Source: Bacteroidales bacterium F22
GTDB taxonomy: Bacteria; Bacteroidota; Bacteroidia; Bacteroidales; Bacteroidaceae
NCBI GenBank assembly: GCA_029541985.1
Contig: CP095414.1
Span: 1,612,001-1,676,000 of the forward strand
DNA length: 64,000 nucleotides
Direction of reading: 5' to 3'
This document shows positions 1 through 64,000 of the stretch, one piece after another. Each line of letters opens with the position of its first letter. Positions within the stretch are counted from its first letter, which is position 1. The position numbers and the translations under genes are program-made. Below the pieces are notes generated by a model that was not told the DNA's origin, ran no database searches, and was given only the letters and a program-made list of their open reading frames with translations.

Positions 1-1021
1 CGGAATAACTCTTCTGAGCATCACGCTCTACCAACACACGCCCCGAGTAAGCGCCCACGGCCACATCATCGAGCACATATTTAAAGAGTTCATGACTAGT
101 ACAATTAGGTACTTTATGACGCACAAATGTATGATTATCTACATGCTGTTCTTTATCTGCGATAGCCATTCCGCTCAATTCGACATTGGCTCCTTGCCCA
201 ATCATATCTACATAGATATCATTACGCGTAAGTCCATTGTGAAGAGTCGTTCCATTTATGACCACATTACTATTTCCCTCCTGTTCGACATACACATGAT
301 TGACACGAGCCGTCAAGTTATGTGTTTCCTCCAAATCATAGATATCGAGATGAGCATTCTCCCCGACAAAAACCTCTATCACTTGACTCGAAAAATAACG
401 TTGTTGTTGGGTGACATGGTCACAAAGCAACAATTTAGCTTCAGCACCTTGTTCGATGACAACCAATATACGGCGGAAGATGATCATATCCACATTGCTA
501 TGCAAGATATTAATCAGTTGTATAGTATCCTCAACCTTTGTGTTTCGAGGGACAAACAAGAGTAAGCCATCTTGAACAAAAGCCGTATTGAATTCAGCCA
601 TCGAATCCTTCTGTGCAGCAGCCAAACGGTTATAGTAAGGGCGCAATCGCTCAGGATGCTCAGCAGCAAATTTCTTCAAACTACCGACATATACACCCTC
701 AGCATCACTTGGTTTCTTATCATAGTAAACACCATTTACTAGAAAGTGCAAATCAGTACCTAGTCCTTTCGCATCACATTCAAACTCCTTATACGGGTTG
801 AATTTAGGTAATAGACATTGCATATTGACTCCATAATCGACTTTCAAGACATCATCAAGTCTAGTATAGCGATACCTTTCTACTCCCTTCTTAGGAATAC
901 CTTGTTTCTCGAAATGAGCCATTGCCTCCTTACGGGGAGCATTCATCAGCTCTGTACTATTATGGCACAGCGCATCATATTGCTCCTCGAAGAGGTCTAT
1001 ATATTGTTGTTCTATATTCAT
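1..1021 (-). CDS. sufD: SufD, Fe-S cluster scaffold complex subunit (3' end outside window)
   Basis: Reading the minus strand from the ATG at 1021 gives an open frame of 340 codons that leaves the window without a stop, so the C-terminus is missing. SufD forms the SufBC2D scaffold with SufB and SufC on which iron-sulfur clusters are built in the cytoplasm. The frame begins MNIEQQYIDLFEEQYDAL and carries the right-handed beta-helix repeats typical of the SufB/SufD family, including a DNHTFVRHKVPN stretch near the end of the visible part. It starts 17 nt after the sufC stop, in the order sufB-sufC-sufD usual for this phylum. The family call is secure from content and neighbours. Confidence 0.93.
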   Translation of the reverse strand, partial: MNIEQQYIDLFEEQYDALCHNSTELMNAPRKEAMAHFEKQGIPKKGVERYRYTRLDDVLKVDYGVNMQCLLPKFNPYKEFECDAKGLGTDLHFLVNGVYYDKKPSDAEGVYVGSLKKFAAEHPERLRPYYNRLAAAQKDSMAEFNTAFVQDGLLLFVPRNTKVEDTIQLINILHSNVDMIIFRRILVVIEQGAEAKLLLCDHVTQQQRYFSSQVIEVFVGENAHLDIYDLEETHNLTARVNHVYVEQEGNSNVVINGTTLHNGLTRNDIYVDMIGQGANVELSGMAIADKEQHVDNHTFVRHKVPNCTSHELFKYVLDDVAVGAYSGRVLVERDAQKSYS

Positions 1022-1038
1022 AGTAATCTAATCGATAA

Positions 1039-1791
1039 TTATTCTCCTAGTTCCTCTTTAATCCAATCATATCCCTTTTCTTCCAACTCAAGCGCCAACT
1101 CAGGTCCTGCAGTTTTCACGATACGTCCATCATACAATACGTGGATGATATCAGGTTTGATATAGTCTAGAAGTCGTTGATAGTGAGTGATCACAATAGC
1201 ACTTCTATCAGGTGCTTTTAGTTTGTTTACCCCATCAGCGACGATACGAAGTGCATCGATATCAAGTCCCGAGTCTGTCTCATCGAGAATAGCCAAAGTA
1301 GGCTCAAGCATCGCCATCTGGAAGATTTCGTTTCGTTTCTTTTCACCACCTGAGAAACCTTCATTGACTGCACGATTGGACAACTTACTATCCATCTCCA
1401 CAAAGGCACGTTTCTCACGCATCAACTTAAGAAATTTACCCGCTGCAAGAGGTTCCAAATTATGATATTTACGTTGTTCATTGATTGCCGAACGCATAAA
1501 GTTAACCATACTCACTCCTGGGATTTCCACAGGATATTGGAAAGATAAGAATAAGCCCTCGTGGCTACGAACTTCAGGAGCCATATCCAACAAGTTCTTC
1601 CCGTTGAAGGTGACAGATCCTTTCGTTACTACATATTTAGGGTGTCCGACAAGCACATTACTCATGGTACTCTTACCAGCCCCATTAGGCCCCATGATGG
1701 CATGTACTTCTCCAGGTTTCACATTTAGATTAATCCCTTTGAGTATTTCTTTGCCATTGATACTGGCATGTAAATCTTTTATTACTAACAT
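1039..1791 (-). CDS. sufC: SufC, Fe-S assembly ATPase
   Basis: This is the ABC-type ATPase of the SufBCD scaffold, which drives conformational change during iron-sulfur cluster assembly. At 250 residues it has the family length. The Walker A motif GPNGAGKST is at residues 34-42. The ABC signature FSGGEKKRNEI and the Walker B run LAILDETDSGLD follow near residues 145-175. The ETDSGLD form, with the KKRNE signature, is specific to SufC and separates it from transporter ATPases. It lies 76 nt downstream of sufB and 17 nt upstream of sufD, so the three are almost certainly one transcript. Confidence 0.97.
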   Translation of the reverse strand: MLVIKDLHASINGKEILKGINLNVKPGEVHAIMGPNGAGKSTMSNVLVGHPKYVVTKGSVTFNGKNLLDMAPEVRSHEGLFLSFQYPVEIPGVSMVNFMRSAINEQRKYHNLEPLAAGKFLKLMREKRAFVEMDSKLSNRAVNEGFSGGEKKRNEIFQMAMLEPTLAILDETDSGLDIDALRIVADGVNKLKAPDRSAIVITHYQRLLDYIKPDIIHVLYDGRIVKTAGPELALELEEKGYDWIKEELGE

Positions 1792-1867
1792 TGGTTTATC
1801 TGATTTCTTATTATTAAATTGATTGGCTATCTCATTAATCGGATAGCGATATCGTTTATTCTGCAGT

Positions 1868-3325
1868 TTATCCTACGGAGCCTTCGATTGAAATAGCAAG
1901 CAACTTCTGTGCTTCTACTGCAAATTCCATCGGCAACTTATTAAGCACCTCTTTGGCATAACCGTTGACAATCAAGCCCACTGCATCTTCAGTACTGATA
2001 CCTCGTTGATTGCAATAGAATAATTGGTCTTCGGAAATCTTACTCGTCGTAGCCTCATGTTCGACCACTGCCGTCTCATTACGGATATCCATATAAGGGA
2101 AAGTATGTGCACCACACTGATCCCCAAGCAACAACGAATCACACTGAGAATAGTTTCTAGCACCATCCGCATTGGGTGTCACTTTGACAAGCCCTCGATA
2201 CGAATTGACACTCTTTCCAGCTGAGATACCCTTACTAATAATAGTAGAAGAAGTATTCTTACCGATATGAGTCATCTTACTACCCGTATCAGCCTGTTGG
2301 AAATTGTTCGTCACAGCTACACTGTAAAATTCACTGACAGAATTATCCCCTTTGAGAATCGTACTAGGGTATTTCCAAGTGATTGCCGAACCAGTCTCCA
2401 CCTGTGTCCATGACACCTTCGAACTGACTCCTTTGCAAAGCGCACGTTTGGTTACAAAATTATAAACGCCACCCTTGCCTTCAGCATCACCAGGATACCA
2501 ATTCTGTACCGTACTGTATTTCACTTCAGCACGGTCCATACAGACGATTTCTACGATAGCAGCATGCAATTGGCTTTCGTCTCGTTGAGGAGCCGTACAA
2601 CCTTCGAGATAACTCACATAACTATCATCGTCAGCCACAATCAAGGTACGTTCAAATTGCCCTGTTTCAGCAGCATTAATACGGAAATAAGTACTCAATT
2701 CCATAGGGCAACGCACGCCCTTAGGGATATACACAAAAGAGCCATCAGAAAAGACAGCACTATTCAAAGCAGCAAAATAGTTGTCCGTATGAGGGACCAC
2801 TGATGCCATATATTTTCTTACTAAGTCAGGATGCTCACGCACCGCCTCAGAGAAGGAACTAAAGATGATTCCTTTCTCCATCAGCGTATCCTTAAACGTC
2901 GTTTTTACAGATACAGAATCCATAACTGCATCAATAGCTACGCCACTGAGTGCCATTTGTTCCTCCAGAGGAATACCTAGTTTATTAAAGGTATCTATCA
3001 GTTCAGGATCCACATCATCCATACTCTCTGGTCCCTTCTTTTTACTTGTAGGATCAGAATAGTAAGAGATTGACTGTAGGTCAAATTCTGGAATATTTAG
3101 ATGTGCCCATTTGGGTATAGTCATGGTTTGCCAATAACGGAAAGCCTCCAATCGGAATTGGAGTAACCATTCCGGCTCCTTCTTTATAGCAGAAATTTTG
3201 CGTATAATACCTTCGTTTAATCCCTTTTCAATCGTAGCGGTTTCAACGTCAGTAGTGAAGCCATATTTATATTTTCCTTCGGCGACCTTCTTAACGAATT
3301 GATTTTGTTCTTCTCGCTCTTTCAT
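1868..3325 (-). CDS. sufB: SufB, Fe-S cluster scaffold subunit
   Basis: SufB is the scaffold subunit that accepts sulfide and holds the nascent cluster. The 485-residue length matches the family. Recognisable features are the N-terminal segment [20 protein letters not shown], the [20 protein letters not shown] stretch, and the C-terminal core region ending in [21 protein letters not shown], which holds the conserved Glu and Cys positions of the family. The start at 3325 is the only sensible one, as an AT-rich gap lies upstream. A 90-bp gap separates it from cvpA, and no consensus promoter is obvious there, so cvpA may head the operon. No sufS or sufE gene is visible in the window. Confidence 0.96.
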
Positions 3326-3414
3326 TTATATAGAATTTCTATGTTTATTTTACACCACGAATTTACAACTTTTCAAATTGAAACTTCGTATCATTTGTTT
3401 CTTTTATCATTCTT

Positions 3415-3966
3415 TCATATTGAAAACTGATTTATATCAAGCTTTCGTTTTTCCAATTCTTCTTTTACTTTATCCACCTTCTGTAGTGCATTTGGAATAT
3501 AGGAAGCACCCACTTTCAGTATCGGTCTATAGAGAAATGAAGTCTCCTTCGTACTCTTAGAAATAATCTCATCCTTAGAATCAGCCCATGCATAGACATT
3601 CAAAATCAGTGTCAAGATTAACACCCATTTAGTCACACCTAAAGCGGCCCCTAAGAAACGATTGATGAAGCCTAAACTCGAAGCATCCATCATTTTAGAT
3701 AGTCCACTAGCAATTAAAGAAAATCCCAGCGGAACGACGAGCCATATCAAAATAAAAGAAATGACATTGGCTAGTGTGTCATGTCCATCACCAAATAACG
3801 GACTGACATGTACTGCCAGCTGTTGATATAGCATCTTAGCTAAGATGAACCCAACGATAAACCCTAGCAACCCTGCCAGTTGTCTGAGGAACCCATCCAT
3901 GATTCCCCTCACTAGACCGAAGCCTAATATAATAAGAAGAATAGTATCTAACAATTCTAAATGCAT
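3415..3966 (-). CDS. CvpA family membrane protein
   Basis: This 183-residue protein has about four hydrophobic helices in its first 130 residues, starting MHLELLDTILLIILGFGLVRG, and a charged C-terminal tail (KVDKVKEELEKRKLD). The helices, the G-rich first segment and the GFINRFLGAALGVTKWVL run fit the CvpA family of inner-membrane proteins. E. coli CvpA is linked to colicin V export and envelope stress, but the biochemical role is unknown. It lies between the infB terminator hairpin and sufB, so it is probably transcribed with the suf genes. Its link to Fe-S assembly is only positional. Confidence 0.85.
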   Translation of the reverse strand: MHLELLDTILLIILGFGLVRGIMDGFLRQLAGLLGFIVGFILAKMLYQQLAVHVSPLFGDGHDTLANVISFILIWLVVPLGFSLIASGLSKMMDASSLGFINRFLGAALGVTKWVLILTLILNVYAWADSKDEIISKSTKETSFLYRPILKVGASYIPNALQKVDKVKEELEKRKLDINQFSI

Positions 3967-4007
3967 AAAGCCAATCCTTTTTAGTGTTCTTTATATAAAA
4001 GGCAAAA

Positions 4008-4056
4008 GTGCCGTAACAAAGTAGAGAAAATACATTTCTCTACCATGGTACGGCAC
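4008..4056 (-). terminator. Stem-loop after infB
   Basis: An interrupted hairpin pairs GTGCCGTA (4008-4015) with TACGGCAC (4049-4056), and inside it GTAGAGAAA pairs with TTTCTCTAC. It sits 25 nt past the infB stop and is followed on the minus strand by T-rich sequence. It probably ends the rimP-nusA-infB transcript just before cvpA. Confidence 0.7.
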
Positions 4057-4081
4057 CTCTATTACTATAGTTATTCAGCGA

Positions 4082-7000
4082 TTACAATGTCGCTTTCACT
4101 TCTATCTCTTCATAAGTTTCGATGATATCATCAACTTTGATATCATTGCAATTGACTAAACTGATACCACACTCGTAATTATTTGCAACCTCTTTAACAT
4201 CATCCTTGAATCTCTTCAAAGCCTTAATCTTACCAGAGAATACGACGATACCTTCACGGACGAGGCGAGCCTTGTCAGAACGTTTCACTTTACCCTCTTT
4301 GACCATTGCTCCTGCAACGAGACCTACATTGGTGATATTAAAGACCTCACGAACCTCTATAGTAGACGTCACTACCTCCTTGATAACAGGAGCCAACATA
4401 CCTTCCATCGCGGCTTTAACCTCTTCGATTGCTGCGTAGATGACAGAATACATGCGGATATCTACTCCTTCTTGTTCTGCATATTTCTTAGCCGCCATAG
4501 ATGGACGAACTTGGAAACCGATGATAATAGCATCAGATGCAGCAGCCAATGTAACATCACTCTCAGATATCTGACCGACACCCTTATGGATTACATTAAT
4601 CTGTATATGTTCAGTAGAGATTTTAATCAATGCATCACTAAGTGCTTCGATAGAACCATCCACATCACCTTTGACGATGAGGTTAAGTTCTTGGAATGTA
4701 CCCAATGCGATACGACGTCCAATCTCATCAAGAGTAAGATTTTTCTGAGTTCGCAAGCCCTGTTCACGAGCTAATTGTTCACGCTGAGTAGCAATCTCAC
4801 GAGCCTCTTGTTCTGTATCAAATACGTGGAACGTATCACCTGCAGTAGGCGCACCATCTAATCCTAAGATCAATACCGGTTCAGAAGGACCTGCCTTCTC
4901 GATACGTTGATTACGTTCGTTGAACATCGCCTTAATACGTCCATAATTAGTACCCGCAAGTACATTATCACTGATCTTAAGCGTACCGTTAGAGACCAGC
5001 ATAGTAGCGATATAGCCACGTCCCTTATCCAGGGTAGATTCGATGACCGTACCTGTCGCTTGGCGATTAGGATTCGCTTTCAAGTCAAGCATATCTGCTT
5101 CGAGCAATACCTTATCTAACAATTGTTCTACACCATCACCCTTTTTAGCTGAGATGTCCTGACTCTGATACTTACCACCCCATTCTTCGACTAAATAATT
5201 TAGATTAGAAAGTTCGGTTTTGATTCTATCAGGGTTTGCATTTGGATTATCAATCTTATTGATAGCAAATACGATAGGTACACCAGCCGCTTGTGCATGG
5301 TTGATAGCCTCTTTTGTTTGAGGCATCACATTATCATCTGCTGCGATGATAACAATCACGACATCGGTTGCTTTGGTACCACGAGCACGCATAGCCGTAA
5401 AGGCCTCGTGTCCTGGAGTATCTAAGAAAGTAATCTTTCGACCACTTTTCAATGTCACATTATATGCACCGATATGCTGGGTAATACCACCAGCTTCACC
5501 AGCGATTACATTTGCATTACGTACATAATCAAGAAGAGATGTTTTACCATGATCGACATGACCCATCACAGTAACGATAGGAGCACGTGACTCCAAATCC
5601 TCTTCACTATCTTGTTCTTCTACGACAGCACTAGCAATCTTAGCACTGACAAACTCAGTCTTGAAACCAAATTCTTCAGCAACCATATTGATAGTCTCCG
5701 CATCTAATCGCTGATTGATAGACACCATCATACCGATAGACATACAAGTACCGATGACCTCAGTCGCAGACACATCCATCATAGAAGCCAATTCACTTAC
5801 CGTTACAAACTCAGTTAGCTTGATTACCTTGCTATCTTCTGCTTCATGGACTGCCTTTTTCTTAGCACGATTAAATGCCTCTTGACGTTTATCCTTACGG
5901 TGTTTAGCTCCTTTACCTCTAGTCTTGTTTGTAAGACGAGCCAATGTTTCTTTTACTTGCTTTGCTACATCCTCTTCGCTGACTTCCTTCTTAGGAGCGC
6001 CTCGACGATTACTTTGGAATCTTGAAGAGCCATTACTACGATAGCCACCATTTGAACGATTAGTTGTGTTCGAACGATTCCCCGTATTCGGACGATTAGG
6101 ACGATTCGCATTACTAGGTGGATTTGTTCCCTTTTCACGAGCGACATCCACTTTTTCATTATTGATACGCGTACGACGTTTGCGTTCACCAAGTGGTCTA
6201 TCCTTATGGATTTCCTTCATGATAGAACTCTTCATCTGTTTGCGTTGTTCCTGACGTACTTTCTCCTTATCGTCTCTTTCTTTTTTACGTTCCTCTTTCG
6301 TTTTACGTTTCGGACGTGTATTTTGATTGATAGCAGATAAATCGATAGTACCAAGTACCTTCAACTTTGGTCTTTCCTCATCTGCATGGAGAGAAAAGAT
6401 TTTATTCTCGGACTTAGTCGTTGTTTGTTTAACTGGAGCTTTCTCTCCCTTATCATTTTCAGTCACAGATTTTGCCTTTTGTTTATCCTCAACCTTAGCT
6501 TTCTTCTGTGCATTCTCATCAGCTATTTTCTTAGCCTCTAGTTCTGCCAAAGCTTTCTTTTGAGCTTCTTGTTTTGCTTTTGCTTCCTTTTCGGCCTGAG
6601 CCTTCTTCTCTGCAGCGATTTTCTCAGCGACTAGTTTAGACGCTCTCTTCTCTTCAGCGATTTTCTTCTCAGTAGCTAATTTAGCCGCTTTTTTAGCCTC
6701 TTGGGCAGCAATCGCTTCAGCTTCTGAGTCTTTCACCTTAGCATCCGATTTAACTTTCTCAGCATGCTTTGGCTTATTGATAGCATCGATATCAATTTTT
6801 CCAATTGGCTTAAAAGTCTGTCGAGTTTCAGCAGAAGATGTTGACACATTAGCAGGAGTTTCCTGCCTCACTGTTTTCTTAGACTCTGCTTGAGGTATTT
6901 CATCCGCTTTAGCAGTCTCATTCACCGGTTTTCGGGTCTTGTGACTGCGCTTCTGCAACATCTGCTCAGCTTTGAGCTTAAAATCCTTGTCCCGACTATA

Positions 7001-7147
7001 TTCATCGACAAGCAATTTGTATTGCTCATCAGTGATTTTTGTGTTGGGACTCTCCTCTACTTGGTGACCTTTCTTATTAAGAAATTCCACCATTGTTGAG
7101 ATACCTACATTGAGGTCTCTCGTTACTTTATTTAACCTTATCGCCAT
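4082..7147 (-). CDS. infB: Translation initiation factor IF-2
   Basis: IF-2 is the GTPase that brings initiator tRNA to the 30S subunit. The 1021 residues start with the small IF2_N fold ([23 protein letters not shown]). Next comes a long, low-complexity, Lys/Ala/Glu-rich linker of roughly residues 70-420, and then a second IF2_N-like segment ([15 protein letters not shown]). The GTPase domain begins with G1 GHVDHGKT near residue 527 and continues with DTPGHEAF and NKIDNP, followed by the beta-barrel and C-terminal domains. The long charged linker is usual for the phylum. The start follows the nusA stop by 7 nt, which marks one operon with rimP and nusA. Confidence 0.97.
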
Positions 7148-7154
7148 ATGCTAT

Positions 7155-8414
7155 CTACTCTTCTTCAAACTCTTTTTTAAGTACACGTAAAACATCATCA
7201 ACAGTCTCTTCCTCTAAGTCAGTTCGCTTGATCAAAGTCTCACGATCAACGGCCAATACTGCACGAGCAGTATCGAAACCAACTTTCTTAATAGCATCAA
7301 TAACCCACTGATCTATTTCGTCAGTAAATTCATCTAGATAGATATCATCATTCATGTCTCCTTCAGCCAACTCACGATATACATCGATAGTGTAGTCAGT
7401 CAACATACTAGCTAATTTGATATTCAGTCCAGCTTTACCGATAGCAAGTGAAACCTCATCAGGTTTCAAATAGACCTCTGCCTTGCGCTCTTCTTCGTTG
7501 ATACGAAGCGAAGACACATGAGCAGGGCTCAATGCTCTTTGGATAAATAATTGTATATTTGATGTATAATTAATCACATCTATGCTCTCATTGCGCAATT
7601 CATGAACCACTCCATGAATACGGCTACCTTTGATACCTACACAAGCACCGACCGCATCTACACGGTCATCATAAGATTCGACAGCTACTTTAGCTCGTTC
7701 TCCAGGGATACGAGCGACCGCCTTGATAGTGATGAGTCCATCATTTACCTCAGGTACTTCAGTCTCCATGAGACGTTGAAGAAATAGAGGAGCAGTACGG
7801 CTCAAAATAATCTTAGGATTATTATTGCGATTATCCACGTGGTCTACGAGAGCACGTACGGTTTCACCTTTACGGAAATAATCGCCAGGTATTTGGCTTG
7901 TTTTAGGTAATAACAACTCATTCCCATCATCATCTAAGAGAAGAATTTCCTTCTTCCAGATTTGATATACTTCTGCTACCATCACTTGACCGACCATTTC
8001 GTTGTACTTATTAAACAATGCGTCTTTTTCAAGTTCTAATATCTTTGCAGAAAGTGTTTGACGAAGAGTCAAAATAGCACGACGTCCGAAGTTTGCAAAG
8101 ATAACCTCTTCACTAACTTCTTCTCCAATTTCGTAATCTTCATCAATCTGTTGAGCATCTTTCAATGTAATTTGCAGATTTGAATTTTCAAGTTCATCGT
8201 CAGCCACGACAACACGATTACGCCATATCTCACAATCTCCTTTGTCAGGGTTCACGATGACATCATAGTTCTCATCTGTCCCAAACATCTTAGCTATAAC
8301 GCTTCGGAATGATTCTTCCAATACACTAACCAAAGTGGTACGGTCTATGTGCTTATTCTCTTTAAAATCCGCAAACGTATCAACCAAATTGATTGTTTCC
8401 TGCTTCTTCGCCAT
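7155..8414 (-). CDS. nusA: Transcription termination/antitermination factor NusA
   Basis: NusA binds RNA polymerase and modulates pausing, termination and antitermination. The 419 residues contain the N-terminal polymerase-binding domain (KQETINLVDTFADFKENK), an S1 domain around residues 135-200 (VMVAEVYQIWKKEILLLDDDG), and tandem KH domains at about 230-350 (VGACVGIKGSRIHGVVHEL and AIGKAGLNIKLAS). An acidic C-terminal region of about 50 residues follows. It lacks the AR1/AR2 repeats of E. coli NusA, as is normal outside the gamma-proteobacteria. It lies between rimP (30 nt upstream) and infB (7 nt downstream). Confidence 0.97.
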   Translation of the reverse strand: MAKKQETINLVDTFADFKENKHIDRTTLVSVLEESFRSVIAKMFGTDENYDVIVNPDKGDCEIWRNRVVVADDELENSNLQITLKDAQQIDEDYEIGEEVSEEVIFANFGRRAILTLRQTLSAKILELEKDALFNKYNEMVGQVMVAEVYQIWKKEILLLDDDGNELLLPKTSQIPGDYFRKGETVRALVDHVDNRNNNPKIILSRTAPLFLQRLMETEVPEVNDGLITIKAVARIPGERAKVAVESYDDRVDAVGACVGIKGSRIHGVVHELRNESIDVINYTSNIQLFIQRALSPAHVSSLRINEEERKAEVYLKPDEVSLAIGKAGLNIKLASMLTDYTIDVYRELAEGDMNDDIYLDEFTDEIDQWVIDAIKKVGFDTARAVLAVDRETLIKRTDLEEETVDDVLRVLKKEFEEE

Positions 8415-8444
8415 ATCTATATATAGGTTTTCAGTTTATATTCT

Positions 8445-8912
8445 CTATTTAAATTTGATTACGGCCTTTGTCCATTTAAGCTCATCAAGAGGGTAAGTAT
8501 AAGCTACCTCTTTAGCTTTAGGACGTTTCTGACCCTCTTCTTTTACTTTTTCGATGGTAGTAATCGTCAATTGATTATCCTCCATAGCGGTAAGTACCCC
8601 TTGTTTTTTGAGTCCGGCCACAGTCATCAACTCGACCTCTTTACCCACATTGTTCAGGAATTGCTCTTTTACGAGAAACGGCTGACCTATGCCAGCAGAC
8701 CCCACTTCGAGTTCAAAATCTTGTTCATCACGATCTAGTTTGGATTCTACATAGCGACTAAGTGCCACACAGTCTTCGATCCACACCCCTTCGGCATGGT
8801 CTATTTCTACGACTATACGAGCATTAGAACTCACAGTAACTTGCACTAAGAAATAGTCCTTATCTGCTAGCCACTCTTCTACAATCTGAATAACGTTATT
8901 TTTGTCTATCAT
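8445..8912 (-). CDS. rimP: Ribosome maturation factor RimP
   Basis: RimP assists maturation of the 30S subunit. The 155 residues and position immediately before nusA-infB match the conserved rimP-nusA-infB order. Visible family features are the alpha/beta N-terminal domain with VVEIDHAEGVWIEDCVALSR, the loop FELEVGSAGIGQPF (the ExGSAGI region is a RimP hallmark), and a small C-terminal SH3-like barrel (GVLTAMEDNQLTITTIEK). It begins the operon. Confidence 0.95.
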   Translation of the reverse strand: MIDKNNVIQIVEEWLADKDYFLVQVTVSSNARIVVEIDHAEGVWIEDCVALSRYVESKLDRDEQDFELEVGSAGIGQPFLVKEQFLNNVGKEVELMTVAGLKKQGVLTAMEDNQLTITTIEKVKEEGQKRPKAKEVAYTYPLDELKWTKAVIKFK

Positions 8913-8983
8913 TCAATATTTTGGAATTAATTAAAACGAAAGAGGAAGCCTAATCCGCCCCCTCCTTCATCTATTTTCGGGTG

Positions 8984-8991
8984 CAAATATA
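8984..8991 (-). promoter_or_regulatory. Probable -7 box of the rimP-nusA-infB operon
   Basis: The minus strand reads TATATTTG, a full match to the Bacteroidota -7 consensus TAnnTTTG, about 72 nt upstream of the rimP start. The -33 region 20 nt further upstream reads ATTG (9015-9012), a partial match to TTTG. Confidence 0.55.
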
Positions 8992-9018
8992 GCGATAATT
9001 AACAAGTAGTGCAATAAA

Positions 9019-9070
9019 AATTCGTTAAAGTTCCGACTCTTACACACAAAATAAACTAATTTAACGAATT
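9019..9070. other. 11-bp inverted repeat between yaaA and rimP
   Basis: AATTCGTTAAA (9019-9029) and TTTAACGAATT (9060-9070) are perfect inverted copies with a 30-nt spacer. The repeat lies beyond the yaaA stop and just upstream of the rimP promoter. It could be a weak terminator stem for the tex-yaaA transcript or a protein-binding site. Confidence 0.5.
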
Positions 9071-9114
9071 TAAGGTTGCAGATAAAAAAGTAAAAAGGCA
9101 CACGTCTTCTTCAT

Positions 9115-9906
9115 TTAAAGCACGAAAGTCAGCAGTTGTTCCCCAGGGATTGCTTTTTCCTGTCGTTGTGAAGTCAGTTCCTCATCATAGACATAACCCT
9201 CCCACTGAAAGTCAGTGAGTGGATGCTCAGGATTCTCGAGCATCCACCGAGTAAATTGTCCACGTGCCATCTTGGTATAAACCACGATTTGCTTCAGTCC
9301 ATTATCTTTGTGAACTAGAAATTCAGGTGTCACCACATGTACCGCCTCAGTGATGCGTTTCCAATCAAATAAGCCACGCATCTCATTGCTCGCTAAATAA
9401 ACGAGTGTCCCTCCCGAAGCTTGAATATCGGCTATAAACTGATCTGTGAGATATTGCCTCCAAAAATGAAATACATTCTTTTCTTCCAACTCGTGCAGTT
9501 GGACATCCCCCTCTAACCGATAAGGAAAGATGAGATCATAAGGACGCAGCAAGCCATACATAAAAGAAGTCAATCGAAGATGCTGCTGTGCTCTAACCTG
9601 CATCGTCTCATCCCACTGCTGAACGCCTAGCTGTTTAAATACAATACCAGTATACCCTTCCACTGCTGGGTAATGCAATGCAGACTCATCCCCCCAAGAA
9701 CGTAAGCGGTTTCTATTGAGCAAAGCTAACTTCTCATTTACATGAAGCATCTCACCCAATTCCTCTGCACTATAATTATGCAATAAATGCACGAGCGTAG
9801 CAGATTGAGTCATCCATCTAGGCGAGGAGGTCTTCATCACAGGAGTAGCCTTCTTGGGACGTACATTCTTACTTGCCATCGTCTTGGCACATGAGAGTAA
9901 AATCAT
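9115..9906 (-). CDS. yaaA: YaaA/DUF328 peroxide-stress family protein
   Basis: The 263-residue protein begins MILLSCAKTM and contains the internal motifs characteristic of the YaaA family: NRNRLRSWGDESALHYPAVE, YTGIVFKQL, FMYGLLRPYDLIFPYRLE, and the Y-x-K-M-A-R-G-Q stretch near residue 213. E. coli YaaA limits iron-dependent oxidative damage under peroxide stress and binds DNA. The start follows the epimerase stop by 18 nt, so it is the last gene of a tex-epimerase-yaaA transcript. Confidence 0.9.
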   Translation of the reverse strand: MILLSCAKTMASKNVRPKKATPVMKTSSPRWMTQSATLVHLLHNYSAEELGEMLHVNEKLALLNRNRLRSWGDESALHYPAVEGYTGIVFKQLGVQQWDETMQVRAQQHLRLTSFMYGLLRPYDLIFPYRLEGDVQLHELEEKNVFHFWRQYLTDQFIADIQASGGTLVYLASNEMRGLFDWKRITEAVHVVTPEFLVHKDNGLKQIVVYTKMARGQFTRWMLENPEHPLTDFQWEGYVYDEELTSQRQEKAIPGEQLLTFVL

Positions 9907-9924
9907 CTTATTCTTGTTTTATCG

Positions 9925-10932
9925 TTATAGCCAACCCTTGTCCAGATACCAAGCGACACATCGTCTCACCCCTTCTGCAAGAGACACTTTAGGCACATAT
10001 CCCAATTCTTGTTCAGCAGCCGAGATATCACACCGCCAATTGCGCTGTTTCATGATATGGTACTTATCCAGGTTCAGTGTAGAAGGCTTTCGAGTCAACT
10101 TACTTATCCCTTCCAACAGTGCCGAAATGAGATACAATATACAGAGCGGAAATTTAATTCGTATCATCCACGGACTCCCTAATTCCTGATGAATCAAATC
10201 ACTATATCGAGCACTCTCGTACTCTCCTCCATCAGATAAGAAATAAGCACGTCGGCATACCCCTTTATCAATCGCTAGAAACAAAGCATCTACCAAGTCC
10301 TGAACATAAATGAAAGTAAGAATCTGCTTCTTGTATCCCACAGCAGTATCGATATGTCCCTTGATAGACTTCGCCATCAAGAAATAATCTTTGTCCCGGG
10401 GGCCGTAAACGCCCGTAGGTCTAAGGATGATATAAGGATAATCATCGAGTGAGGTCAGATACTTCTCTGCTCGGTACTTACTCCTCCCGTATGCCGTGTT
10501 GGGCTGCGGAGTATCGCTGAGTAATATAGGACTATAATCCTGCTCATGAAGTGGTCCGAAAATACTCAGTGAACTCATCAATATAAACCGCTTAGGACGT
10601 GCATCAAGCGCATCTAATGCTTCGACTAGATATCGCGTATGTAGATGATTTACGATATCAAACTGTTGCTTATCGACCGTCTTGGTCAATCCAGCACAAT
10701 GCACCACATAGTCCCATCCACTGCGCTCTTGCAGAACAGTACCTAACTGTTCGAGCAACCGTCCCTGGTCTCCCATAGTGAGTTCCAAGAAATGAATACG
10801 ACTATCTTGTAGGTACTTCCGATTCGTGGACGAGCGCACCACCACCCAAGTATCATATCCTCTTCGCAGCGCTTCATCCACGATGAAACTACCTATAAAT
10901 CCGCTACCTCCAGTTATTAATATCGATTTCAT
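9925..10932 (-). CDS. NAD-dependent epimerase/dehydratase (extended SDR)
   Basis: The 335-residue protein opens with the Rossmann motif ILITGGSGFIGSFIVDE (GxxGxxG at residues 8-14). It has the extended-SDR active-site pair in AYGRSKYRAEKYL (YxxxK) and the cofactor-side motif ILRPTGVYGP. Such enzymes act on nucleotide sugars or, in some clades, on 3-beta-hydroxysteroid-like substrates. The substrate cannot be told from sequence. A hydrophobic segment near residue 265 (FPLCILYLISALL) may associate it with membrane. It lies 12 nt after tex and 18 nt before yaaA. Confidence 0.85.
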   Translation of the reverse strand: MKSILITGGSGFIGSFIVDEALRRGYDTWVVVRSSTNRKYLQDSRIHFLELTMGDQGRLLEQLGTVLQERSGWDYVVHCAGLTKTVDKQQFDIVNHLHTRYLVEALDALDARPKRFILMSSLSIFGPLHEQDYSPILLSDTPQPNTAYGRSKYRAEKYLTSLDDYPYIILRPTGVYGPRDKDYFLMAKSIKGHIDTAVGYKKQILTFIYVQDLVDALFLAIDKGVCRRAYFLSDGGEYESARYSDLIHQELGSPWMIRIKFPLCILYLISALLEGISKLTRKPSTLNLDKYHIMKQRNWRCDISAAEQELGYVPKVSLAEGVRRCVAWYLDKGWL

Positions 10933-10944
10933 TCTATTCCTTAT

Positions 10945-13086
10945 TTAGTTTAGGTCTTTCAGAGACAAAGCAATACGTCGTCGAGCCTCATCTATATCAA
11001 TCACCTTGACGTCCAACTGTTGACCTATCGTTACCACCTCAGTGGGCGAACTGATACGTCGTGAGGCCATCTGCGAGATATGAATCAATCCATTCTCTTT
11101 GATTCCGATATCAGCAAAAGCACCAAAAGCAGTGATATTACCAATCACAGCAGGCAGTACCATCCCGATACGAACATCTTCAAACGTACGTATGCTTTGG
11201 TCAAATTCGAATGACTTCAATTGTTCACGAGGGTCACGGTTTGGCTTGGCCAACTCCGCCATGATATCTTGCAAGGTAGGCAATCCCACTTCGTCAGACA
11301 CATAATGGCTGACGACAATCTTCTGTCTCAATGACTCCTCCTTCATCAGTTGACTCACTGTCGTCCCCTGGTCTTTGGCCATCTGCTTGACCAAATCATA
11401 CCGCTCGGGGTGAACAGCACTTCCATCAAGTGGATTCTTAGCATCAAGGATACGCAAGAATCCAGCTGCTTGCTGGTAAGCTTTGGCTCCCAATCGAGGA
11501 ACCTTGAGCAACTCTCTACGCGACTTGAAGGCCCCGTGTTCTTGACGGTACAGAACTATATTTTTAGCTAAGGTAGGACCCAAGCCAGCTATATAAGTCA
11601 GGAGATAAGAACTCGCAGTATTTAAGTTGACCCCTACTTGATTGACACAATTCTCTATGACCTGATCCAGTGCCTTTTTGAGTTTCACTTGGTTCACATC
11701 ATGTTGATACTGTCCCACCCCGATCGACTTAGGGTCTATCTTCACTAATTCAGCTAGCGGGTCCATCAAGCGACGTCCGATAGATACCGCTCCACGTACC
11801 GTGATATCCTCATCAGGAAATTCTTCACGAGCGATGGGCGAAGCCGAATAGATGGATGCGCCCTGCTCACTGACCACATATACAGCCACCGCTGTATCCT
11901 TGACCAAACCATCTACAAATTTCTTTGTCTCACGACTAGCTGTGCCATTGCCAATAGCGATAGCTTCAATTTGATACTTGCGTAGCAAGTCTTCCGTTTG
12001 CTTAGCAGCCTGTGCCCATTGATTTTGTGGAGCATGAGGAAATATAGCTGTATGGTACAACAGATTCCCTTGAGCATCTAGACACACGAGTTTGCACCCT
12101 GTTCTGAATCCAGGGTCAAGTGCCAATACCCGTTTCTGCCCCAAAGGAGCAGCTAATAGCAATTGCTTCAGACTCTGAGAGAAAATAGCAATCGCCTCCT
12201 CATCAGCTTTTTCTTTGCTCTGAGTAGCAAATTCAGTTTCGATGGAAGGACTCAGCAAACGCTTGTAACTATCCTCTACGGCCAAGGCAACTTGGTCACT
12301 ACACATGCCCTGCCCCCGTACATAGCTACTGCATAGCTTATCTAGTGACTCCTCATCGTCAGCTTGAATCTTTACTTTCAAGAACCCCTCTGCTTCTGCT
12401 CTCCTAATAGCCAGCAGTTGATGCGAAGCACAACGTCTAAGTGGAGTAGAGAAATCAAAATAATCCTTATATTTGAGGCCCTCTTCAGCCCGTTTTTTGA
12501 CCACCTTAGAAGTCGCTTGCGCTGTGAAACGGTACACACGGCGAACCGTATTACGGGCTCGTGGGTCCTCATTGATTTGTTCAGCTATAATATCACGTGC
12601 CCCCTGCAAAGCCTCCTCTACAGAAGCCACCTCACCCTTGACATATTGTTTGGCCACCTGTTCGAGACGGTACTCTCGTTGCATCATCATCACCGTAGCC
12701 AATGGCTCGAGTCCCAACTGACGAGCTTTTTGAGCACGCGTTTTTCGTTTGGGTTTATAAGGAAGATAGAGGTCTTCCAATACTGTACTGTCCCACGTAT
12801 TCTCGATACGAGATTGCAAATCAGGCGTCAACTGTCCTGCTTCTTCTATGGTATGAAGAATCGTCTCTTTCCGTTTGGAGACTTCTTGTAGTTTGGTCAG
12901 TTCCTCTTGTATGGTTCCTACTTGCACCTCGTCAAGCCCTCCTGTGGCCTCCTTTCGATAACGGGATATAAAAGGGATAGTCGCCCCATCATCGAATAGG
13001 TGGAGCGTGTTTTTTACACCTCGAGCGGGTAACTTATATTTCTCAGCAATCAGCTGGGTATATAGCGTTGATATCATTTCTGTCAT
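10945..13086 (-). CDS. tex: Tex family RNA-binding transcription accessory protein
   Basis: The 713 residues span the family's full set of parts: an N-terminal helical region (IPFISRYRKEATGGLDEVQV), a YqgF/RuvX-like nuclease fold (VLALDPGFRTGCKLVCLD), helix-hairpin-helix repeats (GLGPTLAKNIVLYRQEHG), and a C-terminal S1 RNA-binding domain (GMVLPAVIGNITAFGAFADIG). Tex binds nucleic acid and is tied to transcription fidelity in other bacteria. Two starts are possible, at 13086 and, three codons later, at 13077. The likely -7 box lies only 5 nt upstream of 13086, so either translation is leaderless or the 13077 start is used. It heads the tex-epimerase-yaaA unit. Confidence 0.94.
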   Translation of the reverse strand: MTEMISTLYTQLIAEKYKLPARGVKNTLHLFDDGATIPFISRYRKEATGGLDEVQVGTIQEELTKLQEVSKRKETILHTIEEAGQLTPDLQSRIENTWDSTVLEDLYLPYKPKRKTRAQKARQLGLEPLATVMMMQREYRLEQVAKQYVKGEVASVEEALQGARDIIAEQINEDPRARNTVRRVYRFTAQATSKVVKKRAEEGLKYKDYFDFSTPLRRCASHQLLAIRRAEAEGFLKVKIQADDEESLDKLCSSYVRGQGMCSDQVALAVEDSYKRLLSPSIETEFATQSKEKADEEAIAIFSQSLKQLLLAAPLGQKRVLALDPGFRTGCKLVCLDAQGNLLYHTAIFPHAPQNQWAQAAKQTEDLLRKYQIEAIAIGNGTASRETKKFVDGLVKDTAVAVYVVSEQGASIYSASPIAREEFPDEDITVRGAVSIGRRLMDPLAELVKIDPKSIGVGQYQHDVNQVKLKKALDQVIENCVNQVGVNLNTASSYLLTYIAGLGPTLAKNIVLYRQEHGAFKSRRELLKVPRLGAKAYQQAAGFLRILDAKNPLDGSAVHPERYDLVKQMAKDQGTTVSQLMKEESLRQKIVVSHYVSDEVGLPTLQDIMAELAKPNRDPREQLKSFEFDQSIRTFEDVRIGMVLPAVIGNITAFGAFADIGIKENGLIHISQMASRRISSPTEVVTIGQQLDVKVIDIDEARRRIALSLKDLN

Positions 13087-13090
13087 ACAG

Positions 13091-13098
13091 CAAATATA
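13091..13098 (-). promoter_or_regulatory. Probable -7 box of tex
   Basis: The minus strand reads TATATTTG, matching TAnnTTTG, with CTTG (13122-13119) 20 nt upstream as a near -33 element. A start of transcription about 6 nt downstream would fall on or beside the annotated tex start codon. Confidence 0.55.
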
Positions 13099-13698
13099 CT
13101 ATATTTATATGATAGGCACAAGGATAATTTTACGCAATGACAGGGATAAGGAGCAAAATCGAGCAGAATGTCAATCAAGAAATCAAAAAGACTTCGTCCT
13201 AGCGGTTTTAACACAATCAGGACGGACAGTCGATGAAAGAGTGGTTCAATAAAAAAAAGAGTCCTCAGTGGCCTCCTAGGAGCTCGATACAAGAATTTCC
13301 CCTATCAAACAGGGCCCCTATCTGTTAAATTATGGGAGAGATGATTGACGGCTTTGGTAACAATAGGTCGTGACCAAAGTAAAGCCCCACCGTTACCGAT
13401 GTTAATACCCTTTGTTACCAGAATAAACCTTAAGTCTTAGTCAGGAGAAAGACCATTGTACAATGAAAAATTAGGTCCAATTAATACAATTTGACGCAAA
13501 GAGGAAAGAATCGACCAATACTCTTTGAGGCATTTTGCCTTGATGTGGGGATGCAGAAAAAATCAAAATGATAGTATTTAATGGGTATTCCTTTCATTTA
13601 TTTACTCAGAATGAAGCGTTTCAGACTCAGAGATACATATTGGACAATCTTACCTATAAGATAATAGGGCATTTTTTTACAGAGCAAAGATTTCTTAT
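13099..13698. other. Gene-free interval upstream of sulfatase, with several palindromes
   Basis: No convincing gene is visible in this interval of about 600 bp. It holds scattered GGTAAC/GTTACC motifs (13356, 13392, 13414). An inverted pair CTTTGGT (13352-13358) / ACCAAAG (13373-13379) lies among them, and a perfect 12-bp palindrome CATTGTACAATG occupies 13454-13465. Frames here are short and interrupted. It may hold a decayed element or regulatory sites for the sulfatase downstream. I cannot assign it. Confidence 0.45.
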
Positions 13699-13706
13699 TA
13701 TCTTTG
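13699..13706 (+). promoter_or_regulatory. Probable -7 box of the 13745 sulfatase
   Basis: TATCTTTG matches TAnnTTTG exactly and lies 38 nt upstream of the start codon. The -33 region holds only a T-run (around 13675), so the upstream half is weak. Confidence 0.5.
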
Positions 13707-13744
13707 TGGTATTAGAAGTTCAATATTTTTAATCTTAAAAACTA

Positions 13745-15298
13745 ATGAAACAAACTCAAGCTCAAGTGCTAATGCTTTCTGCATTAGGCCTCGTTACTGC
13801 TAGTTGTAGTAGTGCAAAAAAAGAAGTAAAAACAAAACCAAATGTCATCGTTATTCTTGCTGATGATTTAGGGTATGGAGATGTTAGTGCATATGGTGAT
13901 TCAGTCACTATCCAAACTCCTAACATTGACCGATTAGCCAACGATGGAGTATGCTTTACCAATGGTCATGCGACATCAGCGACTTCTACACCTAGTAGAT
14001 ACGCCTTACTTACAGGACGCTATCCGTGGAAAAAAGATGGAGCTAGAATTCTTGCTGGAGATGCACCTCTCTTGATCAACACAAGCACTTATACGTTTCC
14101 CGATATGATGCGCAAGGCGGGATATCGTACAGGTGCAATCGGCAAATGGCACCTTGGTATCGGTGCTGGACATCCAAACTGGAATGAAACCATTCATCCC
14201 AACGCAAACGATATCGGTTTCGATTTCTCTTGTCTAATTGCTGCTACAAATGACCGAGTACCTACTGTATTTGTTGAGAATGGCGCCGTCCTCAATCTCG
14301 ATCCAAACGACCCTATAGAAGTTAGCTACAAACATAATTTCGGGAACCAACCTACAGCGCGTACGCATCCTGAATTGATGACTAAGATGACCTATTCACA
14401 CGGACACGATGGCACCGTCATCAATGGAATCCCTCGTATCGGCTTCATGAAAGGGGGCAAATCAGCTATCTGGGATGATGAGAATATGGCTTCTTTCTTC
14501 CGCGACAAAGTACGTACTTGGATAGGACAAGATAGTTCTAAGCCATTCTTCCTCTATTATGGCCTTCATGAGCCTCATGTACCTCGTACTCCAAATGGCA
14601 TGTTTGTCGGTAAGAGTGGTATGGGACGTCGTGGTGATGCTATCCTCGAAGCTGATTGGGTAGTAGGTCAATTGATGGATTATCTCGAAGAGAACAACCT
14701 ATTAGAAAATACGATTGTAATCTTTACTTCAGATAATGGCCCTGTATTGGATGACGGATACAATGACGGTGCTGTAGATAGCCTAGGAAATCATAATCCT
14801 ATGGGCGGTTTCCGCGGCGGTAAATACTCGCTATTCGAAGCAGGTACACGCGTTCCTTTCTTCGTCTATTGGAAAGGCCATACCGTGAAACATACTTCAG
14901 ATGCATTGGTTAATCAAATTGACTTGATGGCATCAATATCTAAACTTATCGGTGCTGATTGCCCTACAGATATTGATTCTAAGAACTACCTAGATGTCTT
15001 CATGGGTAAGAGTGATGTTGGTCGTTCTAACATGATTATGGAAGCGAATCGTCGATTAGCTCTACGTGACCACGACTATGTCCTCATCCCTCCTTACAAA
15101 GGTCCATCACGTAATGGTACAAATAATGAACTAGGTAACTTACCTCAGTGGACTCTCTTCGACATGAAGGCTGACCCTGCACAACAGGTAGAGATCCAAG
15201 ATCAAAAACCAGAGGTGACCAAGAGACTCAAAGATGAGTTCTTAAAAATCACCAAAGGATATTACAATCCTAAACCTGCTGCGATCAAATTGAAATAG
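13745..15298 (+). CDS. Serine-type sulfatase, lipoprotein (S1 family)
   Basis: Sulfatases of this family remove sulfate esters from glycans. The 517-residue protein has a lipoprotein signal with the cysteine at residue 21 (LVTASC), so it is membrane-anchored and exported. The metal-binding pair is in ILADDLGYGD (Asp40, Asp41). The maturation motif STPSR at residues 81-85, followed by LLTGR, has Ser instead of Cys at position 81, so formylglycine would be made from serine. That requires a radical-SAM maturase (anSME) encoded elsewhere. Further motifs GKWHLG and FTSDNGP are as expected. It is a single-gene unit ending at a strong hairpin. The glycan substrate is unknown. Confidence 0.93.
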   Translation: MKQTQAQVLMLSALGLVTASCSSAKKEVKTKPNVIVILADDLGYGDVSAYGDSVTIQTPNIDRLANDGVCFTNGHATSATSTPSRYALLTGRYPWKKDGARILAGDAPLLINTSTYTFPDMMRKAGYRTGAIGKWHLGIGAGHPNWNETIHPNANDIGFDFSCLIAATNDRVPTVFVENGAVLNLDPNDPIEVSYKHNFGNQPTARTHPELMTKMTYSHGHDGTVINGIPRIGFMKGGKSAIWDDENMASFFRDKVRTWIGQDSSKPFFLYYGLHEPHVPRTPNGMFVGKSGMGRRGDAILEADWVVGQLMDYLEENNLLENTIVIFTSDNGPVLDDGYNDGAVDSLGNHNPMGGFRGGKYSLFEAGTRVPFFVYWKGHTVKHTSDALVNQIDLMASISKLIGADCPTDIDSKNYLDVFMGKSDVGRSNMIMEANRRLALRDHDYVLIPPYKGPSRNGTNNELGNLPQWTLFDMKADPAQQVEIQDQKPEVTKRLKDEFLKITKGYYNPKPAAIKLK

Positions 15299-15316
15299 CC
15301 GGTTAGTGACCACAAA

Positions 15317-15350
15317 AGAAAGGGCAAGAGAATATTCTCTTGCCCTTTCT
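15317..15350. terminator. Bidirectional terminator hairpin between sulfatase and glpC
   Basis: AGAAAGGGCAAGAGA pairs with TCTCTTGCCCTTTCT around a 4-nt loop, a 15-bp perfect stem. It lies between the convergent sulfatase and glpC genes. T-rich sequence follows on the plus side, and it could serve both. Confidence 0.85.
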
Positions 15351-15385
15351 TCTATTTATATAATCAACGCTTAAATGAATAAGTC

Positions 15386-16669
15386 CTAAGACTCTTTCTT
15401 CAAGACCACTCCATTGGCCTTCATAGTTGCTTCTACATCGAGTGCATCAGCCAATATCGAGATTGGATTTTTCACCTTGGCTTTGGTCGACATCTCGATT
15501 TGCCATTTACAAGTCTCACAATCTGTGGCAACAAAATCAATATCAGATTCATTGATCTGATCGAATAATGATTTACCAATCAACTGAGAAGATTTGTAAT
15601 TTTCTTTTTTGAAACCATAGGTACCTGCAATCCCACAGCATTGAGAATCAAGAATAAACATATCTACTCCTGGGATGGCATCAAGCAACTCAGTCGAATA
15701 GATACTCCATCCTAGTTTCTCCATGTGACAAGGCGTATGGTAGGCTAATTTGAGTTTGACATCAGGCTTAAATTTCAAGACGATTTTTTCATCATTGAGC
15801 AAACGATAAATGAAACGAGTCGCCAATTCGATAGAATCTCTCACGGTATCGTTCTTCAAGCCCAGCAGATGAGGATATTCATCTCGTATAGTAAACGTAC
15901 AAGTAGAAGATGTCCCGATGATAGGCATCCCCTTATCGACCACTGACTGTTCAAAAGCAGCTATGTTATGCTTAGCTTGCCGAGTTGCTTGCTTGATTAG
16001 CCCATTAGATATTAGTGCTACACCACAGCATTTTTCTTTCTCTAGAAGATGCACACCATACCCTATGGCATTCATGATTTTGACCAAATCCATGCCCAAC
16101 TGAGGAAAATTATAGTTTACATAACATCCATGAAAATAGCTGACATGATGAGGATATAAATCCTGAGTCGCAGCTGCCTCCTTCTTATACCATGTTTCAA
16201 ATTTCATCCCCGAATATTTAGGGAAGATGCGGTGGTGATCTATCTTGAGTGTCAAGTCCATCGCCAGACGTACCGGCTTGAGAGCCACAGCCGTATTGAC
16301 GATAGGTGCAAAAGCACTCGACACAGTCCCCACAAAATCAGTATTGGCTAATATCGTATCTCGAAGAGTCGGTTTATGCTTGCTGTATTTGATTCGTGCA
16401 GCTTGTATGATATCTCCGATCTTAACCCCATGAGGACAAGCGACCTCACATCGTTTACAATTGAGACATAACTTGAGTGCCTCATCATAGTATTTAGGGT
16501 CAGTCAAGCGGAGTCGTTCCCCATCAGGACCCGATTGTTTTGGCCCAGGAAAATCAGGGTCTACAGCTAATATAGGACAATAGACAGTACAGACAGTACA
16601 CTTGACACACTGTTCGAAGTTATTGTCACTTATATTAAATAATTCATATGGTTTTTTATTCTTCATCAT
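15386..16669 (-). CDS. glpC: Anaerobic glycerol-3-phosphate dehydrogenase subunit C
   Basis: GlpC is the iron-sulfur subunit that anchors GlpAB to the membrane and passes electrons to the quinone pool. The 427 residues hold two 4Fe-4S motifs: Cys21, 24, 27, 31 (CVKCTVCTVYC) and Cys68, 71, 74, 78 (CLNCKRCEVAC). Two cysteine-rich CCG domains follow (FHGCYVNYN... KEKCCGVA and TPCHMEK... DSQCCGIAGT). The start overlaps nothing but lies just 2 nt after the glpB stop, so the pair is tightly coupled. It is the last gene of the glp operon and ends near the hairpin at 15317-15350. Confidence 0.95.
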   Translation of the reverse strand: MMKNKKPYELFNISDNNFEQCVKCTVCTVYCPILAVDPDFPGPKQSGPDGERLRLTDPKYYDEALKLCLNCKRCEVACPHGVKIGDIIQAARIKYSKHKPTLRDTILANTDFVGTVSSAFAPIVNTAVALKPVRLAMDLTLKIDHHRIFPKYSGMKFETWYKKEAAATQDLYPHHVSYFHGCYVNYNFPQLGMDLVKIMNAIGYGVHLLEKEKCCGVALISNGLIKQATRQAKHNIAAFEQSVVDKGMPIIGTSSTCTFTIRDEYPHLLGLKNDTVRDSIELATRFIYRLLNDEKIVLKFKPDVKLKLAYHTPCHMEKLGWSIYSTELLDAIPGVDMFILDSQCCGIAGTYGFKKENYKSSQLIGKSLFDQINESDIDFVATDCETCKWQIEMSTKAKVKNPISILADALDVEATMKANGVVLKKES

Positions 16670-16671
16670 TC

Positions 16672-17931
16672 TTATTCTTTAGAATCCGCTTTCATTATAC
16701 AATCTGAGACATGTAAGGCAGAGAGCAACGAAATGCCTGCCCCACTTCCCTCTTTCAACGAATTGGCTCCGCTAAGGATAGACCCTACTACATAGAGATT
16801 TTTGATTGCCCTTCCAGCTTTGATTGCATGAAAAGCAGCATCGGTTTTCACTCCATAGTACATAAAAGGCTGCTTGTTGAATATATTTTTGTCCACCCAA
16901 TCGACCCGTTTATCATGACTAATGACATCTAAATCAAATACGGGGTCGTATATCTTCTCTGGTGAAGCGACCAATCCTAAACTACTAAAGCCCCCGGTTG
17001 CCATCACGAATGAGTCAGCCACCAGACTGATATCTCCTTGGTTGACGGTATTGACTGCTAGTAGTTTATCCTCTTGGAAAGTGCCTGACTCTACGCTATC
17101 GCCCAAGAAGTATTTCCCCCCAAGGGCCTGAAAGCGCTTGAACAGAGTGATTTGTGAACGGATGCCAGGCACTGAAGGTGGAATGACAGGAACCAAGCAG
17201 ATAGGCTTATTTACCCCTCGTTTGATTTTACCTACTACCGTGGAGTTGAACAAGCCAAATACGGCAGGTAAAAGCACGCTTTCGAAACCTTCACTCAATT
17301 CATTTACTCGTTGTATAAATTCGTCGATGACGGTTTCTTGGTCGAAAATCTTAGCAATATTAGTCGAGCGCATTTCACTCGGATTGTGTCGTATCTTCTC
17401 GAAACTATCCATAGCGAAATATTTCACCTGCACAGTGATGCCACTAGAGGCTAATCCCGAAGCGACAAATCGTGTATGGAAATCGAGAAATCCACTGATA
17501 TTCAATAGTGCAATTTTAGTCCATGGTATCCCAATCATGGGGTCGAAGATACTGAAATCATCTATGGTCAACCAAGTGGGTTTCAATTTACCCATCGGGT
17601 TGATGACATAGTGATTCATATCTGCATCTCCCTGAAAATGTAATCCCGCATTTTCTAATAAAGGGGCTACTTGAGAAAGCAACTCTTTTATACGATTCAC
17701 GCCTATGCGTCTGTAAGGATGATGGTCCGAGAGATTATTGATTTCTTCCAAGGGATAAGCGACTTCTGCTCCTTTTCTATCGTAACTCAAAAGGTCAAAT
17801 GATCCTGAGAAAAAATGCAAAGCACTTTGACCAGAAGAAACAATCGCACATTTTTGTCCTGACTCGGCTAACTTAATACCACAAGTGAGACCTGCAAGTC
17901 CACCACCTATTATAACTGTATCGAATTTCAT
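16672..17931 (-). CDS. glpB: Anaerobic glycerol-3-phosphate dehydrogenase subunit B
   Basis: GlpB is the second flavoprotein subunit of the anaerobic dehydrogenase. It has 419 residues, the usual length. It opens with the FAD-binding motif VIIGGGLAGLTCGIKLAE (GxGxxG at residues 9-14) and has a late FAD-contact segment around residues 385-410 (NLYVVGSILSGANSLKEGSG). The gene sits 3 nt after glpA and 2 nt before glpC, which is the order found in E. coli glpABC. The low general similarity of GlpB proteins makes context important here. Confidence 0.93.
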   Translation of the reverse strand: MKFDTVIIGGGLAGLTCGIKLAESGQKCAIVSSGQSALHFFSGSFDLLSYDRKGAEVAYPLEEINNLSDHHPYRRIGVNRIKELLSQVAPLLENAGLHFQGDADMNHYVINPMGKLKPTWLTIDDFSIFDPMIGIPWTKIALLNISGFLDFHTRFVASGLASSGITVQVKYFAMDSFEKIRHNPSEMRSTNIAKIFDQETVIDEFIQRVNELSEGFESVLLPAVFGLFNSTVVGKIKRGVNKPICLVPVIPPSVPGIRSQITLFKRFQALGGKYFLGDSVESGTFQEDKLLAVNTVNQGDISLVADSFVMATGGFSSLGLVASPEKIYDPVFDLDVISHDKRVDWVDKNIFNKQPFMYYGVKTDAAFHAIKAGRAIKNLYVVGSILSGANSLKEGSGAGISLLSALHVSDCIMKADSKE

Positions 17932-17934
17932 CTC

Positions 17935-19569
17935 TTAATTTTTTTCTGGTTTTAGTCCGTATACCCCTTCATAGATCCACGAAGTAAATTCTACTTCATT
18001 GATTGTCTCACCCCATGCCACAGGATACATCCCTTTCCAACGTTCTTGGAGGAAATCTGCTAGGTCGTCTTTTACGGCATTGGGATTATCACTCTTGGCA
18101 CACAATAGAGCAGCCCCCCGACAAGCACACAATTCTCCTTGGCATGTCCCCATACCTAGTCGTGTACGACGGCGTAAATCCACGAGGTTATTGACATGGA
18201 GTTCCTCTATTGCATAGTTCACTTCTCCCACAGAGACTCCTTCACACTCACAAATCATAGAGTCTTCATACTCATTTTTATCTTTAATCTTAGTTGAAAG
18301 ACTGCCATGACGGTGACGAGCTGCCTTTTGAGCTAGAGATAGTGGCGCTTCGCTATAAATGGCTTGAGTGGCATTTTTCAAAGAGAAATTATCCCGTTTC
18401 TTAGCACCGGGAAGCAAAGTCTCTGCTGTCTGACAGGCTTGGTCTATGGCTAGTTTCTTGCAGACGAGGTCAGTAGCCCATTCGGCCATCAAACGATAGG
18501 TCATCAGTTTTCCTCCTGTAATCGTAATGAATCCAGCCAATCCATCTCGCTCTTCATGGTCTAGGAGAACGATTCCTCGACTAATATTTCGTCCTGTAGG
18601 GTCATTGTCTGCAGCGACTAGAGGTCTGACCCCTGCATAAGCTCGGAGTATACGAGTAGTGGCTAAACTAGGGGCTAATTTCTGTCCTTCCGACATCAAG
18701 ATATCCACTTCTTGGGGAGTGACACACATATTGTCTATCTGATCGTAAGGGATACGGTCTGAAGTCGTTCCGATGACACTGATAGTATCTCCGGGAACAA
18801 GGATATCTGCATTGGATGGTTTACGACAACGATTAATCACTAGTTTATTTACTCGGTGTCCAAAGATTAGAAGAGAACCTTTGGCCGGAAACATATTTAC
18901 TTTCACGCCTGCTAATTCGGCTATATGATGTCCCCAGATGCCTCCTGCATTGACGAGTATCTTACTATAATATGTTTTTTCTTCTTTGGTATGACGGTCT
19001 AAGAGTCGTACCCCAACAGCACGATCTTGCTCTTTGATGATGCCCATCACTTCGTGCTGAGTAAGTAATTTCGCTCCATGAATTTTAGCATCCAAAGCAT
19101 TTGCTAGTGTCAAGCGAAAAGGATCCACTGATCCATCTGGCACTTTGACTGCCCCCACAAGATTAGGATTAGCAGAGGGTTCCATCCGTCTAGCTAAGTC
19201 GGGGTCTATAGCTTCAGCAGGGATTCCAGCTTCGACACATGAACGTATAAACTGTGTCTGAAAGTCAAGGTCATCTTCTGGCAAGGAAATAAAAAGGCCA
19301 TCGGTCTCGTCCACACAATGATTGGCTATTTTACGAAGAATCATATTCTCCTTGATACACTCGCTAGCCGACTCTGGATCTGTCACTGCATAGCGTGCTC
19401 CACTATGAAGTAAGCCATGATTCCGACCAGTGGCACCGGTAGCTAAATCATGACGTTCGACCATCAATACTTTTAGACCACGCATGGCGCAGTCACGTGC
19501 TGTACCAGCTCCAGTGATTCCACCACCGATGATGATTACATCATACTCTTGACTATTGTTTTTGTTCAT
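17935..19569 (-). CDS. glpA: Anaerobic glycerol-3-phosphate dehydrogenase subunit A
   Basis: GlpA oxidises sn-glycerol-3-phosphate to dihydroxyacetone phosphate. I take the start at 19569 (MNKNNSQEYDVIIIGGG), because it places the FAD motif at the usual distance from the N-terminus. The open frame extends 13 codons upstream to 19608. After the DAO-type FAD domain comes a C-terminal 2Fe-2S BFD-like domain with the cysteine set CECEGV and CQGELCACRG, as in GlpA and not in aerobic GlpD. It is followed after 3 nt by glpB. Upstream is the beta-barrel gene, about 97 nt away. Confidence 0.95.
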   Translation of the reverse strand: MNKNNSQEYDVIIIGGGITGAGTARDCAMRGLKVLMVERHDLATGATGRNHGLLHSGARYAVTDPESASECIKENMILRKIANHCVDETDGLFISLPEDDLDFQTQFIRSCVEAGIPAEAIDPDLARRMEPSANPNLVGAVKVPDGSVDPFRLTLANALDAKIHGAKLLTQHEVMGIIKEQDRAVGVRLLDRHTKEEKTYYSKILVNAGGIWGHHIAELAGVKVNMFPAKGSLLIFGHRVNKLVINRCRKPSNADILVPGDTISVIGTTSDRIPYDQIDNMCVTPQEVDILMSEGQKLAPSLATTRILRAYAGVRPLVAADNDPTGRNISRGIVLLDHEERDGLAGFITITGGKLMTYRLMAEWATDLVCKKLAIDQACQTAETLLPGAKKRDNFSLKNATQAIYSEAPLSLAQKAARHRHGSLSTKIKDKNEYEDSMICECEGVSVGEVNYAIEELHVNNLVDLRRRTRLGMGTCQGELCACRGAALLCAKSDNPNAVKDDLADFLQERWKGMYPVAWGETINEVEFTSWIYEGVYGLKPEKN

Positions 19570-19665
19570 GTTTTTATCTTTTATATACATGCAGAAAGTA
19601 CAGGTCATGACTTCGGGAAGCCAACAACCATACTTCCTGCATGTTTCTTGAAAAGTAATCCTTTG

Positions 19666-20439
19666 TTAGAATAGAGTCACCCCAATCTGCATGCGTGCAG
19701 ATTTTATAGATGGGTTCCATAAGGTAGTCGCATACACTGGGAATTTTCGACCACATACAGTAAAGGTACGACTGATGGTCAGTCCTAGATTCACTACATC
19801 GAACTTGTGTTTCCCATTTCCATAAAGGTGAGTATCACCATCTAGATTAAAGGCAGAGCCTGCAAATCCTTTGATGCTATACATCTCTCCTCGATAGAGT
19901 GGATACGATAGTTCCACATAAGTAGAATAACGTTGATTGACATCCCCATCGGCATCAATCTCGGCATCTCCTGCACCATAAAGAAGCATGTCAGCCTCTA
20001 AACGCAACGGGAAACTTTCAGGAAAGGTATACGCTGCTCGCAAATCGAGTAGATGCCCCGTATTCTTATCATCATAATTCCATACGTCAAAATCACCATC
20101 TTCATGGCCTCGGGTATTGAAAAGGTCCCATAAGCCGAGTGAGAAACTCTTTTGTTGGTATTGAACGTAGTAATTAATCTCTTTATACTGAGTGCCATCG
20201 CTGCTTGTACTCAATGAACTAGACCCCCAAAGTCCGGCTGTCCAATGCTTGTTTGTATCGAGATTGAACGTAGTCAATACTTGAATCACAGGTTGGTCTG
20301 TCACGGTTAGTCCACGCCATAAGTGATTGTTCTGTAGGTTAGCAGTGACGCTCACCGGAGAATCCTCTTGTGCCGATACAGTAAACGAAGCCATCAGTAA
20401 AGCGGCAGTTGCAAAAAATAATTTTCTCATTGTTCTCAT
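19666..20439 (-). CDS. Outer-membrane beta-barrel protein of the glycerol operon
   Basis: The 257-residue protein has a signal peptide (MRTMRKLFFATAALLMASFTVSAQ). After it come alternating amphipathic strands rich in Tyr, Trp and Phe, and a C-terminal phenylalanine (MQIGVTLF), as in outer-membrane beta-barrels. The opening VTANLQNNHLWRGLTVTD resembles TorF-family putative porins. It lies between glpF and glpA in one run of genes (33 nt from glpF), so I infer an outer-membrane entry route for glycerol or glycerol phosphate. Nothing in the sequence proves the substrate. Confidence 0.75.
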   Translation of the reverse strand: MRTMRKLFFATAALLMASFTVSAQEDSPVSVTANLQNNHLWRGLTVTDQPVIQVLTTFNLDTNKHWTAGLWGSSSLSTSSDGTQYKEINYYVQYQQKSFSLGLWDLFNTRGHEDGDFDVWNYDDKNTGHLLDLRAAYTFPESFPLRLEADMLLYGAGDAEIDADGDVNQRYSTYVELSYPLYRGEMYSIKGFAGSAFNLDGDTHLYGNGKHKFDVVNLGLTISRTFTVCGRKFPVYATTLWNPSIKSARMQIGVTLF

Positions 20440-20472
20440 TTTTCGTTTATTCTTATTGATTATACAAGATTG

Positions 20473-21219
20473 TTAAGCTATTGGAAGTAAGTAACTAGCA
20501 GCAACTGCTACCAAAGCACCTACGATAGGGCCCAATACGGGTACCCAACTATAAGACCAACCACTCTCTCCTTTGACAGGCAACAATTGATGCATGATAC
20601 GAGGAGCTAAATCTCGTGCGGGATTGATAGCATAACCAGTCGTTCCTCCGAGCGAAAGACCAATCACCCATACAGCGAATGTCACTGGAATAGCACCGAT
20701 AGTGCCTAAACCGACTTTGATATCCGTAGCAGTCTCTCCCATCAAATGCACATCCATTCCTGTCGTGTAAAGAACAGCGAAGATCAAAACAAAAGTACCA
20801 ATCACCTCAGATATAAAATTCAACGGTAGGTTCTTGATTGCGGGAGCTGTACAGAAGCAAGCTTGTGTATCTGCTTCATTCTCATGTGCATCGAAATGGT
20901 CTTTGTAAAATAGCCATACTAAGAAAGCACCGATCATGCCTCCGACCATTTGACCTCCAATGTAAGCAGGAACTTGCTCCCAAGGAGTGGATCCAGCAGC
21001 TGCTAAGGCGATGGTCACTGCAGGATTCAAATGAGCTCCACTATAAGGACCTGCAATCAATACGCCCATAAATACAGCCAATGCCCAACCGGTGGTAATT
21101 ACGATCCATCCGCCACCATTTCCTTTTGTCCCTTTCAGTACCACGTTTGCTACCACGCCGTTACCTAATAAGATAAGAACCATCGTTCCTATCAACTCAG
21201 CCATAAAAATTTCAGTCAT
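20473..21219 (-). CDS. glpF: Glycerol facilitator (aquaglyceroporin)
   Basis: GlpF lets glycerol diffuse through the inner membrane. The 248 residues carry six hydrophobic helices and the two half-helix NPA motifs, GAHLNPAVTI (Asn65-Ala67) and YAINPARDLAPR (Asn199-Ala201). The Asp after NPAR (Asp203) is the residue that marks glycerol-conducting members against water-only aquaporins. It lies 52 nt after glpK and 33 nt before the beta-barrel gene in the glp operon. Confidence 0.96.
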   Translation of the reverse strand: MTEIFMAELIGTMVLILLGNGVVANVVLKGTKGNGGGWIVITTGWALAVFMGVLIAGPYSGAHLNPAVTIALAAAGSTPWEQVPAYIGGQMVGGMIGAFLVWLFYKDHFDAHENEADTQACFCTAPAIKNLPLNFISEVIGTFVLIFAVLYTTGMDVHLMGETATDIKVGLGTIGAIPVTFAVWVIGLSLGGTTGYAINPARDLAPRIMHQLLPVKGESGWSYSWVPVLGPIVGALVAVAASYLLPIA

Positions 21220-21271
21220 TGTGTTTTTTCTTTAGTTAGTTTTTCAAGATATTTATATAAGGTATTCTCAA

Positions 21272-22774
21272 TTAATCATCGTCTTCGACCCAATTCTGAG
21301 CACATTTGACTGCCTTCTTCCAATAGTGAAGCATCTGATTCACTTCTTCTTCATCTTTGATTGGTTTGAATGTACGGTCGATTTGCCATTGAGATTTCAC
21401 CTCATCAATATCTTTCCAGAAACCGACAGCAAGACCCGCTAGATAAGCAGCACCAAGAGCAGTAGTCTCGAGAGTACGAGGTCTGTTGATATTGAAACGG
21501 AACAAGTCAGCTTGGGTTTGCATCAAGAGGTTACTAGCACTCGCTCCACCATCGACACGTAGTTCTACACATTTCTTGCCTGCATCAGCTTCCATCGCTT
21601 TGGTGATGTCATATACTTGAAAGGCAATTCCTTCGAGTGTGGCACGAGCAATATGTCCATCGGTGGTACCACGGTGTATGCCGACAATCGTACCTCGAGC
21701 ATATTGATCCCAATACGGAGCTCCCATACCAGTCAATGCAGGAACGAAATAAACACCGCCGTTATCAGGCACCGTAGCTGCCAAGTTGTTTACATCGGGA
21801 GCAGTACGGATAGTTCGTAGCCCATCACGAAGCCACTGAATAGCTGCTCCTCCTACAAAGACACTGCCTTCGAGAGCATAAGTTACTTCGCCATTAATTT
21901 TCCATGCGACAGTAGTCAACAAGTTATTATTTGATTGTACGGGTTTGTTTCCTGTATTCATCAATAAGAAACAACCGGTACCATAAGTATTTTTGAGCAT
22001 CCCTGGTTCTGTACACATCTGTCCAAACAAAGCAGCTTGTTGGTCACCAGCAATCCCTGAAATTGGAATTTTTGTAGAAAACAATGTAGTAGCCGTTTCT
22101 CCATAGATTTCTGAAGACTGTTTCACTGAAGGAAGCATGCACTTCGGAATGGTCAAGAGTTCGAGCAACTCATCATCCCAATCCATCGTATGGATATTGT
22201 ACATCAAGGTACGGCTAGCATTGGTTACATCGGTAATAAACATTTTACCTCGTGTCAGTTTCCAAATCAACCAAGTATCTACCGTTCCAAAACAGAGTTT
22301 ACCTGCTTCGGCTTTTTCGCGAGCCCCTTCGACATTGTCGAGAATCCATTTTACTTTTGTTCCAGAGAAATAAGCATCTAAGACAAGCCCTGTCTTACTA
22401 CGAATCATGTCTAAATACCCTTCTTCTTTGAGTTGGTCACAATACTTGGCAGTACGACGGTCTTGCCAGACGATAGCATTGTAGATAGGCTCACTGGTCT
22501 CACGATCCCACACGATAGTGGTCTCTCGTTGGTTGGTAATCCCGATAGCTGCAATTTCACGTCCTGAGACACCTACTTTAGCTACTACTTCCGCAGCTAC
22601 TGAGATTTGTGAAGACCAGATGTCATTAGGGTCATGTTCTACCCAACCTGATTTCGGAAAGATTTGCTTAAAGTCATGTTGAGCTGAGTCAACGATTTCA
22701 CCTTGGTGATTAAAAACAATAGCTCGAGAAGAAGTCGTACCTTGGTCAAAAGCTAAAATTAATTTTTTCTGCAT
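21272..22774 (-). CDS. glpK: Glycerol kinase
   Basis: GlpK phosphorylates glycerol to sn-glycerol-3-phosphate, trapping it in the cell. The 500-residue protein has the FGGY-kinase N-terminal phosphate-binding loop [10 protein letters not shown] (residues 9-18), the GWVEHDP segment, [13 protein letters not shown], and the C-terminal signature region around [20 protein letters not shown]. It is the first gene of the minus-strand glp operon and starts about 120 nt downstream of a consensus -7 box. The leader contains an inverted repeat. Confidence 0.97.
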
Positions 22775-22845
22775 AATTTGAATGTTTTAACGGTAATAGT
22801 AAAGATTATATCTTTCGTTTGTTCTTTATATCAAAGGTTATATAC

Positions 22846-22887
22846 CCAATACGTAAGCTTTAAGTTTCTTTCCGTAAGTCGTATTGG
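22846..22887 (-). promoter_or_regulatory. Inverted repeat in the glpK leader
   Basis: CCAATACG (22846-22853) and CGTATTGG (22880-22887) are perfect inverted copies with a 26-nt spacer. They fall between the glpK -7 box and its start codon, so they could form an RNA stem or a binding site. CGTAAG also occurs twice in this stretch. Confidence 0.5.
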
Positions 22888-22900
22888 TATTTTCATGCCT

Positions 22901-22930
22901 CAAATATAAATATTTTGAATAATAGTGCAA
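22901..22930 (-). promoter_or_regulatory. Probable promoter of the glpKF-porin-glpABC operon
   Basis: The minus strand reads TATATTTG at 22908-22901, a full -7 match. CTTG at 22930-22927 lies 18 nt upstream as a near match to the -33 TTTG. Transcription would start near 22895, leaving a leader of about 120 nt before glpK. Confidence 0.6.
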
Positions 22931-22962
22931 GAGAAAATGAGTGTTTTATGAGCAAATATGCT

Positions 22963-22979
22963 GTAAAACAGTATTTTAC
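22963..22979. promoter_or_regulatory. Palindrome between the divergent glp promoters
   Basis: GTAAAA and TTTTAC are perfect 6-bp arms around CAGTA. The site lies between the glpK promoter and the regulator promoter, so it is a candidate binding site, though AT-rich arms of this size can arise by chance. Confidence 0.4.
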
Positions 22980-23005
22980 GGGTGTAATATTGGTAAAGCT
23001 ATCGG

Positions 23006-23022
23006 GGTTTCGTTTCGAAACC
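23006..23022. promoter_or_regulatory. Candidate GlpR operator palindrome
   Basis: GGTTTCG and CGAAACC are perfect 7-bp arms around TTT. The TTCG...CGAA core resembles known GlpR operators in proteobacteria. It lies 12 nt upstream of the regulator's -33 box. The 8-mer TTTCGTTT inside it recurs at 22813-22820 in the glpK leader. Confidence 0.6.
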
Positions 23023-23034
23023 ATATGAAAGCGG

Positions 23035-23063
23035 TTTGTTATTCGTTATTTTTTGTATATTTG
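23035..23063 (+). promoter_or_regulatory. Promoter of the GlpR-GH53 unit
   Basis: TTTG (23035-23038) and TATATTTG (23056-23063) match the -33 and -7 consensus elements with a 17-nt spacer. The start of transcription would fall near 23070, about 57 nt before the regulator start. Confidence 0.7.
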
Positions 23064-23126
23064 TAAGACTCTTGATGAGTAAATAGATATAACCAAATAA
23101 CACCTTATATATAAAAGACAAAGCAG

Positions 23127-23897
23127 ATGAACTCAAGACATGAAATGATATTAGAGGAATTAACTAAGGCGGGTTCTGTCACTGTAACCAGACTGGCTGA
23201 AAAATTAAATGTTTCTACTGTAACCATCCGTAAAGACTTATCTACTTTAGAGAAGAAGAATAAATTGTACCGCAGTCACGGCAAGGCTATCCTCATGGAT
23301 CCCTATACGGCCAACAAACATATCAATGATAAAGAATTGCTTGCTATACCAGAAAAGACTGCCATAGGCAAGGTTGCTGCTGGCATCATTCGTCCAAACG
23401 ATACCATCATCATCGGTTCTGGTACGACGACACATACGTTCGCACAGCAGATAGATTTGCAGTCTATACTGACGGTCATCACTTCTGCTTTGAAAGTAAG
23501 TACGACACTATCCTTACATCCGCATTGTGATATCATTCAGCTTGGTGGCGGTTTACGACACACGTCCCTTTCGGTTGTGGGTACTGAAGCGATATCTGCT
23601 TTAGAGAATTATTCTTGTTCGAAGTTGTTTCTAGGAGTAGATGGGTTAGACCTCGATTTTGGACTCACCACTACCAATGCTCAAGAAGCGATATTGAATA
23701 GGAAGATGATTGAAGCATCTCAAAAGATTATTGTCTTGTGTGATTCCTCCAAATTTGGACGCAGAGGATTCTCGAAAATCTGTAACTTGAGTGATGTGGA
23801 CCATATCATCACTGATAACCGCATCAAAGAAAAGACGGCAGCAGCACTTATGGATATGGGGATAGAGATGACCATCGTGGAAGTCCCGGAGGATTAA
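23127..23897 (+). CDS. glpR: DeoR/GlpR-family transcriptional regulator
   Basis: The 256-residue protein has an N-terminal DeoR-type winged helix (SVTVTRLAEKLNVSTVTIRKD, residues 17-37, then LEKKNKLYRSHGKA). The C-terminal DeoR sensor domain binds phosphorylated sugars (IIGSGTTTHTFA, IQLGGGLRH and FLGVDGLD). Its divergent place beside glpK, and the palindrome between them, point to control of glycerol uptake with glycerol-3-phosphate as the likely effector, by analogy with GlpR. The effector is an inference. The GH53 gene follows 22 nt after its stop and is probably co-transcribed. Confidence 0.88.
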   Translation: MNSRHEMILEELTKAGSVTVTRLAEKLNVSTVTIRKDLSTLEKKNKLYRSHGKAILMDPYTANKHINDKELLAIPEKTAIGKVAAGIIRPNDTIIIGSGTTTHTFAQQIDLQSILTVITSALKVSTTLSLHPHCDIIQLGGGLRHTSLSVVGTEAISALENYSCSKLFLGVDGLDLDFGLTTTNAQEAILNRKMIEASQKIIVLCDSSKFGRRGFSKICNLSDVDHIITDNRIKEKTAAALMDMGIEMTIVEVPED

Positions 23898-23919
23898 CTC
23901 ATTTGCAAACTGACAAATC

Positions 23920-24957
23920 ATGAAATCACATCCATTCATCTTTCTGACTTTCCTCTGCCTATTGGCCTTGATGGCTTGCAATGGGAAAAGCAAAACAGTG
24001 AGTCCAACACCGCCCATAGACGATATGAGTGGTTTTGCTAAGGGTGCTGATGTGAGTTGGCTGACAGAGATGGAGGCTGATGGCAAAAAGTTCTATACGC
24101 CTCAAGGAAAGGCTATGGACTGTTTGGAATTGCTCCGCAATATGGGAGTCAACGCTATTCGACTACGGGTGTGGGTGAACCCTGAGGATGGATGGAATGG
24201 GAAAGATGATCTACTCGCCAAAGCTTGGAGAGCTAAGAATCTAGGATTTCGATTGATGATTGATTTTCATTTTAGTGACTCGTGGGCAGATCCGGGTAAA
24301 CAGACGATTCCGGTTCAGTGGAAGGGGTTTACCTTGGAGGAGATGAAACAAGCAGTGGCTAATCATACCACAACTGTACTCCAAGCACTCAAGAATCAGG
24401 ATATCCCTGTGGCATGGGTACAAATAGGAAATGAGACGGCCACAGGAATGCTGTGGGAAGTGGGCAGGTATTCGGATAAAGATAAGACAAGTTTCGCACA
24501 ACTGATCAATGCGGGGTATGAGGCCACAAAAGAAGTCTATCCTGAGGCCAAGGTCATCGTTCATGTAGATCAAGGAAATAACCTAAATCGGTTCACTTGG
24601 TTGTTTGATGGATTAAAAGCGAATGGAGCCAAATGGGATGTCATCGGCATGTCACTATATCCTACTGATGATGACAGTTGGACATCGGTTACACAAGATT
24701 GTCTTAACAATATCACCACACTGATGCAACGCTATGGTTGTGAAGTGATAATCTGTGAAGTCGGTATGCCATGGGACTCCCCATATGCTGAAGCTTTTAT
24801 GGACAAGATAGTAACTGGCGCACAAGCGATTGATGGCTGCCTTGGAGTCTTTTACTGGGAGCCTGAATGCTATAATGACTGGAAAGGGTATACCAAAGGG
24901 GCTTTTGACAATAGTGGAAGACCAACGACAACTCTCGATATCTTTAATGAAAAATAA
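23920..24957 (+). CDS. GH53 endo-beta-1,4-galactanase, lipoprotein
   Basis: GH53 enzymes cut beta-1,4-galactan side chains of pectin. The 345-residue protein has a lipoprotein signal with the cysteine at residue 20 (LLALMAC). The catalytic barrel starts with GADVSWLTEMEADGKKFY and contains NAIRLRVWVNP. The acid/base glutamate is Glu172 in VQIGNETATG and the nucleophile is Glu280 in VIICEVGMPW. The lipid anchor places it at the cell envelope, probably the surface. It stands 22 nt after the glpR-like gene without SusCD neighbours, which is unusual for a glycanase of this phylum. Its stop is 16 nt from that of the convergent esterase. Confidence 0.93.
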   Translation: MKSHPFIFLTFLCLLALMACNGKSKTVSPTPPIDDMSGFAKGADVSWLTEMEADGKKFYTPQGKAMDCLELLRNMGVNAIRLRVWVNPEDGWNGKDDLLAKAWRAKNLGFRLMIDFHFSDSWADPGKQTIPVQWKGFTLEEMKQAVANHTTTVLQALKNQDIPVAWVQIGNETATGMLWEVGRYSDKDKTSFAQLINAGYEATKEVYPEAKVIVHVDQGNNLNRFTWLFDGLKANGAKWDVIGMSLYPTDDDSWTSVTQDCLNNITTLMQRYGCEVIICEVGMPWDSPYAEAFMDKIVTGAQAIDGCLGVFYWEPECYNDWKGYTKGAFDNSGRPTTTLDIFNEK

Positions 24958-24973
24958 TCATCTCAAGAAAACA

Positions 24974-26413
24974 TTAGTTCGACCAATGGTCTGTACGAAA
25001 GGGAACAAGTGGTAACCCTCGTTGACTGACCACATTCCCGATTTGCCAATTCTTATAACAATAGCGGACAGCTACCGGTTTGTCTACTTTCGATGAAGAG
25101 ACAATCAACGTGCCTGAATCTTGCGGATTCTCTACATGAGCAGGATAAAAGTGGCGGTCTTCACCTGCTATTTCGAATCCCTTAATATCCTCAAAAGGAC
25201 TTAGGCAATCCCAAGCAGTAAAATGAAGACTAATTTTATCCTTTTCGATGGACATCGAACTGTATTCTGGATAAGTGGTCACGATCCCTTTGACTCCATA
25301 GGTCTGAACGAGTGCCATATAAGCAAATCGGTTTCCTACTGCTTGCTTATTAGATGGGTGAATTTGATTCTTTTCATAAGAATAAACCAAATCATTAGTA
25401 CAGATAATATCTGCGTGGTCAATCTGCTTGGCTACACGATGTTGCATCTCACGAAAGATAGCTGCATCACGATTCTTACCGTAATTCCAAGGGGCCAATT
25501 CGGCGGAATAAAAAGGAAGATTTCCCTGTCCCCATTCTTCACGCCATAAGTGGATCATGGTGGCAAATCGTGATTCATAGGTTTGTTCTGTACCTACGTT
25601 TGATTCTCCTTGATACCAAAGGAAACCTTTAATCGTATAGTTGTGTAGTGGATGAAGCATCCCATTGTACATGACAGTGACACTTTGCCAATTCCACCAA
25701 CCTGCTGGGTTGCGAACCGTACGTTTTTGTAGATCTATGTCTGGATAGGTTTCTACAATCTCACGAGGTAACCAACCTTCGACATAAGAACCACCCCAAG
25801 CAGAGACAATGACACCGATAGGTACATCGAGTACGGTATTCATCATCATCGCATAAGTATAGGCTACAGCAGAGAAATTAGCTGCATGACTTGGTACACT
25901 TGTCAACCATTTTCCTGAAACTTCCTCCAAAGGCTTAATGGATCCCGTCTGTTTGATTTGTGCCATACGGATACCTGGATATTTTCCTGATTCTGCAATT
26001 AATTTATTGCTGTTTTTTATGGGACAATTATGATAGCCATTTAAGGTTATTTCCATATTTGACTGTCCTGAAGCAAACCAGACCTCCCCTAGTAGTACAT
26101 CGTGAAGGATAGTCGTTTCACCTTGCCCATCACTGAAAGAAATTTCATAAGGCGTGTAGCTAGCTTGTATAGTATTTACGGTAAGCAACCAAAATCCATG
26201 AGCGTTGGCGGTAGTGGTATAGGATACATTATTCCATGAAGGAGTGACTGTAACCAAAGCATTAGGTATCGCATGTCCCCATACTTTCACTAGAGTCTGT
26301 TGCTGAAGTACTAAGTGGTCACTTAGTATATCAGGTAAAACGACTTTAGAGTGAATTGGACTTACAAGAAAGAGAGAAAAAATCACAAGGCAAAGATTTC
26401 GAATGTTTTTCAT
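24974..26413 (-). CDS. Sialate O-acetylesterase family protein (SGNH-type)
   Basis: The 479-residue protein has a cleavable signal peptide (NLCLVIFSLFLVSPIHS) and the catalytic motif FASGQSNME with the nucleophile at Ser118. The oxyanion and His-box region appears later (GFLWYQGESN and NQIHPSNK). An N-terminal Ig-like domain (LPDILSDHLVLQQQTLVKVWG) is typical of the family. These enzymes remove acetyl groups from sialic acid or from xylan and other plant polysaccharides. The substrate here is not decided by the sequence. It is convergent with the GH53 gene. Confidence 0.9.
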   Translation of the reverse strand: MKNIRNLCLVIFSLFLVSPIHSKVVLPDILSDHLVLQQQTLVKVWGHAIPNALVTVTPSWNNVSYTTTANAHGFWLLTVNTIQASYTPYEISFSDGQGETTILHDVLLGEVWFASGQSNMEITLNGYHNCPIKNSNKLIAESGKYPGIRMAQIKQTGSIKPLEEVSGKWLTSVPSHAANFSAVAYTYAMMMNTVLDVPIGVIVSAWGGSYVEGWLPREIVETYPDIDLQKRTVRNPAGWWNWQSVTVMYNGMLHPLHNYTIKGFLWYQGESNVGTEQTYESRFATMIHLWREEWGQGNLPFYSAELAPWNYGKNRDAAIFREMQHRVAKQIDHADIICTNDLVYSYEKNQIHPSNKQAVGNRFAYMALVQTYGVKGIVTTYPEYSSMSIEKDKISLHFTAWDCLSPFEDIKGFEIAGEDRHFYPAHVENPQDSGTLIVSSSKVDKPVAVRYCYKNWQIGNVVSQRGLPLVPFRTDHWSN

Positions 26414-26533
26414 TTCTTCATTATTTTTTCCAAGTATAGGAATTTTCTAGATATACAATGCCCAAAGGAGTTAATTATTAGTGAATTTTAACTGTAATCT
26501 ATTTCAAAAAAACTGATTATCACGTAAAAAAAA

Positions 26534-26562
26534 GACCCAAACAGGATAATCCTGTTTGGGTC
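26534..26562 (-). terminator. Rho-independent terminator of the 26590 sulfatase
   Basis: GACCCAAACAGGA pairs with TCCTGTTTGGGTC around TTA, a 13-bp perfect stem, and is followed on the minus strand by CTTTTTTTT. It lies 27 nt after the sulfatase stop. Confidence 0.93.
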
Positions 26563-26589
26563 AACTATATTTAGGGCTATGCTAAGCTC

Positions 26590-28014
26590 TTATTTGCGAA
26601 GTTTAAAGACTGGAGAATCAACATGAGCCTGGTCCATTATGGCCTCTAACTCTTTCACTTTGGCTGGATTTGACTTGAAAAGATCGTTTGTTTCACTTTC
26701 ATCATCTGCGATGTTGTAAAGTTCTTCCCAGACACCTTTCTTACCACCCATACCTAAGCGGATTAATTTCCAATCCCCTTTACGTACAGCTTGCTTGTCT
26801 GTCTTTCCATGAAATTCCCAATATAAATAATCATGTTTCTTCTGACCTGCTTGTCCTTCTAATGTAGGAAGGAAAGAAATACCGTCAATAGAATCAGGAT
26901 AGTTAGCTCCAATCAAATCACCTAAGGTAGGCATCACATCCCAAAAAGCACTAGGTAAATTAGTTGTACTTCCTGCTTTAATAGTACTTGGAGCCCATGC
27001 AATCATTGGTTCGCGAATACCGCCTTCATACAAATCGCGTTTGATGCCTCGATATTGAGCATTGCTATCGAAAAATTTAGGGTCGGCTCCTCCTTCATCG
27101 TGAGGGCCATTGTCACTGGTAAAGATAACTAATGTATTTTCATCTAATCCCAATTCTTTCAATTCTGCCAAGACTTCGCCTACTCCATTGTCCAAACGAG
27201 AAACCATTGCAGCAAATGAAGTGTGAGGACGGTCTGAAGGATAATAGTCAAATGGCTTATTTGGCTTTTTAGCTAATCCTTTTTCATCGAATATAGCTTG
27301 ATATGCTTCATATACAGAATCGTGAGGTAAGTTGATTTCTGCATGAGGAAGCGTATAGGTTAACATCGCAAAGAATGGCTTATCTTTATTGTCTCGTATA
27401 AATTGCAAGGCTTGCTTATGAATCAAATCATGAGAGTAGGTTTTGCGACCTAGGTTTTCATTTTCAGGGAACACCACTTTCTGACCGTTGTGCCATAGGT
27501 GTTCTGGATAATAGTTGTGCGCTTCACGTTGACAATTATAACCATAAGATTCATCGAAGCCCATCTTACTTGGTACAGATGCCGAACCAGGATAGCCTAA
27601 GCCCCATTTTCCGAAAATACCTGTCGTGTAACCTTGTTCTTTGAACATATCTCCTAGAGTAAATGTTCCACCCTCCATAGGATATTGTCCTTCTGGCTTG
27701 ATTTCTTGATTACCTCGAATCTGTGCATGTCCGGTGTGCATTCCTGTCAATAAAGAACAACGAGATGGAGCACTGACTGTACATCCTGCATAGTGTTGAG
27801 TGAATACCATTCCCTCCTTGGCCATGCGGTCAATATTGGGTGTCTTGATGAACTTCTGTCCATTGTAACCGACATCACCATAACCCAAATCATCAGCAAG
27901 AATGTAAATGACATTCATTGGTTTTACCTTGGCGTCTGCCTGTTTCTTTTGAGTACAACTCGCAAGAGTAGTCACTGCTACTCCAGAGAGACATAATACA
28001 TTTGATAACTTCAT
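26590..28014 (-). CDS. Serine-type sulfatase, lipoprotein (arylsulfatase-like)
   Basis: The 474 residues have a lipoprotein signal with the cysteine at residue 20 (TTLASC). The metal-binding aspartates are in YILADDLGYGD. The maturation motif is SAPSR at residues 81-85, followed by SLLTG, so the catalytic residue is formed from Ser81. The HTGHAQIRGN sequence after the motif is common in arylsulfatase-like Bacteroidota members. Other parts, GKWGLG and FTSDNGPHDEGG, are intact. It is the only gene of its unit, with a strong promoter upstream and a strong terminator after it. The substrate is unknown. Confidence 0.93.
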   Translation of the reverse strand: MKLSNVLCLSGVAVTTLASCTQKKQADAKVKPMNVIYILADDLGYGDVGYNGQKFIKTPNIDRMAKEGMVFTQHYAGCTVSAPSRCSLLTGMHTGHAQIRGNQEIKPEGQYPMEGGTFTLGDMFKEQGYTTGIFGKWGLGYPGSASVPSKMGFDESYGYNCQREAHNYYPEHLWHNGQKVVFPENENLGRKTYSHDLIHKQALQFIRDNKDKPFFAMLTYTLPHAEINLPHDSVYEAYQAIFDEKGLAKKPNKPFDYYPSDRPHTSFAAMVSRLDNGVGEVLAELKELGLDENTLVIFTSDNGPHDEGGADPKFFDSNAQYRGIKRDLYEGGIREPMIAWAPSTIKAGSTTNLPSAFWDVMPTLGDLIGANYPDSIDGISFLPTLEGQAGQKKHDYLYWEFHGKTDKQAVRKGDWKLIRLGMGGKKGVWEELYNIADDESETNDLFKSNPAKVKELEAIMDQAHVDSPVFKLRK

Positions 28015-28192
28015 TATTTTTAATATTTAGAGTTTAAATAGCTTTTCATGGTATCGAAAAGCCCAGTTATGTAGAGTGCATAATGATTAGTTTCGCTTGA
28101 AAACAAAAAGAAAAGAGGACTAGATTTGCCCCCTCTAATAGTAGATTGTGTGAATATTTCATAGCAATGTGCATTTAAAGTTCTGACACACA

Positions 28193-28222
28193 CAAAGGTA
28201 GTAAAAAAAAAGATTACACAAA
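28193..28222 (-). promoter_or_regulatory. Promoter of the 26590 sulfatase
   Basis: On the minus strand TTTG (28222-28219), an 18-nt spacer and TACCTTTG (28200-28193) match the Bacteroidota consensus in full. Transcription would start near 28186, giving a leader of about 170 nt. Confidence 0.75.
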
Positions 28223-28258
28223 CAGAGCGAATCATATTTGTGTAATCTAATTGAGTAA

Positions 28259-28317
28259 TTAAATAACGAAGTATCGAAATGGATCAGCTTGATTTATCTG
28301 ATACTATCGTTATTTAA
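28259..28317 (-). terminator. Stem-loop after the large surface lipoprotein
   Basis: TTAAATAACGAAGTATC pairs with GATACTATCGTTATTTAA apart from one bulged A. It lies 20 nt after the stop of the 970-residue gene. No clear T-run follows, so termination is likely but not certain. Confidence 0.65.
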
Positions 28318-28336
28318 CTAAGAGACAGTATTCTAA

Positions 28337-31249
28337 TTATTGACCATTATCAACAATGAAATCTAATTTAGCTACCTTGGTGAAACCAAATACATCAGTC
28401 ACTGTCATTACAAGATTCAATGTGTAATCCTCAGGATTTACAGCATATGAACCACCTTGAGGTTTAGCATGTATTGTAAATAATACTGGGTTAACAATTT
28501 CACTAACTGGGACGTCATTGATATCTAACAATTCAACAAGACCAACATTACTGCTACCAGCAGTAGCATTTGGATCTTCAACTGTAAACTTAACTGAAGC
28601 AATACGCCAGTCTTTATCTGTTGCAGCAACATAAGCGGCTCTAGTAGCAGGAGTATTACCCACAAAATACATGTTCTCAGAAGAAACAGAAGGATCTATA
28701 GCAACGATATCATCGTGTGAAATAGTCATCATTCCATCAGCAGTATAAGTGAACTTATTGTCATAACCAGATTTCCATGCTGGAGAAGATTCTTTTACAG
28801 GACTAAGTACCTTGTAATCAAAATTGTCAACTACAGCCCATACAAAACCGGCAAAAGGACTAAACATTGATTTTGCTGGATAAACACCATCATTGTGTTG
28901 TGCAATATCTGAAGGATCATTTACAGTAAAGATACTACCATTGGTTGCATCAAATGCATCAAATGCTTCAGGAGTTTCAGTAGACATAAACTTAACATCA
29001 TCCAAGCTACCATTGTAAGAAGAATTTACATCGTAAATTGCATGTTGGCTATCGTCTGAAAGCTGAGCCCAAACATTATTTACATTAAGAGCACTATTCC
29101 ATGTATTTGTTACCTTAGAAATAGCATCAGTAAATAATGATGATAAAGGAGCATTAATATCTGCATAAACCTTAACTACATTAATGATATTACCTAATGC
29201 ATTGTAGAAAGTAAGGGTTGAACCATATCTTCCTTCTTCAGTTATTACAGTCGCATCAAATACAAGTTTGACTGTTGAAAGAGCAGATGTAGAAGGACTA
29301 TAATTATATGTCATTGCCATTGCTGGGTCTGCTACTAACGAAGCAAAAGTATTATCAGCATATACAGCATGAACATGACCTACGAAAGGAGATACATTAT
29401 CTTCAGTAGTGATAGGAGCTACATGGATAGTAGCAACTTCATCTAACCATGCATCTACATCAGGGATGTTTGCTTGTAAATCAGCTAGAACTGTTGAGCT
29501 TGTAGCTACTTGTTCGTCTGCAGGTAAACTAAAGTCAATAGTAGAATTCAATACTAATTGAGTTTCGTCATACTCTAATTTAGTAAAGACAACATCAAAT
29601 GATGCCTCACCACGTGATCCATCCATATACAAGTAATGATAAACAAATGTAACTGTTTTATTAGCTAAAGATGGGTCTGATGTAGAAAGAGTAATGTCCG
29701 TATCACCATCGACAACCATGTCAACACCGTCAATGTCACCATTACTAGCTGAAGTAGGAGAAACAGTAACATATTTTTTCCATATACTAACTCCATTGTT
29801 GAGTGAAGGAACTACTTTTTCTTGAGCAGAAGGAGTCGCTCCCGCATCGTAGATAGCAACTGGAGAATCACATGTTGCAACAAGGTTTGTCTCTACAGCT
29901 ACATCTTCACGTAACAATATGATATCATTCTTTGAATAAATCTCACGATTATCAGTCGAATTAAGATCAGTAACTGTTAGTATGTATGAAGTATATGCAC
30001 CATCATATCTTGTTGCATCTACCCAATCTGATGATACTGAAGGAGAATCGAAACTTACTCCTGTTTGAAGAACTGGAGCTGCAGAAGAAGCACGAGTAAG
30101 CACACGAGTAGTACCCTCTGGCATAGAGAAACTTATGTTATCAACTACATCACCTTTAGAATTCTTTAAGCTCAATTCTAAACCACTCCAATCAACAGTA
30201 GAAGGATTGGCAATAAAGAAAATGGTATCATTAACGAAACGAGCATTAAAATCACCAACTTTTGGTAATTCAATCTCACCCGCAGGACCAAAAGCATCAT
30301 CATTGACTACTTCGGCTCCAGTGTAACTAAGTTGATATGAATCTGATGGATAATAAGAAAAGGCCTTTGCCCAATAAGATTGAGGCGCCAATGTTATGTT
30401 ATTCAACAAAGTTCTGAAAGCAGTAGTTAAATTGATTCCTAAATTACTGATTTCACTACTGATATCAGTTCTTGTTGTTCCCCAATTAGTTAAGAACTCT
30501 TGCATCGCAGTCAAGTCTTCATTGCTAACACCGTCCAATACATCCTCAAGTGTTTCCACTTTAACTAGAATGGCATCAATTTTTTCGTTGATTGATACGA
30601 TATCACCATCAAGACCATCAAGTCTAGTATTAACTAGTTCTTTATAAGTCTCTAGTGCTAGTGTTTGTGCCTCAATAAGAGATTTGTTAGCTGCAATGTC
30701 TGTTATATTTGCATCAACTTTAACTTCAAGAGAAGAAACTCTGTTAGTTAAAGCAGTAAGTGCAGATTCTAAGCTGCTAATAGCAGTAGAATTATCACTA
30801 ACGAGTCCTTGTAGAGTTGTTAATTGACCAGTAATCTCAGCAAATTGAGTATCGATTTCAGCCAATTTTTCATTGATAGTAGAAATATCATCAGCGTTAG
30901 CAGAGATAAGCTCTGTTAGTTCTGTTTTTAAAGCATCTATGGATGCATTCACGACTACTAATTGAGCAGCATCAGCAATGTTAGCAGCTGCAATAGCAGC
31001 CTCTTGAGCAGTAGCTATTTGATCTTTTAAATCATCAACATCCGAAAATGTTGGTAAAGCATCCTGAGCTGTTTGCAAAGCACTCTGAGCTGACTCTAAA
31101 GCAGTTAAGCGGGTTTCCATCGCCGTTTTGTTCTCAGCAATCTGCTCCGTCAATGCGGTATCATCGTAGTCGTCGCCACAAGACACCAATGCGGTACTGA
31201 TGCTTAGAAAAGCACCAAATAAAGCAACACTTAATAATTTTTTTTTCAT
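28337..31249 (-). CDS. Large coiled-coil surface lipoprotein, S-layer-like
   Basis: The 970-residue protein has a lipoprotein signal with the cysteine at residue 24 (ALVSC), followed by GDDYDD. That acidic run matches the surface-export signal reported for Bacteroidota lipoproteins. Residues of about 30-270 form a long heptad-rich coiled coil of repeating Ala/Leu/Glu/Thr (LESAQSALQTAQDAL, ALTNRVSSLEVKV). The rest is beta-rich, Asp/Ser/Thr/Val-dominated and probably a string of Ig-like modules, ending NLVMTVTDVFGFTKVAKLDF. The layout is that of large S-layer or stalk proteins in the order, but no specific family is certain. A LytTR regulator lies upstream on the same strand. Expression level and assembly cannot be read from sequence. 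Confidence 0.75.
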   Translation of the reverse strand: MKKKLLSVALFGAFLSISTALVSCGDDYDDTALTEQIAENKTAMETRLTALESAQSALQTAQDALPTFSDVDDLKDQIATAQEAAIAAANIADAAQLVVVNASIDALKTELTELISANADDISTINEKLAEIDTQFAEITGQLTTLQGLVSDNSTAISSLESALTALTNRVSSLEVKVDANITDIAANKSLIEAQTLALETYKELVNTRLDGLDGDIVSINEKIDAILVKVETLEDVLDGVSNEDLTAMQEFLTNWGTTRTDISSEISNLGINLTTAFRTLLNNITLAPQSYWAKAFSYYPSDSYQLSYTGAEVVNDDAFGPAGEIELPKVGDFNARFVNDTIFFIANPSTVDWSGLELSLKNSKGDVVDNISFSMPEGTTRVLTRASSAAPVLQTGVSFDSPSVSSDWVDATRYDGAYTSYILTVTDLNSTDNREIYSKNDIILLREDVAVETNLVATCDSPVAIYDAGATPSAQEKVVPSLNNGVSIWKKYVTVSPTSASNGDIDGVDMVVDGDTDITLSTSDPSLANKTVTFVYHYLYMDGSRGEASFDVVFTKLEYDETQLVLNSTIDFSLPADEQVATSSTVLADLQANIPDVDAWLDEVATIHVAPITTEDNVSPFVGHVHAVYADNTFASLVADPAMAMTYNYSPSTSALSTVKLVFDATVITEEGRYGSTLTFYNALGNIINVVKVYADINAPLSSLFTDAISKVTNTWNSALNVNNVWAQLSDDSQHAIYDVNSSYNGSLDDVKFMSTETPEAFDAFDATNGSIFTVNDPSDIAQHNDGVYPAKSMFSPFAGFVWAVVDNFDYKVLSPVKESSPAWKSGYDNKFTYTADGMMTISHDDIVAIDPSVSSENMYFVGNTPATRAAYVAATDKDWRIASVKFTVEDPNATAGSSNVGLVELLDINDVPVSEIVNPVLFTIHAKPQGGSYAVNPEDYTLNLVMTVTDVFGFTKVAKLDFIVDNGQ

Positions 31250-31582
31250 ACGTGTAATTTGTTAATTAAAGATTTAAAATAATGATTATATATAGTTCTT
31301 TATCATCAATATAACCTAAATTGCATTGATTTTCAAAAAACCAATAGTGATATTGGCACAAAAGTACATATAACTACAATATTTTTGTGCTTTTTTATCC
31401 CAAACCCGTTATTTATCCACCGAATAACACAATAAAATACAAAAAATCACCTCTAAAAATCAAGAGGACTCCTTTTTCTATCGAAATCCATAATAAAGAG
31501 GTAATACAAGTTATAATACTCAATCAACCTTAAATTATGGACCCTTTAATTACAAATATAACAAAATTCCACAGAAAAAAAA
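31250..31582. other. Leader and promoter interval of the large lipoprotein
   Basis: The minus strand has a -7 box TACTTTTG at 31366-31359 about 110 nt upstream of the start codon. CCAATA/TATTGG (31341-31356) forms a short palindrome just downstream of it, at the likely start of transcription. The -33 element is not evident. No gene is seen. Confidence 0.55.
31450..31467 (-). terminator. Terminator of the LytTR gene
   Basis: CCTCT (31450-31454) pairs with AGAGG (31463-31467). On the minus strand the stem is followed by GTGATTTTTT, the pattern of a simple intrinsic terminator. It separates the LytTR transcript from the lipoprotein promoter. Confidence 0.55.
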
Positions 31583-32128
31583 TTAAATTGCGGTCTTTTT
31601 TCTTTCTTTTACTCGTTTTCTAGACCCAATAATATTTAATTGAGAGAAAACCTGCTCTCTATAAGTATTGCCTATATCTAATAATTTACCATTACTAAGC
31701 TTAACCATGTTCCCCATTATCTCCTTGACGTAGTTAATATTAACCACATTAGATCGGTTTATTCTATAAAAAGAATTAATATCTAAAAGCTCATGGACTT
31801 CACGCATGGGCATGCTGACATCAAAAACAGTCTTGTCATGCAGAACAATATCACAGTAATTTCTCGCTGCTTCTAGATACATAATATGATTAGAATCAAT
31901 CTTAACTAGCTTATTACCGTGTTTAATGAAAAAGAAATCGTCCTTTTCATTAAATTTATTGCAGAGCCGTTGAATCAAATTATTTACCTTTTCTGAATTA
32001 GGCCTATCTGAGATAGGCCTATCAGAAACGGCATCTTTATCGTACGATACTTTAGTAGAGATATCATTAGATACAAGAGATACATTAATTATTACATTCT
32101 TTTCATTCAAATCTGTCATCGTTTTCAT
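31583..32128 (-). CDS. Stand-alone LytTR DNA-binding regulator
   Basis: The 181 residues have a C-terminal LytTR domain at about 75-170 (KIDSNHIMYLEAARNYCDIVL, then SFYRINRSNVVNINYVKEI). The N-terminal 70 residues show no receiver domain and no transmembrane helix. This makes it an orphan regulator with no partner kinase in the window. A 15-nt tandem duplication encodes SDRPISDRP in the N-terminal part. The start at 32128 is the third of three ATGAAA starts in a row (32149, 32138, 32128); the first two open mini-ORFs. It is transcribed toward the 970-residue lipoprotein but has its own terminator, so regulation of that gene is only a guess. Confidence 0.88.
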   Translation of the reverse strand: MKTMTDLNEKNVIINVSLVSNDISTKVSYDKDAVSDRPISDRPNSEKVNNLIQRLCNKFNEKDDFFFIKHGNKLVKIDSNHIMYLEAARNYCDIVLHDKTVFDVSMPMREVHELLDINSFYRINRSNVVNINYVKEIMGNMVKLSNGKLLDIGNTYREQVFSQLNIIGSRKRVKERKKTAI

Positions 32129-32206
32129 AGCTTTTCATGGTTTTTTCATAGTAGTTGTAACACTAATTAATTTAAATGGTAAACATAGATAATGAGACAA
32201 GAAACA

Positions 32207-33298
32207 CTAACTCATAATTTCCATATTCATGGCTTTGCGTACCTCACTGAGGGTTTCGATAGCTACTGCTCTTGCTTCATCTATACCTTTGCGCAACATT
32301 GAGGCAACGAATCCTCTGTCTTTTTCGAGTTCTGAACGACGTTGTCTAATGTCATGGAAATAACTGTTAAGAGCATCTGCAGTCACTTGCTTCAATCGAC
32401 CTGCACCATGGTCACCGATTTCTTCTGCAATACTTTCTGGTGATTGACCTGTACATAGACTAGCCAAACGTAATAGGTTGGCTACCTCAGGACGATTGAT
32501 AGGGTCATAAGAAATATGGCGCTCTGAATCAGTCTTTGCAGATTTGATTAACTTACTTGTCTCATCTGCCGTAGATTTGATCATCACGGTATTGTTTCTA
32601 CTTTTACTCATCTTCTGAGAACCATCTAATCCCAAAATCATAGGTACCTCACTCAACAAACCGACGGGCATCCGGAATACATTAGTCTTGAATTTCTTAT
32701 TGAAACGCTTAGCTATTGTTCGTGTCATCTCAATATGAGGCAATTGGTCTTTACCTACTGGCACTATATCACTTTTGCTAAATAAAATATCTGCAGCCTG
32801 ATGTACTGGATAAGTATACATACCTGCATTGATGATATTTTGACCTGAAGCTGTAATCTCTTCTTTGATAGTTGGATTTCTACTTAGCTCTGCATTGGAT
32901 ACCATAGACAGAAATGGAATAGTCAACTGATTAAGCTCAGGAATATGGCTATGTGGGAAGATGTGTGTGTTGTGCTTCATTGGGTCTAACCCACATGCTA
33001 GATAGTCAATTGCCAATTCGGATACGTATTTAGAAATATCCTTATATACATCTCTATCTGTAAGTACTTGGTAATCTGCTATCAGTACAAAGGTCTCTAC
33101 TCCTAGGTTCTGCAAACGAACTCTGTTCTGAAGAGAACCAAAGTAATGACCTATGTGTAAATTACCTGTAGGTCTATCCCCTGTCAATACTCTATGCTTG
33201 TGAGGATTTACTTTTATGTCATTCTCGAGAGCTGCACTTCTTTGTGCGGCGACATCAAAAGAAGAGTAGTTTAGCTCTCCTGAATCGTTATTTACCAT
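32207..33298 (-). CDS. trpS: Tryptophanyl-tRNA synthetase
   Basis: This class I synthetase charges tRNA-Trp. The 363 residues contain the HIGH motif at 48-51 (TGNLHIGHY) and the KMSKS motif at 229-233 (DGSQKMSKS), with LIADYQVLTDRD between them. It has about 35 more N-terminal residues than most bacterial TrpS proteins. No ATG or GTG start exists close to the HIGH motif, so the extension appears real. It has LytTR downstream (78 nt) and a long non-coding stretch upstream. Confidence 0.95.
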   Translation of the reverse strand: MVNNDSGELNYSSFDVAAQRSAALENDIKVNPHKHRVLTGDRPTGNLHIGHYFGSLQNRVRLQNLGVETFVLIADYQVLTDRDVYKDISKYVSELAIDYLACGLDPMKHNTHIFPHSHIPELNQLTIPFLSMVSNAELSRNPTIKEEITASGQNIINAGMYTYPVHQAADILFSKSDIVPVGKDQLPHIEMTRTIAKRFNKKFKTNVFRMPVGLLSEVPMILGLDGSQKMSKSRNNTVMIKSTADETSKLIKSAKTDSERHISYDPINRPEVANLLRLASLCTGQSPESIAEEIGDHGAGRLKQVTADALNSYFHDIRQRRSELEKDRGFVASMLRKGIDEARAVAIETLSEVRKAMNMEIMS

Positions 33299-33688
33299 TA
33301 TATATATTTTTTGATTGTTAGATATCCTTTAGTTTAAATTCAGGCTAAAGATACAAAAACTAGCGGTTTCTATCTCGTACTATTACATAATTTTGCGTAT
33401 TGTTAGAAAATTTAGTAGGTAGTAAATTTACAAGAAAAGAAGAGAATCCCATTAATAGATGTGTTATTTGATTATATAATATTAAATAGTGTGCTTTTTT
33501 TAGGTGTTTTCGATATAAAAAAATTTCATTTATCTTATTGTCTATTTTATGATAAGCATAAAAATAAATAGGTATAGGTAAAACACCTTATTTAATAATA
33601 GCTTGACCTCAAAATAACCCCTAGAGCCTTATTGTATGTTGTACACATTACATTAAGCTATTCTTTAAAAGCTATTTTTATATTATTG
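33299..33688. other. AT-rich interval between trpS and the xyl regulator
   Basis: The roughly 390 bases upstream of the xyl palindromes are AT-rich and hold no gene. A 60-codon frame from 33632 runs through the operator and promoter and is not believable. The trpS promoter should lie near 33320-33360, but I see no full consensus there. Confidence 0.5.
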
Positions 33689-33701
33689 GCTGATTATCAG
33701 C
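33689..33701. promoter_or_regulatory. Candidate xyl operator 1
   Basis: GCTGAT-T-ATCAGC is a perfect palindrome with 6-bp arms, lying 33 nt upstream of the -33 box of the xyl regulator. It is a good site for a dimeric repressor. Confidence 0.5.
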
Positions 33702-33706
33702 TATTT

Positions 33707-33720
33707 ATGATAGTTATCAT
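33707..33720. promoter_or_regulatory. Candidate xyl operator 2
   Basis: ATGATA-GT-TATCAT is a perfect palindrome with 6-bp arms, 14 nt upstream of the -33 element. It is centred about 18.5 bp from the first palindrome and shares GAT/ATC half-site elements with it. Confidence 0.5.
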
Positions 33721-33734
33721 TCATAGAAAACGAT

Positions 33735-33765
33735 TTTGTATTTCCATTTATTTGACCTATATTTG
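33735..33765 (+). promoter_or_regulatory. Promoter of the xyl operon
   Basis: TTTG (33735-33738), a 19-nt spacer and TATATTTG (33758-33765) match the Bacteroidota promoter in full. The start of transcription would be near 33772 and the leader about 40 nt. Confidence 0.8.
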
Positions 33766-33810
33766 TCCATTATCTAATAAAAAGGACCTAGTTAAACTTA
33801 AACAAAACGA

Positions 33811-34539
33811 ATGAACATGCAAGGCACTCCTCAACCCGCTTTGGCCATCAATCACATTTCAGTTGATTGTGTTGTTTTCTGCATAGAGAACGATGAACTT
33901 TATGTATTGCTAGTAAAACGCGATACTAATGAACTGCATGACATGAAACTTCCTGGAGGAATGGTCTATAAAGAGGAAATACTCGATGTAGCTGCGCAAC
34001 GTATCTTAAAAGATCTTACGGGAGCCAGTGTAGATTCATTACGACAATTTCGCTCTTATAGTGCAAAAGGACGAACCAATGATCCTCGCGATACGCATTG
34101 GCTATCTCACACCTTAAATACGGATATTGATAGTATTCTCACAGTAGCTTATTTCTCTGTCGTAAATACCAAACGAACTATCAACAAGGAATCTTCAGGT
34201 ATATGGGTTCCTCTTAAATCGATCGGTGAACTGGCCTTTGACCATAACCGTATCTTGCAAGATGGGTTTAACCATCTACAGCGTATAGCGACGGTAGAAC
34301 CGTCTATTCTTTTCGAATTTCTTCCTCGTAAATTTGTCATATCTCAATTACGTGCTGTGTACAGTTTGATTTATGACAAGGAATTTGACGTTCGCAATTT
34401 TCATAAACAAGTGAACCAAATGGCTTGGGTAAAACCTCTCGAAGAACGGCAAAAGAATGTATCACATCGAGCTGCTCGTTATTACAAATTTGACAAGGTC
34501 GCGTACAAACGGTTTTTTAAATTTGTCGCCAATTGGTAA
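33811..34539 (+). CDS. Nudix-type transcriptional regulator of xylose use
   Basis: The 242-residue protein has an N-terminal Nudix domain and a C-terminal winged helix (FLPRKFVISQLRAVYSLIYDK onward), the layout of the NrtR/AraR group of sugar regulators known in Bacteroides. In the Nudix box (from Gly50) the catalytic REUxEE is replaced: Arg64 is kept, but the glutamates are Ile65, Asp68 and Leu69. Hydrolase activity is therefore unlikely and the domain probably senses a sugar or sugar phosphate. It is the first gene of a regulator-xylB-xylA-xylE unit, 48 nt before xylB. Starts at 33811 and 33817 are both possible. Confidence 0.9.
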   Translation: MNMQGTPQPALAINHISVDCVVFCIENDELYVLLVKRDTNELHDMKLPGGMVYKEEILDVAAQRILKDLTGASVDSLRQFRSYSAKGRTNDPRDTHWLSHTLNTDIDSILTVAYFSVVNTKRTINKESSGIWVPLKSIGELAFDHNRILQDGFNHLQRIATVEPSILFEFLPRKFVISQLRAVYSLIYDKEFDVRNFHKQVNQMAWVKPLEERQKNVSHRAARYYKFDKVAYKRFFKFVANW

Positions 34540-34587
34540 TGTATGGTAATTAATCAACACAAAATAAACAACTAAGAATAACGGATT

Positions 34588-36090
34588 ATGATTTTACTCG
34601 GATATGATATTGGTAGTTCATCAGTCAAAGCAAGTTTAGTAGATAGCCAGACTGGTACTACACTTGCTAGCGCATTTTATCCACCTCAAGAGGCACCTAT
34701 TATGTCTTCTAAGCCTGGTTGGGCGGAGCAAGACCCTGATATGTGGTGGAATTACCTTTCTGAAGCGACCAAATCGGTCCTTCAGCAGACTGAAAGAAGC
34801 ATAGATAGGCAAGCCATTGGAGCGATTGGTATCTCTTATCAAATGCATGGTCTTGTCTGTGTAGATAAGAATCAAAACGTCCTTCGTCCTTCTATTATAT
34901 GGTGTGACTCGAGAGCCATCCCTTATGGTGAAAAGGCATCTGAGACATTGGGGTATGACTTTTGTATGCAGCATCTACTAAATACCCCGGGCAATTTTAC
35001 AGCAGCCAAATTAGCATGGGTCAAAGAGAATGAACCTGAGATATATAGCCAGATAGATAAGATTATGCTTCCCGGCGATTATATAGCGATGAGACTAACA
35101 GGGGAAATTACGACTACGGCTTCAGGACTTTCTGAAGGGATGTTTTGGGATTTCACTACGAATCAACCTTGCTCTGAATTGCTACAGTTCTATGGTTTTG
35201 ATGCATCGCTTCTTCCTGAAATCAAAGAGACATTTAGTGATCAAGGTCATGTGATGGGGTCTGTAGCAGAAAAGCTAGGTATCCCTGCAGGAATTCCAGT
35301 GAGTTATCGTGCTGGAGATCAACCAAACAATGCACTCAGTTTGGGTGTAGTACACCCTGGACAAGTGGCTGCTACAGCAGGTACTTCGGGAGTCGTATAT
35401 GGTGTAAATGGAGTGGTCAAAGCAGATGCAATGAATCGAGTAAACAATTTTGCTCATGTCAATCATAGTGCACAAGACCCTCGATTAGGCGTGCTGCTAT
35501 GCATCAATGGTACCGGTATTCAAAATGCATGGGCTAAACGAAACCTCGTACCGCCTACAATGGGATATGCTGAAATGAATGATTTAGGTACACAATCTCC
35601 TATAGGGGCTGAAGGAATCAGTGTATTACCTTTTGGTAATGGGGCTGAACGTATGCTTCAAAACAAAGAAATTGGGGCTTGCATCGATGGCATACAATTT
35701 AATCATCACAACCAATCTCATCTCGTTCGAGCTGTACAAGAAGGAATCGTATTTGCGCTTGCGTATGGTATCGATGTGATGAAGGGTATCGGTATGGAGG
35801 TCTCAAGAATCCATGCGGGACAAGCTAATATGTTTCTCTCTCCTATCTTCCGAGAGACTTTGTCGGGAGTGACAGGGGCTACTATTGATTTGTTTGATAC
35901 GGATGGATCTGTCGGAGCTGCCCGTGGCGCAGGTCTCGGTATCGGTGTCTATAAGAATTTCGAAGATGCTTTCGAGACCTTGAAGGTCTTGAAAACAATC
36001 TCACCTATAGAAGCAAATCGAGCAGCATACCACGAGGCCTATAGCCGTTGGAAAGAACTTCTTGAAGCTAAGTTACGAGCTAATAACTAA
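34588..36090 (+). CDS. xylB: Xylulokinase
   Basis: XylB phosphorylates D-xylulose to xylulose-5-phosphate, which enters the pentose phosphate pathway. It is a 500-residue FGGY kinase with N-terminal LLGYDIGSSSVKASLVD, the GWAEQDPDMWW stretch, IGISYQMHGLVCVDK (the QMHG motif is typical of xylulokinases), and the C-terminal region with SRIHAGQANMFLSPIF. The xylA gene follows after 46 nt. The set with xylA and xylE leaves little doubt about the sugar. Confidence 0.95.
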   Translation: MILLGYDIGSSSVKASLVDSQTGTTLASAFYPPQEAPIMSSKPGWAEQDPDMWWNYLSEATKSVLQQTERSIDRQAIGAIGISYQMHGLVCVDKNQNVLRPSIIWCDSRAIPYGEKASETLGYDFCMQHLLNTPGNFTAAKLAWVKENEPEIYSQIDKIMLPGDYIAMRLTGEITTTASGLSEGMFWDFTTNQPCSELLQFYGFDASLLPEIKETFSDQGHVMGSVAEKLGIPAGIPVSYRAGDQPNNALSLGVVHPGQVAATAGTSGVVYGVNGVVKADAMNRVNNFAHVNHSAQDPRLGVLLCINGTGIQNAWAKRNLVPPTMGYAEMNDLGTQSPIGAEGISVLPFGNGAERMLQNKEIGACIDGIQFNHHNQSHLVRAVQEGIVFALAYGIDVMKGIGMEVSRIHAGQANMFLSPIFRETLSGVTGATIDLFDTDGSVGAARGAGLGIGVYKNFEDAFETLKVLKTISPIEANRAAYHEAYSRWKELLEAKLRANN

Positions 36091-36136
36091 TCAACAAACG
36101 GACAACAAATTATTAACTATATAAAAACATTTTATT

Positions 36137-37450
36137 ATGACTAAGACTTATTTTCCAAACATTAGTAAAATTCCTTTTGAAGGTAAAGAGAGTAGGAATC
36201 CTATGGCATTTCGTTACTATGATGCTGATAAAGTAATCATGGGTAAGAAGATGAAGGATTGGCTTCGTTTCGCTATGGCTTGGTGGCATACTTTGGGTGC
36301 TGAGGGTAATGACCAATTTGGTAGTACTACTAAAGCTTTCCCTTGGAATCAAAGCAACGACGTATTGACTGCTGCTAAAGAAAAGATGGATGCTGGTTTC
36401 GAAATCATGCAAAAGATAGGTATCGAATTCTTCTGCTTCCATGATGAGGACCTTATCGAACCAAGTGATGACGTAGCTGAATATGAAGCTAATCTAAAGG
36501 CTATCGTCGCTTATGCTAAAGAAAAAATGGACCAAACAGGGATCAAACTTCTTTGGGGTACTGCAAATGTATTTAGCAACAAACGCTATATGAATGGTGC
36601 TGCAACCAATCCTAACTTTGATGTAGTGGCTCGTGCTGCTGTTCAAATCAAAAATGCAATTGATGCAACGATCGCTCTTGGTGGACAAAACTATGTGTTT
36701 TGGGGAGGTCGTGAAGGCTATATGACATTGCTCAATACTGACCAAAAGAGAGAGAAAGAACATCTCGCTCAAATGTTGCGTATGGCTAGAGATTATGCTC
36801 GTGGTAAAGGTTTCAAAGGAACTTTCCTCATCGAACCAAAACCTATGGAACCTACAAAACATCAGTATGATGTAGATACTGAAACTGTAATCGGCTTCTT
36901 AAAAGCTCATGGCTTAGAGAAAGATTTCAAAGTAAACATCGAGGTAAATCATGCTACACTTGCAGGACATACTTTCGAACACGAATTGGCTGTTGCAGTA
37001 GATAATGGCATGCTCGGTTCTATCGATGCTAACCGTGGTGATTATCAAAACGGATGGGATACAGACCAATTCCCAGTGGATAATTATGAATTGACTCAAG
37101 CAATGATGCAAATCATTCGTAATGGTGGCCTTGGTAACGGTGGTAGTAACTTTGATGCTCGTACTCGTCGTGATTCGACCAACATGGAAGATATCTTTAT
37201 CGCACATATCTGCGCTATGGATGTGATGGCTCGTGCACTTGAATCAGCTGCTGCTTTACTTGAAGAATCTCCTATCCCAGCTATGGTCAAAGAACGTTAT
37301 GCTTCGTTTGATGAGGGTAAAGGTGCTGAATTTGAAGCAGGAAAGATGACTCTTGAAGAACTTTACAAATTAGGTAAAGATAATGAGGCTCCTAAACAGA
37401 TTTCTGGCCAACAAGAACTTTATGAGGCTATTTTGAACATGTATTGCTAA
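36137..37450 (+). CDS. xylA: Xylose isomerase
   Basis: XylA converts D-xylose to D-xylulose using divalent metal. The 437-residue length is that of the class II enzymes. Visible motifs are [11 protein letters not shown] with the catalytic His-Asp pair, [33 protein letters not shown], the metal-binding [16 protein letters not shown], and [15 protein letters not shown] with GSIDANRGD. It lies 46 nt after xylB and 10 nt before xylE. Confidence 0.98.
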
Positions 37451-37460
37451 CAGATATAAT

Positions 37461-38867
37461 ATGATGAAAAACACTAATCAACAAGGAGATATGAGCTACC
37501 TATACATCATCACGGGAGTGGCGATTATAGGTGGACTACTCTTTGGATACGATACTGCAGTCATTTCTGGTGCCGAAAAAGGCTTACAAGGATTTTTTCA
37601 AGGGGCTACTGATTTCGAGTATACTTCTGGTATGCACGGCATCACCGCTTCTTCAGCCTTAATCGGCTGTGTGCTAGGAGGCTCGCTCTCGGGTATCTTT
37701 GCTAATGGCTTGGGGCGAAGGAATTCGCTCCGCTTAGCTGCCTTACTCTTTTTTCTGTCAGCATTGGGTTCCTACAATCCTGAGTTCCTATTCTTCAAAC
37801 ATGGAGTCCCTTCTTTTTCCCTCCTCATGATGTTTGATTTTTACCGTGTAATTGGCGGTATAGGCGTGGGATTGGCTTCGGCAATCTGTCCGATGTATAT
37901 AGCAGAATTAGCTCCAGCAAATATGCGTGGACGATTGGTTTCATGTAACCAATTTGCTATCATCTTCGGTATGCTTGTTGTGTACTTTATCAACTATCAG
38001 ATTCGTGAATCACTAGTAGATATGTCTGGTATGGTTACTGTCGGCTGGCGTCGTATGTTTCTTTCAGAGGCATTTCCCGCTGGATTGTTTGGGTTGCTAT
38101 TATTTCTAGTCCCTAAGACGCCTCGTTACCTTGTCCTCACTGGACAGGTAGACAAAGCGAAGACAATTTTGGACCGAATCAATGGCATAGAGACAGCGAA
38201 ACAGATATTGATAGACATTAAGGGAACGATTCATCAAAAGAGTGAACCTTTGTTGACTTATGGAGTACCTGTCGTAGTGATTGGTATCTTATTATCATTC
38301 TTTCAACAGGCTGTAGGTATCAATGTCGTGCTCTATTATGCTCCTCGTATCTTTGAAAATATGGGAGCTACTGGAGACGTATCTATGATACAAACGGTCG
38401 TGATGGGTGTAGTAAATATCATCTTTACGCTAGTCGCTATATTCACTGTAGATAAATGGGGACGTAAACCATTGCTTATAGTGGGTTCGATAGGTATGAT
38501 GACAGGTATGATAGCTCTTGCTTGTCTATCGTTCATGGATTCTATAGGCATCATGGCGCTTGTCTTCATCATCATCTATTCTGCAAGTTTTATGATGAGT
38601 TGGGGACCTGTCTGCTGGGTTTTAATCTCGGAGATCTTCCCAAATACAATTCGAGGAAAAGCAGTGGCTATTGCTGTTGCAGCTCAATGGATTGCAAACT
38701 TCTTGGTTTCAAGTACATTCCCTGCACTCAGTGAGTGGAATATCGGTTGTACTTACTTGATCTATGCAGCCTTTGCGCTATTGTCTGCGCTATTCGTACT
38801 CAAGTTTGTTCCTGAGACAAAAGGAAAAACACTGGAAGATATGTCTTCCTTGTGGAAGAAAAAGTAA
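37461..38867 (+). CDS. xylE: Xylose:H+ symporter (MFS sugar porter)
   Basis: The 468-residue protein has the twelve hydrophobic helices of a major facilitator sugar porter. N-terminal GGLLFGYDTAVISGAEKGL, the mid-protein VPKTPRYL, FFQQAVGINVVLYYAPRIF, and C-terminal FVPETKGKTLEDM are sugar-porter signatures. Its place 10 nt after xylA supports xylose as the substrate and co-transcription. The transcript ends at the hairpin near 38901-38934. Confidence 0.93.
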   Translation: MMKNTNQQGDMSYLYIITGVAIIGGLLFGYDTAVISGAEKGLQGFFQGATDFEYTSGMHGITASSALIGCVLGGSLSGIFANGLGRRNSLRLAALLFFLSALGSYNPEFLFFKHGVPSFSLLMMFDFYRVIGGIGVGLASAICPMYIAELAPANMRGRLVSCNQFAIIFGMLVVYFINYQIRESLVDMSGMVTVGWRRMFLSEAFPAGLFGLLLFLVPKTPRYLVLTGQVDKAKTILDRINGIETAKQILIDIKGTIHQKSEPLLTYGVPVVVIGILLSFFQQAVGINVVLYYAPRIFENMGATGDVSMIQTVVMGVVNIIFTLVAIFTVDKWGRKPLLIVGSIGMMTGMIALACLSFMDSIGIMALVFIIIYSASFMMSWGPVCWVLISEIFPNTIRGKAVAIAVAAQWIANFLVSSTFPALSEWNIGCTYLIYAAFALLSALFVLKFVPETKGKTLEDMSSLWKKK

Positions 38868-38900
38868 CGTAAAAGAAAGATTAAGAAAGAACTAATTAAG

Positions 38901-38934
38901 AAAAAGGGAAGCAAATTAATTGCTTCCCTTTTTT
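38901..38934 (+). terminator. Terminator of the xyl operon
   Basis: AAAAAGGGAAGCAA pairs with TTGCTTCCCTTTTT around TTAA, with the closing T-run serving as the terminator tail. It lies 34 nt after xylE and could also serve the convergent transporter genes. Confidence 0.92.
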
Positions 38935-38950
38935 ATGCATTAATAGACCT

Positions 38951-39595
38951 CTATTGTATTCTCACAATGGTTGTTCCCAACTTCTCAGCTTCTGATAAGG
39001 AGTGGGTAATCATCACAAAAGTCGTTTTCATCTTTTGATGAATATCTTTCACTAAATCTTGTAGACTCTCCCGTGTCTCGGGGTCAAGAGAAGAAAAAGG
39101 TTCATCCATCAACACAATCTTAGGACGATGTGCAATCCCTCGAATAATCCCAACACGTTGACGTTGACCGCCGCTGAGTTCATCGGGAAACTTATGAAGC
39201 AAGTCAGGACTTAAATTGAGTAGAGGCAATAGTTCGTCTATCCGTTGCTGACATGCTTTTTCTGAAGCATGCTGCAAATTCATACAGAACGTCATATTCT
39301 GATAGACTGTCAAATGAGGGAATAGAGATCCATCTTGTAAGATATACCCCATCATCCGCCGAATAGTCAGTAGATTATCAGCGTGGAGTATCTTATCACA
39401 GATTCTAATCTCTCCTTTCTGAGGGATAAGTAACCCGTTCATCAATCTAAGCAAAGTGGATTTTCCACAACCGCTTTCGCCTGTAATACAAACGAAACTT
39501 CCCGACTCAATCTCTAATGAATAATCATGTAGGACTTCTTCACTGTCATACGCGAAACTCACATGGTCTATATCTATCATTATATTACTGCTCAT
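38951..39595 (-). CDS. Osmolyte ABC transporter ATPase (OpuCA-like)
   Basis: The 214-residue ATPase has Walker A GESGCGKST (residues 39-47), the signature LSGGQRQRVGI and Walker B IVLMDEPFSSLDPETR. It lacks the C-terminal CBS pair found in many OpuA/OpuC ATPases, so ionic-strength sensing through CBS domains is not expected. Its start codon overlaps the stop codon of the permease gene by one base (TAATG), a sign of translational coupling. With its neighbour it makes a complete importer of glycine betaine, choline or a like compound. Confidence 0.85.
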   Translation of the reverse strand: MSSNIMIDIDHVSFAYDSEEVLHDYSLEIESGSFVCITGESGCGKSTLLRLMNGLLIPQKGEIRICDKILHADNLLTIRRMMGYILQDGSLFPHLTVYQNMTFCMNLQHASEKACQQRIDELLPLLNLSPDLLHKFPDELSGGQRQRVGIIRGIAHRPKIVLMDEPFSSLDPETRESLQDLVKDIHQKMKTTFVMITHSLSEAEKLGTTIVRIQ

Positions 39596-41145
39596 TATCC
39601 TTTTGTTTTTAATTCTTTTAAAAAGTCAGCTGCCACTTCTTTTGGTGTCTTCTTGAGGACTTCTACTTCATAATTCATTCTCTTCATCTTATCAGTGGAT
39701 ATGGCCCCTGTGAAACAATTCAAAAGAGTTTCTATCTCAGGATGAGCTTCCAAAACTTCTTGTCGAACTACAATTCCAGCTTCGTATCTAGGAAAATAGG
39801 CTTTATCATCTTCGAGGACTGCTAGCTGGAGAGCTTCAATCTGAGCATCGGTAGTAAAGACATCTAAGGCATTGATTTGCCCATCTTCAAAAGCTTGATA
39901 ACGCAGATTAATATCCATCTCATGGAGATTAGCAAAATGGAATGGGTAGGTCTTAATCAATCCTTTATAGGCATCTTGCCGTTCGAAAAAGTCAAACTCT
40001 GCACCGAAATCATATTGGTCACTATAGCGGGCCAAGTCAGAGAAACTACGGATATTTTTCTCTTTAGCATCTTTTTTAGAAATTGCTAAAGAATAGGTAT
40101 TGTTAAATCCCATCAACCCAACCCAATGTAACTTGAATTTATCTAGATAGGTGTCTTGCAATTCTTGAAATGTAGTACGACTCGTTTTGAGTGCACTATA
40201 TTTCAACACGTTCATAAGAGCTGTACCCGTATATTCCACATACATATCTAATTTACCAGCCAAAAGAGCTGGTTGAATATTAGTCGTTCCGCCACCAATA
40301 CCAAACTTACGATACACCTTGATATCTGTATTATTCTCTATCGTTTGTGCTAGGATTTCACCCATAATGAACTGCTCACTAGTGGGTTTAGATGCTATGG
40401 TGATAGCTCCATTATCATGCATTTTTAGAGGATTGATATATAAAAAGGCAGTGAGTAATAACAAACATAAGACAGTAACATTAGAGATGATTACTCTCTT
40501 CTGCCTCCGAGTAGCATTGGATGTAATGAGATGCAATAAATTATTTTTATGCTCGAGCGTACCTACGAACTTATCTCCTACAATGGCAAAAAGAGAGATT
40601 CCTAATGAACCGACGACTATCAATGAAGTATTCATCGTATTGAGCCCTCTAAATATAGCTTGTCCCAATCCTCCTGCACCAATCAATGCAGCGAGCCCTG
40701 CTAGGGCTACTATCATCACCGTAGTGATTCGTAATCCTGAAAGGATAGAGGGTAAAGCAAGCGGGAAATACACTTTACGAAATAGTTGAACACGTGTAGC
40801 TCCCAGTCCCTTTGCTGCTTCGACGAACTGAAGAGGAACTTCTTTCATTCCTGTAAAAGTATTACGCACCATAGGTAATAGTCCATAGAGTACAAGTACA
40901 ATCAGTGCATTTCTAAGTCCAATGCCAACAAGAGGAATCAACAACCCAAACATAGCTATAGATGGGATAGTATATAGAAAATTGACTGTTGGTAGAACTA
41001 TAGTACGCGCTTTCTTTGAATAGAACACCCAGATACCTATGCCGATTCCTATGATAGAAACGAGTAGTAACGCCACAAACGATATCAGTAAGTGTTCACT
41101 AAATAGCATATAGAAATAGTCTCTTCGGTTCCAAAGTTCAATCAT
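39595..41145 (-). CDS. Fused permease and substrate-binding protein of osmolyte ABC importer
   Basis: The 516 residues combine two modules. The first 210 residues form an OpuB/OpuC-type permease with several helices and the coupling-loop region KEVPLQFVEAAKGLGATRVQLF. A further helix follows at about 218-235. Residues of about 245-516 form an OpuAC-type binding domain (ITIASKPTSEQFIMGEILAQ, then GGTTNIQPALLAGKLDMYVEYTGTAL). The fused domain order, known from OpuA systems, tethers the receptor to the transporter. Candidate substrates are glycine betaine, choline or carnitine. The gene starts 6 nt after the NmrA-like gene. Confidence 0.87.
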   Translation of the reverse strand: MIELWNRRDYFYMLFSEHLLISFVALLLVSIIGIGIGIWVFYSKKARTIVLPTVNFLYTIPSIAMFGLLIPLVGIGLRNALIVLVLYGLLPMVRNTFTGMKEVPLQFVEAAKGLGATRVQLFRKVYFPLALPSILSGLRITTVMIVALAGLAALIGAGGLGQAIFRGLNTMNTSLIVVGSLGISLFAIVGDKFVGTLEHKNNLLHLITSNATRRQKRVIISNVTVLCLLLLTAFLYINPLKMHDNGAITIASKPTSEQFIMGEILAQTIENNTDIKVYRKFGIGGGTTNIQPALLAGKLDMYVEYTGTALMNVLKYSALKTSRTTFQELQDTYLDKFKLHWVGLMGFNNTYSLAISKKDAKEKNIRSFSDLARYSDQYDFGAEFDFFERQDAYKGLIKTYPFHFANLHEMDINLRYQAFEDGQINALDVFTTDAQIEALQLAVLEDDKAYFPRYEAGIVVRQEVLEAHPEIETLLNCFTGAISTDKMKRMNYEVEVLKKTPKEVAADFLKELKTKG

Positions 41146-41151
41146 ATCTTT

Positions 41152-41997
41152 CTAGTTTAATGATTTAAAATAATCGTTCCATGCAATATGTGGTCTACCT
41201 ACAACTTTCTCATAATCAGATTGTCTATTAAATTCTCCACGTGAAATACCATCGTAAATTCCTGCAACGATACCTCCTAGTAGGTCACCCAATTCATTAG
41301 TACGGTCTTTAGCATATTCCGCTACTGATATACTCTCATAGGTTAAGTGGGTACCGAATGTCTCATTGAGATAGTCTACTAATTGAACTTGACTAATCGC
41401 CATGCCATGTAAATTATACACATCACCTTCAAGACTGTCGTCTATTAACAGGTGGACATACGCTTCAGCTAGTTCATCTCGTGTCGTATAACCGCAAAGG
41501 CCTTCACCAGCACAATTGCGGACTATTCCTGAGGATTTGTATGATTCGATATACTCTACATCGGGTTCTATATAAATACCATTACGCCCAATAGCCCATT
41601 TGAGTCCACTCGCTTTTACATCTGCCTCAGTGGTTCGATTACTCTGAACAATAGGTGAGAAAAGGGTTCCTTCAAGAGGTCCTTCAATACTAGCATAGAC
41701 TATCTTTTTGACTCCACTTCTTTTGGCTGCTGTCAGTACATTGCGATGTTGGGGTATTCTCAGATCAGGTTGTGTGTTGCCTGAGATGAGGAGGAGTGTG
41801 TCGACTCCTTGCAAAGACGATTCCATTTGTTTGGCGTCTTCGTAATCACCAGGACGTATTTCACAACCTAGATGAGCTGCTTTTTGAGGTGTTCGTGCTA
41901 GTCCGATGACTTTGTCTTTACCTATTTTCTTAATTAAATGTGCTGCGATAGATCCACCCAATTGGCCTGAAGCTTGTGTTATTGCTATTTTCATCAT
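41152..41997 (-). CDS. NmrA-family NAD(P)-binding protein (QorB-like)
   Basis: The 281-residue Rossmann protein opens with KIAITQASGQLGGSIAAHL (GxxGxxG) and has GVDTLLLISGN and IVYASIEGPLEG. This places it with NmrA/QorB-type NAD(P)H-binding proteins, which act as quinone oxidoreductases or redox sensors. No classical SDR Tyr-x-x-x-Lys is evident. It is 6 nt upstream of the osmolyte importer and is presumably co-transcribed with it. Its function in that setting is unknown. Confidence 0.82.
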   Translation of the reverse strand: MMKIAITQASGQLGGSIAAHLIKKIGKDKVIGLARTPQKAAHLGCEIRPGDYEDAKQMESSLQGVDTLLLISGNTQPDLRIPQHRNVLTAAKRSGVKKIVYASIEGPLEGTLFSPIVQSNRTTEADVKASGLKWAIGRNGIYIEPDVEYIESYKSSGIVRNCAGEGLCGYTTRDELAEAYVHLLIDDSLEGDVYNLHGMAISQVQLVDYLNETFGTHLTYESISVAEYAKDRTNELGDLLGGIVAGIYDGISRGEFNRQSDYEKVVGRPHIAWNDYFKSLN

Positions 41998-42037
41998 GTC
42001 AAGTTTTTATGATTTTTACTTTAATTACTTGTTGGTA

Positions 42038-42045
42038 CAAAATTA
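42038..42045 (-). promoter_or_regulatory. Probable -7 box of the NmrA-transporter operon
   Basis: The minus strand reads TAATTTTG, matching TAnnTTTG, 40 nt upstream of the NmrA-like start. No clear TTTG is found at the expected -33 distance. Confidence 0.45.
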
Positions 42046-42111
42046 CATCACTTGCTCAAAAAAGGGACTATCAAAAAGAGGCTATAAACTGTAAAAAAGG
42101 GGAAAATACAG

Positions 42112-42993
42112 CTATTGATTGGCCTGTCTAAATTGATCAGGAGTAACAGATGTATGTCTTTTGAAAAACTTAAATAGGTTTGTAGCCTCATCGAAACCTG
42201 CTTTGAAAGCTATTTCCTTGATGGAATAAGATGTATTTACAAGTAACCTTTTAATCTGTATGATTACTGTCTCATCTATAAATTGCTTCGCAGATTTATG
42301 TATAATCTGTTGAGTGATATTATTTAATGTCTTAGTGCTAATTGCCATTTCATCGGCATATGTCTGCACTTTTTTACTATTAAGACATCGTTTCTCGACG
42401 AGTTCCTGAAATTGAAGAAATTCATTGAGATATTTTTTCGTAGCAGACAATCGATTGTTACGAGATTTTACTCTAAACAATTTACGAAATAAAATAGCTA
42501 AAAGACAACTTATAATATCTAGTGAATAAGTATCGTTGACCAGCTTATATTCCTGTTCTATGTCATTTATATACTTTAGGAGATCTTCATATTCGCTATT
42601 CGTGAGTTGAGTCACAGGCGAAGTAATAAAATCGTTGAAGAGTTTGAGTCCTCTGGTGACCTCTGTTTTCTCGAAATAAGATAACAAGAAGTCATCTGTA
42701 AAAAGCAATAGATAGCCATCTGCATCTGAATGATGAAAACGATGAATCTGGTCCTTCCGGATACTTAATATTGTTCCTTTTTGATAGGAATAATCGGTAA
42801 AATCAATGGTGTGTGTCCCAATACCATTGGTAATAACCAATAACATGTAAAAGTTTATCTGCTGAGCACTATGAATAGAGGTCGTTAAGTCTTTACGAGC
42901 GAACAATTCAGACATAGATAGTAAGTCAAACTGTACTTCGCCTCGTTTGTTATTGTAATAAATTTGCTCTATATGTTCTTTTTGTTCTCTCAC
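42112..42993 (-). CDS. AraC-family transcriptional regulator
   Basis: The 293-residue protein has an N-terminal cupin-like sensor (INFYMLLVITNGIGTHTIDF, IHRFHHSDADGYLLLF). The C-terminal pair of helix-turn-helix motifs is complete, ending TSYSIKEIAFKAGFDEATNL and FKFFKRHTSVTPDQFRQ. It is upstream of, and on the same strand as, the NmrA-transporter genes, 114 nt away. It may control them, but the signal is unknown. A -7 box TATTTTTG (43018-43011) with CTTG 18 nt upstream lies just before it. Confidence 0.9.
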   Translation of the reverse strand: MREQKEHIEQIYYNNKRGEVQFDLLSMSELFARKDLTTSIHSAQQINFYMLLVITNGIGTHTIDFTDYSYQKGTILSIRKDQIHRFHHSDADGYLLLFTDDFLLSYFEKTEVTRGLKLFNDFITSPVTQLTNSEYEDLLKYINDIEQEYKLVNDTYSLDIISCLLAILFRKLFRVKSRNNRLSATKKYLNEFLQFQELVEKRCLNSKKVQTYADEMAISTKTLNNITQQIIHKSAKQFIDETVIIQIKRLLVNTSYSIKEIAFKAGFDEATNLFKFFKRHTSVTPDQFRQANQ

Positions 42994-43010
42994 TAGCTAC
43001 TCTTTGTTTA

Positions 43011-43040
43011 CAAAAATAACTTAATAATGCAGAAAACAAG
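43011..43040 (-). promoter_or_regulatory. Probable promoter of the AraC regulator
   Basis: TATTTTTG (43018-43011) matches TAnnTTTG. CTTG (43040-43037) lies 18 nt upstream, one base off the -33 element. Confidence 0.5.
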
Positions 43041-43115
43041 TCTTTATTCACTCTTTTAACCTTATACAAGAGTTCATTTAATAGATAACAGATTTCTTCA
43101 TTGGTCAATCAATCA

Positions 43116-44570
43116 TCAGTTTACCCTATCTAACAATGCCGTTTTTTGGACTGATTCTTTGAGCATATTGATAAAATAAATGGCATCTGCTTTTGCACTT
43201 GCATCTGTCGTGTCTTGCTCATACTTCTCAACATAATGAGTGGCATGTTCGACCAAAAACTTCCGACAATCTATATTGACCATAGTTCCTTCATCGTATG
43301 TACCATATGACAGTCCTGTAACAGCATCAGTAGAAGTCATAGAAGAGATATTAGCTATGTCCAACCCTTTTAGATTTACTGTGATTGAAGGATAATAGAA
43401 GTACTGGTCTGAAGGTAGTGTAACAGTCAATTTTAGCGTATTATCATCTATCTTAGTTAGGGTTTGAGTGCCATTATCTCGATAATAGGTATATTCATAG
43501 TATTCTTCCTGTGAAGGAAACCATAACGAATCATTCCCATCTTGACCATAATTATCGTTGAGCCACTGTAGAAATGTAGCCCATTTAGAAGTAGTCAGAT
43601 GGACACCCACATAGATAGCTTCTCGCTCTTTTTTTGGCTTTTCTGATACTGTCTCCACTAACTCTTTAAACGAATCAGGGTTATCAGCGAATAGTCTTTT
43701 CAGAACAACATTTTTCAAATTATGCTCTTCTTTGAAAGGGTAAAGAGATCCGTATTTACCCTTTTGAGCAGCTAGCGTTTGGATAGGGTCATAGCTCTGA
43801 GCAGCTACAATATATTCTTCGTTACCATTTGGTTCAGCTAGCATCTTACAACCTCTATTGGATAGATGAGATAAGATACTATCTTGAGCAATAATATAAT
43901 GGGATTGTATGTCCGATGGATTATTTATCTCAGAAGTATTTACATCATGAAATGCAATTCCCACTCCATAGTTCAGCATCTCTCTGACATTGCTCCAAAT
44001 CAATGATGATTTCATAAAGAACCGATAATAATTGTCAGTAAAATTAGGCTGAACAGTAGCAGTTAGATTCATCGAGGCATCTTCGGCCAATAAAGTAGTA
44101 GTGAAAGAGAAACGTACCTCATGCCCAGCCCCATCGGTAGAACCTAGCGTTTTCCCTAAGGAATAGCTATCAGGTGGTAAGTCCCCATATTTCAATTGTG
44201 CAGAATTATAAAAATAATTATTCGTCAAAGGTTTCCCATTGATAGCAGCCCAAGTACAGCAGTAAGCGGCTTGTTTACAGTCATCCTGTGTTAACATAAA
44301 CAATAAGGATTTATTGTATTTCAATGCAGGGACTTCTGTTTCTATAATATCAGAGATTGGTTCATTGAGTTTTATCGTAATCTCAGCAGTAACATTTGTT
44401 GCCTCTTGTCCAAATGGGTAAAGGTAATCATCTGCACTATATGTAATTGACGAATCTGTATTAGAATCTGTGCCAGTAGAATCTCCTTGATACACATCAC
44501 CAACTTTGACACAGGAAGTAAGGAATAATAATGGAGCAATAAGAGAAATTAAGGAAAAAAATACTTTCAT
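43116..44570 (-). CDS. Lipoprotein with possible polysaccharide-deacetylase-like fold
   Basis: The 484-residue protein has a lipoprotein signal with the cysteine at residue 20 (LFLTSC) and a Ser/Thr/Asp-rich linker. Past residue 80 the segments LLFMLTQDDCKQAAYC, VGIAFHDVNTS and CKMLAEPNGNEEYIV recall the strand-end Asp and His positions of NodB-type deacetylases, and the C-terminal third (YFYYPSITVNLKGLD) is beta-rich. This assignment is weak and rests on those short matches. It has no partner genes. It is divergent from the DUF1566 lipoprotein at 44793. Confidence 0.6.
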   Translation of the reverse strand: MKVFFSLISLIAPLLFLTSCVKVGDVYQGDSTGTDSNTDSSITYSADDYLYPFGQEATNVTAEITIKLNEPISDIIETEVPALKYNKSLLFMLTQDDCKQAAYCCTWAAINGKPLTNNYFYNSAQLKYGDLPPDSYSLGKTLGSTDGAGHEVRFSFTTTLLAEDASMNLTATVQPNFTDNYYRFFMKSSLIWSNVREMLNYGVGIAFHDVNTSEINNPSDIQSHYIIAQDSILSHLSNRGCKMLAEPNGNEEYIVAAQSYDPIQTLAAQKGKYGSLYPFKEEHNLKNVVLKRLFADNPDSFKELVETVSEKPKKEREAIYVGVHLTTSKWATFLQWLNDNYGQDGNDSLWFPSQEEYYEYTYYRDNGTQTLTKIDDNTLKLTVTLPSDQYFYYPSITVNLKGLDIANISSMTSTDAVTGLSYGTYDEGTMVNIDCRKFLVEHATHYVEKYEQDTTDASAKADAIYFINMLKESVQKTALLDRVN

Positions 44571-44792
44571 ATGTTCTATTTATATCAGTTTACTAACAAT
44601 ATAAATCTTTTGCGATAGACAAACATTAATTCAATTAGTTTTTTGTCTTTTTTTAACGCTTATACTAGATCATAACTCTTGATTCCATTCATAGAGAAAA
44701 TGAACCCATCTGTAGATTTCATTTGTCTAAGTTAATTTCGACCTCTATTTTTACTAAAAAGAAACGAATTTGAAATTTAAAACAATGACATT
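44571..44792. promoter_or_regulatory. Divergent intergenic region of two lipoproteins
   Basis: The 222-bp gap drives two divergent lipoprotein genes. On the plus strand TTTG near 44723 and TATTTTTA about 20 nt later form a plausible but imperfect promoter for the 44793 gene. No gene or strong palindrome is visible. Confidence 0.4.
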
Positions 44793-46139
44793 ATGCAAAA
44801 GAAACGATTTAATTTATTAGCACTAGCTAGTTCAGCTTTGTTAGCCAGCAGCCTATTAACCGTAATGGCATGTTCAGCCAACGACGACTCTTCGACTACC
44901 CAAGAGACTACCGACGGAGACATCATCACAGATTATGTAGCTAGCAATTACAGTTATCCTATGGTTACAACTGGACAAACGGCTACTTATGATAACGATG
45001 GGCAAGAAGTGACACTCTCCAAAGGAGATGCCTGCTATGGACAAGACGGAAACTATCAAGCCGGAGCTCCAATGTCGTTCACTGACAATGGTGATGGCAC
45101 AGTGACAGATAACAACACAGGACTGATGTGGCAACAGATACCTACATCTACTGACTTTACTTATGCCGAAGCAGTAGCCTATTGCGACAGCTTAAGCCTA
45201 GCAGGACACACTGACTGGCGTGTACCTTCTCTCAAAGAACTCTTTTCTATCAGTGACTTCAATTCTGGATGGCCATATATAGACACCAATGTGTTTACTT
45301 TGGCATCTGGAACTGTGACTAAAGACGAACAGTATTGGTCAAACAACGAGTACGTAGGCATCACTGTAGAAGGTGGCGAAAATGCAGTATTCGGTGTGAA
45401 CCATGTCACAGGACATATCAAAGCATATCCTGGTGTCATGCCAGAAGGTGATGATGATTTACTACCTAGTAGCGGAGCACCATCTGGAACGGACGATGAA
45501 GCCACTGGCACACTCCCTCCTCCTCCTGCTGGAAGTAGTACTATGCCAGGTGAAGCTCCAACGGGCAACCCGATGGCAAAATATGTTCGCGCCGTACGAA
45601 GCATATCCCCTACTAATAGCTATGGCGTGAATAAGTTCAAAGACAACGGGAACAAAACAGTAACGGATGAAGCTACTGGGCTCATGTGGTCACAAGAGGA
45701 TAGTCAAGAAGGACTTGATTGGGAAGATGCTCTAGAATATGCTGAAAGTTCAACTCTAGCGGGGTACGACGATTGGAGACTACCTAACGTAAAAGAATTG
45801 CAAAGTATCGCTGACTATGATTATTCACCATCAGCAACAGATGCAGACCACGTGGGAGCAGCAATAGACCCTGATTACTTCACTTGTACTCCTATTATCA
45901 ATGAAAATGGTGATTCAGACTATCCTTACTATTGGACAAGTACTTCTGCTAGATTCCAGGCAGGTGGGGACTATTACTACGCTTGGTATTTGGCTGCTGG
46001 AAGGGCTGTCAATGCTGAGGGTCTTGACTTCCATGGTGCTGGAGCTGTTAGATTTGACACAAAATATGAAGGTGGTGAAGCAGGTGAAGGTGGTGAACGT
46101 TATGAAAACTATGTGAGACTTGTTCGTAATGCAGATTAA
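44793..46139 (+). CDS. Lipoprotein with two DUF1566 (Lcl C-terminal) domains
   Basis: The 448-residue protein has a lipoprotein signal with the cysteine at residue 27 (TVMAC), followed by SANDD. Two related domains follow, each starting with a DNGxxTVTDxxTGLMW motif: DGTVTDNNTGLMWQQ, then DWRVPSLKELFSISD, and later NKTVTDEATGLMWSQ with DWRLPNVKELQSIAD. They are joined by a Pro/Gly/Ser-rich linker (TLPPPPAGSSTMPGEAPTG). DUF1566 is a C-type-lectin-like fold related to formylglycine-generating enzyme; here it is most likely a binding module at the cell surface. Function and ligand are unknown. Confidence 0.85.
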   Translation: MQKKRFNLLALASSALLASSLLTVMACSANDDSSTTQETTDGDIITDYVASNYSYPMVTTGQTATYDNDGQEVTLSKGDACYGQDGNYQAGAPMSFTDNGDGTVTDNNTGLMWQQIPTSTDFTYAEAVAYCDSLSLAGHTDWRVPSLKELFSISDFNSGWPYIDTNVFTLASGTVTKDEQYWSNNEYVGITVEGGENAVFGVNHVTGHIKAYPGVMPEGDDDLLPSSGAPSGTDDEATGTLPPPPAGSSTMPGEAPTGNPMAKYVRAVRSISPTNSYGVNKFKDNGNKTVTDEATGLMWSQEDSQEGLDWEDALEYAESSTLAGYDDWRLPNVKELQSIADYDYSPSATDADHVGAAIDPDYFTCTPIINENGDSDYPYYWTSTSARFQAGGDYYYAWYLAAGRAVNAEGLDFHGAGAVRFDTKYEGGEAGEGGERYENYVRLVRNAD

Positions 46140-46190
46140 TCTTATGTGTGAGTGTATAAGGAATTAACTAGACCGTCTATTCCATACATA

Positions 46191-46223
46191 AAAGAGGATA
46201 TATCGTAATGATATATCCTCTTT
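46191..46223. terminator. Bidirectional terminator between the DUF1566 and NifX-like genes
   Basis: AAAGAGGATATATC pairs with GATATATCCTCTTT around GTAAT, a 14-bp perfect stem with T-runs on both sides. It serves the two convergent genes. Confidence 0.9.
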
Positions 46224-46263
46224 TTGTACGTATAGACTATTACTATGCTATCAAATGAATAGA

Positions 46264-46611
46264 CTACTCATGATCATGATGACAAGTATTTGTTCCAGAA
46301 ACTAATGCACCTGCGATATATTCAGAAACCAATTCATTAGGGACTGTCGCATTCAAGCCTTCAATAACCTCAATGTTTTGTTTTTTGAACAATACTTTCG
46401 CCTTTTCACCGATACCACCTGCAAGAACTGTCGTTACCCCATGCTCTGCTACCCATGCTGGATAGAGGCCTGGCTGATGAACGGGTGGTACAATCATTTC
46501 CTCTGCTATGATTTTATTCTCCTCAACTGTTGCGATATAAAAAGCCTCGCAATGGCCAAAATGAGCACATAGTACTCCGCCCTCGGTAGGGACAGCTAAT
46601 TTAATTGCCAT
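46264..46611 (-). CDS. NifX/NifB-type dinitrogenase cofactor domain protein
   Basis: The 115-residue protein is a single domain of the NifX/NafY/NifB-C group (KLAVPTEGGVLCAHFGHCEAF, VLAGGIGEKAKVLF) ending in a metal-rich tail CHHDHE. Such small proteins carry iron-sulfur or Fe-Mo-type cofactors in nitrogen fixers, but they are also common in non-fixing anaerobes where the role is unknown. No nif genes are visible here. A -7 box TATCTTTG (46643-46636) lies 24 nt upstream. Confidence 0.87.
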   Translation of the reverse strand: MAIKLAVPTEGGVLCAHFGHCEAFYIATVEENKIIAEEMIVPPVHQPGLYPAWVAEHGVTTVLAGGIGEKAKVLFKKQNIEVIEGLNATVPNELVSEYIAGALVSGTNTCHHDHE

Positions 46612-46820
46612 ATCTTTATATTTAGTTTATTGAGACAAAGATAATGAACCATAGTTTAAAATACAGTCAAAATTTCATTTTTAACATATCCTACCCCTAC
46701 ACTAAATGAGTCTGTTTTCTTTTCATAAAAAAGAATTCATTTTTTTGTGGATAACTCGCTTTTCCTTACTTTGCAATAATCAATCAATTTTGATTACAAT
46801 AAGATTATCCAAAAGAACAA

Positions 46821-47747
46821 ATGAAATATATCTATACACTCATCCTATCAGCTTTATTCCCAATATACACTAGTTGTAGCTCGTCGGCCGAGGCATTGGA
46901 TTTACGTCCTACCACATTGTCTTACAAGACGACAATGGATTATAGTCCTACACTGATAACCAAGACGCTTCCAACTGTTTTAGATGAACAATCAGGCATG
47001 GCTTGGTGGCAAGGGCTGATATGGGTAATCAATGACAGTAACAATGCTCCTAACTTATATGCTTATGATATGACTGGTGCATTGCAACGAACAGTAACTA
47101 TTGCCAATGCTAAGAATATCGATTGGGAATCCTTAGCAGAAGATGACGAGTATATTTATATAGGAGATTTTGGAAACAATAGAGGGAATCGTAAAGATTT
47201 AAAAGTCATAAGAGTACAGAAGTCATTGATTGCACATGGCGAGACCACTGTAGATGCTGATTTTATTCATTTCTCTTGGGCTGACCAAGTCGATTATTCA
47301 GGTGAGCAGGAATTGCACGATTATGATTGTGAAGCTTTTTTTGCATATGAGGGTCAACTCTACCTTTTCTCAAAAGATAGAGTGGACTATAAGACAAGGA
47401 TGTATATCATGCCAAACAAACCGGGCAATTATAAACTAAATCCTGTCGTCACCATAGATACACAGTTTTCTGTCACTGGAGCAGATATCTCTTCCGATGG
47501 GAAAACCATTGTATTAGTTGGGTATCAGAATCTAGTCAATAGTCATCTCTTCTTTATCTATAATCTAAATGACATGAATTGGGGACTAGCTAAGACACTG
47601 CGTATTCATTTATCTTCATTGTTCGCTGCTCAAACAGAAGGAATCATGTTCGACAATAAGAATCAGTTGTTTATGACTACTGAAAAGACTATACTGGCTA
47701 GCCATTCATTGTATCAAATAAATTGGACAAAACTCCTCGACCAATGA
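46821..47747 (+). CDS. Hypothetical lipoprotein, probably beta-propeller
   Basis: The 308-residue protein has a lipoprotein signal with the cysteine at residue 19 (IYTSC). Repeating beta-strand segments include GMAWWQGLIWVINDSNNAP, YIYIGDFGNNRGNRKDL, and LFSKDRVDYKTRMYI. The GDFGNN motif is found in a group of Bacteroidota exported propeller-like proteins of unknown function. TTTG and TTACTTTG about 18 nt apart near 46746-46775 form a likely promoter. I do not recognise the specific family. Confidence 0.7.
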   Translation: MKYIYTLILSALFPIYTSCSSSAEALDLRPTTLSYKTTMDYSPTLITKTLPTVLDEQSGMAWWQGLIWVINDSNNAPNLYAYDMTGALQRTVTIANAKNIDWESLAEDDEYIYIGDFGNNRGNRKDLKVIRVQKSLIAHGETTVDADFIHFSWADQVDYSGEQELHDYDCEAFFAYEGQLYLFSKDRVDYKTRMYIMPNKPGNYKLNPVVTIDTQFSVTGADISSDGKTIVLVGYQNLVNSHLFFIYNLNDMNWGLAKTLRIHLSSLFAAQTEGIMFDNKNQLFMTTEKTILASHSLYQINWTKLLDQ

Positions 47748-47791
47748 TACACAGCTAATATCAGGAGTGCTTATATTAGGGAGAATAATCT

Positions 47792-48460
47792 TTAGGAAAT
47801 AGTAGCTAAGGTTTTCACTAAGTCCAGCAGATTAGATGAGTCAGCATCAGCATGAATATAATAAGGATTGTAAATGGTCTCTTTGCGGATGATATAACCG
47901 GTAGATAATCCTGCTTTCTTTGCTCCATAAAGGTCCCAATCATGAGTGGCAACCATAGCAATATCTTTTACATCAAGATGTTCTTGCGCTGCAGCATATA
48001 GATAGATATCTTGGAAGGGTTTATATCTCTCGACACTATCTACAGAATAATAAGCATCAAAAAGGTCAATGATTCCTGCATTAGTCAATTGTTCTTGCGT
48101 CATAGCTAAAGATGAGTTTGATACAGCAATCGTTCTGATGCCTTGTGTCTGTAACCATTTGAGTCCTGCTCTGACATCATCATAGGCAGGTAAGCGTTTA
48201 AAAGCACCGAGTATCTCCTCCTTGATAGCAGGAGTCAATGACTTGTTGCTTTCGACAAAAAGACGATCCAATGCAGCAGAAGATAATTTTCCAAAATCAG
48301 CATAACTACCCATTCCTCCAATCACGGTAGAAGAATGTAAGAGCATAGTGAACCAATACTTAAGGGCAAAAGTGTCATCAAAATAATGATCAAATTGTCC
48401 CTTTAAGAGACTTAGATTTAATAGAGTCTCATTCATATCAAAGAAAATTGCTTTTTTCAT
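47792..48460 (-). CDS. HAD hydrolase, haloacid-dehalogenase type II-like
   Basis: The 222-residue protein begins FFDMNETLL with the nucleophile Asp8. It follows the HAD order with AVSNSS (motif II), the motif III lysine in RYKPFQDIY and a late HDWDLYGAKKAG acid motif. The helical cap resembles that of type II haloacid dehalogenases. The second position of motif I is Asn, instead of the acidic residue in phosphatases or Tyr in characterised dehalogenases, so the substrate is not clear. A -7 box TATATTTG lies at 48576-48569. A weak stem CTAATAT/ATATTAG (47755-47779) sits between it and the convergent lipoprotein gene. Confidence 0.8.
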   Translation of the reverse strand: MKKAIFFDMNETLLNLSLLKGQFDHYFDDTFALKYWFTMLLHSSTVIGGMGSYADFGKLSSAALDRLFVESNKSLTPAIKEEILGAFKRLPAYDDVRAGLKWLQTQGIRTIAVSNSSLAMTQEQLTNAGIIDLFDAYYSVDSVERYKPFQDIYLYAAAQEHLDVKDIAMVATHDWDLYGAKKAGLSTGYIIRKETIYNPYYIHADADSSNLLDLVKTLATIS

Positions 48461-48602
48461 CGTTTATTTCGTTAAGTTAGTTGGCAATAAGTCCAATAAG
48501 CACTCAGATTCAAAATCAATATGCAGTGATAATTACTAGATATATACCTATGAAAGAATTATCTAACACAAATATACAATAGATAATTTAAAGAGATAAA
48601 AA

Positions 48603-48632
48603 AAACGGAAGCTCATTTCTGAACTTCCGTTT
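48603..48632 (-). terminator. Terminator of tRNA-Leu
   Basis: AAACGGAAG (48603-48611) pairs with CTTCCGTTT (48624-48632) around a 12-nt loop. It is followed on the minus strand by a T-rich run. It lies 10 nt past the tRNA end. Confidence 0.7.
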
Positions 48633-48641
48633 AATCTAGAG

Positions 48642-48723
48642 TGCGGATGAAGGGACTCGAACCCCCACGCCTCTCGGCACTAGATCCTAAGTCTAGCGCG
48701 GCTACCAATTACGCCACATCCGC
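48642..48723 (-). tRNA. tRNA-Leu (anticodon UAG)
   Basis: The minus strand folds into a cloverleaf with acceptor stem GCGGATG / CATCCGC, D-loop with TGGTAG, and anticodon stem CTAGA / TCTAG around CTTAGGA (anticodon TAG, read CUA). The T-arm is GGGGGTTCGAGTCCC. The long variable arm typical of leucine tRNA (TGCCGAGAGGCGT) is present. The gene lacks an encoded CCA; the discriminator base is A. Confidence 0.97.
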
Positions 48724-48746
48724 AGGTCTTTTTCGTAATTGCGATG

Positions 48747-48777
48747 CAAAGATAGGGCTTTAATTTGCATCTCCAAA
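48747..48777 (-). promoter_or_regulatory. Promoter of tRNA-Leu
   Basis: On the minus strand TTTG (48777-48774), a 19-nt spacer and TATCTTTG (48754-48747) are a perfect match to the consensus. Transcription would begin near 48740, about 17 nt before the mature tRNA. Confidence 0.82.
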
Positions 48778-48805
48778 ATATTCTGCACTTTTTTTTCAAA
48801 ATAAA

Positions 48806-49810
48806 TCAATTATTCATCAAAAGCTTGACAGCAGCATCGATTAAAGTGTCATGTCTATTCACATAGTCGTCCACAGTAAGTGCAACCTCTACATCTGGTT
48901 CTATGCCAAATTCGATAGTTTCCATATCTGCATTGAAGTAAGGTGAAGCACTAAATCGCACTAGCCATCCATTAGGCAATTCAGAAGTAAATGGTAATCC
49001 AGCACCTCCTCCAGTCCGGTCACCCATCACAGTCACCAAAGGGAGTGTCTTCATCTTATTTGTAAAATCATTGGCTGCACTAAAAACATGTCTGTTAGTA
49101 AGCAATACCACTGGACGCTGCCAACGGAAGCGATTTGATGGTTTCAAGTCAATAGCTTGAGGAGAAGAAAAGTCATCATGATCAGGTCCATTCTTATGCA
49201 TCATATAACCAACGCGAACTTTTTCATTGGTAAATCGAGAAGCTATCTTCTCTGAATAAGTGAGCATCCCCCCCCCATTGTCACGAATATCGAAGATTAA
49301 CCCATCACATACAGCCAAATAAGATAACATATCATCTAGACCAGATTCAGAGACACTACCTTCGAAGCTTCCATAATAGACATAGCCTATATTTTCAGGT
49401 AAGATACAGTATTTCAATCCACCACTAATTTTATAGTCGACTCCTAAATATCTATCTTGAATATCTTCGTTGAAATTATGAGGATAATCTTCATACCAAT
49501 CCCAATAGCGAGCTACATCTGCAGTAGAATAAAGATTGACATGTCCATCCTTCAATTCATCTAACATGTCTCCCAGAACCTCAAAAAGTCCCCCCTCAGG
49601 CATCGTATCGGTTATTCGTTTGGCATATTCATCATGAATAGAATCCCAATCAACTTGCTTAACATCAAAAAAACAATAGCGCTCATCTAGAAGCTTCCAC
49701 AAAGCTTCAAAATTACCTTGGGGAGTATCCACTTGGTTCTCCTCCCGAATACAGCTAGAAGCAAACAACAAGAACAAACAACACACTAAAAGATTGACCA
49801 TCCCCCGCAT
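48806..49810 (-). CDS. S41-family peptidase, lipoprotein
   Basis: The product is related to C-terminal-processing (tail-specific) peptidases. I choose the start at 49810 because it gives a clean lipoprotein signal (MRGMVNLLVCCLFLLFASSC); the frame opens at 49879 with 23 more residues. The catalytic domain shows LIFDIRDNGGGMLTYSEK and the serine motif VLLTNRHVFSAANDF, followed by DRTGGGAGLPF. No PDZ domain is obvious. The glycines of the NGGG motif are encoded by a run of nine G (49268-49276), a site prone to slippage. It is 56-126 nt downstream of the beta-barrel-like gene. Confidence 0.87.
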   Translation of the reverse strand: MRGMVNLLVCCLFLLFASSCIREENQVDTPQGNFEALWKLLDERYCFFDVKQVDWDSIHDEYAKRITDTMPEGGLFEVLGDMLDELKDGHVNLYSTADVARYWDWYEDYPHNFNEDIQDRYLGVDYKISGGLKYCILPENIGYVYYGSFEGSVSESGLDDMLSYLAVCDGLIFDIRDNGGGMLTYSEKIASRFTNEKVRVGYMMHKNGPDHDDFSSPQAIDLKPSNRFRWQRPVVLLTNRHVFSAANDFTNKMKTLPLVTVMGDRTGGGAGLPFTSELPNGWLVRFSASPYFNADMETIEFGIEPDVEVALTVDDYVNRHDTLIDAAVKLLMNN

Positions 49811-49935
49811 TGAGAAATGTAACTTGATGCACTTGTTCAAAGTAGAAAAGGGATTGTAATTATTTTTATTCTCTTTCATTGTAATTGCTGTTCTAATAAA
49901 AACTAAAGATCATTAGTCGTTTGTCTAATCTCCAT

Positions 49936-50820
49936 CTACTTATGTTGCCCGAAGAAAGAAGGTAAAGTAATTGAATCCCAAACAAATCCAATCATGAAAG
50001 CATGATTATAGGAGTGAGACCTTAAATGATTTATTTCCGCTTGATGAATATCTCCTAGATAACTAATTCTTAGAGTCATATGACTCCATGTGGGTATATC
50101 TAATGACAATAAATTCAATATACTAGGTGTATTGAAAGGAGATGAAAAATTCAACTGTTCTATTGGTTCACCATAATTGTAGAGTTCATAATAAGATTGC
50201 CCATAGTGTGGCATGAAGGTGGCCCCAACAAGAGGCACTCCGACTTCATAAGATAGTCGAAGAGGATAATGAAACACATTAAAATTCCAAATAACCATAC
50301 CTTGAGCTAGAAGTCCAAATGAGAATCGAAACTGAGCTGGATTGTTTCCATTACGTGTGTTGTATAAGGTACCGACATCCAATAAACCACCACCACCAGC
50401 TAGAAGCTGCAAGCGATTATTCACACGCCAACGACGTAAGACACCATAGTGATACGTCACTAAAAAAGAGTAAGCACGACTATTTTGTACCTTATTGTCA
50501 GAGTACCCTATATATCCTTGAACCACTTTGTTGGTAATCCATTTATCACCACCTTGCCAACTACGATTACGATAGGATTCATTGCGATAATTCAAAGATA
50601 ATCCAGTATATTCTTGAGGGGAAAGATAAGTATCATATTCATTAAGATACCCTATTCCGAGAGAAGTAGCTTGACGAATTCGACCATTCCCACAGAAATC
50701 AAGCGTATCACAGAGTGAAGTCTGCTTCATCAATGAAGCCACATCATCTTGTGCCTCCGCAAAAAAAGGAAAGAGAACACTTACCAAAGCAATCAGACCA
50801 TAATGGATATATCTATTCAT
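49936..50820 (-). CDS. Exported DUF3316-like protein, probably beta-barrel
   Basis: The 294-residue protein has a signal peptide (MNRYIHYGLIALVSVLFPFFAEAQ), then alternating hydrophobic and polar strands rich in Tyr and Asn (TGLSLNYRNESYRNRSWQGG, RAYSFLVTYHYGVLRRW). These suggest an outer-membrane barrel. The content resembles the DUF3316 family of Bacteroidota, with no known function. It lies 47 nt after parC and upstream of the S41 gene on the same strand, so the three may be co-transcribed. Confidence 0.75.
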   Translation of the reverse strand: MNRYIHYGLIALVSVLFPFFAEAQDDVASLMKQTSLCDTLDFCGNGRIRQATSLGIGYLNEYDTYLSPQEYTGLSLNYRNESYRNRSWQGGDKWITNKVVQGYIGYSDNKVQNSRAYSFLVTYHYGVLRRWRVNNRLQLLAGGGGLLDVGTLYNTRNGNNPAQFRFSFGLLAQGMVIWNFNVFHYPLRLSYEVGVPLVGATFMPHYGQSYYELYNYGEPIEQLNFSSPFNTPSILNLLSLDIPTWSHMTLRISYLGDIHQAEINHLRSHSYNHAFMIGFVWDSITLPSFFGQHK

Positions 50821-50867
50821 AGCTGTTGTATTTTAATTCTTTAAAATCGCAGAAGATTCACTTCCTA

Positions 50868-53528
50868 TCATTCATCAAAAGCATCAGAGTCAAAAAGAGA
50901 ACTAGATGCTTCCTCTCCGCCTTTATCTTCCGATGACTCTTCAGGGACTTCTATCGGTTCATCTACAATCAAGGGTTCCAATTCTTCTACTTCTTCAACT
51001 TGAAGAGTAGTCATTCGTTTACCCACGGCTTTGAACCCTTTGACAGATATAAATTCATCCACGTCAATAGACAAATCATCACGGAAAGCATCGCTTCCTC
51101 CGAAGCGGACAAGAAATCGAGCATGAGGGGTATCTGTCAGATGGATTAATTTGTTCGATTCATTCGTTCCCAAGAACGAACTAGTATTGCGTAATTGTTC
51201 AAATCTGAAGCGCTTCAGATAATAGTACCCCCCTTTATCAGCATTGATAAATACAGCAGTCCAGATCTTTGACTCATCAAATTTCTCTATTCTCAGGATA
51301 TTGGCATTGTAATGATTAGTCAATTCATAAGAAGTAGTATAAAACTCGCCTGATTTTGTCACCACAAGGATAGACTCATCACCAGAAAATTCACCAAGAA
51401 AAGTACCTCTAGCCTCAGCATTGATACGTTGCACGTCGGGGTCATACCATATTTTCCGCCCACCGAGTGTAGAAGTACCATGTTGTTTCAAAGTTATTCT
51501 ATACACGCCCAATTTGGTCAATATATTTCCCATTGAATTGCGCCCTTTAATCATAACCTTACTGAAATCCTCCTCGAAAGCCTCTTTCCGAAGATTGGGT
51601 AGAGGTTTGAGTATGACACGAATGATCTCAGCTTCTCCATTTGGATTGGCAGTGAAATAGGTCACTTTAGAACCCTTTGTACCACGAGTTAAATCATATT
51701 CTTTATCACGTGTAGCCGTCGTTACATTGAACCGTTTGATTCGGCTTATACCTGTTTCTCCATCAAAATAAACGACATTGTAAATCTTACGCTTATCATG
51801 CTTCTTAAACACAGCCAGATGAATGATTCCTTTACCTACAAACTTCTTGTCAGCAACACTAGTCACTACATATTTACCAGTCTTATAAAAGATAATGATA
51901 TCATCCAACGAAGAGCAAGGTGCAATAAACTGAGCATTCTTTAGATTCGTACCGACGAAACCATCTTGTTTACTAAAATATAATTTTTCTGAAGCCTCCA
52001 CCACTTTGGCAGCTTCAATCGTCTCAAAATTACGGATTTTAGTTCGACGAGGATACGCCGCACCATACTTATTTTTTAGATTTTCAAACCACTGACAAGT
52101 AAAATCGACTATATTCTTAAGGTTCTTATTGATTTGTTTAACTTCCCCTTTCATCTTTGCGATGCGGTCTTCAGCCTTCTTACTATTAAACTTGAGGATA
52201 CGTCCCATTTTGATTTCCATCAATCGCAAGATATCATCGCGATTAATCTCTCGAACAAAGATTTCTTTAAAGGGCACAAATCGTTCAAACAAGTGAGCGA
52301 CAGCAACATCTATATTCTTCGCATTTTCAAATTCTGAGTCTTTATACATTCGTTCCTTGATAAAAAGACTCTCTAGAGATGCGAAGTGCAATGCCTCGAG
52401 CAACTCACCTTTGGCAATTTCCAATTCTAATTTAAGGAGCGATTTAGTGTGATTCGTATTATCTCTAAGGATCGTACTCACATCTAAGAACTGCGGCTTC
52501 TTATCATGGATAATACAACAATTGGGAGAGATGCTCACTTCACAATCAGTAAAAGCATACAGCGCATCAATCGTCTTATCACTCGAGACGCCCGCTGGAA
52601 GATGAATCAATATTTCGACCTTTTCCGCCGTATTGTCCTCGACACGTTTGATTTTAAACTTATTCTTTTCTGCAGCACGAATGATTGAGTCAATCAACGT
52701 ACTTGTCGTCTTGCCATAAGGAATCTCAGTGATAGCCAAAGTACGATTATTTACTTTAGTTATCGTAGCACGTACTTTTACTTGTCCTCCTCGATGTCCA
52801 TCGTTGTAGCGAGACACATCTATAGCCCCTCCAGTTAGGAAGTCAGGATACAATTGGAAATCCTCACCACGAAGCACACTGACAGATGCATCGCACAATT
52901 CCACGAAGTTGTGTGGTAATATTTTAGAGGAGAGTCCCACAGCAATTCCCTCCACTCCTTGAGCAAGCAGTAGCGGAAATTTCACAGGAAGAGTAACCGG
53001 CTCTTTATTACGACCATCATAAGAAGACTGCCATTCTGTTGTTTTGGGATTAAACACTACGTCAAGAGCAAATTTACTTAATCGAGCCTCAATATATCGA
53101 GAGGCCGCAGCACTATCACCAGTCAAGATGTTACCCCAGTTCCCTTGACAGTCTATAAGTAAATCTTTTTGACCTAATTGAATCAGCGCATCACCTATAG
53201 ATGCATCTCCATGAGGATGGAATTGCATCGTATGCCCTACGATATTAGCGACCTTATTGTATCTTCCATCATCCAATCGACGCATAGAATGTAAGATACG
53301 TCGCTGAACAGGTTTAAGCCCATCGTAAAGATGAGGCACAGCACGTTCCAAGATTACGTATGATGCGTAATCTAAAAACCAACTTCTATACATATTCGAA
53401 AGATGTGGCGTCGTACTTGCAGCAGAAACTACAGGTCGTTCATCTGTTGTAGTGGATGAGTTCTCCTGTGACAACTTATCCTCTTGGGAGCCATTTACTC
53501 CTTCATTTTCTAGTATTTCGTCACTCAT
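50868..53528 (-). CDS. parC: DNA topoisomerase IV subunit A
   Basis: ParC is the cutting and rejoining subunit of topoisomerase IV, which separates replicated chromosomes. The 886 residues include the winged-helix tower core beginning MYRSWFLDYASYVILERAVP. The active-site tyrosine is Tyr145 in SAAASRYIEARLSK. The C-terminal blades lack a GyrA box (QRRGGKG), which favours ParC over GyrA. The last 60 residues are acidic. The start is 92 nt from glyS, which is divergent. A -7 box TATATTTG lies at 53561-53554. No parE gene is in the window. Confidence 0.93.
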   Translation of the reverse strand: MSDEILENEGVNGSQEDKLSQENSSTTTDERPVVSAASTTPHLSNMYRSWFLDYASYVILERAVPHLYDGLKPVQRRILHSMRRLDDGRYNKVANIVGHTMQFHPHGDASIGDALIQLGQKDLLIDCQGNWGNILTGDSAAASRYIEARLSKFALDVVFNPKTTEWQSSYDGRNKEPVTLPVKFPLLLAQGVEGIAVGLSSKILPHNFVELCDASVSVLRGEDFQLYPDFLTGGAIDVSRYNDGHRGGQVKVRATITKVNNRTLAITEIPYGKTTSTLIDSIIRAAEKNKFKIKRVEDNTAEKVEILIHLPAGVSSDKTIDALYAFTDCEVSISPNCCIIHDKKPQFLDVSTILRDNTNHTKSLLKLELEIAKGELLEALHFASLESLFIKERMYKDSEFENAKNIDVAVAHLFERFVPFKEIFVREINRDDILRLMEIKMGRILKFNSKKAEDRIAKMKGEVKQINKNLKNIVDFTCQWFENLKNKYGAAYPRRTKIRNFETIEAAKVVEASEKLYFSKQDGFVGTNLKNAQFIAPCSSLDDIIIFYKTGKYVVTSVADKKFVGKGIIHLAVFKKHDKRKIYNVVYFDGETGISRIKRFNVTTATRDKEYDLTRGTKGSKVTYFTANPNGEAEIIRVILKPLPNLRKEAFEEDFSKVMIKGRNSMGNILTKLGVYRITLKQHGTSTLGGRKIWYDPDVQRINAEARGTFLGEFSGDESILVVTKSGEFYTTSYELTNHYNANILRIEKFDESKIWTAVFINADKGGYYYLKRFRFEQLRNTSSFLGTNESNKLIHLTDTPHARFLVRFGGSDAFRDDLSIDVDEFISVKGFKAVGKRMTTLQVEEVEELEPLIVDEPIEVPEESSEDKGGEEASSSLFDSDAFDE

Positions 53529-53553
53529 AAGGTTTGTTCACTTTCTTTTTGTA

Positions 53554-53561
53554 CAAATATA
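53554..53561 (-). promoter_or_regulatory. Probable -7 box of parC
   Basis: The minus strand reads TATATTTG, matching TAnnTTTG, 25 nt upstream of the parC start. The -33 element is not clear. On the plus strand TTACTTTG (53586-53593) may serve glyS. Confidence 0.5.
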
Positions 53562-53620
53562 ACCAATAAATCGAGAAAAAATTACTTACTTTGTTGATAA
53601 TTATTGAATAATTTTATAAG

Positions 53621-55168
53621 ATGGCAAAACAAGACGACGTTTTTAAAAAATTAGTATCACATTGCAAAGAGTATGGCTTTGTATTCCGCTCAAGTGATAT
53701 CTATGACGGCCTAGGAGCCGTATATGACTATGGTCAAATGGGAGTTGAACTCAAAAACAACATCAAAAAATATTGGTGGGATAGTATGGTATTGCTACAT
53801 GAAAATATAGTAGGAATTGATTCCGCTATCTTCATGCACCCAACTATCTGGAAAGCTTCTGGACACGTAGATGCATTCAATGATCCTTTGATAGACAATA
53901 AAGATTCGAAAAAGAGATATCGTGCAGATGTCCTTATCGAAGACCAGGTTGGCAAATATGAGGAAAAGATTAATAAAGAAATAGCCAAAGCAAAGAAACG
54001 ATTCGGTGACTCTTTTGATGAAGAACAGTTCCGTGCGACTAACCCTCGTGTCAAAGCGAATGAAGCAAAACGAGAAGCTTTGCATACGCGCTATGCCAAA
54101 GCACTCAATGATAGCAACTTAGAGGAACTTCGTCAAATCATCATAGATGAAGGAATTGCATGTCCGATTTCAGGAACAAAGAATTGGACCGAGGTACGTC
54201 AATTTAACTTGATGTTCTCTACTGAAGTTGGTTCTACTGCTGAAGGAGCATCTAAGATTTATTTACGTCCTGAGACTGCTCAAGGTATCTTTGTAAACTA
54301 CCTCAATGTACAGAAGACAGGTCGTATGCGTATTCCTTTCGGTATTGCACAGATTGGTAAAGCATTCCGCAATGAGATTGTAGCCCGTCAGTTCATCTTC
54401 CGCATGCGTGAATTTGAGCAAATGGAGATGCAATTCTTCGTACGCCCTGGTACAGAATTGGAATGGTTTAAGAAATGGAAAGAGACTCGTTTAAATTGGC
54501 ATGAAGCACTTGGTTTTGGTAACGATGCATATCGATTCCATGACCATGAAAAATTAGCTCACTATGCTAATGCAGCTACAGATATAGAGTTTAAGATGCC
54601 TTTCGGATTCAAAGAAGTAGAAGGTATTCACTCACGTACAGACTTTGACCTTTCTCAGCACGAGAAATTTAGTGGTAAAAACATTAAATATTTTGACCCT
54701 GAGTTGAACGAAAGCTATGTCCCTTATGTTATCGAAACATCAATCGGTGTAGACCGCATGTTCCTATCTATCATGTCATCTGCTTACACAGAAGAAGACC
54801 TTGGAGATGGCAAATCACGCATAGTACTCAAACTGCCAGCTGCACTAGCACCAGTCAAGTTAGCTGTCCTTCCACTAGTCAAAAAAGATGGACTTCCTGA
54901 GAAAGCAAGAGAAATCATCAATGACTTGAAGTTCCACTTCAACTGTCAATATGATGAAAAAGATTCTGTCGGCAAACGTTATCGTCGTCAGGATGCTATT
55001 GGTACTCCATATTGTATTACAGTAGACCACGACACCCTCAAAGATGATTGTGTGACTCTTCGTAACCGAGATACGATGGAACAAGAGCGAGTAGCTATTG
55101 CAAACCTCGAGAGCTTAATTGCAGATAGAGTGAGTATCACTTCTATTCTTAAAAAATTAAATAAGTAA
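53621..55168 (+). CDS. glyS: Glycyl-tRNA synthetase (single-chain class II)
   Basis: The 515-residue class II enzyme charges tRNA-Gly as a homodimer, not as the alpha/beta type of E. coli. Diagnostic pieces are GLGAVYDYGQMGVELKNN, WKASGHVDAFNDPL, YLRPETAQGIFVNYLN (motif 2 area), FRNEIVARQFIFRMREFEQ and IETSIGVDRMFLS (motif 3). The C-terminal anticodon-binding domain starts near LAPVKLAVLPLV. It lies 92 nt from divergent parC and 4 nt before the FKBP lipoprotein, with which it is probably co-transcribed. Confidence 0.97.
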   Translation: MAKQDDVFKKLVSHCKEYGFVFRSSDIYDGLGAVYDYGQMGVELKNNIKKYWWDSMVLLHENIVGIDSAIFMHPTIWKASGHVDAFNDPLIDNKDSKKRYRADVLIEDQVGKYEEKINKEIAKAKKRFGDSFDEEQFRATNPRVKANEAKREALHTRYAKALNDSNLEELRQIIIDEGIACPISGTKNWTEVRQFNLMFSTEVGSTAEGASKIYLRPETAQGIFVNYLNVQKTGRMRIPFGIAQIGKAFRNEIVARQFIFRMREFEQMEMQFFVRPGTELEWFKKWKETRLNWHEALGFGNDAYRFHDHEKLAHYANAATDIEFKMPFGFKEVEGIHSRTDFDLSQHEKFSGKNIKYFDPELNESYVPYVIETSIGVDRMFLSIMSSAYTEEDLGDGKSRIVLKLPAALAPVKLAVLPLVKKDGLPEKAREIINDLKFHFNCQYDEKDSVGKRYRRQDAIGTPYCITVDHDTLKDDCVTLRNRDTMEQERVAIANLESLIADRVSITSILKKLNK

Positions 55169-55172
55169 CCCT

Positions 55173-55766
55173 ATGTTTAATATCAAAATGAAGATGCGAC
55201 ATGCATCAAGTAGTTTCCTTATAGTAGCATTTACATTAGTCGGTATTTTGACGAGCTGTAGTGAAAGCTCGGAAGCTTCAAAATATGACAATTGGAAAGA
55301 ACGAAATGAGACATTCATCGATTCTTTAGCTGCAGTCATCGACAACGGAACTGATCCATCACTTAAGAAGCTAACGCCCATCTCGGCTGATAGTCAGTAC
55401 ACCATTTACTACAAAGTAAAAGAATCAGGTGCAACTACTGATGAAAATGGTCAAGCAGTAACCTCACCTTATTACAATTCTGAGGTATCTGTATATTACA
55501 GAGGGACACTCATCAATGGTGATTATTTTGATGGTAACTTCTCACAGGATGATCCTAGAGTAGAGTTTGATAGCCCAACTGAATTCTATGTGAATGAAGT
55601 CATTAGCGGCTGGACAGAAGCCCTTCAAGAGATGGTTCCAGGAGACAGATGGACCATCTACATACCTTATCAATTAGCATACGGTACTAGCGGTGCTTCC
55701 ACTACTATCCCAGGTTACTCTACATTGATTTTTGATGTTACCCTTGTAGAAATAACAGAAGAATAA
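55173..55766 (+). CDS. FKBP-type peptidyl-prolyl isomerase, lipoprotein
   Basis: The 197-residue protein has a lipoprotein signal with the cysteine at residue 29 (LVGILTSC). An FKBP domain occupies roughly residues 105-195, with VSVYYRGTLINGDYFDGNF, EVISGWTEALQEMVPGDRW and LAYGTSGASTTIPGYSTLIFDVTL. These enzymes assist folding of exported proteins. Several in-frame ATGs (55173, 55188, 55194) are possible starts. It begins 4 nt after glyS. Confidence 0.92.
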   Translation: MFNIKMKMRHASSSFLIVAFTLVGILTSCSESSEASKYDNWKERNETFIDSLAAVIDNGTDPSLKKLTPISADSQYTIYYKVKESGATTDENGQAVTSPYYNSEVSVYYRGTLINGDYFDGNFSQDDPRVEFDSPTEFYVNEVISGWTEALQEMVPGDRWTIYIPYQLAYGTSGASTTIPGYSTLIFDVTLVEITEE

Positions 55767-55817
55767 TCTCGATAAAACGCTGTACAGACAATAGATCAGT
55801 ACAGTCTATAAAATAAA

Positions 55818-55857
55818 TAAAGCGTGCGAAAAAGATAACTCTTTCTCGCACGCTTTA
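55818..55857. terminator. Bidirectional terminator between FKBP and helicase genes
   Basis: TAAAGCGTGCGA (55818-55829) pairs with TCGCACGCTTTA (55846-55857), a 12-bp perfect stem. Extra pairing of AAAG with CTTT lies inside the loop. It serves convergent genes and has T-rich sequence on both sides. Confidence 0.88.
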
Positions 55858-55915
55858 TTTTAGTTTGTCCTTTAATTAACCTTTTTCACTCACGCAAAAA
55901 AGGTTATTCAAAAGT

Positions 55916-57862
55916 TTAATCATTATCCTTATTTGGATCATAACCTGGTTTGAAGAACTTAGACCAATCATTACGCTCTCCGCGTTTTTCAGAATAGCCT
56001 CTTTCTTCACGACTTGGTTTACTGCTTGATTTAGCACCACCACTTCGTTTTCCTCCACGGTCATTGCGGTCATTTCCACCACGGCTACTGCTTCTACGGT
56101 CACCACCATAACTGCTTCCACCACGGCTATTACCACCACGACTGTTTCCACCACGATTACCATATCCACTTCTATTACCGAAATCACGACGGTTACTAGA
56201 ACCACCACTTCGTCTTCGAGATCCACCCCGATGTGAGTCAGAACCAGAATTAGAATCAGAAGCAACTTCTACAGAAACCTTGCGGTCACGGAAGGTTGCA
56301 TCGTTAAGTACTTCCAATACATGAGACACTTTAGATTCCTCGACTTCAAAGAAAGAGAAACTCTTCATGATAGAGATATCACCAAGTTCAACACGTTGTT
56401 TGGTATTACTATTGATCAATTCCATCAACTGACGAGGGAAACAACCATCTACCTTACCTAAATTGATAAATAGACGAGTAAATCCTTCAGCTGTTCTTCT
56501 ATCATTGTCACGACGAGAACGTTCACCTCTTTCTGCAGGTAACAATAGTTCTGGTTGATTTTGATAATACTCCAAGAAGCGATTAAATTCAGTAGAAACC
56601 ATACGCTTGATGATATCTTCACGAGACAACCACTCTAACTTACGAGTAATCTCTGGCATGAATTTTTCGATTTCATCTTCGTTTACCTGAACTTTCTCTA
56701 TATCATCAATTACCTTAAGCAATTGTTGCTCACAGATATTTTGTCCAGAAGGCAATTCACCTACTTTAAACTGTTTCTTGATTGTTCTTTCGATTTGACG
56801 TAGCTTACCTTTCTCACGCATATTGATGATAGCTATACTTGTACCAGTACGGCCAGCACGACCTGTACGGCCACTACGGTGAGTATAACTCTCGATATCG
56901 TCAGGTAAACCATAATTGATAACATGAGTCAAGTTATTAACGTCAAGACCACGAGCAGCCACATCGGTAGCTACAAGGATTTGCAGATTCTTGATACGGA
57001 ACTTCTGCATCACGACATCACGTTGAGCTTGTGAAAGTTCACCATGCAATGCATCAGCATTGTATCCGTCTTGCATCAACTTATCAGCAATTTCTTGAGT
57101 TTCTCTACGAGTACGACAGAATATGATACCATAAATCTGTGGATAAAAATCGGCAATACGCTTTAGCGCCGCATATTTATCACGAGCGTTTACTAAATAA
57201 GAAACATGCTCTACGTTGTTAGTACTCTCATTCTTGCCACCGATAGTAATCTCAGTTGCGTTATTAAGATATTGTTTAGAGATACGTGAAATCTCGGGAC
57301 TCATAGTCGCTGAGAAAAGTAACGTATTACGGTCTTTAGGAATATCAGCTAGAATCTCATTGATACTATCTGTAAATCCCATGTTAAGCATTTCATCAGC
57401 CTCGTCCATAATGACGTTTTTGACTGTTTTAAGCGACACGACACCACGTGACATTAAATCAATTAGGCGGCCAGGAGTAGCGACAATAATATGTACGCCT
57501 CTTTTCAATGACCTAATCTGGCTTTCAATGGATGATCCACCATATACAGGAAGCACCTTAAGGCCGTCTACATATTTTGAATAATCTGACAAATCACCAG
57601 CGATTTGCAAACAGAGTTCTCGGGTAGGGCTCAGTATAAGTGACTGAGGAACACGATTCTTAACGTCCACTTTTTGAACGATAGGTAAACCAAATGCTGC
57701 GGTCTTACCTGTGCCCGTCTGTGCCAGGGCTACGACATCATTACCTTCTCCCAATAAAAAAGGAATCACTTTCTCTTGTACTGGCATAGGCTCGGTAAAA
57801 CCCATTTCTTCGATAGCCCTACGAATATCACCTGATACCCCGAGCTCTTCAAAATTCTTCAT
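55916..57862 (-). CDS. deaD: DEAD-box RNA helicase (DeaD/CsdA type)
   Basis: This ATP-dependent helicase unwinds RNA, probably in ribosome assembly or in the cold. I choose the start at 57862 (MKNFEELGVSGDI); the frame is open to 57874. Motifs in order are Q-motif (MGFTEPMPVQ), AQTGTGKT, PTRELCLQI, DEADEM, SAT, and HRSGRTGRAGR. After the helicase core come a DbpA-type RNA-binding domain (TRLFINLGKVDGCFPRQLME) and a Gly/Arg/Ser-rich tail of about 100 residues with repeated RGGNSRGG units that should bind RNA non-specifically. It has a consensus promoter and a hairpin near the start of transcription. Confidence 0.95.
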   Translation of the reverse strand: MKNFEELGVSGDIRRAIEEMGFTEPMPVQEKVIPFLLGEGNDVVALAQTGTGKTAAFGLPIVQKVDVKNRVPQSLILSPTRELCLQIAGDLSDYSKYVDGLKVLPVYGGSSIESQIRSLKRGVHIIVATPGRLIDLMSRGVVSLKTVKNVIMDEADEMLNMGFTDSINEILADIPKDRNTLLFSATMSPEISRISKQYLNNATEITIGGKNESTNNVEHVSYLVNARDKYAALKRIADFYPQIYGIIFCRTRRETQEIADKLMQDGYNADALHGELSQAQRDVVMQKFRIKNLQILVATDVAARGLDVNNLTHVINYGLPDDIESYTHRSGRTGRAGRTGTSIAIINMREKGKLRQIERTIKKQFKVGELPSGQNICEQQLLKVIDDIEKVQVNEDEIEKFMPEITRKLEWLSREDIIKRMVSTEFNRFLEYYQNQPELLLPAERGERSRRDNDRRTAEGFTRLFINLGKVDGCFPRQLMELINSNTKQRVELGDISIMKSFSFFEVEESKVSHVLEVLNDATFRDRKVSVEVASDSNSGSDSHRGGSRRRSGGSSNRRDFGNRSGYGNRGGNSRGGNSRGGSSYGGDRRSSSRGGNDRNDRGGKRSGGAKSSSKPSREERGYSEKRGERNDWSKFFKPGYDPNKDND

Positions 57863-57886
57863 AAATAAATACATCTTTACATCACA

Positions 57887-57905
57887 CTAGACCACTGCAG
57901 TCTAG
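57887..57905 (-). other. Short hairpin at the 5' end of the helicase transcript
   Basis: CTAGAC (57887-57892) pairs with GTCTAG (57900-57905) around seven bases, and falls just at the predicted start of transcription. It may help stabilise the 5' end of the mRNA. Confidence 0.35.
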
Positions 57906-57910
57906 CACAG

Positions 57911-57941
57911 CAAAGATAGATAAAAAAGGCGAACCATCAAA
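57911..57941 (-). promoter_or_regulatory. Promoter of the DEAD-box helicase
   Basis: On the minus strand TTTG (57941-57938), a 19-nt spacer and TATCTTTG (57918-57911) match the Bacteroidota consensus perfectly. The leader is about 30-45 nt. Confidence 0.82.
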
Positions 57942-57952
57942 CTTAACGCTTT

Positions 57953-58897
57953 TTATATGATGCTTTTTAACCGTAAAAAGGATTTTATCTCCGACAATTT
58001 GGTGTCTTTAAGGATAACTTGTTTATTTTTATCTAATAAATACATTGTTGGGACAGCCCGTAAATCATAAATATTAGTATTAGCGATAACCGTTCCTTTG
58101 TCATAAGCGACAATCCAAGAATCAGGGAAGTAGTTCTTTTTCACTGCCTCCTTCCAGATATAGAGTTCTGGATCAGGAAATAAAGAGAGCAGGGTTATTT
58201 TCCCTGTCTTGAAAAGAGAAGCAAACGGTTCTTGCTCAAGGGCCATTTTGACACGTTGACAATCATGACAATCAGGATTGTTTATATACAGCAGCGTATA
58301 TTGTGCTTTTAAGTCATACAGCGTATGTGAGCTACCATCCTCAAGGGTATAAGTAAAATTGGTTGCTTGATATCCTGGTCGATTTCTCATAGCCAATTGG
58401 AGTTGAAACAGATACCTTTGCCTATCCGCTTTAGAGATTTTATTATATACTGTGAAATCCTTCAAGAAAGGGATATATACAGATTCGTTACGCATAGGTG
58501 AGTTTGGATTGTATAAGTAAGATTCAAGAAGATTCATATAGAACTTATAGATTATTGGGGCATGATTCCTAAGTTGTGCAATAAAATGCTGAATGCTTTC
58601 TTGTTCTACATTTGGGAAATGAGCCAGTAAGTCTAGATAATTCACCAAGCACTGTTCAGATACCGATTGAAACTGTTGTACACTTACAGGGGAAAACCGA
58701 TAACCATCCCAATAATGCATCAGTACATATTCAGCACGAGCTTCAGAGCTCTGAAGCATAGCTGGAATGACTGGCAGTGAATAAACTTCTTGAGCATTTT
58801 GAGGGACATCTCCTATCACCTGTCCCCAACAAAAACAAGGACTTAGAATAAGAACCATGAGTACCCTAATCCATCCTCTTTTGCAGTCTCTCTTCAT
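57953..58897 (-). CDS. Exported thioredoxin-like protein (DUF5106-like)
   Basis: The 314-residue protein has a signal peptide (VLMVLILSPCFCWGQ). A helical N-terminal domain (about 40-175) is followed by a C-terminal thioredoxin fold at about 185-310, with the CxxC motif at Cys210-Cys213 (INNPDCHDCQRVK). RAVPTMYLLDKNK supplies the cis-proline loop. The layout fits periplasmic or outer-membrane-linked oxidoreductases with an N-terminal DUF5106-like part. The redox partner is unknown. It is divergent from the membrane protein at 59044. Confidence 0.83.
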   Translation of the reverse strand: MKRDCKRGWIRVLMVLILSPCFCWGQVIGDVPQNAQEVYSLPVIPAMLQSSEARAEYVLMHYWDGYRFSPVSVQQFQSVSEQCLVNYLDLLAHFPNVEQESIQHFIAQLRNHAPIIYKFYMNLLESYLYNPNSPMRNESVYIPFLKDFTVYNKISKADRQRYLFQLQLAMRNRPGYQATNFTYTLEDGSSHTLYDLKAQYTLLYINNPDCHDCQRVKMALEQEPFASLFKTGKITLLSLFPDPELYIWKEAVKKNYFPDSWIVAYDKGTVIANTNIYDLRAVPTMYLLDKNKQVILKDTKLSEIKSFLRLKSII

Positions 58898-58961
58898 GAT
58901 TTTTTCTTTTATGATTAAGCACTCACAAATTTAGCAAAAAGAATAGACTTTTATTCTTTTT

Positions 58962-58990
58962 ATTATAACAAGTTGTCTTTTTGTTATAAT
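58962..58990. promoter_or_regulatory. Operator-like 10-bp inverted repeat in divergent promoter region
   Basis: ATTATAACAA (58962-58971) and TTGTTATAAT (58981-58990) are perfect inverted copies with a 9-nt spacer. They end 5 nt before the -7 box TATATTTG (58996-59003) of the plus-strand gene. The site is well placed to bind a regulator of that gene or of the divergent gene. Confidence 0.6.
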
Positions 58991-58995
58991 TATTA

Positions 58996-59003
58996 TATAT
59001 TTG
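58996..59003 (+). promoter_or_regulatory. Probable -7 box of the 59044 membrane protein
   Basis: TATATTTG matches TAnnTTTG 40 nt upstream of the start codon. GTTG (58972-58975) lies 20 nt upstream as a weak -33 element. Confidence 0.5.
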
Positions 59004-59043
59004 CTAAACTATCTCTTTAAAATACAAACAATAAATTTTACGA

Positions 59044-59745
59044 ATGATGGAAAAGAAAATTGATTTTGTCGAAGCGCTGAAATTTTCAGTAAGTACGGCT
59101 TTAGCCAATGTTGTGCCTTTGTTGCTTGCAACATTCTTGTGGCTAATTACTATCTGGATACCCTACCTCAATGTAGGTACCACTATCGCTATGTGTACCA
59201 TTCCATTGGAACTAAGTAAAGGAAAGATGATTAGTCCTTTATTCATTTTCAACAAAAAATATTTTGACAACATGGGCCTTTTCTTCATCTTGTCTGCCCT
59301 AGTCTATTCAGCAGTAATCATAGGGTTTGTCTTTATGATTATTCCGGGGATTGTGATATCAATCAGTATGTCATTAGCTATCTTGCTTCTTCTTGACAAG
59401 AATCTAGACCCTATCCAAGCCATCAAGAAAAGTTGTGAAGCGACCAACGGACAGAAATGGTCTATGTTTTTTGCTAATATAGTATTAGTGATTGCGTTCT
59501 ATGTCGTACTTGGTATCGTTACTTGGATTTTATCATTTCTCTTCGATGCTAAATCTCTAGTATCTTTCATTTTAATGCTATTCTTAGTGCCACTATCTCT
59601 TTCTCTACAAGCATACTTCTACAAGGTATTGATTCTAGATGCAGAGGTCATTGACTCAAATGAAGCTCCTCAGGCATGTAACAATCCCCAGACATGCAGC
59701 AATCCTCAGACACTAGATGAGACTGATACAGCAGAAGTAAAATAA
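59044..59745 (+). CDS. Multi-pass inner-membrane protein
   Basis: The 233-residue protein has about five or six hydrophobic helices (VPLLLATFLWLITIWIPYL, FIMSLAILL-like mid segment, IVLVIAFYVVLGIVTWILSFL). Its overall layout, and the pattern LDPIQAIKKSCEATNGQKW between helices, recall DUF975-like membrane proteins. The C-terminal tail holds a short repeat, CNNPQTCSNPQT, in an otherwise polar acidic end. Starts at 59044 and 59047 are both possible. I do not recognise a function. Confidence 0.75.
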   Translation: MMEKKIDFVEALKFSVSTALANVVPLLLATFLWLITIWIPYLNVGTTIAMCTIPLELSKGKMISPLFIFNKKYFDNMGLFFILSALVYSAVIIGFVFMIIPGIVISISMSLAILLLLDKNLDPIQAIKKSCEATNGQKWSMFFANIVLVIAFYVVLGIVTWILSFLFDAKSLVSFILMLFLVPLSLSLQAYFYKVLILDAEVIDSNEAPQACNNPQTCSNPQTLDETDTAEVK

Positions 59746-59764
59746 AGTAGATTCGACAGAACGA

Positions 59765-59788
59765 GTGACGACAATAGATAGTCGTCAC
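59765..59788 (+). terminator. First stem-loop after the 59044 gene
   Basis: GTGACGAC (59765-59772) pairs with GTCGTCAC (59781-59788) around eight bases. It lies just after the membrane gene and 16 nt before a second, longer stem. Confidence 0.5.
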
Positions 59789-59804
59789 ATGCCTTACATG
59801 ATAC

Positions 59805-59863
59805 AATTGCATTGACTATTTATGAACATCAACAGATGATTTCATCCAATAGTCAATGCAATT
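59805..59863 (+). terminator. Long 16-bp stem-loop between convergent genes
   Basis: AATTGCATTGACTATT (59805-59820) and AATAGTCAATGCAATT (59848-59863) are perfect inverted copies around a 27-nt loop with its own small GATG/CATC pairing. The plus strand continues with a T-run, so it is a terminator for the membrane gene. It abuts the stop of the convergent phosphatase-like gene. Confidence 0.8.
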
Positions 59864-59865
59864 TT

Positions 59866-60948
59866 TTATTCGAGTAAAATAGCTTTGAGTTTAGCCACAT
59901 CCTCCTTATTGAGTTGTAACCCATTCTCTAGATACCCCTCGAACGTACCATACGTTTGAAGAATTTCCTTGAAACAAGCTTGGATGTAATCTTCGCGTGC
60001 AGAAAAAAGATAAGTGATAGCACGTTGGTTCTCGGCAGACAAGTCATAGGCATATTTCGATACCGATGGAATATTAAAATAGACATTACTAAGCAGATAA
60101 TCTTCGAGTATCTTGTCCTGACCGACACCTACTATTTTTAAGATAAGAGCAACAGCAAAACCACATCTTCCTTTTCCAGAGAAAGAGGAGATAACTAATG
60201 GATAGTTCGCTTCATCTAATAGTTTGTGCATGAGCGTACGATACTCTATTGTTTGATGAAGTACCAAATCCTTATTGATTGAAATCATCTCATTTTTGAC
60301 CTTGCTTGCAGAAACTCCAGGAGCTTTGAGCGCTTGAACAGAAGTATATTTATTTCCTACTCTGATTGGGATGTGAACGACATCAAATTCTTTGGCCGTT
60401 TTTTCAGACACTGTGCCCTCTTCAGGAATCCTCAAGTCAATAATCGTCTTGAGCCCAATATGCTTGAGATAATCAAGTTCGTAAGGAGCTAAATGATTGA
60501 TTGCTGCAGAACGGAACAAGATGCCCCACCGAAGTGTTTTATTATGAGCCGCTCTATATCCTCCCAAATCTCTAAAATTCTGAATACCACTTACCTTTAC
60601 AGAACGCGAAGCTACTTTGACTTCATATTGATCATCAAAAATCAACTTATAATAATTTCTGAAGTCAGGACTACTCCTGACAATCGTCTTATAATTTCGA
60701 CTAATCGGAACTTCAGTCACAAAAGAAGCCAAATCAAAATATTCAGGGTCTTTAGATGCATAGATTCTCACAGTCCCTTTCATCTCAGGCATAATCTCCC
60801 ATCGAAGCAAACTATTGCCTAAGTTATTTTCATCACAGGAAGCATCAATCACAGGAGTACTGCTATCGCAACTAACCCATAGTGAGGAAGAAAGAAAGAG
60901 TATGATTGTACTAGCAATCATTAGTGTACGTCTAAACATATAGTTCAA
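59866..60948 (-). CDS. Tyrosine-phosphatase-like lipoprotein with altered active site
   Basis: The 360-residue protein has a lipoprotein signal with the cysteine at residue 27 (LWVSC), a beta-rich domain at about 45-125, then a tyrosine-phosphatase domain of the Y_phosphatase3 type (NFRDLGGYRAAHNKTLRWG, LFRSAAINHL, GLKTIIDLRIPEE). The family P-loop HCTAGKDRTG is here SSFSGKGRCG. The catalytic cysteine is Ser255 (codon 60186-60184) and the residue after the conserved Arg261 is Cys262. The enzyme is therefore probably inactive as a cysteine phosphatase, while keeping a phosphate-binding loop. Its ATG overlaps the stop of the GH3 gene (ATGA), so the two are translationally coupled. Confidence 0.85.
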   Translation of the reverse strand: MNYMFRRTLMIASTIILFLSSSLWVSCDSSTPVIDASCDENNLGNSLLRWEIMPEMKGTVRIYASKDPEYFDLASFVTEVPISRNYKTIVRSSPDFRNYYKLIFDDQYEVKVASRSVKVSGIQNFRDLGGYRAAHNKTLRWGILFRSAAINHLAPYELDYLKHIGLKTIIDLRIPEEGTVSEKTAKEFDVVHIPIRVGNKYTSVQALKAPGVSASKVKNEMISINKDLVLHQTIEYRTLMHKLLDEANYPLVISSFSGKGRCGFAVALILKIVGVGQDKILEDYLLSNVYFNIPSVSKYAYDLSAENQRAITYLFSAREDYIQACFKEILQTYGTFEGYLENGLQLNKEDVAKLKAILLE

Positions 60949-62477
60949 TCCTTTTGTTTATTTAGTGCTATTAATTCATCAATAAATTCTCGAGTGTTGG
61001 ATAAGCGAGGCACTTTATGCTGCCCTCCTAATTTTCCTTTTTGATTGAGCCAGTCATGAAACAAGCCTTGACGAGCAACGATGACTTCTACTTTCTGCAA
61101 AGCAATATCCTTATGTCGTTTAGCCTCATAATCAGAATTTACTTCTTTGAGTGTGTCATCAAGCACATTTCTAAACTGCTCCAAGGAATCAGGCTCCTGA
61201 GAAAACTCAATCATCCACTGATGTCTACACTTGGCATTATCATCCATAAATACAGGAGCAGCCGAATATTCTTTCACTTGTGCACCAGTAGCAGCACAAG
61301 CCTTCACCAATCCCTTTTCAGCATTGTCGATAATTAATTCCTCACCAAAAGCATTGATAAAATGTTTAGTTCGTCCAGTAATAACGATTTTATAAGGATC
61401 TTTAGAAGTGAAGCGAACGGTATCACCAATCATATATCTCCACAAGCCAGATGATGTAGAGATGACTACAGCATAATTCTTGCCGACTTCCACCTTCCAC
61501 AGTGGAATTGCTTTTTTGTGCTTAGATTCAAACTGATCCATCGGGATAAACTCGTAGAAAATGCCATAATCAATCATGAGAAGCATAGCAGGATCAGCAA
61601 AATCATTTTGGGTAGCAAAATAGCCTTCACTAGCATTATACGTCTCTACATAGTGCATCTTATCACTACGTATAATCTGCTCATATTGTTCTCTGTAAGG
61701 TGTAAAGGCTACTCCACCATGGAAGAAGACCTCTAGATTAGGCCATACATCAGCAAGATTATCAGTCCCTTTTCTGCGCATGATATCCTTAACCAAAACC
61801 AACATCCATGAAGGAACACCAGACAAGTTAGATACATTCACATCCATCGTAGAAGTAGCAATCGCTTCTATCTTCGTTTCCCATTCGGACATCAGAGCAA
61901 TGTCCTTGCTAGGACACCGTAGATAATTCACGAGTGGGCTTATTTTTTCCAATAAGATAGCCGACAAATCTCCGATTAGTGCATCTGGATATTCATCATA
62001 AGGTGCATGACTACCGCCTAAAATCACACCTTTTCCACCGAAAAAATCACTTTCAGGATTATTCCGAAGATACATAGCTACTGCATCTTTTCCTCCTCGA
62101 TAATGAGTATCTTCAAGAGCATCTTTACTTACAGGAATAAATTTACTTTTATCAGAAGTGGTTCCAGAAGATTTAGCGAAACAAGTAATCTCATTGCCCC
62201 ACAAGACATTCTGCTCCCCTCTCATCATACGCTCCACCCATGGCTTCACGTCATCATAAGTCTGGATAGGTACACGTTTCGCGTAAGCAGAATAATTATC
62301 TATATGAGTATATTTATACTTTTTTCCCCATGCAGAATCAGCCCCATTTTTCAATAGACGCTGCAACACCTCACGTTGAATCTCTTCAGCGTCTGTAGCA
62401 TAGCGGTCAATCTCATTGAGCCTAGGTAGAAAAATATAACGGATAACTTTAGTCGTATTCAATTTGCCTTCAAACAT
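60945..62477 (-). CDS. GH3-family acyl-adenylase-like protein
   Basis: The 510-residue protein has the layout of GH3 (auxin-responsive) enzymes. These adenylate a carboxylic acid and join it to an amino acid in plants, but the bacterial members are uncharacterised. Visible parts are the N-terminal NGADSAWGKKYKYTHIDNYS, the ATP-binding SSGTTSDKSKFIPVS, YNASEGYFATQND, and the C-terminal segment GRTKHFINAFGEELIIDNAE. It overlaps the phosphatase-like gene by 4 nt. A -7 box TATATTTG (62502-62495) lies 18 nt upstream. The substrate is unknown. Confidence 0.9.
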   Translation of the reverse strand: MFEGKLNTTKVIRYIFLPRLNEIDRYATDAEEIQREVLQRLLKNGADSAWGKKYKYTHIDNYSAYAKRVPIQTYDDVKPWVERMMRGEQNVLWGNEITCFAKSSGTTSDKSKFIPVSKDALEDTHYRGGKDAVAMYLRNNPESDFFGGKGVILGGSHAPYDEYPDALIGDLSAILLEKISPLVNYLRCPSKDIALMSEWETKIEAIATSTMDVNVSNLSGVPSWMLVLVKDIMRRKGTDNLADVWPNLEVFFHGGVAFTPYREQYEQIIRSDKMHYVETYNASEGYFATQNDFADPAMLLMIDYGIFYEFIPMDQFESKHKKAIPLWKVEVGKNYAVVISTSSGLWRYMIGDTVRFTSKDPYKIVITGRTKHFINAFGEELIIDNAEKGLVKACAATGAQVKEYSAAPVFMDDNAKCRHQWMIEFSQEPDSLEQFRNVLDDTLKEVNSDYEAKRHKDIALQKVEVIVARQGLFHDWLNQKGKLGGQHKVPRLSNTREFIDELIALNKQKD

Positions 62478-62494
62478 AGTCCTTTTGTTTTTGA

Positions 62495-62502
62495 CAAATA
62501 TA
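62495..62502 (-). promoter_or_regulatory. Probable -7 box of the GH3-phosphatase operon
   Basis: The minus strand reads TATATTTG 17 nt upstream of the GH3 start. No TTTG is seen at -33, so the promoter may be weak or controlled. Confidence 0.45.
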
Positions 62503-62546
62503 ACTGAAATATACTAATCTAGGATGTAAATAGCTAAAAAAAAGGA

Positions 62547-63329
62547 CTAATTGGACGTTTCTAACCGCACATTTCGGTTATCCACAAACCGCTGAAGAAG
62601 TTCAGCATCCCCCTTGATTTTGTGCAGTGCATCTTGAGCTGCACGCTGCTGAGATTCTTTTTTAGAATGCCCGATGCCACTACCAATTGAGATTCCCTCT
62701 ACCTGTACCGAAGAACTAAATGTACTATTTCCTTTCTTATCTACTTTTTGCTCAATCAACTCAAATGACAATTCCATTTGACGGCGTTGAGACCATTCGA
62801 TAAGTTTGGATTTGAAATTGACTACCTTAGTCGCAATTTCATCCAAATTGATATAAGGACCAACCATACGTTGACGAATAAAGAAGTCACAATATTTAAA
62901 TCCTTTATCAAGAAAGATAGCTCCGACAAAAGCTTCGAGGGCATTCCCATTGATATGTGAGAATTGATCTTTTCGTGAGCTACGATACATGACCAACTTG
63001 TCCAGCCCTAGATAGACAGCTAATTTGTCCAACGTCTCGCGTTGCACAATTTTAGAACGCGTGCTTGTTAGTAATCCTTCACGATCAGTAGGAAAATGAT
63101 CATATAGAATAGCAGCGACTACGGTATCGATTACCGCATCACCAAGAAACTCCATCCTTTCATTGTTATAGATATGGTCTTCATCGTCTTTTTGACGAAT
63201 AGACTTATGCTGCAATGCAAGTTGGTAGTATTTGATATCACTAGGAAGAAATCCAAGGATAGCATAAAAACGACGATAAGACTCCCTATTCGTCTTGAAC
63301 AGAAGTCTTATCTCGTCTAATATTTTCAT
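62547..63329 (-). CDS. rnc: Ribonuclease III
   Basis: RNase III cuts double-stranded RNA and matures ribosomal RNA. The 260 residues contain the catalytic signature NERMEFLGDAVIDTVVA, a variant of ERLEFLGDAVL, then HINGNALEAFVGAIFLDKGF with the second acidic site, and a C-terminal double-stranded RNA-binding domain with IGHSKKESQQRAAQDALHKI. The start follows the fabF stop by 9 nt, so the pair forms an operon. Confidence 0.96.
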   Translation of the reverse strand: MKILDEIRLLFKTNRESYRRFYAILGFLPSDIKYYQLALQHKSIRQKDDEDHIYNNERMEFLGDAVIDTVVAAILYDHFPTDREGLLTSTRSKIVQRETLDKLAVYLGLDKLVMYRSSRKDQFSHINGNALEAFVGAIFLDKGFKYCDFFIRQRMVGPYINLDEIATKVVNFKSKLIEWSQRRQMELSFELIEQKVDKKGNSTFSSSVQVEGISIGSGIGHSKKESQQRAAQDALHKIKGDAELLQRFVDNRNVRLETSN

Positions 63330-63338
63330 ATGTAGAAC

Positions 63339-64000
63339 TTATTTCTTATACTTTTTGAAGATAACACAAGCATTGTGTCCTCCAAAACCAAACGTATTAG
63401 AAAGTGTAGCACGAATCTCGCGTTTTTGAGCTTTGTTGAAGGTGAAATTAAGCTTATTGTCAATATTTTCATCATCATCGCCCTCAGCGTGATTAATCGT
63501 CGGAGGAACCACGCCATCTCGCATAGCTAAGATAGAAGCGATAGCCTCAACAGCACCAGCAGCACCTAGTAGGTGGCCTGTCATTGATTTTGTACTTGAG
63601 ATATTTAGCTCGTAAGCATGATCTCCAAATACATCAGTGATTGCCTTAGCCTCAGAGATATCACCTACAGGAGTAGAAGTTCCATGGACATTGATATAAT
63701 CAATATCTTCAGGCTTCATTTCAGCATCTTCCAACGCATTCTTCATCACCAATTTAGCACCCAATCCATCAGGATGAGTAGCTGTCAAGTGATACGCATC
63801 AGCAGACATTCCTGTACCAGCAACCTCAGCATAAATTTTAGCTCCACGAGCTAATGCATGCTCCAATTCTTCAAGAACCAATGATCCACCTCCTTCACTG
63901 ATAACAAATCCATCACGCGATGCGCTAAATGGACGAGAAGCAGTTTGAGGTTCTTCATTGCGTTGAGAAATTGCTCTCATAGAAGAGAAACCACCTACTC
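63339..64000 (-). CDS. fabF: 3-oxoacyl-ACP synthase II (5' end outside window)
   Basis: FabF elongates fatty acids by condensing malonyl-ACP with acyl-ACP. Only the C-terminal part is visible; the frame continues upstream through GVGGFSS to the window edge. It contains [13 protein letters not shown] with the first catalytic histidine, the lysine-containing [19 protein letters not shown] with the second histidine, and [15 protein letters not shown]. The ketosynthase cysteine lies outside the window. The order fabF-rnc is common in the phylum, often with acpP before fabF. Confidence 0.95.

Follow-up and report, generated by a model that had tools for sequence, protein, structure and literature searches.

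The window is the whole 64,000-nt stretch of the Bacteroidales bacterium F22 genome that was analysed (contig CP095414.1, positions 1,612,001 to 1,676,000). On its reverse strand lie the gene for a 970-residue lipoprotein, P0001, and, directly upstream, the gene for a regulator, P0002. The two genes and the segments of the lipoprotein are as follows:

31583..32128, minus strand: stand-alone LytTR-domain regulator gene P0002, 181 aa (PF04397, E 6e-13)
28337..31249, minus strand: lipoprotein CDS P0001, 970 aa (open reading frame and profile match to 12 relatives)
31160..31249, minus strand: signal peptide, lipobox LVSC (Cys24) and acidic export signal GDDYDD (sequence)
30482..31162, minus strand: predicted coiled-coil helical stalk, residues ~30-256 (periodicity, AF2)
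30044..30400, minus strand: conserved core domain, residues 284-402, motif NPxxxD...LxNS...TRA (alignment A3)
28340..28648, minus strand: C-terminal beta module with conserved DxxG motif (TDVFG), residues 868-970 (alignments A4 and A2)

The N-terminus of P0001 is a hydrophobic signal ending in LVSC, with Cys24 followed directly by GDDYDD, in agreement with the LES rule for Bacteroidota surface lipoproteins; the LES of the B. fragilis type is given as SDDDD, with Asp mostly at +3/+4 (PMC5080379). The mature protein has a mass of 102 kDa. Residues 34-255 contain 2.7% Pro+Gly and show enrichment at a/d in the majority of their 28-residue windows. Their hydrophobic period is 3.54, at a power of 73; shuffles averaged 33 (sd 14), and the top one of 500 reached 90. 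Single-sequence AF2 of the whole protein placed helices at residues 30-256 and strands afterwards in a poor model (mean pLDDT 35); for the C-terminal module (last 103 residues), the pLDDT was 62 and strands predominated. Foldseek returned no significant fold match for this module, PDB sequence and profile searches gave no useful match for P0001 or the family profiles, and with A4 the leading PDB hits, at E 0.1 only, were to PKD-like domains found in collagenases and a bacillolysin. The first-pass annotation had described a 970-residue lipoprotein with an acidic export signal, a coiled coil and a beta-rich body, and these elements were all recovered. It had also proposed looking for repeated modules and for paralogs; self-comparison of the body revealed no off-diagonal match, and the genome holds one copy (no paralog in a whole-protein search, and P0001 as the single match of the core profile).

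Plain searches with the P0001 body matched 0 of 80 relatives and gave two marginal matches in 398 genomes. An initial reading of P0001 as an orphan was overturned by profile searches that revealed a family. An independent profile of 12 relatives, P0001 excluded, matched P0001 at E 2.2e-50 over the whole protein and at E 2.4e-20 without the coil (260-970), the matched segments being residues 1-448 (i-E 1.4e-41) and 504-968 (i-E 1.1e-12). The A3 profile, which like A1 includes P0001 by construction, matched P0001 in its own genome at E 7.7e-19. Of 398 genomes of the same family, 113 besides that of P0001 contain the core domain, as do 14 of 30 genera, its own counted; the genomes drawn included no other member of its genus. 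In 12 members, no Pfam match to the core domain was found at E 0.001. Each of the 12 aligned members is a lipoprotein with a Cys and an acidic signal, and D952 and G955 are invariant in all 12 (A2). The distance from the Cys to the core varies from 105 to 587 residues among relatives, in many of which this part is low in Pro/Gly. BLAST ranked L126 first and L123 second among the relatives, while phmmer with bias correction was led by L152, L127, and L158, with L126 fourth; coil composition affects the BLAST ranks. In the body tree, P0001 sits on a very long branch (1.99, the median end branch being 0.6), next to L065 and L112 without support.

Judged by these comparisons, P0001 is a strongly divergent representative of a fast-evolving and widespread family of Bacteroidales surface lipoproteins, and it is very probably a surface lipoprotein of the core-domain type itself. 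The stalk layout proposed earlier agrees with the export signal and with homology, over almost the whole length, to a large family of like layout; "surface stalk" is therefore a well supported description of P0001, and an arrangement of stalk plus head is likely. P0001 would be exported by Sec/SPII, lipidated at Cys24 and flipped to the cell surface under the direction of GDDYDD. The coil of ~220 residues, probably an oligomer and ~20-30 nm long if continuous, would raise the head off the membrane. The head would comprise the core domain, assigned by homology, and beta modules of predicted fold ending in the conserved DxxG strand, and it may serve lateral coat contacts or ligand binding.

The following signals surround the lipoprotein gene:

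31359..31366, minus strand: -7-type promoter box TACTTTTG of the lipoprotein gene, an exact match to TANNTTTG
31341..31356, minus strand: palindrome CCAATATCACTATTGG (= CCAATANNNNTATTGG) at the predicted transcription start, hairpin -5.9 kcal/mol, z -3.0
31356..31390, no strand assigned: interrupted inverted repeat GCACAAAAGTA / TATTTTTGTGC, 11-nt arms, 91% complementary, 13 nt spacer
28202..28248, minus strand: intrinsic terminator of the lipoprotein gene, 12-nt perfect arms and a T tail
31450..31467, minus strand: weak terminator-like hairpin 3' of the LytTR gene, fold z -1.2, 28/200 shuffles

The box TACTTTTG fits the -7-type consensus TANNTTTG perfectly. TTG is absent at the usual -33 spacing from this box, and since the promoter carries no recognisable -33 box, P0002 would probably act as an activator if it controls this gene. 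The palindrome CCAATANNNNTATTGG, reported earlier at the predicted start, is real but constitutes weak evidence, since hairpins with 6-bp arms and at least two G/C per arm arose in 9.8% of 500 intergenic shuffles. The inverted repeat GCACAAAAGTA / TATTTTTGTGC overlaps the promoter (hairpin z -2.2) and is a possible candidate operator. Downstream, the lipoprotein-gene terminator (fold z -5.8; 0 of 200 shuffles as good) separates the P0001 gene from genes for a sulfatase and a SASA esterase, in line with the single-gene unit that had been proposed. That proposal fares less well on the LytTR side, where the hairpin regarded as the regulator gene's own terminator folds no better than shuffles, so that read-through from the LytTR gene into the lipoprotein gene may occur. 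An invertible promoter was not found in the window, in which exact inverted repeats extend to 9 nt at most and those of shuffles to 12. Nor was there an S-layer-type promoter repeat at up to 3 mismatches, or a recombinase among the genes flanking P0001.

The LytTR gene lies directly upstream as first described, 333 nt from the P0001 gene; its product scores 49.3 bits with PF04397 (cut-off 22.6), and no receiver domain was found in it. Control of the lipoprotein gene by P0002 is a tentative reading that falls a little short of probable. The two genes might also be accidental neighbours, P0002 belonging to a trpS unit as its last gene or regulating elsewhere, an explanation of real but somewhat less than even probability. 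In its favour, 78 nt separate the LytTR gene from a tRNA-synthetase gene (trpS by sequence) that precedes it on the same strand, and the intergenic region 31250-31582 contains no exact LytTR-type 9-mer (0.47 expected) and no spaced pair, although with the consensus used this is a weak test. Moreover, no LytTR gene was seen beside 98 of 100 relatives, a count limited by the upstream ORF missing from the stretch read for 15 of 101 family ORFs, and the core domain occurs within ~1.5 kb in 0 of 29 other LytTR-bearing loci from relatives and in 0 of 4 from the same genome. Accidental adjacency is opposed by the recurrence of regulators upstream of family genes, and it would be rare, as the 2.9-Mb genome holds only five LytTR genes, P0002 included.

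It is opposed also by two orthologs, L126 and L123, in which a regulator with a receiver and a LytTR-like end lies directly upstream at a near-equal gap (336 and 333 by one measure versus 337 in the window), while a LytTR-like regulator appears again downstream together with a PF06580 kinase. Thus, it does not hold that orthologs never stand beside a LytTR gene, the pattern named in the first-pass annotation as telling against a link. The LytTR-like ends of these regulators were detected by looser scoring, an RR-LytTR profile and Pfam, although the Pfam LytTR match stays below cut-off, the hhalign match is weak (probability 37, E 3.6e-4), and our home-made LytTR model misses them at its strict cut-off of 1e-6; in the looser scoring, the next best match (0.045) was an OmpA gene, i.e., noise. 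The AU test rejects a joint clade of the window gene with L126/L123 (p 0.0015), and the two pairings look independent. The link suggested earlier between LytTR gene and lipoprotein is therefore indirect: L126/L123 are one ortholog pair from another lineage. A literature search that left most subscription papers outside its reach found nothing on this link or on the lipoprotein family.

Within the sample of 101 family ORFs, 51 had an upstream ORF and no downstream OmpA gene; directly upstream of these we observed AraC in 18, a tyrosine recombinase in 7, a LytTR-type gene in 3 (the window and the two orthologs) and none of the regulator types looked for in 23. Of the 22 AraC ORFs in the loci as a whole, 18 immediately precede a family gene. 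An OmpA-family gene adjoins 38 of the 101 ORFs and is absent from the first and second positions downstream of P0001. A local switch recurs beside family genes, in the form of an AraC gene, a tyrosine recombinase with an invertible-type promoter, or a LytTR-type regulator.

The published consensus of the S-layer-operon inverted repeat is CCGTTACCTABVRAGTAAC (PMC12118408). In L125, L135, L150, and L151, pairs of this repeat with 0-1 mismatches, ~280 bp apart, precede the family genes, and a BT1927-like gene has an S-layer-type pair upstream too. In G477, tandem cassettes comprise a recombinase, a family member and OmpA, then a recombinase, a BT1927-like gene and a barrel. The BT1927 S-layer is described in PMC12548429, PMC12578637, and PMC12118408 as lattice-forming and protective against phage and complement. 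An S-layer-like coat role is plausible because family members stand in tandem with a BT1927-like gene under the same type of inverted-repeat promoter; this much survives of the S-layer subunit proposed at first. P0001 shows no sequence relation to BT1927 (best blastp E 1.1).

That P0001 forms an S-layer-like or shielding coat rather than an adhesin is conceivable, although we lean slightly against it. The adhesin or glycan-binding alternative, with the coil as a spacer and a beta head that binds a host or dietary ligand and makes no coat, is rather unlikely. Glycan genes are abundant in the window (the adjoining sulfatase and SASA esterase, GH53, xylose-type genes), the heads have diverged as rapidly as ligand-binding heads would, and several relatives have DUF4988 or collagen-like N-termini (PF16378 is matched by the L044, L003, and L005 proteins). 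However, Pfam and NCBIfam searches of P0001 found no carbohydrate-binding or adhesin domain above cut-off, the gene is a single cistron closed by a strong terminator before the sulfatase gene, and relatives often adjoin OmpA, AraC or recombinase genes.

Overall, the best explanation, which we consider moderately likely, is an outer-leaflet stalk-and-head lipoprotein under a local switch: a one-cistron unit whose expression would be set locally, with P0002 as the candidate switch and probable activator. A broader reading is speculative and on balance unlikely, namely that the family consists of interchangeable coats rewired repeatedly to a local upstream switch, be it an AraC-type gene, DNA inversion or, at least two independent times, a LytTR-type regulator, the P0001 coat having passed from stochastic inversion to a signal-responsive LytTR switch.

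How sensitive gut Bacteroidales are to phage and complement is decided by their surface coats, as published work on BT1927 shows. The core-domain family, which lacks a Pfam model, yields candidate coat genes in other genomes; in Bacteroides it can share the locus and promoter type of BT1927, and three or more types of local regulator accompany it. At the P0001 locus it can be tested whether a surface protein has moved from stochastic to regulated expression; if so, the choice of coat would be regulated through the LytTR switch and no longer phase-variable.

Among known systems, BT1927/BT1926 of Bacteroides thetaiotaomicron is phase-variable and, like P0001 (102 kDa), involves a surface lipoprotein of ~100 kDa with a long helical part; its inverted-repeat promoter type and locus are common to relatives of P0001, not to the window. 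Those likenesses would fit true membership of P0001 in the BT1927-type S-layer family, which we nevertheless regard as highly improbable. P0001 was rejected as a BT1927 homologue (blastp best E 1.1; core profile 0.8 bits), the BT1927-like protein is helical along its length whereas P0001 turns to beta after residue 256 in the poor AF2 model, and the partner barrels differ (PF16961 versus PF00691). A lattice is published for BT1927, whereas one of P0001 would be hypothetical.

The Bacteroides members L150:5915-8530, L125, and L135 share with P0001 the signal, here CKDYDDD, the core domain and the C-terminal DxxG module. Their N-parts are of DUF4988 or collagen-like type (Pro+Gly 19% in L125 and L135; collagen-like repeats in L150) in place of the coiled coil, and they have a recombinase upstream and inverted-repeat pairs, whereas P0001 has LytTR upstream and no repeats; L150 also has an OmpA gene downstream, unlike P0001. 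DUF4988 (PF16378) lipoproteins, including those with the BT3328-type hyaluronic acid lyase N-terminus, begin with CGDDYDDT or CKDYDDD and then a coil start, like P0001, but P0001 has no lyase domain and no match to PF16378 over the gathering score. The "cell surface protein" WP_181757497.1 from plasmid pCACC737_3 of Bacteroides sp. CACC 737 is 28% identical to P0001 residues 1-364 and likewise has a coil followed by the core domain; a site-specific integrase is directly upstream of its gene, and no LytTR gene is annotated nearby. L126 (G222) and L123 (G208), coil-type members and the best BLAST matches to P0001 over residues 1-414, belong to another body-tree clade and have two-component regulators with a TPR/PF06580 kinase downstream, whereas P0002 is a stand-alone regulator.

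P0001, the large surface lipoprotein of the window, is encoded as follows.
28337-31249, minus strand: coding sequence of P0001, a single open frame of 970 codons
Reading of the sequence revealed an N-terminal lipoprotein signal, MKKKLLSVALFGAFLSISTALVSC|GDDYDD, with Asp at +3, +4, +6, and +7; the surface-export signal of B. fragilis is given as SDDDD, with Asp mainly at +3/+4, in PMC5080379. The first-pass annotation had proposed a large lipoprotein with an acidic export signal, which these 970 codons and the GDDYDD following the Cys bear out, and a coiled coil ahead of a beta-rich body, which was likewise recovered. Residues 34-255 contain 2.7% Pro/Gly, and most of the low-Pro/Gly region (~30-256) is heptad-patterned, with a hydrophobic period of 3.54 (periodicity power 73 versus a shuffled mean of 33, sd 14; the top of 500 shuffles reached 90). 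A poor single-sequence AF2 model (mean pLDDT 35, pTM 0.26) places helices up to residue 256 and strands after it. A stalk-and-head layout is likely. A check for repeated modules had been proposed; self-comparison of the body found no internal repeats. P0001 seems to avoid D[ST]x, an O-glycosylation-type sequon (2 occurrences versus 8.4 ± 2.7 in shuffles).

Plain searches with the body gave no match in 80 relatives and two marginal ones in 398 genomes, one of them at locus L045, where the motif NPxTVDxxGLxLSxxNS recurs after a long coil. A three-row profile matched 9 of 100 relatives, and a 12-row profile of the core domain (P0001 residues 284-402) matched 113 of 398 same-family genomes; in an order-wide draw, core-domain matches occurred in 4 of 294, the own genome being counted in neither set. 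Against an independent test profile of 12 relatives, with P0001 left out, P0001 matched at residues 1-448 (1.4e-41) and 504-968 (1.1e-12), and still did so with the coil removed (E 2.4e-20). These matches over nearly the whole length ruled out orphan status: P0001 is a very divergent, new member of its family, and there is good support for placing it among the surface lipoproteins of a Bacteroidales family associated with coats. Pfam gave no match to the core domain in 12 members at E 0.001, and no PDB relative of the domain was found. A search for paralogs within the genome had been suggested; whole-protein and core-profile searches disclosed a single copy.

Family members are lipoproteins with a Cys and an acidic signal. 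The Cys-to-core stretch spans 105-587 residues across 59 family ORFs and is either a coil, with a few percent Pro+Gly, or DUF4988/collagen-like, with up to ~20%. In the C-terminal module, an Asp and a Gly are invariant in 12/12 (D952 and G955 in P0001).

For the neighbourhoods, 101 loci were read, picked by hand from match lists plus one plasmid record; L109, L111, L131, and L177 were dropped for lack of a core ORF in the gene calls. The 97 loci retained hold 101 family ORFs, a non-random sample in which one genus, g14, is heavily represented. An OmpA gene lies at most two genes downstream of 38 ORFs; 35 of these also have an upstream ORF, and the gene directly upstream is AraC in none, a recombinase in two, and LytTR in none. 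The remaining 63 lack OmpA, and the 51 with an upstream ORF displayed 18 AraC, 7 recombinase, 3 LytTR-type (window included), and 23 with none of these. The 18 AraC genes are HTH_18 and lie on the same strand as the family gene, with three examples confirmed by Pfam; of the 22 AraC ORFs across all loci, 18 stand immediately upstream of a family gene. The swapping of upstream regulators across the family is what merits further study. At g14 loci L101, L103, L104, L105, L115, L134, L145, L146, and L147, genomes carry several family paralogs whose first 30 residues are near-identical (MNKKFLSAILFGALMVSSTGTFVSCKDYDDDID) but whose bodies diverge; a separate small AraC-type gene accompanies each paralog, in most cases 38-76 nt upstream. 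The pattern suggests diversification behind a constant leader.

P0002, encoded next to the lipoprotein gene, is a stand-alone LytTR protein (PF04397), one of five LytTR proteins in its genome. Among the 100 other family ORFs, LytTR-type neighbours occur at L123 and L126 only, orthologs 76% identical, where a receiver protein (PF00072) with a LytTR-like C-terminus lies directly upstream at gaps, by one measure, of 336 and 333 (337 in the window). The LytTR assignment there depends on weak scores: a Pfam match below threshold for one (21.1 vs 22.6 bits), hhalign probability 37 (E 3.6e-4, 101 columns), and a home-made model at E 7.5e-6 to 1.4e-3. A TPR/PF06580 histidine kinase and a second receiver/LytTR-like regulator follow downstream, so that the family gene sits between two such regulators, an arrangement resembling a self-contained two-component locus for a surface protein. 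An AU test rejected grouping L123 and L126 with the window (p 0.0015), a result to be taken with caution because the window branch is long and deviant in composition; therefore, either LytTR pairing has two separate origins or the tree is misleading. In both cases, the regulatory link first proposed from position gains indirect support, and LytTR control is a reasonable but tentative hypothesis. No match to a LytTR-type consensus site was seen upstream of the lipoprotein gene, and neither the 29 other LytTR loci of relatives nor the 4 in the own genome have the core domain within ~1.5 kb. Elsewhere in the order, stand-alone LytTR genes at L016 (G045) and L022 (G040) adjoin a repeated set of small proteins beginning MAIDT.PSQVAT.ALQAIPFGSIIGGPLKA. 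Around the lipoprotein locus (23920-38867) lie glycan and pentose genes: GH53, SASA esterase, sulfatase, an NrtR/AraR-type NUDIX regulator, FGGY kinase, a xylose-isomerase-like protein, and a sugar transporter.

The region between the two genes contains the following features.
31250-31582: intergenic stretch of 333 nt, upstream of the lipoprotein gene
31366-31359: exact match to the consensus of a -7-type promoter box
31341-31356: palindrome of 16 nt, the sole hairpin of such kind in the stretch
31356-31390: interrupted inverted repeat
TTG is absent at -33 spacing from the box. The palindrome annotated at the predicted transcription start is real, but ~10% of shuffles of the stretch yield such a hairpin with at least 2 G/C per arm. 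The terminator 3' of the lipoprotein gene is strong (fold z -5.8), while the one ascribed to the LytTR gene dwindles to a weak terminator-like hairpin (z -1.2). Accordingly, a single-gene transcription unit, as annotated, is likely, though transcription from the LytTR gene may read through. A second stable hairpin (z -4.3; 28265-28312, minus strand) lies between the lipoprotein stop codon and the terminator.

An S-layer-like function of P0001 is plausible by association. Pairs of a 19-bp repeat published for S-layer operons (PMC12118408), ~280 bp apart and with 0-1 mismatches, precede the family gene at L125, L135, L150, and L151. L065, whose coil-type gene falls near that of P0001 in the body tree but without support, bears a different 23-nt exact inverted repeat, CATCTCTTAATAAGAGATACAGA, paired 199 bp apart at -296 and -97 upstream of 4361, possibly a different invertible promoter; no recombinase was seen beside it. 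Neither repeat type was found in the window. A primer for BT1927, the phase-variable S-layer lipoprotein of Bacteroides thetaiotaomicron (from PMC12548429), matched exactly in 2/158 genomes of one genus and 0/61 of another; the partner primer has two mismatches at the matching locus, so the BT1927-like gene is an ortholog or near-copy, not necessarily that of the type strain. Genome G477 carries, in order, a recombinase, a family member (872 aa), OmpA, a recombinase, the BT1927-like gene (940 aa), and an OmpA-like barrel, and the 19-bp repeat also lies upstream of the BT1927-like gene (1 mismatch). These are two adjoining recombinase, surface lipoprotein, and beta-barrel cassettes (L150:4566-9752 and L100:2218-7274) with the same inverted-repeat type, one holding a family member and the other a BT1927-like protein without sequence relationship to the family.
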